Shown here piece after piece: positions 1-64,000 of a DNA stretch of 64,000 bases. Position numbers and translations under genes: made by a program. The stretch covers positions 66,620,929 to 66,684,928 of the forward strand of contig CM049312.1 in assembly GCA_026874595.1 (NCBI GenBank), given 5' to 3'. This stretch comes from Sipunculus nudus. Taxonomy: Eukaryota; Annelida; Sipuncula; Golfingiida; Sipunculidae. Position 1 is the stretch's first letter. Each line of letters begins with the position of its first letter. Below the pieces are notes generated by a model. The model worked only from the letters and a program-made list of their open reading frames with translations. It searched no databases and was not told the origin of the DNA.

Positions 1-3000
1 TATTCTGAAATAAGGGGTCTTATTTTTCTAACTTTGTCAGTTTTAAAGCTAGAGAGGTCTAGTTTTTTGCATCAGGTAGCATTTAACAAGTACTGCAAGA
101 TTAAATTAAAAGTTTCGCGATATCTCCTATAATATCTCGTCAAACGAGATATTTCGAGATTTCAGTAATCTTGCCCTGGAGGTCACAGTTTTGCAGGAAT
201 CTTTTGGAAACTGACATATCGTAAGTCCTACACTATTATCTCGAAATTGTTTTTCCATTTTTTGAATGCGGCCGCTAGGTGGCGCTATATGCAAACCTCC
301 ACAACATGTCATGTTTTGGTCATATCTCCAAAACTTAAAGCCTCAATTACATAAACTATATCTTATTTTCTTCCTCTGAGTCTTTTCAAAGTCCTGGTGG
401 AGTCATTTCTTCCCAATCTTGAGTCACTTTGTCAGTGTGTCCGTCTGTTTCTCAGTTGTGTTCAAATTCGCCTGCTTACCGGTTCTTGCGTCTCACAAAT
501 AGCATTCTACAGGCCACAGTTTTGAAAGAATCCTTTTAAAACTATTACATCTTATGTCTTACACTAATATCTCGAAACAGATTTTTCATTTTCCAGAATT
601 GGCCGCTAGGGGGCGGTGCACTCAAACTTGCACAACATATCATTTTTTGGCCATATCTCCAAACCTATAAACCTCATTTACATAAACTATAGCTTATTTT
701 CTTCCTCTGGGTCTTTCCAAAAACCTGGTGTATTCATTTGGTCTCAATCTTAAGTCACTTTGTCTGTGTGTCCGTCTGTTTCTCAGTTGTCCTCAAATTC
801 GCCTGCTTGCCGGTTCTTGCGTCTCACATGTAGCATTCTACAGGCCACAGTTTTGAAAGAATCCTTTTAAAACTATTACATCTTATGTCTTACACTTATA
901 TCTCGAAACAAATTTTTCATTTTCCAGATATGGCCGCTAGGGGGCGGTGCACTCAAACTTCCACAACATATCATTTTTTGCCCATATCTCCAAAAGTATA
1001 AACCTCATTTACATAAACTATAGCTTCTTATCTCTTTCTCTGAGGTTTCTCCATCACATGATTAAGTCAACTGGTCTCAATCTTGGGTCAGTTTGTCAGT
1101 ATGTTTGTCTGTTTGTCAGTTTTCCTCAATTTCGCCTGCTTCCTGGTTATTGCGTCTCAAATGTAGCATTCTACTGGCCACAGTTTTGCAGGAATCGTTT
1201 TATAAATTACACTTGTCATATATTGTGATGATATCTGGAAGTCGTATGTTTATTATTCAAATAAGTCAAAGGTCAAGGTCAAGGTAATCAAAATATATCA
1301 AAATCTTATTTTCTTTAGAACTTTGTTAATATTGGTTCTTTCTTCACAAACTATGGATTATTTTCTTTCACTTTGACACTGCTCGTTCATCTGACTAACT
1401 TTACATCATTTCCGGCAAGCGCGTGACCTCAGGTCATCTAGTTTGTTTGTCTGTATGTCCTCGCTCTACAAGCCACCATTTTGCACCAATCTTCCTGAAA
1501 CTTATAGATAAAGTGTATAATCGGTTCTTCTCGGAACCTATTGTTTTTGGTCATGATCGGTCAAGGGTCAAGGTCAGGGTCAACAAAAAGCTCTAAAACG
1601 GTTTTTCCTTCATATCTTCGTCAAAAATAGCCGCAGGCACCTAATCTGTAGCCCGTTTTATTTGCCACTGCATGGCCACTTCCGACACTGCAAACTTGCC
1701 TCATTTCGCTGTTACCATGGTTACGCAATTTTGGGGAGAAATCATGGAATTTCGTGATATTTTTCAAATTTGCAGCAATCATACTGATTCTGAGATATTT
1801 TATGTAACACAAGAATATCTCGAAATTGTTTTTTCAGATTTTGGAAATGGCCGCCAGGGGGCGTTGCAGATGAAAAAAACATGAAAATTTGTTTTGGTGC
1901 TATACCTCCACAACTATTAAACATTGGGCCATTTCCATCACAGCGCCTTCAACTGGGGTCCATGGGCTTATTTTTGCGCATAGGTGCCAAAGTGCGCTTT
2001 TGCCAGATTTCTCTATTTTTTGGGGTAAAACTTTTGAAATTTGAAAATATGCAGTTTTCAGCTTTTAACTCTGTCAGTTTTTATGCTAGAGAGGTCAATT
2101 TTTTTGCATCTTGTAGCCCTTGGTGAGTTCTCGGTGATCCAATCGAAAATCTTGCAAAATCTCGCACCGTTTCTCGTCGAATGAGATTTTCGCCATTTCA
2201 CGGTAACATGCCCTATAGGCCACAGATATGCAGGCATCGTTTTGAAACTGATACATGTTACGTCATACATTAATATCTCGAAAGCAATTTTTCAGTTTTT
2301 GGAAAATAACCGCTAGGGGGCGCTGCACTGCAACCCCGTACCTACTATAATTGTTTAACCATATCTCCAAAACTACACATTTTAGGTACATAAACTGTAC
2401 ACCATATGAATTGGCGTTTCGTGGCCTTTCTGCCCATGGCCTCTTTTGTTTAATCATACACGGTCCCCACAAGTTTTAGCAACTTTGTAAAAAATGGAAA
2501 CCCGCATGCACATATACATATGCCATCACGCATGCATGCACGCGTTTTAGTATGAAAGACAGACACGCTTTCCCGTGACTGCAAAAATTATAGCGTTTGC
2601 CGTATAAAAGAAGTAACCACAGGCACTCTTTGCGGGCCGGTTTGCCATTTCTGTCACGTTATAGATTATTGCTTGCCGGAATCAGAGATTTCGACAAGTA
2701 TGTTGATCAGTTCCGTTTGTTGCTTGCCGGAAATCTTCGATTTTCGCAAGCTGGTTGGTCAGTCGCGGATGTCTGTCAGTCTGTTTGTTTGTCTGTCCAG
2801 TCTCTACAGGTCGCAATTTTGATCCCATCGCTTTCAAACTTTCACAGTTTGTGTAAAATCAAAAATGCAAGAAGCCTATTGTTTTTGGGCAATATAGGTC
2901 AAAGGTCAAGGTCAAGGTCATCAAAAGTTCCTAAAGTGCTCTTTTCTTCATATCTCCATTACTATTTGTCATAGCCACTTCAAACATGGCTCATTTTAAT

Positions 3001-4085
3001 CGGCATTCCAAGGCCTTTCTTCTGATATATATGTTGCTGAAATCTGCTGTTTCTATGGTTACACATTTTTGGGGGAAAACTCATGATTTTCGAAAATAAA
3101 AGGCCTAATTTTTGTAACTTTGTCAGTTTTATAGCTAGAGAGGTCTGGTTTTTTTCATAATGTAGCCCGTCAAGAGTTCCCGACGATCCAATACCAAGTC
3201 TCGCCAATTCTAGCATTAGATCTCGCCATACGAGATATTTCGTGATATCATTAATGATACCCTAGATGCCACAAATTTGAAGTATTTGTTATGAAACTGA
3301 TATATTTTATATCCAACAGCAATATCTCGAAATTATTTTTCCATTTTTTTAATTTGACCGCCAGGGGGCGCTGCAGCGAATACACAGTGACATATCTTGT
3401 TTTGACCATATCTCCAAAACAATTGATCTTACTTACATAAATTATAGCTTATTTTCTTGTCCTGAGTCTTCCCTATATTCTGGTTGGGTCATCTGGTCTC
3501 AATCTTGTGTCACTTTGTCAGTGTGTCTGTCTGTTTGTCTGCTGTCCACAATCACGCCCGCTGGTTGGTGTAGCATGTTACATATAGCAAAGTACAAGCC
3601 ATAGTTTTTAACGAATCTTTTTGAAACTAGTACATCTTATATCTGAGACTAATATCTAGAAACAGGTATTTCATTTTCTGGCTGTGGCCGCTAGGGTACG
3701 CTGCAGTCAACCCCGCTCGAACATGTCGTCTTTCGGCCATATCTCCAAAAATGTTAGTCGTAATTACATATATTATAACTTATATTCTTGCCTTGAGTCT
3801 TCTGGATGTTATCGATGGGTCATCTTGCCTGAATCAATTGTCACTTTGTCAGTATGGCCGTCTGTTTGTCCGGTGTCTTCATTTTCGCTTGCTTGCCGGT
3901 GCTTGTATCTTACATATAGCAATGTACAGGCCACATTTTTGCACGAATCCTTTTGAAACTGGTACATCTTCTGTCTTGTACTAATATCTAGAAATTTGTT
4001 TTTCATTTTGTGAATATGGCCGCTAGGGGGCGCAGCAGTCAACCCACCCTAGCATATCGTCTTTTGACCATATCTCCAAAAAAAG
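1..4085. repeat. array of ~330 bp repeat units with a GGCCGCTAGGGGGCG core
   Basis: At least eight diverged copies of one unit are visible. The core GGCCGCTAGGGGGCGCTGCA or a close variant recurs near 273, 601, 929, 1849, 2312, 3357, 3687 and 4020. The best-preserved neighbours are 328-333 bp apart. Each core is followed by a CATATCTCCAAAAC motif and then by a stretch like GTCAGTGTGTCCGTCTGTTT. The copies at about 380-700 and 710-1030 are nearly identical, so local amplification is fairly recent; wider spacings reflect insertions or other units. Some units carry AGGTCA tandem motifs (1270-1281, 1568-1576, 2903-2920). No long reading frame persists, and the short open frames here are by-products of the repeat. 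Confidence 0.85.
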
Positions 4086-7000
4086 GGACAGAGCTGTAAA
4101 GATGACAGCAATGTCTCAAAGGTTATTGAGACTATGCACGCGAAATGCCTGTCGGCCATATTGGATTTAAAAGAAGTCTGAAAGTTGATAGTGCACATCC
4201 CTTCATAGGAGTCCGTATATCGCCAAATTTTACGGCAATTAATTAATGGTCTTGAAATAATGGTATACTAGACATACTGGATTTTGAGACCTCATACACT
4301 CTAAGAAAAATGGTTCTTGATGGTTCTTTTAAGCACCCAACTGGTTCTGGATAGAACCATGGTTCTTTCTAGAACTCTTTCCCCCGTGAATTGGTTCCAG
4401 ATAAAACCAGGAGATTCGTAACATGACTTTACTCAAAATTAGGTTCTAGATGAAACCCGTGTTTGACTGGATAGCCAGACGGTTAGGACACCCATGCGCA
4501 GCTTTATTTGAACTGAAGAAGTCCTCGGTCAGGTTGTTTTGGTTGCTGGATATATTAGAAGAGAAAACAGTATATGAGGTATGACTGATGTTTATATATA
4601 ATTTCATGTGAAGAACGTCGAAGTTATAAGTCTAGAGATTTACTGTCCAGCGAATTAGTCTCCGTCTGTGAATGGATTTACGTTCAATTGATCTAAACGT
4701 CGACAAATTCCAATGATAAACATGCTACTGCGTGCAGCAAGTAATAAAAGTCATAGTAACACAAGTCACGTAGAAAGATTTCCAGCATTGAAAAGGAACA
4801 GTCATCAAACAAAAGTCTAAATCAGCTCGAGTGACTGAAACTGAACAACTGGACGATTATCATGGAATACATGTATTACAACCTGTATCCAATGTTTACA
4901 AGTCTCTATCATTTCTTTAGATTGTTCGACAGATCATTTATTATACATCAGGACAAGCCTGCTATATTAAGTTTTGTCAGTAAATGGTACCGATTGGAGC
5001 CTGTTTTGAAAACTTATAGGGATTTCAACACTTCGCCTAGAGAAAAAAACGGACTCTCTCAATGTATAGTTACACCCGATTGCACAATGACAGAAGGTGT
5101 TATCTAATAACTCGGTGTTTTATAATGGACTAATTATTACCAATCATAGACTTTACTTAATTAACACCTGCAATTCTCTTCGTAGTAAAAAGAAAAATCT
5201 GCCTGGCTAGCAATAGAGCAAATAAAAAAGAATTTGGCAGGAATTTTCCTTTGAAAAGGGAAGTTAATATAACGTGTTTAACACAGAAAGTTATTCCAGA
5301 GTTATACATGTACTTAAATTGCAACGTGTCAAGTGGTACATATTCACATGGAATTGTGTATCACAAAACAAAATATAAGATTTTTATGTGTGTAATTACA
5401 TCTAATTGTGATAAACATACAAACATTTTAAAGAATAAGACAAGGTTACTTATTAATTATTAATATTGACACATCTTTGTAATCCAATGCACATTATGCA
5501 TTCTATTTTGCTTATGTTTATATTTTGTTTTGGACACTTTAGTAATGGGGATTTCAATACATATGTTCATGAGGGACAGAACTGGGCCTCTCAAAGTGCG
5601 GTTAGGCTTAATTACACATTCGTTTAAGGCGTCCTCTTATTTACCTGGTGTTGCATTGATTAATTACGTGTCTTACCAAGTTTGGGATATACTGGTCACC
5701 CATCCATTCTTTCTCTTTGCAGGAACCAGATAAATCTGCCTGGCTAGCAAGAATGCAAATGAAAAAGGAAGAGTGGATTTTTTTGTGATAGGGCTGACGA
5801 TTAAAACATGGTACGTTATTCAAGAGTAATTTCTTAATCATTAAAACTGATTTTAGTTATTCATTGGCATTGTGTATCACAAAGCAAAAATAAATAGGTA
5901 TTGTTTTGTCTGTGTTCAACACCTAAAGCTAAAAGGAGACAAATAATTTGAAAGCAAGGTAATAAGTATTATATGAATAGAATAGAATAAGTTTATTCAT
6001 GAAAAGGCTTCAGGCCCAAAGTTCCAAAAAAAGAAACATCAACATAGTAATACAATATAAATATTTAATTGTCATTTTAACCAAGTATCAACAAATAATC
6101 GATCTAATTTATACGGAGTTGGTTTTCTAGACCACGGTTTACCTGCTTCCGTTCTGATTTAACTCTCCTAATTCGGCAGACGTGTCGATGGTGTGCTCTT
6201 CTAGGACAAGTTTGTTTTATTTTGCGGGATAATGCCCTACTGAGCTGAATAATTAATAAATTTAATATTTTCCCATTAGGTGCCCCTATTGAAACCCCCG
6301 CCAGAATCTACTAATCAGTCGTTCGTTTACAGTGCACGTTTCATGTAAAACGTTGTCATGGTTCATAAACACGGGTTCACCAAGCGAGTGACAGAACAAC
6401 TGAATACGAATTGCATACTCGGGGACAAAGGAATAGGCCCTTATAATCATTCCTTTGTGGAATTGTGATTATGGCACTTAAGAAAAAATATATTATGGCT
6501 ATTCCTCAAGAAAATGTCATGGATTAAGATTTCAGTTTTACTCTACCCTTCTACAAAAATTCAGCAAAATCTGTATATTACATTTTGCGTTAATTTGCTT
6601 AAGGTGGCAGGAATGGTCCCCCACCTGACCTGACTTTGTTTCAGTTTTTCCTTTGCATGGAACAATCTAATGCTTTAATACCACCTAAAGTATACATTTT
6701 CTGAAAGCTTAGAAAATTATCTATAGTTTGGTTATAATAAATTATGTTTCCGAGGAACAGGTTTGAATTTGTAAGAATTTTAATTTAATTTTAAATAACA
6801 ATGTTGACAGTCACATGAATTTGGTCAAGACGGTGGTTCTTATCAAACCATGCTATAATAACATGGATTAATTGACTATTTTGCTTTAAAAACGTATAAA
6901 AACGATAAAAGTTTGTCCTGTCACACCAGAGACTTGTCAAACACCACGTGCATGGACTCCAGTAGGCGGAGCTTACAGTTTTGGCCGAGTGCCAAAGTGC

Positions 7001-7320
7001 GCTGAGCACTCGACAACCGGGACCCGCGGCTGAACAGGTGCAAGGAGCGCGGGATCTATGGCCGTTCAAGGAGAACGAAGATTGATTTACTTATCACGGT
7101 TATCATACATTGTAGGTATTTGGGAGTTGACAATAGAGACGAGTTTATAACGATCATACAAATCTCGTATAAAATTATATATTTACCGACTACCGAGCGC
7201 CAACATCCGTGTCATGGAGAGTGCCTCGTATTAGTTATTATAAATAGTTGTACATTCCATGTAAAATAAATAAAGTTTATATTTAAATCTCGCATACACA
7301 TACGAGTCATATGTGAAATC
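4086..7320. other. intergenic stretch, no gene recognised
   Basis: No conserved protein is recognisable. Around 4300-4460 there are several imperfect GGTTCT...AGAACC inverted motifs. A short phrase, TCTGCCTGGCTAGCAA, occurs at about 5197 and again at about 5736. At 5980-6000 there is a GAATAGAATAGAATAAG tract next to TTTATTC, which resembles the tail of a minus-strand retroelement but has no coding part attached. 6950-7070 is locally richer in G+C. Confidence 0.5.
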
Positions 7321-7325
7321 TGGAC

Positions 7326-7475
7326 TTATTGTTTATTGGAGGGAAGTACAAAAGCGGCTGACAATAGCGCGTTTAGTTGATAACACTGCCAAAGTCGATA
7401 GGTGTCGGCCTCCGGTTTTTCTTCATGCGTAAACGTAGAGATGCCGTCATCTGACGATTTATCGTCGCTGGCCAT
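7326..7475 (-). CDS. possible small first coding exon (49 codons open)
   Basis: On the minus strand an ATG at 7475-7473, in a good context (AAACTGATGGCC), opens a 49-residue frame beginning MASDDKSSDDGISTF and ending at TAA 7328-7326. The first 30 residues are acidic and polar, rich in Ser, Asp, Glu and Lys, like the disordered start of a nuclear or cytosolic protein. The surrounding 7380-7600 is unusually rich in CpG for this window, as at a promoter or first exon. No downstream exon was identified; a weak GT inside GGCAGTGTTA near 7384 could be a donor. I recognise no family, and this may be chance. Confidence 0.25.
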   Translation of the reverse strand: MASDDKSSDDGISTFTHEEKPEADTYRLWQCYQLNALLSAAFVLPSNKQ

Positions 7476-7479
7476 CAGT

Positions 7480-9120
7480 TTGATCACGGAAGTAGGTTTG
7501 GCCCGCTGAGACTTGATATCATTCGACTGCTTCCGTTTTTAAGTGGCATTCGGGATTTGCGTCGTCGGCCCTCGTAGTTTCGTTTGGTATTTTCGTAATA
7601 TTTATTTGTTGCGGTGTGTTGACAGTTGGCCTATGAATATCATAGACGTTATGGTTGGGATATTAAGCAGCTTATTATAAAGTAATTTTACGTATATGTC
7701 GATAGGCTCAGGATATAGCAGAAATAACATGATGTCAAGTGAAAATTTGTGTTTCGGCCAATGACACTAACAGATCATTCACAAGGAGGGGTTTGTTTGC
7801 ACACTAATTAGCTAAAGTTAGGGTTGCTCTCCAACGCTTATCAGTTGTATGCTCAGCTAATTAGATTGGGCAAACAAACGTCGACCGTCAGTACTTGCCA
7901 CCTCCTGCACGGAGGTACTTGGCCCATGCATTAATTAAACTCTTGCACCTCGCGATTGGCTGAATGACCCAGGTGAGGGCTGGGGGCTGAGTGATTGACA
8001 GGCCTGTGGCAGGGCTTGAGTTAGTTTACAAACACCCTGTCAACACATCTTGGTGTTTACTGAATAGAAATCACCCTTTTCCACAAAATGCAACCGGTGA
8101 CCCAAAATGTGCTCAGCTGCAGTAGATCCGCCCAGTGTTCAATATTACGTATACCTTTTATTGAAAAAACACCAATTTTTAGGATTTTGACCAGTCCTGC
8201 TACCTTAAAGACAATGCAAGGAACCAAGGCTGAAATGGTTTCTTTGCTAAATGCTTTCATCGAAATAGATCAACCTGCTTTCTTTTTATCTGGGAGAGTT
8301 GTCAAATTTGCATCAGACCTGCCTATTCCATGACAATTTACAGTACTTAAACCAAAAATTTGATACTGATGGAATATATTTTTCTTGGCCTATCTTTTTC
8401 ACATTGGCAGCTATACGTTTCGCGTACACGACACTTCAACGACATATGTATGAGTATACAAATAACGCATGTGTCGGGTAACATGTCTTAGATTATACCC
8501 TCAACTGACTACACTGGATAAACATCGTGTTTCACGATGTCGCCTGAGCTTCAAATAATACAAAGCATCTCATATAATCTCACGGTAGAATGCTTCTTTA
8601 TACAATCATTACACCCACGGTATTTCCCAAGCAATGAAGCTGTCGGACCTTTGTTGTTTATGGGGAAAAACTTCTCACTTAAAAATTCGTACATCCTGTA
8701 TATGCCTCACGTCTCTTTCCAAAAATTTTTTTGGGTGAGATCCTGGAAGAGAATAATTTTTTCTTTCTATGTTGATATTTTGGGAGTGTTCCTGGAGAAT
8801 TCTAGCAGAAGTAATCTTTATATCATATAAGTGAAACGCATGACAAAAGTTCCTGCAAAAACCTTAGGATTAAAATATGCGTCGTTTGGTTCCTATCACC
8901 TCATTACAAAAATATACATCGGATAGAGCCGTGGATTTTCCACGGGAGCAGCTAGTACAATAATAATATCAACTTATAAATCAGATTATCAATCTGCCAT
9001 TAATGGTTCAAGGTTAACACTTAATAAGTTACCTGTTTAATAAATTAACTATCCAATGATTGTCCTCTCCTTTTAAATGAATGATATACAAATGCTGCTA
9101 CACTAGCTATCTCACATGGC
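7480..9120. other. intergenic, no gene recognised
   Basis: After the CpG-rich patch near 7400-7600 the sequence becomes AT-rich. Overlapping open frames on both strands at 8057-8333 match no family I know and have no exon-like boundaries. Nothing else is supported. Confidence 0.5.
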
Positions 9121-9129
9121 TCCTTTAAA

Positions 9130-9275
9130 TTAAATAGTTTCTTTTAAATTATGTTTATTTGGTTCTCGCAAGTCAGCTCTTAAGTACTTATCCCTAAAAT
9201 CTACATACATAGGACATTCAAGCATGAAGTGACGTTCATCTTCTAATATGTTAAATTCTCTATTAAAACAGTACA
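9130..9275 (-). pseudogene. LINE reverse-transcriptase C-terminal fragment
   Basis: The minus-strand frame contains EDERHFMLECPMYVDFRDKY. This matches the C-terminal finger-like segment of many non-LTR retrotransposon polymerases (pattern: Cys, then D-E-x-H-F-x-x-x-C-P-x-Y, then R-x-K-Y). About 45 residues can be read, with no catalytic domain nearby, so it is a truncated relic. The family assignment beyond LINE is not possible from this piece. Confidence 0.6.
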
Positions 9276-9329
9276 TAAGTGTTATAAGACAATTAAGAAG
9301 AAAGTGAGAATAATTACGCATTCTATGTT

Positions 9330-11060
9330 AATATACCTTTGTGAAAAATACATGTATATTATGTTTATAATAGTTTTATTTAACTACAGTTGAAATAATT
9401 TCACAGTTTACGTGTTAAATATATTTCGGGACGCTTGCCAAAACATGGCAATGTTAACGCAATTATATTCGAAATGCTGGCCCGCAAAGGGAGAGAAAGA
9501 GAGTTCCAATTAGCGGCTTCACAGACAGGACCATCGTATGTTCAATTAATTCTCAGCTGCTGGTAATATGCATATCTCTTATTTTACAGATCGATTCCCT
9601 ACCCTTCCTTACCCAGTACGCATCACGTAATTCAGGGATATGTTGACACAGAATCAGAGATTAATTCGACCGTTGTAGTGTTTGGACGTTATCGCCGATG
9701 ATACAGCTCACTGCAGTACTGATTCTATGCAGGCATATCGTTTTCGATTGAAGATTTTTTAACATAGAAACAATAATACATTTGTCTATGGGACTGGAAT
9801 ACGTTTGAAACGCTCACCAAGGCGTATCATCTGTAATAGCCATACAAACGAAAATATATTTTTGAGGTTCACTGGATATTAAAACCACAAGAAAACAGAA
9901 CACTCTGGGCATTGTGGATGTTCTATTCTTATAGGCATTTTGGTGTGTGCAGATAAGAGAGACCGTGCGAATTATTCAATTTCATTATTAGTATATATAC
10001 CAAGAAAACTGAAATTCTTGCAGGCAAAACACAACATTTGCTTGAATTATCATAACCCTACGCTGAACGATAACAAGGGAATTTATTTTTGAGAAAACGA
10101 CTCGGAACTGTGTGAGGTGTTCACAAACTGTAGCAAATGTCAGTTATACCATTTACGTGCATATATTAGCTAATGCTTTTTGTAATTGCTCTTTTTTCAC
10201 AGACTGATATTAACAACTAAATGAAAATGTGTTTCATTGAAAATTGTGTTTTCTTTTCGCCTCGAAAGTTTCATCACACTTAAAGGATACAAGTATGAAT
10301 ATGATTTTCAGCTATGTTAAAACAAAATATAGTTTTTCAGTGGGATACTGTCCCAATAAGATATGTATAACTATTTTTACATTTATTTTGTGGTGCTTTG
10401 CTCGTGATAAGAAATACATACATCTACATGTTTACTTTTAGGATCTGGTAAGTAATGATGTTAACATTTGACAACTGGAATAGGATGTTTATTGGGCATC
10501 AAGACTGTCGAAGATTGCTTCAGCATTCTTAGAAAAACAAAATAATATATCAAAACAGATGTAACATGGAAAACTGAATACGAATTGAAACATAACAGTG
10601 GAGCCAATCAAACCACTCTATTTGATCTCACACCGAATCAAATAAAAGCATCTTTCCCTAAATATTAACGCTTTTATATACTTGTCATTTCTGAACCTTA
10701 CTCTTCGTTTGATTTATCTATACACAAGGTTGACCAGTTAATATGATTCATTGCAATAACTCACGAATCAAGAACCAAAAACCAAAACTGTTTCGCCAGA
10801 GACGTGAAACAGTTGCTTCATGTATCAGATTCAAAAGAAATCTACTCTTGTTGCGCCTGGCCGGCTACACACAAGCATACTGCTCTTCTTGTACACACCT
10901 AATGAAAGGGTGAGTCGGATTTCAAAAGCTTATTTGTATAAAATATTATCCAGCATGAACTGGTACCCTCATTTGGTCATTATTATATTGTAAAGAACTA
11001 ATTCCGAGGTAGAACTACTACTTTTCTGTTTTCGATCTCTTTCCAGGTTAACGCAAACAT
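9330..11060. other. AT-rich stretch upstream of the LINE, no gene recognised
   Basis: There is no long frame and no recognisable ORF1 protein of a LINE before 11063. The plus-strand 65-codon frame at 10244-10441 has no family resemblance. The 5' end of the retrotransposon at 11063 must lie somewhere in this stretch or at 11063 itself, but no target-site duplication could be found by eye. Confidence 0.4.
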
Positions 11061-11062
11061 AA

Positions 11063-11801
11063 ATGACATTTAATATCAAACTACACAGTATCAATGTCAG
11101 AGGGCTACAAAACCAATTAAAAAGAAGGACGGTATTTCATCTTTTAAAACCACATAAACAAAATATAATTTTTCTGCAGAAAACGCATAGTGCGCCCGAA
11201 AATGAAACGTTGTGGGCTAGAGAATGGGATTCAGAAATTATTTTGCACATGGCACCAAATCCAGCAGAGGAGTAGCTATTTTGTTACCAACTGGCCTAAA
11301 CTACTCAAAATTAGAAATTTCCCATGATGAAGAGGGGAGGATTTTAGTGATGAAAACAAAAATTGAAGATTCAATATTTCTCCTTGTTAATGTATATTTT
11401 CCCACAAAAGATAAAGTTCAGCATCAAATAGATTGGTTAAAAAAGTTAGAACACATCTTACTAAATAGTGATGAAGAAAACATAATAATCGGTGGTGACT
11501 TTAACATAACTCCAAATCCAGATATAGACAAAACTGGGGGACGATCGGGAAAATAGGTCAAGCAGCTAAATATCTTAATCAGTTGATGGAAGAATATGGA
11601 TTGAGCGATGTTTGGAGGATCTTGAATAAAACTAAACGAGCGTATACACGAATACAAAAAAAAAATCCTCCTGTACTTTCAAGAATTGATCTCTGGTTGA
11701 CAACACATTCACTTCTTACCTATGTGAAAACAGCTGACATAAAACCATTTACTCTCTCAGATCACAGTCATATTACATTATCTCTTTGTGGAAAGATGTA
11801 G
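11063..11801 (+). pseudogene. LINE endonuclease domain (APE type), disrupted
   Basis: The domain nicks target DNA to prime reverse transcription. It starts with MTFNIKLHSINVRGLQ, then FLQKTHS. The catalytic Glu of the usual L-Q-E-T-H motif is Lys here (codon 11180-11182). After a frameshift near 11250 come SRGVAILLP, then IGGDFNI (GDFN at 11494-11505), and after a second break SRIDLWL and LSDHSHITLSL (SDH at 11757-11765). All the blocks of an APE-like endonuclease are present in order across about 245 residues. The reading frame is broken by a shift at about 11250, a TAG at 11554 with a shift after it, and a TAG at 11799. The mutated Glu alone would inactivate it. Confidence 0.9.
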
Positions 11802-12255
11802 AGCAAGTGAGGTCCTAGTTACTGGAAATTCAATAATGAGCTTCTGCGTGATGATGAATATGTAAATGTGACTAAAGAAGTTATAAAGGAACTGAAAGCA
11901 AAATACAAAGGATACGAAAATATGAATATAATTTGGGACACGGTCAAATGTGAAATACGGGGTCATACAATAAAATACTCAAAACGAAAAAGCAAAGCAA
12001 AAAAAGCGCTAGAACTTGAATTGAATACACAGATAAGTAACCTTACTACACTTATGGCTGCAAACCCAAAAGATCTAACTGTACATAGTGAGCTGGAACA
12101 CGTAAAATAAAAATTAAATGAAATATATCACACACAAACAAAGGGAGCCATTTTGCGTTCGCAATTAAAATGGCACGAAGAAGGGGAAAGGTGTACAAAA
12201 TATATTCTATCTTTGGAAAAGAGGAATTATAAAAGGAGTTAAAATCATAAAATTA

Positions 12256-13983
12256 ATGAAACAGGGTAAAGAAATTTATGGTAAAGAAGAAATTTTAAAT
12301 GAATGTAGCAACCATTTCCGGTCGATATACACAGAAGCAAGTGATCACATATGTACAAATGGCGAATGCACTTATTATGATTCAGAAACTATTCCAAAAC
12401 TCAGTAAGTTAGAAAAAGAATTGCTCGAAAAACCGTTATCAAAAGAGGAATGCTTAAAAGCACTAAAAGATTTTAAGGAGGGAAAAAGCCCAGGTTTAGA
12501 TGGATACACGTCAGAGTTTTATAAATATTTCTGGACGGATTTGGGAGATTTATTTTATAATTCTGTCAACTATTCTTATGAAAAAGAACTACTTTCGATT
12601 GAACAAAGACGTGGATTAATTACTCTGCTGCCAAAAAAGAATAAAGACAGGACTATATTAAAGAACTGGCGACCCATATCATTATTGCCTGTGGACTATA
12701 AAATTATTTCAAAAGCTATTTCTAATCGTATTAAACTTCTTTTAAAAGGCCTGATACATACTGATCAAACTGGTTTTGTCCCAGGAAGATTTATCGGTGA
12801 AAATCTACGGAAAATCCAGGATGTCCTTAATCTAACAAAATTGAATAAATTATCCAATATTTTGCTTCCTATAGATTTTGAAACCGTATTGGACACATTA
12901 AATTCGTCCTTTATTTTCAAAACACTAGAAACCTTTGGCTTTCCAACAAATCTCATGGATTAAAATATTATACAGTGATATAAGCAGCTGTGTACAGAAC
13001 AATGGATACTTGTCGCCCAGGTTTACAATCGAACGCGGGGTACGTCATGGTTGCCCACTCTCCCCCATTCTTTTCGTATTATGTGCAGAAATAATGGCGA
13101 TAAAAATTCGGGAGAACAAACACATAAAAGGGATAACGATTAAAACACAGAAATCAAAATAGCTCAGCTGGCTGACGACACAACATGTTTCGTGGCAGAT
13201 GAAACATCTGCAAAAAATCTTTTAGACTTATTGAAAACATTCCAATTTCATTCTGGTTTAAAAATCAATCTAAACAAAACGGAGGCTCGTTGGGTAGGAT
13301 GTAGAGCTGGTAAGGAAGACGGAGACTTGCCAGTAAGATGGACTAGGGGACCTTTCGAAACCCTTGGTATAACCTTCTATGAAAATGAGACACAAACTGC
13401 AATTTTTAATTTCAAAAAGAAAATGGGCAACATGAAAACGTCGCTTGATTCATGGGCTAAACGTAACCTTACATTAACAGGACGTGTTGTAATAATTAAA
13501 ACCCTAGGACTGTCAAAATTAGTTTACTGTATGTCTAATTTTCACATTCCAACACATCTTTTGAAGGAAGCACAATTTCTAATAAATGATTTTCTATGGC
13601 AAGGAAAACCACCTAAAATTAAACATTCGGTCATGATAAACGGCACACAGAAAGGAGGATTACGAATGCCTGACATAGAGACACAAGATAAAGCAAGGAA
13701 ACTAACATGGATCGACAAAATACTATCTTACATATCGAAACTTAATGAATTAATCGAGTCATACTTTTGTGAAAATAGCTTAACCATGCTAGACATTGTA
13801 AAAAGTCGCTGCTTCATTGATTTGCCTGCTCAACTTCCTTATTTCTACAAAGATATTATTAATAATCTGCGAGAAATTAAACTAACACTTGCACCAATTG
13901 ACGATGAGGAAATTGCTTCCGAGTTTAAATGGTGTAATAATCTTATAAATATCGAAAACAAATCACTCTATTACAAAACATGA
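12256..13983 (+). pseudogene. LINE reverse transcriptase domain, disrupted
   Basis: The polymerase core reads GKSPGLDGYTSEFYKYFW, then NWRPISLLPVDYKIISKAIS, TDQTGFVPGRFIGENLRKIQ and, after a shift near 12945, RGVRHGCPLSPILFVLCAEI. After another shift near 13150 it reads IAQLADDTTCFV. The catalytic pair of Asp is at 13174-13179; the residue before Ala is Leu where Tyr or Phe is usual. Thumb-like sequence follows to a TGA at 13981-13983 that sits where relatives have Trp. The region 11825-12250 just before it holds the usual linker (YWKFNNELL; later KWHEEGERCTKY). Domain order and spacing match L1/Tx1 ORF2. Confidence 0.92.
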
Positions 13984-14858
13984 TACAAAAAGGGAATCAG
14001 AACAATTAGAGATATAATTAATGATTCTGGCGAATTTCTCTCTGTGAGAGAACTTGTGAAAAAATTTAATATAAGAACTAATTTTATAGAATACTATGGT
14101 CTGATCAAGAGCATCCCAAATGAATGGAAAGCTAAACTTAAAAATTACAAAAATAACAAAAATACTGATCATGAAACCTGCGAGGAAAATACGAACAATG
14201 TAAGCATGACAAAATACAGATGTAGAGACTACTATGACAAGTTAATACAAAAGAAAACAGAAGAACCAACATCCTTACTTCAATGGAACCATGAATATGA
14301 ACTTTCACTGACAGAGTTTTATGACAACATATATAAATCTGTTAAAATATGTAATTCTAAAAGATTGAAAGACTTTCAATTTAGATTTATACACATGATT
14401 ATACCATGTAGATCCAGATTATATAAGATGAAGATTTTTACTGATAATATATGTGAACTTTGTGGCTTACAAGAGGAATCTTTGGAACAAAATTTATAAA
14501 TTGCAACCGAATACAACTATTCTGGGACCAAATAATAACATTTCTGAAACAAAATCTGTCAGAAGCAACGTTAACATTAACAAAAAGAGCTATGTTATTG
14601 GGGATAGACACGGAATCACAAGATGTCGTTACTTACATTGTCATGTTAGCAAAATATTATATTCACGTACAAAAATGCAACAATGAGGAACCTGTGTTTA
14701 AATTATTTTTGCAGTTCGTGACAAATGAATTGGATATGGAAAAAATGCTCCTGAGAAAACGGGGGAAAGAAACGGTTTACGATAATAAATGGGCAAAAAT
14801 TTATGAGAATATAAAAAAATCTTTTAAAGTAGGACCCTATAACCCCCCCCCCTCCTAA
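13984..14858 (+). pseudogene. LINE ORF2 C-terminal region with degenerate Cys motif
   Basis: The same frame continues past the TGA as YKKGIRTIRDIINDSGEF and runs to ICELCGLQEESLEQ. This is the start of the C-x-x-C...H...C motif found at the end of L1-type ORF2. The His position reads Gln and a one-base shift follows at about 14490, after which FINCNRIQLFWDQI continues in another frame. The last stop is at 14856-14858, just after a run of nine cytosines. It confirms that the ORF reaches its normal 3' end. Confidence 0.85.
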
Positions 14859-14989
14859 AAAAACTATAAATCTATTAATAAAATACATTAATAAAAGCAT
14901 TTTTATTGATATAATTACAGTCTTCTTGTCACCTATTTTAGGTTATCGATAAAGAAATGTAACATATCCTGGTAACCAGAAATAATAAT

Positions 14990-15120
14990 GTGAATTTAGT
15001 GAGATGCATACATATTTGCGTACATATATGTGTATGTTTCTGAATATGCATGTTTATATTTGTATAAGTTAAAAAGTGAGAATATGAGTATGTATGTATA
15101 TATATATATGTGTGTATATA

Positions 15121-15167
<47 letters not shown>

Positions 15168-15660
15168 GTATTTTGTCAGTATTTAAAGGTTTCGATCCAT
15201 TTTCGTACACAATATGTGTAAAATCAAGAGTTAATATTAGCACGTGTGCATAATTATGTATATGTGTATGAGTATATGCATGTGTGTGTATGTATGTATA
15301 CATATGTATACGTATATATGTATATATATATAAATATATATATGTTTATGTGGATATATTTGTACAGGTCAATCTTCAACAATTGTCGTCGATTATGAAA
15401 ACAAAAAAATTGTAAATTAAATTTGTATATGTGTTTATTTAAATATGTGAGAATATGCATGCATATATATATATATATATGTATATTCTAGTATTATCTA
15501 AAGGTTTCAATCCACTTTCGTACAAAGTACACAACAAGAGTTAATATTAGCATGTGTGTATATTTATGTATAGATATGTTTCTATAGATATATATGTACA
15601 TGTGAATCGTCAACAAATGTCGTCAATGATGAAAACGAAAAAAAAGGTGTAAATTAAACG
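14990..15660. repeat. TA/GT microsatellites with a diverged ~320 bp tandem duplication
   Basis: A TATA/TGTG-rich tract runs from about 15090 to 15167, with more at 15290-15350 and 15460-15485. Between them a block beginning near AAAGGTTTCGATCCATTTTC (about 15185) and continuing through GAGTTAATATTAGCACGTG recurs at about 15500-15560. The segment with GTCGTCGATTATGAAAAC at about 15384 recurs at about 15618. This is an old tandem duplication around microsatellites. Confidence 0.75.
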
Positions 15661-15884
15661 TCAAAGCTGAGACGACAAAAAAGATAAGAAAGAAAAGAAA
15701 GAGAAGAAAAAAAAGAGAAAGAAAAAAAAAGATTGTCGAAGATATTTGACCGGTTATTATTGACGTATAAAGAAGAGACTGAAATAAGGAAGATATGAAA
15801 GATGAATTAAATGTATGATTTAAGGCAAAGAAGCTATTCCTGACGAAAGAAATGAAAATATTCATATACCTCATTAATTACAGA

Positions 15885-16025
15885 AGCAGAACTAACGGGA
15901 CTTCCAGGGGTTCCGGACCGGGTCACCATTTTATCCACTGCCACATATTTTGTAAGGGTTTCAGACCAATTTGTGCGGCCTGGCCCCCCTTTTCCGGACC
16001 TTCAGATCTGTTGTTAGGTTTTGTA
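15885..16025. repeat. dispersed repeat, second copy near 44940-45100
   Basis: The phrase TTTCAGACCAATTTGTGCGG, followed by CCTGG-CC-CCCTTTTC-GGAC, occurs here (about 15958-16000) and again at about 44985-45025. Both are followed by a TTAGGTTTT motif. The short open frames over it on both strands are repeat by-products. Confidence 0.6.
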
Positions 16026-17144
16026 GAGACCAAGTATTTAAGGTGGGAATCCACTCAAAGGAAGGAATATTATGTTTTGTATGTATGTTACATACTCCAC
16101 ATAGACCATCTATAAATGTCAATGATAAACCTCCTGCACACATTTATTCGAACAACATGATTTTACACCTATAAGCTGAGGAGCGATAATAAAAAAAAAT
16201 AAATAGAGCAAGTATACCTAAACAGTTCTACACTTTAAAATGCGCCAGTCTATTTGTTTAAAAGACTAATATATGAGACTGTCCTATGTATTAGTGAAAC
16301 ATCGAATATATTAGACTGTCCTTAAACACTTACTAGGACCTGTATTTATTGGTTTGAAAAGCTGTAAATAAAGATTCTTTTGTAACTCGAATTCATGATA
16401 AGCGGGCAAAATGAATAAAGAGAACAGGGCTTGAAGCCATTTCCACGAAATCTTATCTTTTGACTGGGGCAAAGGTCATTTGAACATTCTAGTTCTGAAT
16501 CCGTCTAAAATGGCCACTAGGATAGACCCATTATTAGCTAAATTACACAGATATCATTCAAGAATTCATAAGTTCCTTTTCATCTCATCAGTTTTAATAT
16601 AATTAAAACCTGTAAGAATCAGAAATGCATAGAAATATATCCATCCTCATTGTTCATACTATATTTTCATGCAATCAGTTAAGCCATTCGTAAAATTCCT
16701 ATTGTTTTGTTTGAAATTCACACAGTGAAACATTGGGGAAACTATTTAAATATGTTTCACAAAGAAACTTTGCATCTAGTGAGGTCCCTACATGGGAGCA
16801 TTTGCCTCTCACTGTAGTGTCAGTAATCCAGCGTGGCTGCCGGGAGGCCATATTTGAAACCTGGGCATAGCTGTGCCCTGACTTCCTAAGTGTAGACCTT
16901 CACAGGTCCATTGTTTGTAGTTTCCTTTTTGTTATTTTTGACCAGCTCAATGGCTATTTTGATACATTAGAAAACATTTATTCGATCAATAACATATTTT
17001 CGCGGCCATATTTAAAATCTAGATTGCGGCTACCAGAGGGCGCGTATTTTGGGGTCTATTTTTTAAGATGCAAAGGGGCGGTAGTATCACTAGCAATTCT
17101 GGTAAAAACAGGCCTTAGCTACGGTTGACACCAGAATTATTGCT
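16026..17144. other. intergenic, no gene recognised
   Basis: AT-rich sequence with no conserved frame. A moderately G+C-rich piece at 16790-16920 looks repeat-like but has no partner in this window. Confidence 0.5.
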
Positions 17145-17303
17145 TGTAACCCTTTGTCATGTTGTGTAACCCCTTGTTACGTCCTGTAACCCCTTGTCAC
17201 GTAGTGTAACCCCTTGGCACGTAGTGTATCCCCTTGTCACAATATGTAACCCCTTGGCACGTAGCGTAACCGCTTGTCACGTACTGTAACCCTTTGCACG
17301 TAG
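17145..17303 (+). repeat. 20-bp minisatellite, eight units
   Basis: Eight head-to-tail units of about 20 bp with consensus TGTAACCCCTTGTCACGTAG can be read. The unit length is strictly kept at 20 except in the last, which is a base short. Changes between copies are point substitutions such as TTGTCAC/TTGGCAC. It is too short-period and too divergent for a CRISPR array, and there are no spacers. Confidence 0.9.
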
Positions 17304-19765
17304 TTCGGAATGAAATTCTGCATATGTGTAAAGTATGTAGTTACTTAGTCGAGCAAGCATTGAAAGGCGGTTAACTGCACCAAGCATATCGTAAAAAAAA
17401 TTTTGGTGATATCAGACTGTAAATCCCCGCCTTTACGGTTTTTTCATCTGTGGAATTTTACAAGACACTTCATTTGGACTTGATCTTTACTGGAGGTCTA
17501 CTTAATGCATCTTGGATTTGACAACAAGTGGAAGACAGTGTACTTGACTCTACTCTGGTTTTTATCATCAGTGGAATTCTAATCGAAGCCTCTTTTGGTT
17601 AAGATCTCCACTGAAGGTCCAGGTGATAGCTTTTGTGAGCGAATTAACACTAGGGTATATTATTTTGGCCCATTATTAGATTGAAAAACCATATTTCATA
17701 GTTCCTTAATATCGTGGTATACAGTCGATAAGTAAGGGTTTGATGTTATAAGCAATGAGAACCCAAAAGAAAGGCTTCCAAGGAATATGTACAGGAAACT
17801 AAATACAGAAGCTGTATTGACGGGTCAAAATATAGAAAATATAGCTCACCCCCAAACTAATTGCAAGAAATTGTTTTATGATGATTTTCTCTACGATAGG
17901 ACCCGCTTAGTCAATTTATAAAAAATCTACCAAATTGCACCCTGGCCGTCATGTCCCTAAATAGACCATTAATAAATTATTTTTCATCATAGTTTTTAAT
18001 TTTATCATCACAAGGCTTTTGGGGTCTAAAAATCCCCTAGAATCAACGTCTTTATGTAGTGATATGACTGGCATACCATTGCCGGCAAAAACCCAAAAAT
18101 GGTCATAAATCTTTTATTTTTCATCATAGGGTTAAAACTTTGTTATTTACCACCAAGTTTTTGGCGTCCGAAAATCCATTGAGCCGTACACCATCGCCTG
18201 GTCAGACAGATTCTTACACAGCACAATATAGTATGACGATCACAGAGGCTCGATGCCTCCCTGCAGATTCATTCGTTTCTCCAACGCCAGACCTCGTTAT
18301 TTCCAGTTGCATTGCCTACTGCTTGTAATTATCTGTCGGGAAAATTGTTTGGACAGCGCTTTTAATTCAGTAGCAGCTGTCATCCAGAAAGCTAACCGAC
18401 TGATCGGTTCTTAATAAAACTGTCATCCGAGAAATTCGCTTCACATAGTTGAGAGGGGCTTCCAGTCTTTTCTGCTTATTTTTTCTACCCAAGCGTAGAG
18501 CCAGTGATTTTCAGTTTAAAATCTGGCTATATTCATTTTTCAAAATGGTCACATTCCGCTTTTTTCAGCAGTATTTACTAAAGCGAGGGGAAAACAGTGT
18601 TAAATTAAAATCATCAATATTAATACATTGTTTCACGAGCTGATTTTAATATTTGTACCATTCAAGGGCTATTGGCAACATCTAACAAGCGGAAACCAAA
18701 TACTTAAACAGAGTTAATATTTTACAGATTATTTACAAAAGGGTAAACAAACCAAATCCGGAGTTATTTTTATTTTGTGAGGAAATTTATCATATTAATG
18801 TCCCTCGGAAAAACGGTCCATTTCTTGAATATAGTTTAAGTTTAACAAATACCCATTTCATGACCTAGTCCAAAACCTTTCAAACATTGCATGGCCCGTC
18901 ATCTGAAAAAGTCCATTATATGTTTATAATTATTACCCGCTACTCGTTGTCTTGTAAGCGAGTTACCATGCACGAGCTTCCGTTTACATGTTAACTGTTA
19001 ACGTCCGCATTCACTGAACTCGTGAACATTTAACGCGGTAAATACGGCACCCTGTGTTAAAGTCACTTTGTTTTAATATGTATATTACCTGCTGCTGGAT
19101 TGTTTATAGCTACTTTCCCAGCCTTCTTTCCGCGAGCGCTGTGCAACACATATAAAGCAAGTTGGGATCTTTTTTACATCGGTGGCCGGGCACGCTGTCA
19201 GCCACATTGGACAATCCATTTTTTTTAAAGATATTTTATGGCAACAATTACATTAAAACTTCCACATTTTTAGGATTGGGAATTCCGTTTGAGTGTGTCG
19301 ATTCCGTGGTTCCCTCCGGCTCTATAAGCGGAACTTCGCTGTTTATTATTAGGTTCTTTAAGTGGAAAACCAAATAAGTGCCATCCAGAGCCATTTAAAC
19401 AAACCCAAGGCGACAGTAGCCCATCTTTTCGTTTTGTTTAATACCGTGTTGTAACGCTGACACAAAGAAAAGCTGCATTACGCACACAGCGAGCACTGAC
19501 ACAAAGCAAACAGCCAGCATGCAGCCAGCAGTGCTTACAACCCAGCCTGGCTACTGTGACATCACAGGTCATTAGGGCACCGGTCACTCCTGACTATCTG
19601 TTTGAATGCAACGGTCAAAACAGGATATATTAAATGATGTTTTATGGATCTCAAACAGATTTTTGTTAACAAATTTTTAGTTCATCAGTGATAACATTTA
19701 ATGTATATAATTAGTATTTATTTTGTATTTAAAGTCGTTTCCTATAACCTTTGACAACTATTTGT
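17304..19765. other. intergenic, no gene recognised
   Basis: No recognisable frame. A 71-codon open frame at 19162-19377 has no ortholog that I know, no clear splice context and no family motif. Confidence 0.45.
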
Positions 19766-20046
19766 TCATGAGTAATCTGGACTTTAAGGCTATCAAACGA
19801 GTGCCGGAACATATGTATCTGAGACAGGAGTATTTGTCACGTCGGACCAACGACCTGTCAAGTTAACATTTAATATGCTTAGTATAAAAATTGTGTTTCA
19901 GATCGTTTTATTCATTTATTCATGAGGAATCTGGATTTTTAAGCTCGCAGACGTGACAGTCCTGGTAATTATTAAGACAAAGTGCCAGCATTTATGCATC
20001 TGATTCAGAAGTATTTGTCACGTCGGACCGACGACCTGTCAAGTTA
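19766..20046. repeat. direct duplication, ~100-125 bp copies
   Basis: Two copies, about 19766-19866 and 19918-20046, share a beginning of TTCATGAG-AATCTGGA and an ending of TATTTGTCACGTCGGACC followed by ACGACCTGTCAAGTTA. The second copy has an insertion of about 25 bases in its middle. The ends are better conserved than the middle. Confidence 0.75.
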
Positions 20047-20169
20047 GTGGAGTGACATTTTCATAATAGCAGGAAGCAAGGATGATTTACCTCAAGGACG
20101 AATACTTTAATCCAAGAAATTTTCAAATTTCGACCAAAAACAAATCCGTCGGTTTTGCATCTTTTGCAG

Positions 20170-20475
20170 CCTCTGTTCGTGATAACCGCCAAGAGGAAAC
20201 CGGTTTCTGTCGCTCAGGTTAAGCGCACAGGACCAGAAGCAAGGAGGTCGCGAGTTCAAATCAAAACCAAGTGCGGTGAGATCTGCACGGTCGGCCACAA
20301 CCCGAGCGCAGGGTGAGCGCATGGCAGACAAATGGGAAGGCTCTACCCCACAACCGTGTATCACTCACAAATGAGTGCATCTTTCGAAGGTATCTCAGTG
20401 TTATGGCCCACTAATGGGGTATTACACACTCAGGATCTGCAAGTGCGGTAGACACAGGGCCTAAGGATATAAAAT
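20170..20475 (+). mobile_element. tRNA-derived SINE, copy 1
   Basis: The head resembles a tRNA: GTCGCTCAGGTTAAGCGCAC (box A region, about 20207-20226) and GCGAGTTCAAATC (box B, about 20251-20263). A body follows with AGGGTGAGCGC and CGTGTATCACTCACAAATGA, shared with the copy at 37650-37875. RNA polymerase III would start at the head. There is no coding potential; the minus-strand open frame across it is fortuitous. Ends are approximate, and no target duplication was found. Confidence 0.7.
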
Positions 20476-20479
20476 AAAT

Positions 20480-21865
20480 GAAAGGAAGCGTGTGCTACCA
20501 CCCTGTCAGGTAGTTCTTAACCGAAATGGAACTCTGTAGATGTAAATAGTTAGCTTTAGAATTAGATTAATTAACATTAATGAAATGTAACTGATACTTC
20601 CACCAACAATTTTTTTTTTTAAATATGAAACTCAGGTAAGATAAATATATCTTTTTCTGGTAGCTGTATCAAATTCTTTTTAACTTAGTAACTTTAATGG
20701 ATTCGTGTGTAAGACAGTGTAATAAAATATTCGAGTATCGTTATATTACATTTCGACTTTAGCCACTTGTATCTCAGCATTATATAGAGTCACAATTTCT
20801 CCAGGTACCTATTTTGCAACAACTATTTTGATACATATTTCTTATTAATGATCACTTAATTCCCTTTTAATTACAATCGTCTTTGGTGTTGCAGGTTAAT
20901 ATTTCCTCTAATTTCACGAAAACCATTGCCTGAGAAACATTGACAATTCAGCCGTTTGTCTCCCGAGAACCTTCACGCTTTGTATGTCAGATATTATTGA
21001 ATTATGGTGACTTATTATTGTTATACATGCATCGCATATATGGCATTTTAAGGGTAAAATGGATTAGAAAAATGTATATCTGTATTATTATAATTCTTTT
21101 AGCTGCAAACTATGTACAGAGAATAAAATTATGTGGTTCAGTAAACAGGTGATTATCTTAAAGAGAGAGGGAGAAACAAAACCAGCTGAGCTAAAATAAA
21201 GAGTAACAGGAAAAGATAAAAAAGAGACATACACATTAGCGTGCCATGCTATGGCCATAAAATATATATCTGGACGTACAGACCGGCAAAAGATTAATTA
21301 ACTGAACCAGTTAAAATGAAATATTTAAATCTAAAACAAAATAAGAGAGAGTAGAAAGACCAATGCACACACATATGTTAATTGCATCTAGATAAATGTA
21401 TCAGAAAAATTCACGGTACTATTACAGCCTCCTCAATTAATTGTCTTGCTTACTTTTTTATATTTTTAAATACAATTATAATGTTATTGACCTGATGCGA
21501 TAGTATAGGAAACATGTTCAAGCTTCACCCGCTTAAAACTATCTATTCCCTTTTACTTTTGATTGGCTTGAGAACTACTATATACTGGCTTCAAATAAAT
21601 CACAACTGCTAGAACAAGATAGCTGATTGAGGGCTGATACTAAGAAAACGTTCCTCTACAGCGTTTACTATTAAATCATCGAGGGTATTAACCACAAGTT
21701 ATTTTCTTATGGAATTATATGGAAAGTTGAGGCAAAGTAAAGCCAGCAATAGTAATCACGTCAGCTCTTTGAGAGATCTGTGCAATCTTTGTGATCTTTT
21801 CAAATATAAGAATTCCCACTGACAAAGATTCTTTTAATCAGGCCCTATTGTGCCATGAGACGTTA

Positions 21866-21913
<48 letters not shown>

Positions 21914-22620
21914 TATAGATATAGATGGACATTTTTTAATATTTAATAACATGTCATCCGCAACAAATAATGTTAGTATATGACTATTAAACATTAACTA
22001 TTTGCATCTTACCTTCCATTGCAATGATTTGATTAACGCCTATGTTTCTAGATGAGAAAAGCTGAAAAAGGTTACATGCTTCACAATACACACTGCATAT
22101 TTAAATCTAAATGCGCATGTTATTAATTAGTGACAGATGAATGTATCTCCTTGTATTTGCTTTCTGTTAATATCCCGAAGTCATCAGTAAACGGTTCTTG
22201 GTTTATAGATCAACAATCATTGACATTCAGCGTATCTCAGTTCAACAAGTATTCGCCTATATGTTAACAAATATATAATACAGAGGAATTATTTGTATTA
22301 AAGAAAAATATCCGGGTGGTTTGTGAATTTTCTGTATGCTCTAATTAAAAAATAGATTATCATTACATCATTGTTTATTATATTTCAACCTGAGGAACCA
22401 ATACATTCTATGCTTGATTCGAGACCAATAACGATTTGCCAGCTTAAACTCAACACACGAAATAATTTAATTTTAAAACCAAATTTATCCACAAAAGATC
22501 CCTTCCAGTAAATGTTCAATTGTATCAAATGTTTTCCATCATTCAAATGTATATGAAAGCTCAATATTTGTCAGTATGCCCTCCCACTGTCAGTGTTATA
22601 ATTTCATGGCAACAAAACAA
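20480..22620. other. AT-rich intergenic stretch with a (TA)n tract
   Basis: There is no recognisable gene. A TA dinucleotide tract occupies 21869-21910 and grades into GATATA units to about 21926. Short open frames are isolated and without family resemblance. Confidence 0.55.
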
Positions 22621-22623
22621 ATA

Positions 22624-23048
22624 CTGTGGTTGGCTTCATATTCGCGAGGCTGAAATTTCGCGATTTTTCAATTTTTAATGTTTCGCGAGGGTTTCATTTT
22701 CGCGATCTCACCAGAACCAAAATATTTGGTAAAGCCATACCTATGTGTGTTATAAAATGAGAATAAGTCATGAGTTTGTGATATTTTTCTCATATAACGA
22801 TGGGCCCGAACACAAAGCACAGGTAGTTAAGTTCAAATTAAGGGGAACGTTTTCCCTATACCTGCATGGATGTAACTTATTATAACAATTCTCATTGTTC
22901 TAATCTATTCCCATACAAATATTGGCTACATTAAATAAGAAGGACGTAATCCATTGGCCAATTATTCCCGAGGGTTTCATTTTCGCGATTATTTCCCATT
23001 CGTGAAATCGCGAAATTAAAACCCTCGCGAACAAAAAGGCAACCACAG
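22624..23048. mobile_element. MITE with CTGTGGTTG inverted ends and TA target duplication
   Basis: The left end CTGTGGTTGGCTT (22624 on) is the inverse of the right end ...CAACCACAG (to 23048). Both are flanked by TA (22622-22623 and 23049-23050), as in Tc1/mariner-type insertion. Inside each end is a series of TTCGCGA palindromes with GAGGGTTTCATTTTCGCGA near 22687 and again near 22970, so the inverted homology extends over roughly 80 bp. The length of 425 bp and lack of coding capacity fit a nonautonomous element. Confidence 0.8.
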
Positions 23049-23050
23049 TA

Positions 23051-24300
23051 TATGGTCCATTTGGATTAAAACAATCATACTTTCAATCAAGATAAAGATA
23101 CTTTCAAACACGGAAGGTTTTGAACAGTATTGATGTAAGACAGTTTGAAACATGAATATATAATACTGATAAGGGAAAAAAATCTTAGGGTGTCCTTTGA
23201 TGATGCCCTTTTGACCAAACTGACATATTTATTACACAATCGGTCAAAAAACAAAACGAAGTATTATTGAGCACAAACGTTTCTACATTGACAGTACACA
23301 CTAGTGACACTAATTTCCCATGTCCCATCAGTTGGCCTCACGTGACACTGCTACTATATGATGTTCGGGTACTGATCAACATATTAGCCAGATTTTCATG
23401 TGTCTGAAAGCCATTCTAATTGTAGCACTACTATAATTTTGCTCTTGGTGGCTAGTCCATTCGTCATAGCCACAAAAAGCGTGCCTTCATCTCTATGAGT
23501 GCAGCTTTACATCAGACAGTCTGTTAATCATATTGAGGTTTTCTTGTTCAGCTGGCTTTCGCTTTCTAAATTTATATACTTCACTCTTTATTCTCCCGGT
23601 ATAAGCAGTATTAACCGTCAGTAGTATCAGTTAGATAGTGCGGTGGTTGGCTTCTGCGGCATATAATTACACTTTGCTTCGGTAAAATTATTTAAAACAT
23701 ATTTTAACAGCATATTATGATATAGGCGAGTAAAAATGCTTCGGCTTATCCTCGCCCAACAGAGCCACTAGTAAAGGCGAACATAATCACCACCTGGTAA
23801 CTTGTCATAGCCGGCGTCAGTGATCATGTTCACTTGATACACAGAGAACAACGGATAATACGCTATGGCAATGCGCGCGTGCATGACACATAACCAGAAT
23901 ATCTGAGCATAAAACTGCACGATAAGAAAGTGTATTCTTTTCGGCGTTGCTTTTGATCTTGCAATCATGGTGTAACTTATATATATATATATATCCCTCT
24001 CATCTTGCACATATAAAAAATAGCCCACACTTTTTTTCAGAACCATGTCTAACACATTGTCCCTTGATCCTGGTGTGTGACCTATTCCATAAGTTTCAAG
24101 GATATATTCAAGGATAGCATTTCATAGCAAAGGCTGTATGAATTTGTACAATATTTTGCAAATATATTTATTTTGGTAGTAATTAGGTGCTTATTATGTT
24201 TGTGATATTTTCGGGGAATTAAAATGTCGACCGTTTACAAATTAATAAAATACAAGAATTGATATACATTAGAAAAACTACATTTGGCCAAAGGTAATGA
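23051..24300. other. intergenic, no gene recognised
   Basis: No conserved frame. A 95-codon minus-strand frame at 23768-24055 includes a TA-repeat translation and has no family resemblance. Homology to 40740 onward begins at about 24300, in the 3' flank of the CASD1-like gene. Confidence 0.5.
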
Positions 24301-24322
24301 CTTAACGTTTTACCATATTAAT

Positions 24323-24328
24323 TTTATT
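24323..24328 (-). promoter_or_regulatory. candidate polyadenylation signal AATAAA of the CASD1-like gene
   Basis: On the minus strand AATAAA lies 110 bases past the stop codon. An equivalent TTTATT in the paralogous flank near 40757-40766 is preserved. Spacing is plausible, but other AATAAA-like sites exist in this AT-rich flank. Confidence 0.4.
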
Positions 24329-24437
24329 ACTGTCCCAACACAAATTAACCCGGTCCCTTTCAACTATGTGTGAAATACATTTTTTCATTACATTATGCAT
24401 TGCACCAACAAATGCACCAAACGCCCTATGTTTAAAA

Positions 24438-25393
24438 CTAACAAATATATTTTATATTGAATGAGATAAACACAGCAAGAATAAAAATTAATATAGAAAC
24501 CCCCAATCGCTGTGTCATACGCCGGAAGTCAGGCGGGAGAATGTACTCGCTGACCTTTGTCGTAATGTGAAAAGTCCAATGTGATATAGCGAGGTATATA
24601 ACAGTGGCAGCAGCCATGTTTAATAAGGGATAACCTTGAATGTACAAAATGCGTTTTTTGGCATTAGACTGTAAAAACACATGAAACTGTGAAATGTAAG
24701 TCTCAAGTGTTATTTTACCAATGTAGGCAAATATTTGTATGTAATAACCCCGGGCTTTAAGAAATATATTCCTTATAATAACGCAAGAGATAACGGGGAA
24801 AATAGATGCAACAGGATGTATACGGAGGTAGGACGATTTCTCCCTCCTAAAGCAGAACATATACCACATGTAGAAACCTAAACAACATAATGTCAACATG
24901 GCTCCTTTAATGCTTCTGTTTAGAAAATATAAACGTTTGGTGGATTCGCATTCTAGTTTATGAAGCATTCTCTCATATGCTGGGTAGCTGTAGGCGCAAA
25001 GCATCCCGGCCAAACATGCCCAATGGTCTAAATGCGACCTATATATCCATTCATTGAGAGGGTCGTGTTTTAGATGGTTGAGTTTCAGTATGAAGCTTAC
25101 TGGTTTGAACACAGTGGCTGTATATCCAGTGTCAAATATGACCCAGTTTACCACTGCGTATACAAGAAACTTGAAGAGCATTTTCAGTCGATGCTGATTC
25201 CATGAACGCAGGACGGCCATCATCGCGTACACGGACAGGAACCAGTAAGTATGCATGGGACAGATGTAGTACAACATGTATTGGTTATCTGTGACAGCAC
25301 AGACCAGCAGTACCAGGAAGTTTAGTCGAAACAGCATCTTTAACAACCGCCATAAGCTGTAGTCACCACGTATCCAGAAGAAAGAAAAGTTTC
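24438..25393 (-). CDS. CASD1: CASD1-like terminal exon D (956 nt)
   Basis: The acceptor AATTGTAG ends at 25394. The exon encodes 317 residues from [20 protein letters not shown] to NIKYIC and the stop at 24440-24438. It holds most of the membrane domain: [97 protein letters not shown] and [15 protein letters not shown]. All have counterparts in animal CASD1. The frame has no internal stop. Its last ~425 bp and the 3' flank are duplicated at 40740-41245. Confidence 0.93.
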
Positions 25394-27354
25394 CTACAAT
25401 TAGAACCCAAAGATGAATTGTTATAATGTCTGTCTGAAAATATCCTTTTTTTGTGTATCATTATTATTTCTTTGCTTCATTTTCAATCCGTTGAGTGTTT
25501 GGAATGGATATTAAATATTTATAACATTATGTCGATATGAGTATTTTATTAATATTTGTATATATAATCCCCTGTTAGATGCAGGGTGGTGTGTTTGTTG
25601 GAGTGTCTCAGTAATTAACATTTAACAAAGGAGCATTACAATTTCAGGGTATGAATGATAGATAACATATTTTGAGTTTTTCTCATGGAATTATCCGCTC
25701 TCCAGGTTCTGAACGGTTACCTTATTAAGTTGTATTTAGTTCTCTCTTAAGTATATACTGCTTGCATGACCACGCAAATAAGAATCGGAGTGACACAGTT
25801 TGTGATATCAGCTTATAGGCATAATATTCGATTACGTAACGTCACATGTTTGGTTAAAAGAACCCATAATTCTTCCACACATTTAAGAACGCCTCCTTAA
25901 AAATCGAAGTAAAAGCCGCTTTTGACTGTTCGATTAGTATAGTACAGACACATAAATTAATTCAAATTTAATGTTAAATTAGAATGTCCAATTATAACAG
26001 ACGACAGAATAATAATATGCTGCCATATGACTTTGACGAAATGTCGCGGTACGCACTGCTCTCAACCAGGAAAACTGGAGAAAAATGTCTCAATAAAAAA
26101 ACTTTTAAAGTTCAGAACGTATTATTGAAAGGAAACGTGTTCTTAAGACCTATACATAGATAATAGTTCTTTACCAAATCCGGTCATCCAGACGTAAGCA
26201 GCGATGAGCGTCCGGATGAAGTTGTACCACTCTGAGGCGCTGTAGTAATGATACCAAACAAATAGGACCTGCATCCAGCCCTTCCATTCCTCGGTCTGGT
26301 CTCTGCTCACAGAAAAAGCATATGCACATCAAAACCAAAAATCTAAAATCTCGAGTCATAGCCAGTGTCTACAAACATTGTTCCTTGCCCATAAATAAAT
26401 TAAATATTTATCAATACCTTTACTTTTAATAGTCATGGTCATTCGCTACAAACATACATTACGACATCTAGCCACCAGCATAATATATTAACCGGCAAGA
26501 ATTAGCCATTTTATTTATAATCGCTGTCAATGAGGAAGGCAGATGTTGCGAGTACATCGAGGTCTGTCGGTCTCACCGTCTAAGCGTCTTTGCAGGTTCG
26601 TAAAGAGTATAACTCCAAAACTTTCAGTAATTCCAATGAACATTTGTTGAGTTCAAAGAACGTTTGACAATTACACTTGGTGACAGACAACTCTTAAACT
26701 TCCAGAAGACGAAGTGAACCATAAAAAATTAAACTGCAACAGCTGCAAATCTGTCTAGTTATCATGAAATGTCCCTAACCCATTAGGTTTTTGTCAGGCA
26801 GAAATCTTTGGATTCCAACTTCCAAGAACAACAATAAACCTACTCAGGAACTTATCCAGGTAGTCAAATGGCAATTATCCAGTTTAGAATTCCACTTTAA
26901 ATTGATATCGAACCTTTTATGACTTTGTATCTTGATGAATGTCGTACAAATATACAAAGGTTTGAAGGTTTCGTAGTGTATCTCTTATTTCTTTTTGTTG
27001 ATTTCCTACACTATCTAGTACTAAATTTGCAACTGGAAAATTTGAAGGTGCTACATATACAGATTCAATATAAACGGTTGTCCTGAAATCTGCTTTTATA
27101 AAAAGATGTTCTGAACGGCAGGGTGAAACCATGAGGTGAAAGAAAGAATATGTAGAGACACAAACCTATTTATGATCTTCGGGGGTGTTTTAGTGACCGT
27201 GAAAACACACCCAAACCAACACAGTGTGGCAAACAAAAACAAAAACGTATCCCGATTGTACTTTCTCTGGCCGGTAGGGAAGACCTAAGAAACATAGATA
27301 AAAACCCAAAGATACAGATTACATCTCGATGAGATTTGTATTGCAAAGACACAA

Positions 27355-27404
<50 letters not shown>

Positions 27405-27576
27405 CCTCGATGTGTCAAAGTCGAAGGGACCCTCAGAAAACTTCGATACATCCGTGGTTCGACACAAGCGGGTTTTATTTGGTAATATTTATCTAGAGTT
27501 GTCCGGAATATTGAGTCTGTAACTTCGACATAAACGGGGTATTCGACTTAAGCGAGTTCGACACAACGAGGTTTCA

Positions 27577-27638
<62 letters not shown>

Positions 27639-28778
27639 CTTTAACTCGGACTCATAAGTAAGCAATCGAGAAATATGACCGATTCCATATCAAACATTAA
27701 ACCCATATACATGTACCAAATTCTATTAGAATATTAGGCCTACATGAAAGACTATATATTCTTTAGTTCGGCATCGGGAGCTAAATGTTATTCAACATTA
27801 AAGTTAAAAGCATGTGTAAACTAATGCAAGTGTACAAACGACAATCTTAACTTTCCTTCATCATTTTTGTCATAAAGGGTATCTGCACTGCATTCGGACT
27901 GGAACTCGGCTCACAAGTGACTCGGAATCGAAGGAGTCGGACTTGAATCTCAAGGACTTAAGGTCATATGGACGTTGTCTACATCATTGACAAATAGCAA
28001 AACAGCCAGCACAAGCTGATTTTGATGGTTGCTTAAAACGAGCAATTTAGTAAGAATAAACCATCGGTCAGGCTATAGTTGTCTTAGTTCAGCATTTTTT
28101 TATAATCATACCGGTCAATGCCTGAATATTAACTAATAACCTTTGCATGTTATTTGCCAATATTATTATAAGTGTCTTAGACTATTGATAGTGATTAGGG
28201 TATTTTGGTGGGAGTGACGTAATGATGGAAATTAAACAACCCTCTGTATTAAGTTATTACTTCTGGATATTTTTCTGGTGTTCAAATCAGAATGGATGTC
28301 CTATTGACAAAATACGAAAAGCATTATAATTAAAATAGGATATTTTGTTGCGTACCTTAACTGTGTCACACAGATAAAAATAGAACAATATAATCCCGAG
28401 AATAAAAACGTAGGGCAAAATGTCGTCTATTGTCGGTTCTGTGCGCTGGCGGTTACTCCCGTGCTTTTCTAACGAATTCTTCTGAATTTCCATAATCCGC
28501 GGACTACCGTCGTCTGTGGATTGCTGAATTTGTGTATACTCTTTCATCCGGTTTTTAATTCGATCCCCCATAAATTCGTTTTCCGGATCAGCAATGTCAA
28601 TTTTGTATTTTTCTGTCTTCTTCTTTATAATAAGTCGTAACAGCCAGAATAACAGTGCAGCTAGCCACAGGAGCAGCAGAGTAAGCTGTGGTACCGTCAC
28701 GCCGGCGTGTTGCTTATGAAGAAAATACAATTCCCTCAAAAATGGAGAGACGTCACTTTCATTCTTACCCAACTTCAT
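24438..28778 (-). CDS. CASD1: CASD1-like protein (Cas1_AcylT membrane domain), four exons
   Basis: Joined exons 28778-28356, 27284-27166, 26302-26175 and 25393-24438 give an open frame of about 540 residues with all junctions GT-AG. Conserved stretches of animal CASD1 are clear: [52 protein letters not shown] and [17 protein letters not shown]. About a dozen hydrophobic segments predict a multi-pass Golgi or ER membrane protein. In known CASD1 a luminal SGNH domain with a GDSR motif precedes this region and makes 9-O-acetyl sialic acid. No such exon is visible between 28822 and 37600 on this strand, so it is missing, far upstream, or outside the window. The start ATG at 28778 is my choice because stops lie just upstream. 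Frame integrity suggests a functional gene. Confidence 0.88.
26175..26302 (-). CDS. CASD1: CASD1-like exon C (128 nt)
   Basis: The acceptor GTGAGCAG ends at 26303 after a T-rich tract; the donor is TTTG|GTAAAG at 26174. It encodes [20 protein letters not shown] and then [20 protein letters not shown]. The E-W-K-G-W-M-Q motif and the following Y-H-Y are hallmarks of the Cas1_AcylT domain. Phase 2 in and phase 1 out fit the adjoining exons exactly. Confidence 0.9.
27166..27284 (-). CDS. CASD1: CASD1-like exon B (119 nt)
   Basis: The acceptor TTTCTTAG precedes 27284 and the donor AATAG|GTTTGT follows 27166. It encodes [20 protein letters not shown], then [20 protein letters not shown]: a polar stretch, one transmembrane helix and the R-D-Q-T junction completed in the next exon (phase 2). 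It corresponds to the segment between the LCD motif and the EWKGW motif of CASD1. It joins in frame with both neighbours, which is strong evidence for the gene model. Confidence 0.85.
27358..27636. repeat. (TA)n tracts on both sides of the MITE
   Basis: TA repeats fill 27358-27403 and 27582-27636. The transposon family targets TA dinucleotides, so insertion into an existing TA microsatellite followed by expansion on both sides is a simple explanation. Confidence 0.85.
27404..27581. mobile_element. short MITE with CAGTGAAACCTCG-type end inside a TA microsatellite
   Basis: The right end is CGAGGTTTCACTGTA (to 27581); its inverse, TACAGTGAAACCTCG, is a common terminus of pogo/Tigger-like elements. 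The left end begins ACCTCGATGTGTCAAAGTCG, matching inwards from the third block of the right end, with the outer bases replaced by TA repeats. It lies in the first intron of the CASD1-like gene. It is 178 bp with no coding capacity. Confidence 0.65.
28356..28778 (-). CDS. CASD1: CASD1-like exon A (first visible; two TM segments)
   Basis: It encodes about 141 residues from ATG 28778-28776. A first hydrophobic segment, [20 protein letters not shown], is followed by a basic KKK stretch, an acidic and polar loop, then [19 protein letters not shown]. The order matches the part of CASD1 that links the SGNH domain to the acyltransferase domain. The donor is AAG|GTACGC at 28355, phase 0. On its upstream side TTGTTTTACAG ends at 28822 and could be an acceptor giving a 43-nt leader. 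All three frames meet a stop soon after that point, so coding cannot continue upstream through it. Confidence 0.8.
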
Positions 28779-28821
28779 CTCTCTTCTTGCAAGTGTTGGC
28801 ACATTTATTTTATATATTTAC

Positions 28822-28907
28822 CTGTAAAACAATAAAAATAATATACAGAATTAAAATAATAATATATGTAGGTATCTCTATACATGTCTATGGCACATTA
28901 AAATATA

Positions 28908-28955
<48 letters not shown>

Positions 28956-29489
28956 ACGCATCTTCTTTTCCTTCGCCCCCTACCCAGTCCCCAGCGCCGG
29001 GCCAAGGTCTGTTGTCTAGTGAATTTTAGCATGGTTGACATTACCTTTTGTACCCGTTTCTACCCCAATGGCATCATAATCATTATAAGTAAGATGTAAC
29101 CCTCGGCCCCTGGGTCCTCCTTTTGTATATGGTATATTTTGTACTGGTGATCTTTTCCCTGATGGATCCAGGTATTCCTGCCCCATCATGTTGAATTAAC
29201 CATAAGAGGTCTCACTGAATCTACCCATCACAACTACATTTTCAGCAGTTCCACAGCTGATGCCTTTATAAGTTACTTCTTCTATCGAGGTAAAGGAGCA
29301 GCTCCAGCATACAATTGTAAATATGTTTGTAGCTGAATAATCGTGGTGTATCGAGAGATATATGCTTATAGTATATTATAAGGATGTCATTATTTTTTAA
29401 TAACCTTTTGTTTGAATATTCAAATACCTATTATACACAGCTTTTGGGGTTGCTACAACAGAACTAAAATCAAAGCTTTCAAAAAGATA
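28822..29489. other. (TA)n tract and unassigned sequence
   Basis: TA repeats occupy 28912-28952. A minus-strand frame of 57 residues (29189-29016) is Gly-rich, with KGGPRGRGLHLTYNDYDA. It has a stop just upstream and no family that I recognise, and it could be a decayed gene or element piece. No SGNH-type exon for the neighbouring CASD1-like gene is seen. Confidence 0.4.
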
Positions 29490-31450
29490 ACCGACCTAGG
29501 CTCTCCGAACACGAATCATTCTATAACGATGTCCGAGATTTATGTACCTGATTCAGAATCCACTCCCGAGAGATCGGGAAGAGGAGCCGTCAGTCATAAG
29601 TCGAATACAGAAGCTGGTGTCACAACTTTCTCCGAAGTGTTGTAATACTTGTGCAAAATAAAATTGACATAATGCCTAATGATCTGCTGGTTAAGGTGAC
29701 ATGCGATGTTTTCAATGACGATGAAATTGTTAAAATAAAAATCGCCTCTATAACACTTACGCTACAGACACGCGTTATCGGGTGTGAAAAGGGACAAATA
29801 AGCGTTTTGCTAACGAAACAAATATGATAAAGATTATTCAGGAGGCGGATCCAGAATAGATGCCTGTGTATGCAGCATGTTATCTAAGCCGGCACCTCCA
29901 CCCTAATTAAACTCCATTGACTTGACCGGGAGGGCGCAAGAAATCAAGAAGCTTAAGGCGGATCACAGTCAGGGGAACAACTTCGATGCAGTTGCTGATG
30001 AGGTTAATGGACTGAAAACACTATAATGCACGCAATGCAGAGCGAGGTTGGAAATTTTTTTTAAATGATGTCCCAGGTGCCGTCTTACAGTCTGGAACAC
30101 TGTAGCAATGTAATTGGCAATCGAGAGTATAATCAGGATGACGAAATATCTACTAAATTAGGTCATTTAAATTATTACTGGGAGATGAAGATGACTCAGG
30201 ATGAATATCTTGCATTAATTACGAAGCTTTCAACAGGCAGAATTAAAGCTTAGACAACCTAACCGGAAAACATATCAAATATGCCAAACTTTTCATCGCA
30301 AAGCACCTCTCAGTGCTGTTTTCGTGTATCATGGTGCATGGTTATTTACCTCAGCCTTTAATGCAAAGTTTTATAATACCAACAATTAAAATTAAAAGCC
30401 CCTCTGATAATGACAAGGGAAACGTTAGGCCCATTACATTTTCACCAGTCATTACCAAACTACTTAGAATGTTACTGTATTCTAGAATGGTTGATTACAC
30501 CACTGATAATAAGTTTGGATTTATTGAAGCACTTGGCACTGAACTCTCTATATACATTCTTAAGAATGTTTAAACTATTATACTAATATGAGTTCTAATA
30601 TTTTTGTGTGTGCCCTTGGCGCTAGAGCGGCTTTCGACAAAATGGCATATACCACTCTGTTTAACAAGCTCCTAGGACGAAACAATCCCATTTTTTATTG
30701 ATTTGCTATTTTATTGGTAAAGTAATCAAGATTTGAGTGTCTTGTGGAAATGTACAGATTCTGAAATGTTCAAGGAAACAAACAAGGGGGAATACTTTCG
30801 TCTTTATTATTCGATATTTATATGCACGACTGGAGCATTGACCTGAATAATAAGGCAAGTGGATGTTGTATAAGTAATGTAAAATATAATTACCTTATGA
30901 ACGCGGATGATGCCGTCCTGTATGTACCCTCTGTGAAGGGATTACAGGCTTTGGTGGATATATGTTATAAATATTGCACATTCTGCATAATATTGCCTTT
31001 AACAAAATTAACACAGTATGTTTGCATATGTTCTTTCACACAAAAACAAGTAGGGAGTTAATACTCCGTGCCTCAAGTTAGGTCAAGGAAAACAATCATT
31101 GTCAGACAAATCACCTACCTGAGTCATGTTATATCTGACTCATTATATAAAGAGCAATGTAGATACATATGTACGTCACAATAACCTTATTTGGACCAAC
31201 TTAAAAGAATAGGTAACCATGTTTTAGATAAATTTCATACAAAGCAGTGGCAAGGTCATCTGGTTCACTGAACGTACGGCAAAATAGTTGGCTCCAATTG
31301 ATATTCATTAAAATTTTCATCTCCTATGGAAAAGTGTTAAAAAAAGTGTTACATTATCTGACATTCCAAGGAAAGAGTGAAAATACCAGTTTGGCCCATA
31401 GAAAATTGGTTAAGGTTATTTATTAGCTTTACATTTAGCTTTATGCACAC
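29490..31450 (+). pseudogene. decayed jockey/CR1-type LINE with internal deletion
   Basis: The reverse transcriptase can be followed in pieces: HIKYAKLFIAKHLSVLFSCI (about 30270), HGYLPQPLMQSFIIPTIK, NVRPITFSPVITKLLRMLLY (about 30420), then ALGARAAFDKMAYTTLFNKL (about 30610) and NYLMNADDAVLYVPSVKGL near 30890. The catalytic motif is N-A-D-D where Y-A-D-D is usual. Upstream, 29670-29830 reads PNDLLVKVTCDVFNDDEIVK, resembling the ORF1-like protein of such elements. The remnant goes almost directly from this to the polymerase, so the endonuclease is deleted. Many stops and shifts mark it as old. Downstream pieces to about 31450 are barely recognisable. Confidence 0.8.
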
Positions 31451-32789
31451 GTAAGTTACATGATCAATATCCCTTTACAATTTGGTGCTGGGAGCTTCCG
31501 CTATTCCTTATATATTTTACTTAAAATGAAGTGATGGAACTGAAAATATCATCCATTAGGTCCCAGTTATGCCATTTTTTCTAAAATGACTGACACATTT
31601 GATATCTCACCGATCTGAAATTTGATAGATCAAATGCTCCAACAGAGAATAATCACCATGTAAAATGTCAGAGCAACGTCTCGATTAGATTATACTCGCA
31701 GTAGTTAAAGATACCTCGCTGTCAAATGATTATATTGAAAGTTTTGACCTATGCAATATGATAGGTCACATCATTTAATATGGTTAAAGCACAAAAGAAA
31801 GTTTCGCATCAATCGCTCAAATGAATATTGAAATAGTAGGGGCAACTTTCTACATATCTTTTCCACAGTCGTCTTCGATGATTATGAAGAAGTCGTTCAT
31901 CGACTTTCGTAAAATGTTATGATGATAAGTATATATCTAAGGACAATAACGACCGTTCCAATTAATAAATTAACAAAAATCTGTGAAAAACCTTTCATAC
32001 ACTGTCTTGTCTGTCAAAAACTCAAAATCAAAATGGGAGGTAACACCATAAAATGTACCATATGATCTTCTTTCAATATGATTTATATATGTGGAAAACG
32101 TGTTGCACACCCACAGAACCTTTGCTTGAAAAATCAATGTGTTTGTATATCACAGAAACGACAGAAACAGAAAAACATCTGTGTAAAAGATGTTAGTGTC
32201 GTGAAGTCGGGTTTGACGTTTTATCTTTCAATTCACCTCTCATAACTGCAGCCATTGGCTGGATGTATCCGCTAGGTTGAACACTACTAATGGCATCGTC
32301 CTAACATTGCTTCAGACTCCTTGGCTAAACACCACACCGACATTGGTCTATTTAATCCAGTTCATTTGTGGTGGTGCGTTCGTTAAATTAGGATTAATTA
32401 ATTATAAGTACAATTTACTTATTTATAGATTGCCAGGTACTTGGTAACTTTACAATTTTGTACTCTCGCCCTTAACGTTTTTATTGCACTTCTTTAATCT
32501 TACACACCGTCTTTTGCTGGTATTGTTTGATTGAGATTGAGATTGCAGCACAGGTTGTGACAATTGTAATGTCGGGAATACACACATACTTTCACAATTT
32601 TATTTCTGACACGATGACGGAATAATAAGCAAAAATGCTCAAAAGGGTGCAATATCATATGTGTCCATAAAAGCGCACATTAGAAATTTTATCACCAGAC
32701 GATGAAAGAATGCACCGCAGGGGGCGAGACCAGAGCCCACACCCTTTTGTGAAACACTACAACCTTTGTTTAAAGTTTTATCCCATTTT
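31451..32789. other. intergenic, no gene recognised
   Basis: AT-rich sequence without a conserved frame. The first part may contain the 3' end of the LINE remnant. Confidence 0.5.
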
Positions 32790-35501
32790 TCTGCCAGGAG
32801 CCCCTTTCACGGACCAGGGGACTCTTCTTTCGGTCTTAAGCTCTGCTGACTGTAAGTAATCTGAGCGTCTAGACGTCCGGCCATTAACAGGGCGTAAATT
32901 GTTACCGTTATGCTAAAATCTTCTAACTTGACAACCAGGGAGGTCAAGGAAAACTCTCCCTGGAAATAGGAAATTAGGTCTCTGGAACCCATATCCTCTG
33001 AGCTATGGGGCTCGTAAGTATCCCCATAATAATTAAAATCATGGTGTATTATTGATCATGGAGTATTACAGCAATTCCAGCAGACTGGTGGCGCCACATG
33101 TATTTTATCGATTTTTTACGCTTGTTTTCCTCAATTTTTTAAACTTCAAATGAAGTGGTCTGTCTGTTTATTGGCCACAAACCGTAACTGTTAGACCTAG
33201 AAACTTCATAATTTACAGCAAGTCCTAGGCAAATATCCTTTGAAACCTGAACTTAGGTTATAGTGACCTATATTTTGTATGCTATGTGAAAAAAACTTGT
33301 TTGAGCAACTTATAGGACAGATTTGCATGATTGGTTACAGCTGGACCTGGAAACGTCTAATTTGATTAAAATCCATGGAGGTTCCTGTAAAATTTCGGAA
33401 ATAAAAAAAAGAGAATTAATATCACTGGGACCTATTTTTCTGGGTGCTGTATGAAAAAAAAAACATGATCGCTGATCGGCACAAATGGTAGTAGTTGGAT
33501 GCAAAATAAGGTCACTGTACTAAAACTAAGGTTTATTGGTAAAATGCAAGATTCTGAACACTCTGGGAGTCAATTTACCCATTATTTAAGATTCCTTAAA
33601 TTCAGCTGTGCGCAATGGCCCATGGGCCACTTGTTTCATTAGTCATTCTTTGTTGGACCCTTCCCTTTCTAAAACACTGGATTAGACCCTGCACTGACAA
33701 TCAGTGGTGAAAAAGTCTTTCCAGTTTCGCTAAAAAAAAATAAAGACAATATGGAAAATATAATTGGAACCCACTTTATTGATATTCATGCAGATATTGG
33801 AACATTCGGTGTGTAAACCGATACCTCTTCATATGGTATTCATTGGAAATCGACCTCCCCATCTGTTAACGGGAGTCATTGATTCGGCATTCGACACAAT
33901 ACCGATTATATCCAAAATGAAGCCAACTGGAGTAGGTCAACTTGCTGAAATGGAACCTCCGACCTTTCAGACACATTTTTACAATTACGTCTCTGTAATA
34001 TCTTTGAAATATCTTTGTTATACCAAGGCATCAAACGGTGCAACTTCCTGTGATGTTTCTCCCTATGTGATTTGGTAAATCGTTGCTTAGTGAGAGTATC
34101 TACGACAAATTTTTCTGGTTGCAAATTATAGCGTGGAATATAACAGGTAACAGTACCAAGTCATAGGGTTTGGGTCATGTTAACAAATAGTGGACGGGTC
34201 GAGCCATATGGTAAAATAATGACCTATTGTGAAGTGGGGCCGGGCCAGTGCAGGAGTAGCCATGACAACATGACACTCAGGCCTTCGGAAATAAACTGAT
34301 AGGCCCATCGTCTTCAGCTCATCTAAAATCGACGTTTGGGGTGACAAGCTGTCGCTAGTGCAGGAGTAACACGCTCCTCAACCTCTACACAATATTGAAC
34401 GCCAGCCACCGTTCCGCCAGATGTCGCTCCTACTCGAAATAAATCTCGTCTGTTTGAGCAGTGTGGGGCGGCCGGGACTACTTGCCTCAACTGTCAAACT
34501 TCTCAATTAAAATATGTTACATTTTAATGAAACACCTGCGTCTTACATTTCACATCACATGCGCATGCTTACTAAATATTATTTATTCCGTAAAGTCCTT
34601 ACCACAACAATTCCCATATTATGTAATTTGCCTTGAAACAAGATTATCCAACACACGTGACCGGACTACATTAATTGTCCATTTCACTCCATTTATACCA
34701 ACGTGGGTGGTGAATTTTGAAGCCACGGGGCATTGTGAGGGTAAGATTTAACTTCAACAATCCCTAAAGAGCGGATCGTCCTTTAGTGAGACCGTGTCTG
34801 CGCAGTGTGAACGCCAGCGCGTTAGCAATAGAGAGTACCTCTATTAGCTGTAATGACTATTTGTACAATCCATGTAAAAGTTGGCCATAGACAATATGAG
34901 ACAAAACTATTGTTAACGAGTACATATCGATCAGAAATAGCCCTATTGGATTGTGTGTGTGGGGGGGGGGTCCTTTCCTGTGATTCTGAAGAAAAGAATT
35001 GCAGCAGTATATTTTTATAATGTAATAGCAAAACGGGATGTCTGCTTAGAAGCAAATCTACTAATAGTGGTTCAGAGCGGATAAAATAAGGTGTTCATCT
35101 TGTATCCATTCAATTAGAAGATCCTTGAAGACTTGAAAATTCGGCCTTTGACTAACTGAGTAAATATGTGATGCTTTTTTCAATATGACCACATTTTCAT
35201 CATATAGTAACGGGAAAGAGACTAATTTGCTGATATATATATTCTATTTGTCGCGATGCTATAAAAATCGTAGAGCGACCCTCTCCCTCACACACACACA
35301 CACACACACATGCACAAAAACACTATAGGGTTGACCTATTGGTTGTGTGGCGTGCAGGCCAGGGCTTTCTTATCTTAATGAAAGATTACAATTTTTTTTC
35401 ACTAAAAAAATTAACGTCGTAACTATTTAAAGTGTAAGAATAAATCCATTAAAAACACACTGATGGGGCTGTCGATCGCCCACGTCAAATGATTCAACTT
35501 T

Positions 35502-35798
35502 CTAGCATCGAACTGCTTCGAACCACACCATTTCAGATCCAAAATAGTCGACTTCTGTATAGATTTGTACGCCGGCCATTTTTCCCAGTCTGACTTCTGG
35601 AAAGTCGTGTAGTAGTTTCCCGAACAGACACATCATAGCGCTAATGATGACTAACGGTGTGGCAGCATGCGATGTACTTTGGTAATGGTGTGGCAGGAAC
35701 TCGGATGTCACGTCGGGCCCGGGATGACAATATCTGTGTTCTAAACCAAGCTTTAAAAATAATCCGAGTATAAATTTCATGATGGTGTGGTTCATCAA
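35502..35798 (-). other. 98-codon open frame, retained in part in the duplicate
   Basis: On the minus strand it reads through GPDVTSEFLPHHYQSTSHAA, TPLVIISAMMCLFGKLLHDF and PEVRLGK. The DNA is well conserved in the copy at 43921-44075, where a TAA replaces the Leu codon after A-T-P and several bases are lost. It lies upstream of the CASD1-like gene on the same strand. There is a faint likeness to the end of the CASD1 SGNH domain (a His, then a polar run, then a hydrophobic helix), but the D-G-x-H motif is absent. I cannot assign it. Confidence 0.25.
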
Positions 35799-36027
35799 TA
35801 AGCACCCTCCATTGTCTACATCAATTTTTCAAATTACAGGGGGTGGCAAAACGTTGGGTAAGCGCACTCAAAATGGTGTGACAGGAAGGGCGGCCCGCTA
35901 GCTTTATTTGCTCAATATCATTTAACCCGTGGGGTAAATGTTTTACAGGTAGCCCTGCACCCATAAAAATGCTCCTGCAATTTTTTAGCGACATACTTCA
36001 TACAAAGACTAGATATGGAATAGTGCG

Positions 36028-36072
<45 letters not shown>

Positions 36073-36462
36073 TTTATTTATATTTAAATATGTATAAATA
36101 TACCTATACTGTAGACAAATACGTTTATATAAAACATTCACATAGGTCAAACACAACCAATAAACAAAAAGAGAATTTTTTTCTCAATGATATCTTATAG
36201 CCTCTTCAATTTCCTAGTGATTATAACTATTAACATGTCCTAGTTTTACTTCGGATATATGATACTATGGTTTTTTTAATTAACATATCGTATATTTTCC
36301 AAATTAAGATGATATTCCCATTCAAGATTATACTTCTTTCTTTCGACAAATATTCTTGATAAAGGCTATGTTTTAGCTGTCTTTATGAATTTGACAAGAT
36401 CGTGTTTAAATTTGGAACTCCGGAAATCACCCCAAAAGAGGCTTGCTCCTATATCGAATAAT

Positions 36463-36465
36463 TCT

Positions 36466-36504
<39 letters not shown>

Positions 36505-36607
36505 TTCTCTCTTGGCCTGTCTCTCTCACTGTCAGACTACTATTTCAGATTCTCTCTCTCTCTCTCTCATCCCGTCTGTCGATCTGTCTGTCTTTCTCAC
36601 TGTCAGT

Positions 36608-36650
<43 letters not shown>

Positions 36651-36759
36651 CTGTCTGTCTTTCTCACTGTCAGTCTACTATTTCATATTGTCTTTCCATC
36701 TTTCTGTCTCTCAGTCTTCCTCTCACTCTCGCTATGTCTACTTTCATATTCTCTCTCTC

Positions 36760-36804
<45 letters not shown>

Positions 36805-36970
36805 GCGATTGACTTTCTTTTTTTTGTCTGTCTGCTGTCTGTGTCTCACTTTCTCTGTCTCTCTGTCTCTCGCTCCCTCGGTTGGTCTGTCTCTGTCTTT
36901 CTCACTGTCAGTCTTTTTTTCTTTCTCTCTCTTCTTTCTTTCTTTCTTTTTTCTCTCTCCCTCTCTCCAG
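36463..36970 (+). repeat. (CT)n array with higher-order CTGTCTTTCTCACTGTCAGT units
   Basis: Pure CT runs alternate with a phrase close to CTGTCTTTCTCACTGTCAGT, found near 36519, 36588, 36653 and 36893 and often followed by a TTTCATATT segment. Long open frames on either strand (Leu/Ser or Glu/Arg runs) follow only from the low complexity. Confidence 0.9.
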
Positions 36971-37263
36971 TTATTATTGTACTTTGGCAACGATAAACAC
37001 ATACCTTACAATTTTAGTACAAATATGCCTAGACGTTATAGATCCAGCCGACCGTCACATCTGGAGTTTCTTTATCCACTTATGGTGACATGCTGCCATG
37101 GCCGTTATAAATACTAATGGCTCGAGCGTCCAGATCGATTACAACATGTGTCTAATACCCAATACACATATACACACATATGGTTAGCCTGCATATGATG
37201 CAGACTGGGGACTATTTATACTGATATTGGCATATATGCCGGACACATATACAGGTACTGGAC

Positions 37264-37323
<60 letters not shown>

Positions 37324-37649
37324 GGAGAGCATTTGAATGATATTAAATGTTATAATGAGACAAAAAATTTGATTACAGAATTACATGTGAGGAAAACTCT
37401 AACAGTTACTGAATGATTTGAAAAATATGGTTCTGAAAGATAATTTTAAAAAAAAGTTTGTAAATGTACACAACTTGGAAATAGTCGGCAGAACCTATCT
37501 AACACACGAACAACGCACTTTTATCTAGGAATCTTGGGAGGGTATGGAGATTGGAACCAAAATCACGTAAAATCCAGTGGAGTAGATTTTATATTGTATT
37601 TAATTTTGCAACGCGTGTTGCAGTTATTTAACATTACTCATCTCACTCA

Positions 37650-37875
37650 ACTCTGTGGTTAAAGGGGAGAGCACAGGACTCAAAGCATCAGATCTTGAGT
37701 TCAAATCTCAGCCGAGGTGTGGTGGGACTTTTATGGAATTCACCAACCAAGGGTGAGCGCTCTGCAGCCGTGTATCATTCACAAGCGAGTGGGTCTTTAG
37801 GAGGTTTCTCGGTGTTTTTATCCTCTCATGTTCTCTAAATATTCTGTAATAATAATAATAATAATAATATTTAGT
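37650..37875 (+). mobile_element. tRNA-derived SINE, copy 2, with (AAT)n tail
   Basis: CTGTGGTTAAAGGGGAGAGC (box A, about 37651-37670) and TTGAGTTCAAATCTCAGCC (box B, about 37696-37714) form a tRNA-like head. The body GGGTGAGCGCTCTGCAGCC and GTGTATCATTCACAAGCGAG matches the SINE at 20170-20475. An (AAT)n run at 37848-37870 closes it as a simple-repeat tail. This is the better-preserved copy. Confidence 0.8.
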
Positions 37876-38129
37876 ATTAATATAGCGCCAATTCTCCGAT
37901 GGTCGGACTCACAGCGTAATTCACACATACACGCACACACATATCCGCATACAATTTCATGGAAATCTACTCCCTGTGCCTGACCCAGAAAAAAAATTAT
38001 GCATATTAATTACCAAAAGCTTGCCAAAAGAGATACGTTTTTGAATTAGTTATAAATGATACAAGAGTTCGAGATTTTCTAAGTGTAATGGGAAGTGAAT
38101 TCCAAAACCACTTAAAACCCCTAGCTATA

Positions 38130-38340
38130 TATATATATTTTATATGTGTTCAAAAGCTTCCTTAAAATCTAGGGCTACGTTGCCTCCTTCTTTTTTGTAT
38201 CTGTCTATATACGTGTGTGTGTTTAATTTATCAATAAGACAAATAATAGTCGAGAAATTGCGTTCTTTAAAAGTACAACCTGACAAAATAATAGTAGAGA
38301 TATTGCGTTCTTGATAAGTCCAGCCAGATCCGTACTTGCA
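38130..38340 (-). pseudogene. LINE reverse-transcriptase fragment
   Basis: On the minus strand YKKEGGNVALDFKEAFEHI is read near 38210-38150. This is the polymerase motif around the first catalytic Asp (D-F-x-x-A-F-D in intact copies). Before it, in another frame, TFKERNFSTIICLIDKLN resembles the R-S/N-T-x-x-x-I segment that precedes it in LINEs. That upstream piece is itself partly duplicated (38240-38280 and 38285-38325). It is short and broken. Confidence 0.5.
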
Positions 38341-39705
38341 TTTTGATTTATTAATTTCTGAAGAATCAATTTTATTTATCTTTTTCTGCAGTTTGTGTAT
38401 ATATTCTTAATGTTCCTGATAACTACGCCACTTATGGTTTTAGCTAGACTATGACTCCGTTAAATCCATTTTATGATATCACTTTAAATAGCATGTTGTG
38501 ATTATCTGATTTATCATATATACTAGTGCCAGTTGCTTTTTTTGATGATTTATAATTACTGCATAGCGCCAAAATGATCAGTACCCGGGGACATTTAACT
38601 GGTAGCTATGGTCAATTTTTTACAACTGCAAAAGAAAGATAAAATCGATAAATATGTCGATATTTCTTTCTGTATTTTGACCTCATGTGGTTCATGTTAT
38701 ATATCGACTCGAGTAGTGTTGTTTGAATAGTATCAATTTCAATACAAAAAAAAAATCCAACAGTTGATTCAGTATGCCAGGGAATAACATTTCACATAAC
38801 GATATCATCGGTCATGCCCAGTGGTCTTTTTACACGTGTCGATATTGATTTAAAAAAAAAAAACGATTTTATGCTGATAACAGACGGAAAGATCACCTGT
38901 GAATCTTTCCCATGTCACAATGCTATGATAGCTTACATCATTTTCATTAAACTTCTTCATATATATTCATACTTGAAACCTCTTGAAATTTATAACTTAT
39001 TTCAACTGCGAACCTGAATTTTTTATCGGATGTGCATACTAGTAAATGGTTTCTTTACGAGAAGTAGGGATCAGGACTAAATAAGCTTACTATGTGGTTT
39101 AGCACACGGCTGGTTGGCTGTTCAGATATTTTGCATTTGACTTGAAAATATCAGTCCGCACCTCTTTCCTTTATGTATTCTGCCGTTTGTGTACATGTAC
39201 AACTATTGTTATTAACTACGCCATCGATACAATGAAAACTAAGCAAGAAGTTACCTGTTATGTAAATAGAAAGACGGTTATTATTTGTGGGAATCGTAAC
39301 ATTAATATTAGCAGTAAAATAATTAATCCAGTTAAACCAGGCACGTAAAACAGGAAAACGGAGGACTTCTCTATTATATTTACACTAAACACTTTTAAAT
39401 ACAGTTTTTCAGATAAATAAAATGGAGCTCAGGTAATTATGCTCGGTTTTGCATTCGATGTATGTATACATTTGTTTATGTCTGACCAGACCTGTAACTC
39501 AGAATCAAGAGCACAAATCCACTTAAACTGTTACATAATGAATATATTCTGTATCTATCTTCCTCGGATATTACCCGTATCCGAAACCTAGATTTTATAG
39601 TTTACAGGGTAAACATGTCTTGTAATTCTAGCTGACAAGCATGACCACAGGGCAAGGGTCACAAGTACCTTTCTATCTTGTTATAAAAACTTTCAGGCGG
39701 TTACT
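38341..39705. other. intergenic, no gene recognised
   Basis: AT-rich sequence. Short open frames at 38814-39017 and 39142-39348 have no family resemblance or exon-like boundaries. Confidence 0.5.
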
Positions 39706-39708
39706 TTT

Positions 39709-40660
39709 ATTTATTTATTTATTCCAAGGTTATCTTTATCAGGATAAAATTCTATTTACAGAAGAGCCCTGTAATACATCACAAAAACACAATATCTAAA
39801 AGGTCCATTAAACTAAAATTACATCATTCAGTCACGGGATATTAAGCTAAAACGCAGTGACGTAAGCACAGCTGAAATCAAGACACAAATATATAGAAAA
39901 ATAAATAGTGAATAGTATGCGACAGAGTTGCTAAGTGCTTGGTTAAAAACACAGATAAAGCAACTTAGGGTACATCTGAAATAAAATGTTAATATAAACT
40001 CTAGATAAAATGCGCATACGTAGGACAATGTGAAACTGGTATTGTTTAACTTATAGTAAATAATAGGAAATTATTCTACATTTGTATTATATGCCAGAAA
40101 ATAGAAGTGCGGTACCGCTTTAAAGCTCTTTAGGTCGTTTGCATTTTTAGCATTATCGGAAGTATATTCCATAGAATACTACCTGCATAAAAGGATAATG
40201 TTTTAAAGAATTCTGTGCGCGGTTTCTGAAGATTAACATGGGAGTTTACTGATGAACGAGTGTAATACTGTTGAACATCACTTGTAATAGTAACAGTTTT
40301 AAAAAGTTAAGAAGAGGAGAGTCCATGTATAAATTTATAAGTCAATATCGATAAAAGGTACAAGTATCGTTGCTATATATTCATCCATTCATTCTTATGG
40401 ATGATTGCCAAGCTGCTATGCGAATGACGATTAATGCCCGAGTTTATTCTAGCTGATCGATCGGGAAGCCATTGAACGGAAAAGCGAAATGTCTGAGCGC
40501 ATTTTCCCCAAACAGTAAAGCCATAATCAATATTTGCCTGAATGAACGCTTGATAAAATGTATTCTAGTACTTTTCAGGGGGGAATCTGTTAATTCGGTG
40601 CAGTAATCCTGTCTCTGAGCATAATTTCGCAAAAACTAAAATCAAAATGTTTCTTCCTCC
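39709..40660 (-). pseudogene. LINE 3' fragment: polymerase C-terminus plus tail
   Basis: On the minus strand FYQAFIQANIDYGFTVWGKC (about 40560-40500) leads through RSARIN, YLLSILTYKFIHGLSSS and TSDVQQYYTRSSVNSHVNLQ to KPRTEFFKTLSFYAGSILWN near 40200. These are typical of the C-terminal part of jockey/CR1/RTE-type LINE polymerases. Two internal stops (TAG, TAA) are visible. The AAATAAATAAATAA run at 39722-39709 is a plausible 3' simple-repeat tail, so the piece would be 5' truncated. Confidence 0.8.
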
Positions 40661-40739
40661 GATTCCCACACTCATGGATAATGGTCCGTTTAAACAGTAC
40701 TAAAAACTACATGAATTGATAAACAATACACGATCTTCA

Positions 40740-41245
40740 ATACACGTATTGTACAATATTTATTTTATTGCTGTCTCATACATAAAATAACCCGGTACCT
40801 TGAAACAGCTTTTGGGACCTTACATTAGGCGATGCACCAACAAATGCAGCAAATGCTCAATGTTTGAAAATTTCGAACATGTTTTATGTAAAATGAGGTA
40901 AACGCGGCTATAATCAAAATTATTAGAGTAGTCCCTTATCTGTGTCATAGTCCGGAATTCATGCGGCACGATGTACTCGCTCCCCTCTGTGGTAATATTA
41001 AAAGTCCACTGTGAGATAGTGAGGTATAACACAACAGCGGCGTCCTCCATGTTTAATAAGGAATCACTTTAAATGTACACAATGCGTCCTTTGGGTTTTG
41101 ACTGTAAAACCACATAGAACTGTGAAATATAAGTCTCTAGTGTTCTTTTACCAATGCGGTAAAAATGTGAATGTAATAACTCCTGGCTTTGCAATAAATA
41201 TTCCTAACAATGACACATGAAATAACGAGAATAATATTTCGTTCT
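40740..41245 (-). pseudogene. CASD1-like pseudogene fragment (end of last exon and 3' flank)
   Basis: The sequence matches 24300-24805, the last ~145 codons and 3' flank of the intact gene, at roughly 80 percent by eye. The minus strand still reads LYLTISQWTFNITTEGSEYI and VPHEFRTMTQ, then shifts frame before the usual end. The Met-Ala-Ala-Ala start of that helix reads MEDAAVVLYL. Homology stops near 41245, where the next block of the duplicated locus begins. Frameshifts and truncation make it non-functional. Confidence 0.88.
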
Positions 41246-41279
41246 TTGTTCGAAAGCTGTGGGTTTTTTTTAGAGTTGA

Positions 41280-41969
41280 AACCCATGTGTTTAGCCAGGA
41301 CCCCCTTTTCCCTAACCGGGGGACTCTTCTTCAGATTTTCAGCTCTGCTGACTGTAAAATCTGAGCTAAAGGGATCACCGTTTTCCGTCGACCATCCGGT
41401 CGTTTACATTGCATAAATCGTCATTATTGGTCCTAGATTCTTCTTACTTGATATCCAGGGAGGTCCTTGAAAAATCTCCCTGAAAACCTGAAATTAGTAC
41501 TCTGTTACTAATATCCTCCCAGCTAGGGTCGAGAAAGTACAACCCAGAATAATTTTTTATTATTTGTCCAAGAATCTTCTAACTTGACATCCTGGGAGGT
41601 CCGTGAAAACTATCCTTGGAAACCTAAAAATAGGTCTCTGATATCCGTATCCTTTGAGCCACGGGGCTTATAAGTAGAATAATTTTTATAAATTTATACA
41701 AAAGTTCGAGTATCTGAATAACTATTGCATTGTTCGCCATGATTCTCTGCACGAATATTGTTCGTTGTTTCATCAGTCCCTGCAGAGTGGTGGCGTCACC
41801 TGTATTTTTTACTATTTTTTTAAATTTCAAACGAAGTCCGTTTGAAGAGCTAGAATCATCTTACTTGACATTCAGGGGGGCCCATGAAAAGGCTCTTTGG
41901 AAACCTGACAGTAGGTCACTGTTACCCTTAATCCTCAGCTATGGGGCTCGTACGTAACCCCCCCCCCTA

Positions 41970-42001
<32 letters not shown>

Positions 42002-44490
42002 AAAAAAAATTTAAAAAAAAATTGATAAAAACGCTCCAGTATCTGAATAACTAATGCACTGATGGTCATGATAATTTGTATGCATATTGATCATGGAATG
42101 TTTCATCAATTCCCGTGGCGCCACCTGTATTTTTTTATTTTTTTCTCTTTTTTTGGGAAATTCAAATGAAGTGGTCGGACTGTTTATAGGGCATAAACCG
42201 TAACTGTTAGTCCTAAAAACTTTTAACTGTACAGCCAGTACTAGGCAAATATACTTTGAAACCTAAAATTAGGTTAATGTGACCTATATTCTGCAAGATA
42301 TGTGAATGAACATGATTTGAGCAACTTATAGGACAGATTTGCAGGACTGGTTACGGTTAGACCAAGAAACGTCTAATTTGATTAAGATCCATAGAGGTTC
42401 CTAAAAAAATTCTGTAAAAAACCCCTGCAATAATGTCATTGAGACCTATAATCTTCGTACTGTGTGAAAGAACATGACTTTAGCATACCATTAGTCAGAT
42501 GGGCTCAAATGGTAGCAGTTTGATGCAAAATAAGGTCACTGTAACCTATATCTAAGGTTACTGGCAAAATTCATGATTTCGAGCACTCTGGGAGTCACAT
42601 TACCTATTGCTCAAGGCTCCTTGAATTCAGCTGAGCGTCATGGCCCTTGGTCCACTTGTTTCATTAGTCTTCCTTTGTTGGACCCTTCCCTATCCAAAAC
42701 ACTGGATCTGACCCTGGACTGACAATTACAAATGAAAAAGTATTTACGGTATCGTTAAAAAATAAAGATTTAAAAAAGAAGATGTGATTGTAACCCACTT
42801 TATTGATATTCATGCAGATTTTGGAACACTCGGTGTGTAAACCTAACGCTATTCATAAGTCAAATGGTATTCATAGGAAATCAAACTGCTCATCTGTCAA
42901 CGGGAGTTATTGATTCGGCATATGAACACGACTCGATACCGATTGTATCCGAAATAAAGCCAAACTGGAGCGGGTCACCTCGCTGAAATGGAACCTACGA
43001 CCTTTCAGACACATTTTAACAATGACATCTCTGTAATGTCTTTAGACCATCTTTGTTTTAAACAGGCCTCAAACGGTGCGACTTCCTGTGACGTTCTGCG
43101 TATGTGATATGATAGAAAATCGTTAGACACCGTTGCTTAGCGAGAGCATCAACGACAAGTTTCTCTTGTTGCAAGATTACAGCGCAGAATATAACAGGTA
43201 ACCGTAGCAAGTCATAGGGTTTGGGTCATGTAAACAAAATTGTGAATGGGTCGTGCCATATGTTAAAATATTGATCAATTGAGGATTTGGGACTGGACAG
43301 TAGAGGGGTAACACGCTCCAGGTTTAACGGTTTCCTCAACCACTAGACTATACTGAACGCAAGACAACCTACCGCCAGAGGTCTTTTCTACTCGAAACGA
43401 ATCTCGTCTGTTTGGGCAGTGTGGGACGGCCGGGACTATTTGCATCAACTGTCAAACTTCAAAATCAAAATATATGTTACAGTTCAAGAAAACACCTGTT
43501 TACATTTCACATGCGCTTGTTTACAAAATATCGCTTGTTCCATAAAGTTCTTAACACAAAAATACCCATGTTATGATATTTGTCTTGAAACAGTTCTTAT
43601 CAGACACACCTGGATGGACTACATTAATTGTCTATTTTACTACATTTATACCTACGCCGGAGATGTAATTGAAAGCCGCGGTGCACTGAGAGGGTAAGAT
43701 TTTAACCCCAACAATCCCTAAACAGCAGAGTCGTACTCTAGAGAGTCCGTGCCTTCTCAGTGTGAACGCTAGAGCGTTAGCCACGGAGAGTACCTCCATT
43801 ATTTGTAATAACTATTTGTACAATCCATGTAAAAGTTGGCCGTGGACAATCAGAGACAAAAGTACGCAAATAGCCGTATGGGAATTAGTGTGTGTGTTGG
43901 GGGGGGGGGGAGAGGTTTTCTGCCTACTTCCCAGCCTGACATCTGGGAAGTAGTGTAGAAGTTTTCCGAACAGATACATCATAGCGCTAATGATGACTTA
44001 CGGTATGGCAGCATGCGATGTATGGTGTGACAGGAACTCAGATGTCACGTCATGCCCGGAATGACAATATATGTGTTCTAAAAAATACTCGAATTACAAT
44101 ATTTGAGGTAAGGACTCTAACTGTTAAAAATTGATTATATAAATATTGTATAGAACGTTTAAAAAAATGTTTGTAAATGTACACAATTTGTAAATATTTT
44201 GCAAATTCTATGGAACAACGAACACACTTGCAGTTTTATCAAGGAATTTTGCCAGGGTATGGATAAAGGTTTGAACTTTGAACAGCCTGACATCTGGGAA
44301 GTAGTGTAGAAGTTTTCTACAAAAAAATGTTTGTAAATATACACAATTTGTAAATATTTTGCAAATTCTATGGAACAACGAACACACGCAGTTTTATCAA
44401 GGAATTTTGCCAGGGTATGGATAAAGGTTTGAACTTTGAACAAAATCACGTAAAATCCAGTGGAGTAAATTTAATATTGTACTAAATTTG
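41280..44490. repeat. shortened second copy of the CASD1-like locus flank
   Basis: Matches the 32790-37610 block in order and orientation, with two deletions. It also has its own changes. A unit of about 140-280 bp around CCAGGGAGGTCC...GAAAA...CTCC is repeated three times (about 41440, 41590 and 41866). The piece at 44159-44277 is tandemly repeated at 44323-44449, joined by a second copy of CAGCCTGACATCTGGGAAGT (43924 and 44285). Simple repeats are (CA)n at 41969-41995 and a G run near 43901. No reading frame is conserved with the first copy. Confidence 0.8.
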
Positions 44491-45480
44491 GAAAACAACA
44501 CCATTGAAACGGGAGAGGTACCCTCTCATGGTGTATGAAGAGTATAGTTATCCTGTAACAGACCTGTAGCCAAAGCTGACTGTATTGATACCAGCACAAG
44601 CCCCATCTGACACACTCCTCATTTGTGCATCTGTTGAATCAAACGATCTAGCGATCAATCTAGCGTCAGGCCACCACTTCCCCCACCCCCACCTCTATTT
44701 TTTCACTCTTCGAGTCTGCCAAATTCCACCAACGTATATTTCTCAACTTTATTTGTTTCATTTAGTGTCATGAAATCTGATACTGGTCTGTTTACTGACC
44801 ATGACTAGTCTCATCATTCCCTGAAGGCTGGTGGCGCAACCTGAACTTTACCCTTCATTTTAGAGACTGTCAGACTACCCGATGGTATCAGTTTCTCAAT
44901 TGTGGTTTCATTTAGTAATGAAACCTGGTGTGTTCCTTATGTGCCCCCCCCCCCCCTTTCAGCCACCGCAACTTTTGATAATATTTCAGACCAATGTTTG
45001 CGGCCTGGACCACCCTTTTCAGGACATGGGGACCTTTTTTTAGGTTTTTCATTGGTCCTCTTGGATTGACCCCTTCTTTTCCTATATCCTGGATTCCGCC
45101 CCTGCATACTGAGCCAGTTTTTATATGTGGAATATCTTGTGAACGCAATTCATTTAGAAGCACTACATATTTTTTCTTATATCTACCAAAATCTGGGAGC
45201 GTTCTGAAACTGGTGACCTTAACTTTAATTATCAAGGCCAAATCAGCCGATACGTTAAAGTGTTGTGAACCCTCTATAGACAGGACCAAAACCAGAACAA
45301 TTCGATAACCGTCAATACCAAACTTTTCTCAATTTATCCTAGGGTAATATTTCCTGTAGAATCAATGGGACATTTTGTATCGTGTAAATTTAATGAAATA
45401 ATTTGCAAATTTGAATAAATTATTGTAATACTAATATATTGTGCCAAAATACATTACTTTGCCTAGCTAAAGCCAAAATA
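44491..45480. repeat. dispersed-repeat region
   Basis: 44940-45100 shares TTTCAGACCAAT-TTGCGGCCTGG and flanking phrases with 15885-16025. 45120-45240 resembles units of the 47180-47980 array (GTTCTGAAACTGGTGACCTT). A run of 14 C lies at about 44944-44957. Open frames on both strands over it (104 and 125 codons) are fortuitous. Confidence 0.5.
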
Positions 45481-45660
45481 TCAATCAGTCTCTTTATTAT
45501 ATTTCATATTTCACTAATCTATTCAAATATGCAAATTATCTCATTAAATATGCAAGATTCAAAAAGTCCTTAGCAGAAAATGATTCTACAGGAAAAATAA
45601 GTCTACAATCAATTAATGAAAGTTTGGCAGTGACGATTACAGAATTGTTCCGGGGTTTGT
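45481..45660. repeat. paralog of the TRIM insertion site (empty site)
   Basis: The sequence TATTCAAATATGCAAATTAT followed by CTCATTAAATATGCAAGATTC continues to AAAGTTTGGCAGTGACGATT. It aligns with 46457-46513 joined directly to 46945-47060. The inserted TRIM is absent here. This fixes the element boundaries independently of the LTR comparison. Confidence 0.75.
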
Positions 45661-46513
45661 CCTGTCTGATGTTGTTTATAAATACGTTATATGTAAACAA
45701 GTTAATACAGTGATGCAAATGTGTAAATTTTCTTATGAAATGATGTAGAGAATACATAACAAGGCTTAGTTTGGTGAAAGGATCAGTTCTTTCTTTGTTA
45801 GCCTTTTTTTATGAAAAAAATGCATTTTTTTAACTATATACTTACGAATTTATCTGCAATGTACTGCTTAAATCCCAATCTTCATGTAAAGTATTGTTAC
45901 ATTTGACACAAACTGAATATTTTATTCCCATTATACTTCACTCTTACTACTTAAAGGGGCCCAAACACCTATAAACCTTGTTGAATTAACACTTAAAATA
46001 GCTTACACCCTTAAAATAAATTTGTTCCTGCCAAAATATTGCCATGAAACCGTTTGCTTACTCCTATGAACGAGTGTTAAAAACAGTGGACCGGGCGCGA
46101 TGGCAGGTGTAAACATAAACACAGCACATGCATCGCCGGGCCACATTACGTGTCAATCAGGAGATACCCTGACTGACTTGGCCCGAAAATGTAATACATG
46201 TTCCAACTGGCTGAAACGTCGTGTGTTGGGACTCACAGTCGAACCTCCGGTATGGCGGACTTGGTATGGTAAGGAGACACACGCAGAGCCATGGCAAGGT
46301 GTTAAACAGCCGTATGCGAGGCACTGGGATGTGTGTTGGGATAGTTTTGCCCCGAAACGTTCGTATAAAGCAAAACTGAACTGATAGTGTGAAAGGATAG
46401 GCAAAATATTGTTCCTGATTATGTCCTTATAAAGCCAAAATTACAATATATTTATGTGTAATAAATTATATTTCAATAATTTATTCAAATATGTAAATTA
46501 TCTCATTAAACGT
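45661..46513. other. unassigned; open frames on both strands at 46089-46404
   Basis: Mostly AT-rich. At 46089-46384 a G+C-richer island is open on the plus strand for 94 codons (Trp- and Cys-rich) and on the minus strand for 83 codons. I recognise neither product, no intron signals are apparent, and GC-rich DNA opens frames by chance. It may be a piece of an unknown element or noncoding RNA. Confidence 0.3.
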
Positions 46514-46668
46514 TGATATGGGGTGACATAAAAGCGGACCAAACTGTCTCGATAGTGAAGCTTGCTTTTCTAGCGAAGCTGTTGGAACATCGGACATGTG
46601 CGCCATCCACATAGGTTCAAATCTGGGTTCGGCCCAGAATTTTTCCCTGTAACTTTGTCTTCGTAACA
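46514..46668 (+). repeat. TRIM 5' LTR
   Basis: It runs from TGATAT (decayed TGTTAC) to CGTAACA. It carries TAGCGAAGCTGTTGG and, 31 bases after the core, GGTTCAAATCTGG. These resemble the A and B boxes of a tRNA promoter. Confidence 0.85.
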
Positions 46669-46672
46669 AAAA

Positions 46673-46690
46673 TGGGGGCTCGTCCGGGAT
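46673..46690 (+). promoter_or_regulatory. primer-binding site complementary to tRNA-Pro 3' end
   Basis: TGGGGGCTCGTCCGGGAT, 18 of 18 identical to the classical tRNA-Pro primer-binding site, located four bases inside the LTR boundary as expected for first-strand priming. Confidence 0.88.
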
Positions 46691-46777
46691 GACGGCAAAC
46701 TTTGGGGCCCAGGGAATAAGCTCAACAAAGTGTGACTCCTGAGATAATTAGTCTTGTTCTGATAGCAGAACGCTCTT

Positions 46778-46788
46778 AAGAGGGGGTG
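46778..46788 (+). promoter_or_regulatory. polypurine tract of the TRIM
   Basis: AAGAGGGGGTG abuts the start of the second LTR at 46789, the position where second-strand priming occurs. Confidence 0.7.
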
Positions 46789-46940
46789 TGTTACGGGGTG
46801 ACATAAAAGCGGACCGAACTGTCTCGCTAATGAAGCTTGCTTTTCTAGCGAAGCGGTTGGAACATGGACGTGCGCCACCCGCATTGGTTTGAATCCGGGA
46901 TCGGCCCAGAATTTTCCCCTTAATATTTGTCTTCGTTACA
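46789..46940 (+). repeat. TRIM 3' LTR
   Basis: It runs from TGTTACGGGG to TTCGTTACA. It has the same A-box-like (TAGCGAAGCGGTTGG) and B-box-like (GGTTTGAATCCGG) motifs, 28 bases apart. Followed by the ACGT target duplication. Confidence 0.85.
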
Positions 46941-47179
46941 ACGTGCACGATACACAACTGTTCTAAACAGAAATCGATTAAACAAGAAAAATTAATCTAT
47001 GATTAATTACTGAAAGTTCTACGATTAATTACTGAAAGTTCGGCAGTGACGATTATCGAATTGATCCTCAAATTTGACAAAAAGTTGTTTGAACTAAGTT
47101 CTTGAGTGAGATTACCTTGACCATAATTCTCAAGGTGGTATTAGCCGAATTCGTAAATACGATAACGTTGGGAGTATTG

Positions 47180-47980
47180 CACATTTCCTCCCTCAAATTT
47201 TACACAGCAAATGTTTCCACCCCAGTTGTTTCCACCTGGTTCTCAGAGGAGTTCGAAAACTAGCGACCTTGACTCCAATGTCTACTCTGCAAACTTTTTT
47301 ATTATGACCCGTATACCATTTTGTAGCACTGCATTTTGTTTCTTAAAATTTGATACACCCGTTGTTTCCACCATGTTCTCGGATGAATTCGGAAACTGGG
47401 GACTTAATTAGCTTTCAAAGTTGAATATGCAGAAATATATGATTATTATGACCCTCTAACTTTTGAAGTACTGAAGATTTTCCCCTCAAATTTGGCACAC
47501 AATATTTTCCCTCATGCTTTTTGACAAGGTCAAAACTGTGACCTTGGCAAAGGTAAAATCAACTGAATTATAGTTTCTTGTGCAATATTTTGTCCTCAAA
47601 TGTGATAGACAAATGTTTCAACCAAGTTCACGGAGGTGTTTGAAAACTGGTGACCTTGATCTTAAACGTCTCTTGTCCAACCTTTTAAGACCAGATTGGA
47701 TATATGATTGGATTCAGTCTCCACTGCATGTCGAGTTTCGTATCAGAAGGTCAAGATCACATCGGAAGGTAGTCCCAATTTGGCTTTCAGGTGATAAAAT
47801 TCCAGTTGTGAATGGTAGGCTAAAATATTATGCTAGTAATCTGAGCATCATGGCCCAGGGGTCATTTGTTATTTATATTCTTGATGACATAATTCAGAGA
47901 CTGTTCCACCCTTCAGAAAGGTGAAAATGGGGTCCAGGGCAAATAAGTTTGAACTTAATTTTATGTCACGGTGACCTATA
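47180..47980. repeat. degenerate tandem units with CCTCAAATTT...CTGG-GACCTTG
   Basis: A phrase such as CCTCAAATTTTACACAGCAAATGTTTCCACC, split by a GTTCTCGGA-GA-TTCG-AAACTGG piece and a GACCTTGA end, recurs at about 47190, 47335, 47490 and 47600 with a period near 140-170 bp. Partial units also occur at 45120-45240. The frames across it are not conserved between units. Confidence 0.6.
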
Positions 47981-50900
47981 TTCTTTCAATTACACAGCTA
48001 ATCCACACGCTTCAGCACTCAGCGGTCACCACACCTTGTTTATATTTCCACATTAACATACAGAAAAGTTACGCTTTACTGTGGCAATCGACATATTTAT
48101 TTCTTCTTAAATTGACACTGAAAGCCTCGTGTACATTTTGAACAACAAAAATTAATGCACAAAATATATAACGCTTGATTTGTAACAGTAGGCCTGAGAA
48201 AATATACGAAAATACATCAGCAAACCATGCAGCTATCATGAATATTCAAGAGTTACATGCATATTTATGAAGTTTCTTCCTTGTAAGCCCTTTGCATAGC
48301 CACTAATTTTAGATAAAGACACTTTGAGTATGTAGCGATCACTAGGTTTCAGAAGCAAACAAATATTCTATAAATCGTTTACATAGCCTTTTCACGTCTT
48401 ATATTAATATATTTATCTTTGGATAGAATAACAATATGAATAAGATTTAACTATTTGTCATATAGGAGAAGTATAATAATCTAATCTTTTATCGGAATCA
48501 AATGGGTAAGGATGAACTTAGAATCAACAATTTTGTAGACCTATTTGGTAGGTAGGTGGAAAATCCATTACAATATACATAGAAAAGTTTATACAGTTAA
48601 TACTATATATTTTAATACCAAGGAATATCATCCGCATATTGATATACTGTAAACCCCGGCATAACGAAACGACACCCCGCAATGACGACAACACTTTTTG
48701 TCTCATTGCATGATGATGCTATCCACGCCGTTCCGTATATAAGCGACTACATCTGCCCATGGATGGCCCAAAAGTAGAAAGGAAATTTTAGTGCAAGGGT
48801 TAAAAATAACACTCTTTGTAATATGTAATAAATGACAGAATTCTATAATAAAAAGTTTTAACCACTGGAAACCAAAGCCCGTATGACAACTAATCACTAC
48901 ATAAAGTACACTTATACGGTATAATAATCCACACATTAGATGGGTTAATACATATCACACAACATAAAAGCACACCTCTTCAGTTTTAGATTTCATGTAC
49001 CTAACAGGCAGCACGTGCAAGGTCTTGTGATCAGAAGTCCTTGTCGTATGGTCAAAATTTCTGGTCATGTGATTTGATTACTCGTGAGTAAAACGTGACG
49101 AGTAATTATTTCTCACAATGTGAAGTTACATTCGAGTCTCTTCATGTACATGACCCTAAATTTCAAAGCAACCATGTTTGCACGGCGAGAAATGTTTTAC
49201 ATTTAACCAGTCGTTCATGAGCAAATGCACAACAAATATGATGACGTATGTATATATATATATATGTATATATGAACAAGTGTTCACCTCACAGCGATAA
49301 GATCTGGTGAACTCTGATAAAGGCTCTCTATACATAGCTTCAAACAAAAGACAGGAAACTAAAACTACCTGATAATATGCAAGGCAACTGGTGTGGTAGG
49401 TCTGTGTTAAGAAAAAAAGACAGACGCCGAGGGAATTCTTTTCTGTACAGGGGGTTTCGAAGTCTCGTAAGTTGACAAAAAAAATGATTTAACTGTCACT
49501 ATTGTGCTCAGGACAATCGAAGTGCCTTCTTCCGCCATTTACTATATACAATGCCCCCTTTAACTACATCTTATATTTATTCAACTTTATCTATGGGCCT
49601 CATATCTTAAGACCTCAATGGAAGGGGAAGGGGCATATATGTCAAACATTATTTAGTGTATGAGCCAATACGTTCTTAGGATGAATAATAAATTTCCGAG
49701 TTTATGTCAGCATTCGTTGTTAGAGACGGGCGTAAACCTTGGACTAAAACACGCATCCATCGAGGTTGGATGTGTTTAGGTATAACATCAATAGTTTATA
49801 GCAGGTGGACCTGGAAATGTTGACAAAAAAAAGTCCCATCCCATCCCCCCATCCTTCCCATTTGAAACTTTTGATCCACAACTTCTGCAGTTTTTACATC
49901 TTCTCCACCAATCACTTTCACAGTCGCACATTGCAAGGTAATAAATGAAGCAATCAAAATGAACGCATAGAAAGACAAAAGTGAGTACTATTAAGACTTA
50001 GAGAAGAAATAGAAATACAGTTACCATCATGGATTTAAAGGGATACAAGTTTGTGATGAACATAAATTTCATTTAAGACAGACAAGTCCTATCCAGCATT
50101 AAGCCTTATCACTGCCCGTGCCGTATAGTCGTAAAACACGTCGGGGCGGCCTGCCTAGTTCATAACACAATGTACGTATTATCGATCAATTCTACGGTGA
50201 GCAAAAAAAAATTGTCAAAACAATGGATGAGGTTGATTCTTTCTGGGAAAAAAATGTTTTGTAAACTTTGGGACAATGCAAAATATGTTTTTATGTGAAA
50301 AAATGTATGCACATTATCAATGGTATCATCATGCAATGAATGACATATCAATAACCTCTGTTAAAACAACTGATATGCAAAGTCTGAAACACCACATTCA
50401 CATTCATTTCAGTCCCGTCTCCTATGCGCAAAACAAAGGTTTTATGCTACATAAAAATGCAGGCATGCTCACCTTTTATAACTTTTCCCGATAAATCAGA
50501 ACGTCTTCACAATTGATTCTGCAACCTGTTTATACTGATTTCAGACCATATAAAAATTGATTTCGAAGTCTTTATTTGGTGCTCCAAACATTAGTGCTAT
50601 CTTCTACTGCAAATCAAAACTGTTAATAGGTTGAATGGGCAATAAAATACAGGTCAAATAAAATTAGATATGGCATTTATTTTACGGGAGACCTTTCAAA
50701 CTGAACCTTTTATAGCGCACAAATGTAGGTCCAGTGTAAATAAGTGGCCGGAGCCATGTTGGCCATATCAGCTGTTTGGACACAATAGACTGACTTTCGG
50801 CGTCAGCCGAGTTTTGTGGCTCGCATTCACTTGATAAATTGTCTGCTGGATTCAAAAGGCTTTAAGTGTTAATTTGAAGATGTTAGAAAGTATGTTTTTA

Positions 50901-53752
50901 TAAAGAAATTCGTTCTTTTTTTCAGCAATAAACGTCTAGAACTAGTCTTTGATTACACAGAGAATTTTACCTTGGCAGTTTTGTCGACATACTAAATTGC
51001 CTATTTGTGCCTTTCCTGTATTTGATAACCACAATTTTAATCAAGTCAAACCAGGCCAGGCTGCACGAAGTCGACTCGCCAAGGCTCAATGAAAACAGTG
51101 GCGACTGCAGGTAGACTCAGCAAGCTTGTTTTGAAACCGTCTTGGATGGTGGTGGCCCGGAATAGCCTTAGTTGTTTGACGAGGTTACCAAAGATAATGT
51201 AATTTGAGGAACAGCTGTTAAGGTGAAAACTGACAAAAAAACCCTACATCTAAACTTCATCCAAAAGTTATTTTAAATTAATTTTAGAGCCATAAAGTAT
51301 GCATTATTTTAAAACTGGTACAGTGTTATTTCTGATGGTATACATATTTTTACAGTTTCATTAAGTTTCATTTATTTTCACTTTTAATTTTTTTTTAATT
51401 TTAAATATTAGCTATTTTAAGCACCCAGTACCAGCTAGCCATATTTTAACGGGCTAATATTTAACTCCATGACAATATCTCAAAAGTTTAACAAAATCAT
51501 GTTAAAATCATGTTCAAAAAGATGTATGCCATCAAAAAGAACACTGTGCCATGTTTAAATATAATATACTTTATGGGGTCTATGATGAATATACAACAAC
51601 TCTTGGAATGATTATGGATAAAAGAGTTTTTGCCAGTTTTGCAAATTTAAGGATCTAACAAAACATAAATGGAACCAAGAAAGTCCGCGTGAGATTCTGT
51701 ATGAGAAGAAACTAACACAAAGTAAAATGATATGAACAAAGTTCATTAAAGATTGGTGTTACCATTGTTCTTTCACCTCTCTCGCTTTACTTAATGAAAA
51801 GATGATGTGTTGGAGTAATATTATGAACAAGGTAGGATAACGGACATTGCTAAATTCAGTAGCTGATTGACAGGGCGTCTCAGCTAACATACTTGCTGGC
51901 ATGCAAAATATTGTAAGCAGACATTTTTTATGTATTTGAATCTAATAAAGGATGCAAATACGCAGGTGCATCATATATAAATGGACACAAGTCTGAGACA
52001 AAAGTTGCTGGTGTTTTCATCAAGCAAAGTACACAAGCAAATATTCTCTGGCCTACGGAGGTCACATTAGTTTGCCCTGAATACCGTCTCTCGCTTAAAT
52101 ATTGCACTCAGTATGTTCGCGCTGACCTCTTAAACATAATCACTGCCAATGACGTGCATACTTGTCATTTATTGGGATACTCCCAGTGCCAGTGTCTTGC
52201 ATCCACGTCATTCATAAAGCCCAAAGTGTTCTGAATAAATACGCTCACGCGTGGCGGAGAACGTGTTAACATTTTTGCCTATGACCTTATCACTCCAACT
52301 TTAGGGCCGTACCAGTGGAGAAAAGAAGCTCTGAGAAATTTTTGTTTTCCTGCAACTTGACCATTCATTTACATGTGGTACCCTAATATTAGATAATGAC
52401 TATTTTAGGAATGTGCATGAAGTCTATGATATCCTGCATTACGGAGACCTGGTGTGAGCATAAAAAGCTTGCATCATGATAAGCCACCTGATGTATTTAA
52501 CATAACAGTTTCTAATCTTACTGATCTTTGAAAAAAAATCTTATGCACGATTCAAATATTCATTTTAGTTTTTCTTTTTGCAATAAGGTGCTCAGCAATG
52601 TAGAATTGTCCTATTTTTTGTAAGCAATGTGTAAGAAATTCAAGTTTTCTGAAATAAGAAAGCCTACTTTTGACTTTGCAAAGCTTAAAGCACAGCTTTT
52701 TGGTAATTATGCCATCTTGATGATGATATTAATTTAGAAATTGGACAAAGCAGGAGAAACAAAAAATTAATACTGTACAAAACAAGTCAATTTCATATAA
52801 AATGCCCTGAACTAAATTTTGAGATCAAGAAATAGTTACAAAAAATCTTTACTATTTTTACAAACTCCAAGCTAAGCAAATAACAAAGTGCTAAACATAC
52901 TCAGGCACAATTAGTGGGATTAATGATAAATTGATCACACATGTAATTACAATATATAAACAGTACAGCAAAGCTGTAGTTATCTGAATATCTGATTGGC
53001 AAAATATATACTGGATAAAATAATTTCCACACAATCAATGTTTGGATAAATAACATCATATTGTAATGTGTGTGTGTGGGGATGGGCAGAAAAGTCAACA
53101 TTACGAAAACTATACTGTGAAGCTTGTGTATGAGTGTTGGAACCATACCCATAAAAAACACAATCTAAGTTTTTAACATCATTGTAACAATTTTTATATA
53201 CATCCAATATTTAGCTGATGTAGTCATAAATAGGCCAATAAAGATATTTTTCCTATGGCTTAAACTGAGATATCTATTCTCTATACTAAGATCCCCATAA
53301 AAATAGGTTCCACCATATATGTATGTGTGTGTGTGTGTCTGCATGGATGATACATGTTAAATTATGATTATAAACTGGGTTGATGATTTTATCTACAGAA
53401 TTAATCAGCACGTTGAGTTTTACCAGATGAGTAACGTTGTTTCAATAGCACAAGCAGAGCCATGTTTGCAGGACCCAAATCCAGTTGACCTGCTGTAGGC
53501 TTTAGGGATTTTCGCGAAAAAAATATGATTTGTTACAAAACTATCACAGCAGGCCTAAAGGACTGAAACAACAGTGGTAGCTTCGCTAGTTCTTGGTCCC
53601 AACACCAGGTGTCTTGGTATCTTTGGCTGAATGGAGACAGCACGGTGCCGCGGACTGAATGATAGGTGTGCTGTACAAGAAGTGCATCACACACTAACAG
53701 GACAAGTCAAAGTTTCTTTGTACAGTAGAGTTAGCTTCCAGTCGACGCCGCT
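47981..53752. other. long gene-free, AT-rich stretch
   Basis: No recognisable coding sequence. At 48652 TACTGTAAACCCCGGCATAA resembles one terminal inverted repeat of a pogo-like element, but no matching end was found. A TA/TG tract lies at 49250-49272. A minus-strand frame at 49796-49978 looks like a signal peptide but begins with TTG after a stop and lacks an ATG. A GT run sits at about 53066-53076 and 53327-53338. The last ~600 bases are probably the 3' flank and 3' UTR of UNC119. Confidence 0.5.
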
Positions 53753-53874
53753 TTAGGCGTTAGTCATCCCCCCATTATATGCATAATCTGCTTTGTTGTG
53801 CATGATCAGCTGATCCTCGACGAAGTAAAAACTATCCGAGCGTGTCTCGTAGGCGTTATTGATCATATCTTGAA
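53753..53874 (-). CDS. UNC119: UNC119 terminal exon (122 nt)
   Basis: The acceptor GTATTTCCAG ends at 53875. It encodes (I)[39 protein letters not shown] and the TAA at 53755-53753. The [11 protein letters not shown] and M-H-N-K-A-D-Y blocks are family signatures, and the protein ends at the usual place. Confidence 0.95.
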
Positions 53875-54666
53875 CTGGAAATACAGAATACAAAAATGTA
53901 ACAATATATTAACTACAAGTTTGTCATCATCTAAAGGTTACTGAATAATCTGTCATTAAATTAATATTTTATTCCATCCCACTTTGAGGTGCTCATCGGC
54001 TTTTGGCAGTATTATGAAATGCTAATATTTCTGTTCTGTATTTCTGGGATAGTTTTCAATACAAGTGAAGCAGTGTAAACCTTTCTTGTCCAAAGGTTGC
54101 AGGAGCTATTCCGCTGATTACATGATTACAATTAAGGCCTTACCTTGCTTTGATTTTATATGAGACAAATAATCCAAAATATGACAAAACAAGCTACAGC
54201 ATTTAAACTTATTCTTTGCCCAACAACTGATAATAAACAAGCCAGTCAACTTATGACGTCAGTCAATTGAAGGTGACGCGCAACATGATCATTGTGATGT
54301 CTTTGTGACGTCACTGTTTTTAACGCAAAAGAGACGCAAAGTAAATACCTTTTACATGATATATCAACTACTTTACACAAAATCGGTGGATTTTTCCTTC
54401 AGGCCAAAGGGCATTTTTACAGAATATTCTTAAAATAATTATCGCGAAAAAACATGCAGAGAAGGGTTTTGAGACAGACTATACATTGAAAGATTGATAA
54501 TGAAACCTATGATTCCAACTTAGTAAACGTTGGAGAATTCCTAGTGAAATGACAGCATAGGTTGGCATATATTAATGATTTGAAAATGTACTTTACAATA
54601 TTTGACAAGCTGTGAATTACTAGGAGGTTATGCCTAATACTTCTTTTCTCTCTCTCTCTCTCTCTC

Positions 54667-54702
<36 letters not shown>

Positions 54703-57700
54703 ATGCACACACACAAACAAATAAACAGTTGGGGAGATGGAACTGAAAATGGGCATATAACAAAGCATATATATATGTATCAGGAGTGTTGACAAATATA
54801 TTCATGAATGCTGATGCCCAGATTAACTTACTGTTCTCAGGTTCTATACTTGGAAATTCATATATATGTTCACAGGTATTTTTACTGTTTGGTATGCAGA
54901 AACCAAACTCAAAGTCGAAACTCTTCAGCATCCGATCACGGAAGTAGTGTCGCTCAATCATACGGAATTTGTTCACTGGCTTGTTCCCGACAGTGAACTC
55001 AACCCTGCAAAAAAAAAAAAAATAATAAATAAAATTTACTTGGGTCATATATCATCAGAATATTGATTGAGGAACATATGACAATACCAATATAATATCT
55101 GACCTTGTACTGCAATGTATAGGCACACCTGTGAATTGTAACAACCCTAGTCAATACTCCATGAGTGGGGCTACAATGTGGCCACGAGTCCACCTTTCTC
55201 AGGTATTGCAGGCCTGTCAAAGGTAAATGACCAAAACAAAAAAAGAGAGTAAATGACAAAAAAAAAAAAAAAAGAGTAGGCTTCTTTGAAACAAAAAGTG
55301 AAAAAAGGGTAAAATTAGAAGCAATTCCCCATTTTTTTTTATCACAGACTAACTAAAGATGTTTTTTTGCTGTTAATTTGGACCATTTTCAGGTTTCCCT
55401 TGCAGCTGAATCATTTTGTAATGAAGCTTCTGGTTGTTATATTTAATATACCATCAAGATGATAAAAAGGGCAAACAAATCATTATATAATTTTTAATTT
55501 TGGTAGTATCATTTTTTCATATTTATATTGACTTAACCAAGCAATCCTGATTTCTTGAATATTTCAGCAATATCTGAGCAAGATACAAGTCTAGTTTACG
55601 AAACACTTGTAAACCACAAACTGGCTGAGGCTTAGATACTGTGTCTGGCATCACATACGTGTGGTTAACTTTTGGCAATTTTCACATTTTCAATATTCTG
55701 CATGGGTTCAAATTTCAATTAACATCGTTTATAATGATTATTATATCTCATATTTCCATCTTTCTGAACTATTTTCTTTAGCAGCACTGCAACAAGGCTC
55801 CAGTGTTCATAGCTAACAAGATGTTAATACCCTCAGTCTGTAAAAACCTATACTAATCTTTAAATAAACACTTAGAATGGGTCTAATTTTTGTGTGATGG
55901 TATTCAAATGTAAAATTTTGTTCCACAAAGAGAAAACATTTGCTTGCAAATCACTATTTTCAAGCTTTGTGACTGTTGAGTGAGAATAAACATTGCTGCC
56001 ATTGCAGCCCATCAACACAGATCGTGATTTGGTTTTAACAGACTATCAAACTTATTTTTCAATTAAAATATTATTAAGAAAAATCAACAATTTTTTATTT
56101 AACAAATTTTTCAATTGTTTTTCTTTATTAAACAATCTTGAATCTTGTTTTTAACTACACGTTACCATCATAAATTTTGATGGTAAATCCCCCATGTCAA
56201 AACCGTTGATGGTGCCTGCGTGTTCCAGGATTCTTCACAAAATTTCGACACCCTTACTCCTGTATAATCTGGTTTGCATGTTAATATTACACATAAAAGA
56301 AATAATAAGGCCAAAAAAATAAAAGGTATGGTTCTCAGGCACTGCCCGCATAAAAAATTTCTATTTTGATTTTTAATAGAAACTTACCAATTATCAGCTG
56401 CAGCCGCTCGGACATTTCTTTCAAGAAGATAAAATCATACAATTTCCTTTGTTATGTAGTGCTTTTACTTGTTTAGCAAAATAAATCTGTTATTATCATG
56501 CTTTTCCCTTATCATTTGACATTTTTATCGAAACATACCAAAAAAAATAAATATAAAAAAAAACGCCCGACCGCATGATTTCTGAAAAAAAGTGCCCGAG
56601 AACCATACCTTTTTTTCATTTTGGCCTAATGTCATATATTTCCAGGGGCCTTTCAAACTTTTTACTAATATGACGTATACATGGTTTATTATCTTATATT
56701 TAAACACTGGTTTTCATTGCTGTGCCAGTGCATGAGAAATAATATTTATGCTATTTTCACGGTAAACAAAAATAAAAATAAAAATGCCCATTTCATTTTC
56801 ACCAAAAAAAAAGCCTGAGAAAAATATAACTAATTTTTTAAAAAAGTATGATTTGGCAGGTCTGCCACTGACTTGCGATGCAACAGGCACAGAGGCCACT
56901 GTGAAAACAACTGTTCACTTGTGCAGAGGTTGCCTCTTAGTCATGAAGATTTCATTGCTGAGATGATTTTGTGAAAATCATGAATTTGAAGCCTCACAAA
57001 CAAAGGTCTAACCACAGTATTCTAGAAACAAACAACAATCACCAGGCATGAGAATCAACCCCTCCAGCTCTAAAACCACAATGAAACATTTATTACATGT
57101 CAGAATGGCCTACAACAAGGACAGTGATTGTGAACTCATTATGGGTTCTGCTGGGAATGTTCACATGAATAAAGCATGAAAGAAATATGACAGTACAGCA
57201 GATACACTGTAGATAAACACCACAGTATCTACAGGTAGAAGAGACATGAAACGGGGGGGGGGGGGGGGGGATGGGATATTGTGAATCAATAAAAGTTCTT
57301 CATTGCTGTCGCAGAGGAAATCAAAAGCACCTGGCAAGTTCTGTGTGTGAAAATGCTTGTAAGGTGGCGACATCTGTGGCCCATTTCAAATACTATTATT
57401 TGCATATACCAAGATCAGATAAAACAGAGCTCTTTCTTCAAATAAAACAAAACTGGCGGACAATCATTTCCTGCAAAAATTGTACAGGATAAGAAATCAA
57501 GGTCTTGTGCTGAAATATGTGCTGTTCCTATAAATGTTCATATATGGATGAAGGCAGCCAAAAGCTCCTCACAACAATAATAACCATATGATAACTGACT
57601 AGCCAATCAATAACTGTGACTAACAATATTTACTGAAAGTGTGTAGTTAAAGTGAGTGAATCAATAAAAGTTCTTCATTGCTGTCGCAGAGGAAATCAAA

Positions 57701-58097
57701 AGCACCTGGCAAGTTCTGTGTGTGAAAATGCTTGTAAGGTGGCGACATCTGTGGCCCATTTCAGATACTATTATTTGCATATACCAAGAGCAGATAAAAC
57801 AGAGCTCTTTCTTCAAATAAAACAAAACTGGCGGACTATCATTTCCTTCAAAAATTGTACAGGATAAGAAATCAAGGTCTTGTGCTGAAATATGTGCTGT
57901 TCCTATATATGTACATATATGGATGAAGGCAGTCAAAAGCTCCTAACAACAATAATAACCATATGATGACTGACTTACCAATCAATAACTGTGACTAACA
58001 ATATTTATTGAAAGTGTGTAGTTAAAGAGGTATTTTATCCCAGGCTCTTCTACAGACACTTTCTTATATTTCAGATGGTAAATATTTTGTCTACAGG

Positions 58098-58184
<87 letters not shown>

Positions 58185-61100
58185 CAAAAACTAGAATACG
58201 GGTAGTCGACAAGCGACTACTTGTATCCGCCTAAATCAGAGTGGAACAGGTGAAGTGTTGCATATTAGCATGGATGTCTGCAGCCAAATTGTGTATGTAG
58301 GTTGCGCTACCTACGAAAAAATCCAGAAAGCTCATACACATGCAAAACTTTGGCCCAATCGGTCAAACGGTTCCCAAGATATGAGCTTGGATATCTGCTG
58401 CATAAACTAGAATGCAGGTGGCGCCACCTGTCATAAAATCAAGAGAGCTGTCGGGGATGTATAAACTTGCAAAATTTTAGGCAGATATGTCAAACCACTG
58501 CCGAGATTTGAGTGATTTTATCCCATGGCAGACAAACAGATGGGAGCTGTGCAAACATGGCTGCAGGTGGCGCCACCAGTTTTGCATATGATAGAGAGCT
58601 ATGTGAGATTTATACACATGCAAAATTTTGGCCCAATCGGTCAAACTGTTCCCTAGATATGAGCTTGGATGTCTGGAGCGTAAACTTGATTGTAGGTGGC
58701 GCCACCTGTCATAAAATCAGAAAAGCTATCCAGGATGTATAAGCATGCCGAATTTCAGGTGAATTAGTCAAACCACTGCAGAGATATGAGTGATTTTAAC
58801 CCAAGGCAGACGAACAGATGGACACTGTGCAAACATGGTTGCAGGTGGTGCCACCATTTTCGGTGTATGTTATAAAGCTCTCCAAGGGCTACATTTGTGC
58901 AAAAAGATTTTCCTGATCGGTCAAACGGTTCCCGAGATATGAGCTTGGATGTCTGGAGCGTAAACGTGAATGTAGGTGGCGCCACCTGTCATAAAATCAG
59001 AAAAGCTATCCAGGATGTATAAGCATGCCGAATTTCAGGTGAATTAGTCAAACCACTGCAGAGATATGAGTGATTTTAACCCAAGGCAGACGAACAGATG
59101 GACACTGTGCAAACATGGTTGCAGGTGGTGCCACCATTTTCGGTGTATGATATAAAGCTCTCCAAGGGCTACATTTGTGCAAAAAGATTTTCCTGATCGG
59201 TCAAATGGTTCCCGAGATATGAGCTTGGATGTCTGCAGCGTAAACGTGAATGTAGGTGGCGCCACCTGTCATAAAATCAGAAAAGCTATCCAGGATGTAT
59301 ACGCATGCCCAATTTCAGGTGAATTAGTCAAGTCACTGCAGAGATATGAGTGATTTTAACCCAAGGCAGACGAACAGATGGACACTGTGCAAACATGGTT
59401 GCAGGTGGCGCCACCATTTTTTGGTGTATGTTATAAAGCTCTCCAAGGGCTACATTTGTGCAAAAGAATTTTCCTGATCGGTCAAACGGTTCCCGAGATA
59501 TGAGCTTGGATGTCTGCAGCGTAAACGTGAATGTAGGTGGCGCCACCTGTCATAAAATCAGAAAAGCTATCCAGGATGTTTACGCATGCCGAATTTCAGG
59601 TGAATTAGTCAAGTCACTGCAGAGATATGAGTGATTTTAACCCAAGGCAGACGAACAGATGGACACTGTGCAAACATGGTTGCAGGTGGTGCCACCATTT
59701 TTGGTGTATGTTATAAAACTCTCCGAGGGCTACATTTGTGCAAAAAAATTTTCCTGATCGGTCAAACGGTTCCCGAGATATGTGGGTTTATGTGTGGAAA
59801 CAGACGCACAAACGGACACAGAGCGCAAAGGATAGGTCAGAGGTCAAAACAAAATCGGGGCGCAGCAGTTCACATGTGACCCGAACATAATCCCGGGTTT
59901 TGGAAAATTCCGCCCAGCGGTTACGGAGGAGTTCTCCGGACACCTACGCCGCGGCCGCGGCGGCGGCGTCCAGCTGAAAACATAGTATCCGCAAAACTCT
60001 GTTTTGGCGGATACAATAAATCCTGTTTATACAATTATATCATATTTTATATGATATGGAGCATTAAATTTGAGTATACATCAGTCTTGGCCACTGTTTA
60101 CGCAGTGATGTCAATGAAGTTATGAATAAAATGATGGTCAAAGACTGAATTCTGTAAAATTAAGACATATCAACACACACTGAAGTATGCAGTTATATAT
60201 TTATTCAGTATCATCTTACCATTATCTATATATATATATATATATAAACACCTCCTCTATAATACAGAGTAGTTAAGCGGGTGCATGACTGCGAAAATGC
60301 TTTTGTAAAAATTCCTCAACTACACATTTACAAAAATAATAATGTTAACAGCTGTGAAATAAACTAGAAAGCTCGCAGACAACCCGTTCCTCTGTCAATG
60401 CCAGTCTACTGTGAAATTTATTTGATAATTTCTTTATCTTATGGCCCACCCTCTCTTAGAAGTGATATTTTATGGAAACCCAACTGTGTGGACAAACAAA
60501 CAAGGGCTGCCCAAGATATATGGCCCCTACCTGATCCACAAATATACATTTATAAAAAAATTCAAACTCACAAATAAGAAAATTAAACTGCATTATCCAA
60601 TAGGTTACACAATGCAGTTTTAAATCATTTTCAATTGTTTAATTATTAAAATAAAAAAAAAAACAAGAAAATATTGGCTCTGAAATTTCTTACTGAGCAA
60701 GCAAAAGTGTGGACCATGCAGTGTAGTTCCATTTCTGTTGACCTACAGGTTGAGAAGGAAGTTGGTACTACCTGCATCTAATTGGCTTATTTATCAACAA
60801 TTTGTTTCCTAACACAGCAATCTCGACAAACCGGGATAAAAATGTTACCTAAGGTGGTACGTGGATTATATGTGGGGGTAGAAAGATCACTTGTTGCAAA
60901 CGCCATTTGCAAAGCTCTGGCTTTATCTGACTTGCTGCCAGATACCCTTGTTGAATTTGTTTTATTTTAGCGGGCCCCCACTTATTATAAACATGTTGAT
61001 ATAAATAAAACAAGCAACCTGTGTGTGGTGGTATCCATGTTTTCTGACCTATTTCTATAAGAGCTCCAAGGGATTACCTTTAGTTTAAAAAGGTCAGATA

Positions 61101-61544
61101 GGTGACTGGGCCCCTTTAAAACAAAAAGTCTTAACTGTTTACACTTTCATTAAATTATTACAGCAAATGATTAATGATTTCAATTACAGTACACTCTTTA
61201 TGACTAACAGGTAACCTTTTTTTATCTTTTTCAATATTACTTTTGTGTATAGGCAGTACTGGCACAAACAGACTCACGGCAGATCATTCACTTTTAATGC
61301 TCATGAGCTTACAAAATAGAGCCACCCTACATTTTAATAAATAATTTTCATGAAGACTGGTTGACAACTGGATTGATTCTGCTGCACAATTCAAAACAGA
61401 GGTAAAACAGTTGCTGTATTCGGAGTGAAAAGTATACATACGTAGCACCAACAGTGCGTAGTTTTAGGAACTGAGGTGTAAACTGGTAGCGGACAAAACG
61501 CCCAGCGTTAGGGTCTGTATCTTCCATCTCTCCATCTTCTTCTC
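53753..61544 (-). CDS. UNC119: UNC119 lipid-binding chaperone, last three exons (partial)
   Basis: Exons 61544-61442, 55004-54832 and 53874-53753 join in frame (phases 2 and 1, all GT-AG) and encode the last ~131 residues. They read [75 protein letters not shown] and [20 protein letters not shown], ending NGGMTNA. This is the PDE-delta-like beta-sandwich of UNC119, which binds N-myristoylated cargo such as G-alpha subunits and ciliary proteins and releases it upon ARL3 or ARL2 binding in the cytosol. The upstream exon(s) for the first ~110 residues are expected above 61555 or beyond 64000 and were not found. No lesion is seen, so it is very probably functional. UNC119 versus UNC119B-type cannot be distinguished. 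Confidence 0.95.
54648..54699. repeat. (CT)n microsatellite in UNC119 intron
   Basis: A nearly perfect CT run with one CAC interruption, in the last intron of UNC119. Confidence 0.95.
54832..55004 (-). CDS. UNC119: UNC119 exon (penultimate, 173 nt)
   Basis: The acceptor is a long T tract (the A run at 55009-55021 on the plus strand) followed by GCAG; the donor is AACA|GTAAGT. It encodes [40 protein letters not shown] and [17 protein letters not shown]. This is the most conserved part of the family, covering strands of the lipid pocket. Confidence 0.96.
55005..57280. other. UNC119 intron, first part, no gene recognised
   Basis: AT-rich intron sequence. Poly-A runs lie at 55009-55021 and 55258-55273. 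A G run of about 18 at 57253-57270 directly precedes the tandem duplication. Confidence 0.6.
57281..58027. repeat. 375-bp tandem duplication in UNC119 intron
   Basis: Two head-to-tail copies, 57281-57655 and 57656-58027, both start GTGAATCAATAAAAGTTCTT and end GTGTGTAGTTAAAG. Identity is very high, with only scattered changes, so it is recent. Each contains an open frame of about 70 codons (for example [20 protein letters not shown]). The few differences include K/R, S/A and C/F changes, which gives no sign of protein-level constraint. Confidence 0.92.
58103..58180. repeat. (TA)n microsatellite, 78 bp
   Basis: An uninterrupted TA run, about 20 bases before the first hairpin of the Helitron-like element. 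Confidence 0.97.
58195..60020. mobile_element. satellite-bearing nonautonomous element (Helitron/pearl-like)
   Basis: Near the left end lie a perfect hairpin (GTAGTCG at 58202-58208 with CGACTAC at 58214-58220) and TTGTATCCGCC at 58221-58231. Near the right end the exact inverse GGCGGATACAA (60006-60016) forms the arm of a second hairpin with GTATCCGCAAAAC (59985-59997). The middle is a tandem array of a ~280 bp unit. Short subterminal inverted repeats, terminal stem-loops and a central satellite are features known from Helitron-related nonautonomous elements and the pearl elements of bivalves. There is no coding capacity. Class assignment is inference, since no transposase or target site is available. 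Confidence 0.6.
58300..59795. repeat. ~280 bp tandem satellite, five copies, each a ~140 bp dimer
   Basis: GAGCTTGGAT recurs at 58383, 58661, 58941, 59221 and 59502, giving periods of 278-281 bp. Within each unit two related halves are seen: GTCAAACGGTTCCCGAGATA and GTCAAACCACTGCAGAGATA. Each half carries a palindrome AGGTGGCGCCACCT or a variant. Sites are at about 58416, 58566, 58695, 58846, 58977, 59127, 59257, 59407, 59538 and 59689, so spacing alternates near 130 and 150 bp. The three central units are nearly identical, as expected from recent amplification. The open frames of about 73 codons on the minus strand are repeat by-products. Confidence 0.93.
60021..61441. other. UNC119 intron, last part, no gene recognised
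   Basis: AT-rich, with a TA tract at 60223-60245. Short plus-strand frames at 60441-60623 and 60782-60970 have no family resemblance. Confidence 0.55.
61442..61544 (-). CDS. UNC119: UNC119 exon (antepenultimate, 103 nt)
   Basis: The acceptor CTCTTGCAG ends at 61545; the donor is GCTAC|GTATG. It encodes [20 protein letters not shown] and [13 protein letters not shown]. The acidic lead corresponds to the variable loop of UNC119 and the [14 protein letters not shown] block is diagnostic. It begins with two bases of a split codon, so an upstream coding exon must exist. Confidence 0.93.
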
Positions 61545-62399
61545 CTGCAAGAGAGCTTTTATGTAAGTTTTATGTAAATTTGTTCAGACATACATGGCAA
61601 AATCAATGCTTGATAAAGATCTTACTTGCGAGAGCTGTTTACAAAGAAAATAATGTCACAAATGTCGATGACATAGATGTCGATGACATAGATGTCGAAA
61701 ATTATTTTTATAAGATAATATTACTTAAAAGAACATAATGCTACAACAAGGCAAATTCAAGATTATTCCTTGAAACAGGCTATTTAAAAAAGTATTGTAC
61801 ATTGGAGTTCGTTCATGCTTATTTTATTAACTAGTATAAAAGATTCAGAAAATTTGATAAAAAAAATCCCCTGTTCACATCAGGTATAAACACTGTTGGT
61901 TAGATGAGGGAGAAAAAATATATTTATGCTAAATAGTATCTCAATTATAATTTAATACTGACATTAATATTCAATTTCACTGCTGGTGAAAAGAATGAAA
62001 ATTATACTCTTCTGAAGTAAGGAATGCCTTATCTTATGAACATCCACATTTTTACAGCAATATAACACTTTGTGGACAAAATTAAATGTGCACTTTATAA
62101 CCCACTGTGATAGAATACAAAATCCATATTGTATAAAATATCTACAATAAGAATGAATCAAATATGGAAAATTATAACATTCATCTAGTTTATGCATCAT
62201 TCTGGGTGGGGGAGGGGGGGGGTGCAGGCTGAGTGGAAGATCAGCCAAGCTGAGCCAAGGCAGCTGCCTGAAGTGGGTTACATAACACAGGTGAGGGCTG
62301 CATACCTCACTTGCACTGTACTTGCCCCTGGCTTGATGTAAACAACACTTGACAGGGTGATTGAAAACTTGAATAAAAGCAACTCTTTTCAATCAATTA
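61545..62399. other. upstream intron of UNC119, no exon recognised
   Basis: This should be intron, because the exon at 61544 starts within a codon. No block of the N-terminal half of UNC119 could be read. G run at 62213-62221. Confidence 0.5.
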
Positions 62400-62925
62400 C
62401 TTTTAAATTTCAGCTTCTAAAAGATTGAAATCCATATGTATACATGCTGTGAAATATAAATCAACCATGCATACAGAAAAAAAAGTGCCATGGCCAAAGT
62501 TGGACAAAATTTAAGGTACTGATTTTATTTTTATGCTAATAACTTAAAAAATTGGGAAAATTCAGATCTAATTTTGGGTATACAATTGAATCATGATTAT
62601 ATAAAGTCACATCCCTGAAAAAAAAGTGATCAATATCAGATCAGCGGTTTTGATATCATGCAGTTTTCAAGTGAAACAATGGATTTTTAATGGAAAATTG
62701 AAGTTTTTCCTAAATATCTCAAAGAGTGAAGTCCGAGTGACCCAATTTTTGGTATGGATGTAGATTTTGGCGACATCTAACTGTATGCAAAATATTGGTT
62801 CCGTAGGTTCAACGGTTATAAAACATGCCCTGTTAACGGACGGCCGGATGGCCGCCTGATGGATGGATGACGGACAAAGGACCATGACTATAGCTCAGAT
62901 GACTTAGATTCATCTGAGCTAAAAA
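62400..62925 (+). mobile_element. possible Helitron-like element ending in a 12-bp hairpin
   Basis: TAGCTCAGATGA at 62891-62902 pairs perfectly with TCATCTGAGCTA at 62910-62921 around a 7-nt loop. It is preceded by a GGACGGCCGGATGGCC/GGATGGATGACGGACAAAG stretch and followed by AAAAAT. The body contains GCAAAATATTGGTTCCGTAGG and TTCAACGG, distantly like the GCAAAATTTTGGCCCAATCGG and TCAAACGG phrases of the satellite at 58300-59795. The left boundary is uncertain. Confidence 0.4.
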
Positions 62926-64000
62926 ATATCCTTGAAAACATGCCAACATGGGTTCTTGTACAGATTAAATGAGTTCTGTTTGGGAGAGCTCTCAGAAATT
63001 ATGCAAATTTTAATACTGTCAGGTGATTGACCTTTTTCAGTAGTATCACCAGGATATAGCTCCAGTATTTATTTGGCTTATGGTATGCAGTTAAAGATTA
63101 AGTTTCATAATTAAGGTTTGTAAAACTGGAATGTGTATTATTTGATATTATGTAGTATAGATGATATTGTATTTTATTGCATAGACTTAATGGAAGCATA
63201 TGACTTATATGATGAACATGTGTATATTCTATAATAATTGTATTCACACCTTAAAATATGAAACTATGAATTTGATTGTAACCTACAACAATCAGCTATT
63301 CAATAATTCAATGTGTAAACATGTAGAGTCATGCTTCTGGTCACGCCTGGACTCTTACTAGGACAAACTGTCATTTCAGGTCTAAGTTATGTTAAGCAAA
63401 GTGTCAGACTTGTGTCTGATTAGAATTAGGAAGTCAATACACAGGTAACCTAATTATTGGATTTGCACTAAAAGTTAATCTTGTAAGAATCTCTAAGGCT
63501 CCAGCTAGCCTCACACCTAACAACAGGTGCCACCAAAATTATTGCAGTTAAAGGTAATTGACGTCCAGGGTAATTAATATTAGTGTGGTGTTCAAACCCT
63601 GATGGTGGCAGGGTTACTAATTATGATTGTGTAATAATCAGTCAGGCATGAGATAGGAATTGCACCTTGACTGACAAAGGAAATGTATATATATGTTGGA
63701 ACAATTTCATTCGGGCAGTTTTAGCCTGGGCTGTACAACTATGTGAATAAAGATATTATATATACTTCAACTGACTTGTGGAATCTGCCAGCTACAACAG
63801 CACAACATCATAACCACTCAGCGATAGTAGTATCAGCAACCTGATTCCCTGCAGGGAACAATTATGTTCATGATTATTCATTAAATGAATATGCTATAAA
63901 GGTCAGGTAAAATTCATGGTGAGTTCAATACCAGCAGGAAAAAAGGCAAAGTGTAAACCATCAAAATATGCAGCTCAAAAACCTCACTACAACAAGTGAC
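62926..64000. other. AT-rich end of window, no gene recognised
   Basis: No conserved frame. It could still be UNC119 intron. Nothing further is supported. Confidence 0.5.

Follow-up and report, generated by a model that had tools for sequence, protein, structure and literature searches.

A Helenus-type TRIM in Sipunculus nudus, its likely Ty3/gypsy-type partner, and copies that mix the two

Introduction

The closest described systems are animal TRIMs. Helenus, named by Kojima 2024, comprises animal TRIMs whose LTRs carry tRNA-like A and B boxes; his report gives a range of six animal phyla, 51 bivalve families and, for one zebrafish family, 2618 interiors (PMC10886601). Animal Helenus elements have a 4-bp TSD and a primer-binding site (PBS) for a tRNA 3' end, that of tRNA-Pro in some bivalve families, and one family forms tandem arrays; Gypsy is thought to be the mobiliser in animals, the partner being inferred from PBS similarity, as with Gypsy-13_CGi for tRNA-Pro (PMC10886601). 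For biv-TRIM, found in eleven bivalves, the published description identified no PBS or partner (PMC6934838). Template switching, in turn, has been described in plant retrotransposons (Sabot and Schulman, 2007; PMC1950507).

The element studied here lies in a window of 64,000 nucleotides, which is the whole stretch of DNA that was analysed. An earlier note on it had held that complete animal TRIMs with an internal empty-site control are rarely described, a view at odds with biv-TRIM in eleven bivalves and Helenus in six phyla (PMC6934838, PMC10886601). The TRIM described in the note does exist and belongs to a known kind, and its other copies in the genome are more informative than the window copy itself.

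Results

Anatomy of the window element

Two LTRs, a PBS, a polypurine tract (PPT), a short non-coding interior and a TSD, the features of a TRIM, are all present:

46510 to 46513, no strand: left TSD, ACGT, read from the sequence and the flank alignment
46514 to 46668, plus strand: 5' LTR, 155 bp, TG...CA, with ends that match the LTR profile of other copies
46571 to 46585, plus strand: box-A-like TAGCGAAGCTGTTGG in the 5' LTR, differing from the strict motif at one base
46614 to 46623, plus strand: box-B-like GGTTCAAATC in the 5' LTR, strict motif
46669 to 46788, plus strand: interior, 120 bp, without notable coding frame in the list of open reading frames
46673 to 46690, plus strand: PBS, 18 nt, tRNA-Pro, GGGAT form
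46780 to 46788, plus strand: PPT, GAGGGGGTG, adjoining the 3' LTR
46789 to 46940, plus strand: 3' LTR, 152 bp, from the LTR–LTR alignment
46846 to 46860, plus strand: box-A-like TAGCGAAGCGGTTGG in the 3' LTR, strict motif
46886 to 46895, plus strand: box-B-like GGTTTGAATC in the 3' LTR, differing from the strict motif at one base
46941 to 46944, no strand: right TSD, ACGT, read from the sequence and the flank alignment
45278 to 45667, no strand: foldback repeat acting as the empty-site copy, found as a reverse-complement self-match

The earlier note had the anatomy right. Its two LTRs of about 153 bp with TG...CA ends measure 155 and 152 bp and are 86% alike (85.8% identity over 155 columns with two gap openings; K2P 0.153), the 120-bp interior spans 46669–46788, the PPT ends at 46788 and so abuts the second LTR, and the duplicated ACGT stands on both sides. 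Four bases past the 5' LTR, namely after AAAA, the PBS (46673–46690) agrees at 18 of 18 positions with L124, a tRNA-Pro(AGG) gene in this genome, plus CCA, again as claimed. At base 19 from the start of the PBS the element has its own G and the tRNA has T, as expected if copying of the tRNA halts at 18. In the list of open reading frames, the only frame across the interior is a stop-to-stop frame of 121 amino acids on the opposite strand, which runs through the LTRs. Given the divergence of its two LTRs the window copy is old; K2P between the first and last LTR ranges from 0.040 to 0.197 in 39 other loci.

The flanking DNA had been described as paralogous to a nearby empty site. When the insert and one TSD are removed, the flanks align to 45450–45667 with 48 of 60 identical columns on the left and 59 of 77 on the right; the junction is ungapped, and homology stops at the 5' LTR, the first 40 bases of which match the foldback repeat at 12 positions. 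The clean junction therefore stands. What we rejected is the reading of the flank as unique paralogous DNA: 45278–45667 matches its own reverse complement over 394 columns at 71%, which identifies it as a foldback, and the flank is thus a repeat copy rather than unique DNA. The arms of this repeat are about 71% complementary and its ends are GGAC...GTCC-like; related pieces lie at 46430–46510 and 46944–47067, the TRIM having inserted in a second foldback copy.

Elsewhere in the window, adjacent frames at 12169–14858 resemble a LINE reverse transcriptase, as judged by eye from the translations. A 339-aa frame on the minus strand (24438–25457), also judged by eye, resembles an NRF-6-like membrane acyltransferase.

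Copies in the genome

A search of the 1.43-Gb assembly with the whole element gave at least 45 matches (40 scored of 3834 first-look candidates), of which 27 cover positions 1–427. At 595 places in the genome the LTR end is joined exactly to the first 13 bases of the PBS; the reversed control of this junction gave 0. We fetched the 39 best matches and 40 more loci from 100 listed junctions (of the 595). Copies with the same ends are hence many, and neither of the two outcomes that the earlier note had named as refuting it was observed.

TSDs were scored in 57 groups with at least two LTRs and both outer ends, the window copy included. A TSD of at least 4 bp was found in 36 of the 57 elements, exactly 4 bp in 31, and six bp inside TA repeats in five; 21 of the 57 had none, nor did any of 11 groups with a single LTR. 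Four groups hold three LTRs and one holds five. Insertions are frequently close to TA repeats: in 14 of 56 (9 of 34 best-match loci and 5 of 22 junction loci) a TA run of at least 8 is found no more than 24 bp from an end, compared with 14 of 583 nearby control stretches and 30 of 1333 blocks of the window.

Some loci are rearranged. L054, L055, L064 and L103 consist of a TRIM LTR and PBS followed by an inverted TRIM LTR, joined at CCGGGATT, which is common to the PBS and the box-B region; L054 and L055 have an identical flank. L052 holds two short tandem repeats in series, each of LTR tail plus PBS, joined at CCGGGATCGG.

Assignment to Helenus and the LTR boxes

The LTR profile of the family has TAGCGAAGCGG as box A and GGTTCGAATCC as box B. 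Strict box A occurs in 66 of 86 LTRs, strict box B in 63 and the two in A-then-B order in 49, and each LTR of the window copy retains one strict box; the earlier note had not mentioned these boxes. The 4-bp TSD and the PBS for a tRNA 3' end of Helenus are likewise found in this family, and mobilisation by Gypsy is indicated indirectly, through a PBS and LTR tips in common with a Gypsy-type element and through chimeras with it. Judged by published feature descriptions, the window element fits an old non-coding Helenus-type TRIM copy.

The LTR might instead be an ordinary Pol II LTR whose A and B boxes are chance or a dead remnant, so that the likeness to Helenus would be mere resemblance. In keeping with this, CATAAAAG is conserved at LTR position 14, one box in each window LTR is off the strict motif, and ARAGORN and Rfam called no tRNA in the window or the copies, Rfam giving at permissive thresholds weak matches that were mostly AT-repeat. 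A T run behind box B, moreover, would terminate Pol III inside the LTR. We nevertheless hold an ordinary Pol II LTR to be unlikely, because strict A-then-B order, present in 49 of 86 LTRs, arose only 3 times when one LTR was put through 200000 approximate dinucleotide shuffles. Pol III may use the Helenus-type LTR, and would then have to read through the T run.

A candidate autonomous partner

The PBS is not preceded by A at 264 places in the genome, 20 of which were fetched. Ten of these are one element, in which the LTR end CCGTAACA is followed by a spacer, for example TAAAAT, and by the identical 18-nt PBS; among the ten, L104 and L105 have 99% identity to each other. Four others start with a TRIM LTR (L091, L093, L101 and L103), and six represent other families. 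In L109, a copy of the ten-locus element, LTRs of 808 and 816 bp begin with TGTTACAG, the PPT is GGAGGGGGAG and the flanks are TA repeats. Its separate frames match, in this order, Integrase_H2C2, Integrase p58_C, RVT_1 and RNase H; SCAN and CCHC matches ahead of the integrase are weak and below the Pfam cut-offs. Integrase also precedes RVT_1 in L108 and L110, an arrangement given as the mark of the Gmr1 clade (PMC6238403).

A larger element sharing LTR ends and PBS with the TRIM, for which a search had been suggested, was thus found: it has the PBS and the LTR tips (TGTTAC...GTAACA) in common with the TRIM and resembles it in the PPT, but does not share the LTR body. From these shared parts and its domain order, this Ty3/gypsy-type element with Gmr1-like order is likely the autonomous partner of the TRIM. 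The L115 family is likewise primed by tRNA-Pro and has its integrase ahead of the reverse transcriptase; L115 itself (G000:C5:7138000-7146000) consists of tandem 5.9 kb units, 99.9% identical over 2084 bp.

Copies that mix TRIM and partner

L114, a longer cut of L091, combines a TRIM 5' LTR and PBS with a partner interior, including an RVT_1 frame, and a partner 3' LTR, and has TA repeats on both sides. In a search with its junction, all 40 scored matches (of 2711 candidates, query included) hold a TRIM LTR and a partner leader. A strict TRIM-LTR/partner-leader pattern occurs at 12 places, one of them with the partner spacer, which may represent a mutated partner. Five loci with the L114 type of junction were fetched, and they differ downstream. 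We read eight joins (L093, L114, L128–L132 and L138). The spacer is that of the TRIM in five, which places these joins within the PBS, that of the partner in L093 and L132, which therefore join at the common LTR tip, and ambiguous in L114.

The reverse form, a partner LTR and PBS followed by TRIM interior and TRIM LTR, was found in all six loci fetched for it (L133–L138), which came from eight places with a partner-like spacer among 14 TRIM-interior places listed. AATT bounds both ends of L137, so the DNA was already mixed when it integrated. In the composite L138, which is bounded by TGTT, a TRIM LTR stands at either end, and a partner leader and a partial partner LTR lie in between. Since L133 and L135 have the same inner join as L138, part of the count of mixed copies reflects amplification of a composite.

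Mixed elements could also have arisen by recombination or gene conversion of integrated copies, or in a single event that was then amplified and decayed. Leader sequences lend this some weight: the nearest neighbour of a chimera leader is another chimera in five of seven cases and a partner copy in two (nine partner leaders compared), with a mean distance of 0.076 among chimeras and 0.088 to partner copies. This suggests fewer events or one partner subfamily and, taken with the inner join common to L133, L135 and L138, events fewer in number than copies. Against such an origin, which we accordingly doubt, the closest sequence to the TRIM LTR of a chimera is an ordinary TRIM LTR in six of seven cases, with a tie in the seventh, and the chimeras differ in structure: L114 has a long partner interior, the leader runs to 798 in L129 and to 242 in L128, and L130 has other deletions. 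Nor would chromosomal recombination be expected to leave the matching AATT of the reverse-type L137. Second-strand transfer between co-packaged templates is the best explanation of the mixed elements. If plus-strand strong-stop DNA moves to the wrong minus strand, the two main mixed products are expected, as the common PBS would be the annealing site, whereas the joins at LTR tips need another kind of switch. LTR swapping in plant retrotransposons was reportedly described by Du in 2010 (cited in PMC5668417). In the open-licence literature we found no earlier description of chimeras between Helenus and a partner or of captured tRNA; on Helenus itself, from 2024 onward, Kojima's paper and a meeting report citing that paper came up.

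Two forms of the PBS

Bases 14–18 of the PBS read either GGGAT, as in the tRNA, or AACGT. Behind the TRIM LTR end, exact counts in the genome are 253 AACGT and 114 GGGAT, so that a 1:1 ratio is not upheld. Among 46 interiors of the BLAST-ranked set, for which the query had the GGGAT form, 17 have GGGAT and 11 AACGT; among 30 of the junction-pattern set the numbers are 5 and 14. Among 100 listed places (of 127), AACGT-like forms were found at none of the 86 that have a partner leader and at 7 of the 14 that have a TRIM interior.

The abundance of both forms and their unequal ratio would suit two old subfamilies, one of them primed by another tRNA. This is a reading that we regard as improbable. 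In 46 copies neither LTR nor interior shows linkage to the form of the PBS (between-minus-within distance −0.0002, permutation p 0.52), the nearest neighbour has the same form in 25 of 46 (expected 22.7), and the lowest p among 843 column tests is 0.004. The variable block, furthermore, lies within the 18-nt stretch contributed by the tRNA, one form being that of the tRNA, and AACGT would break the G53–C61 pair, which occurs in tRNAs. The pattern fits an AACGT template of which the tRNA would overwrite one strand, either strand then being retained; under this overwriting view, the 2.2:1 ratio calls for a bias or mixed sources.

Captured primer tRNA

At 12 places the PBS continues into tRNA-Pro. 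One is the tRNA gene L124, the sole tRNA-Pro reference for the read-through and PBS comparisons. Of the 11 others, four follow a TRIM LTR (L116, L117, L118 and L120) and three a partner-like LTR end (L119, L126 and L127); L123 resembles the L106/L115 family, and L121, L122 and L125 are ambiguous. The captured tRNA is antisense to the element. We also considered whether the tRNA-like part of the LTR is captured primer tRNA and rejected this, since boxes A and B are in sense orientation.

Agreement with the tRNA ends 34, 34, 34, 35, 38, 39, 39, 39, 40, 57 and 63 nt from its 3' end. Five of the 11 ends fall at 38–40 (P = 0.0004 against uniform ends, for a bin picked post hoc), and a second cluster at 34–35 (four of 11) is without explanation. 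Nucleotide 40 from the 3' end is G37, which is methylated in tRNA-Pro. Changes at nucleotides 18–19 affect 5 of 22 cells, compared with 6 of 308 at the other 28 of nucleotides 1–30 (p 0.0003; the search left 19–21 free); nucleotide 19 alone, at 3 of 11, differs weakly from the equally free nucleotides 20–21, at 2 of 22 (p 0.30). HIV-1 strong-stop DNA normally stops after 18 nt owing to m1A58 (PMC9317671). The end cluster beside G37 and the changes at nucleotides 18–19, beside m1A58, could be traces left by a mature tRNA that carried its modifications.

Discussion

Taken together, a Helenus-type TRIM mobilised by a Ty3/gypsy partner of Gmr1-like order, with priming by tRNA-Pro and chimeras formed in strand transfer, is in our judgement the probable account of this family, drawn as it is from comparison of genomic copies. 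Packaging of TRIM RNA would fall to the Ty3/gypsy-type partner, in which integrase lies ahead of reverse transcriptase. Mature tRNA-Pro would prime the minus strand at the site that is identical in TRIM and partner, and plus-strand strong-stop DNA would end with 18 tRNA-derived nucleotides. This DNA would sometimes pair with a partner minus strand rather than its own, giving elements that have a TRIM LTR at one end and a partner LTR at the other. Occasionally synthesis would pass nucleotide 18, and copied tRNA would be integrated. Insertion by the partner integrase, frequently into TA repeats, would create the 4-bp duplication. Points against this mechanism are the joins outside the PBS, the AACGT majority (253 compared with 114) and the 21 of 57 elements without a TSD.

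More tentatively, and with slightly less than even confidence, we propose that second-strand transfer at the tRNA-rewritten PBS of co-packaged templates could swap whole LTRs and that composites of the L138 type could found new TRIM-like families. If true, such swapping would demonstrate co-packaging and explain why the LTR bodies of TRIM and partner look unrelated, and it offers a testable route to new TRIM families. Natural recombinants indicate the partner, and copied tRNA the primer, without experiment; previously, the partner of animal Helenus was inferred via PBS likeness (PMC10886601) and none was found for biv-TRIM (PMC6934838). The two-form PBS, finally, is a countable record of how the final steps of reverse transcription resolve.

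The family resembles Helenus in its tRNA-like LTR boxes, 4-bp TSD, tRNA-3'-end PBS, PPT and a size within the range of 311–1263 bp, as well as in tandem arrays, known there from one family, and in Gypsy as presumed animal mobiliser (PMC10886601). It differs in box A, the majority form here being TAGCG...CGG with G as fifth base whereas most Helenus have Y (TRGCY...YGG), a likening made via published descriptions, and in that the partner is indicated here by chimeras and there by PBS similarity. Like biv-TRIM, it is a short non-coding LTR element with solo and tandem forms; the biv-TRIM repeats measure 202–218 bp and the interior 77–80 bp, compared with 155/152 and 120 bp here (PMC6934838). The partner shares with Gmr1-like Ty3/gypsy elements an integrase upstream of reverse transcriptase, the label referring to this domain order (PMC6238403). 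With LTR swapping and template switching in plants the present case shares mixed elements of two parents, thought to be made during reverse transcription (PMC1950507); unlike the plant cases, a TRIM is involved here, the joins lie at or beside the tRNA-primed site, the products are reciprocal, and copied tRNA is found with them.
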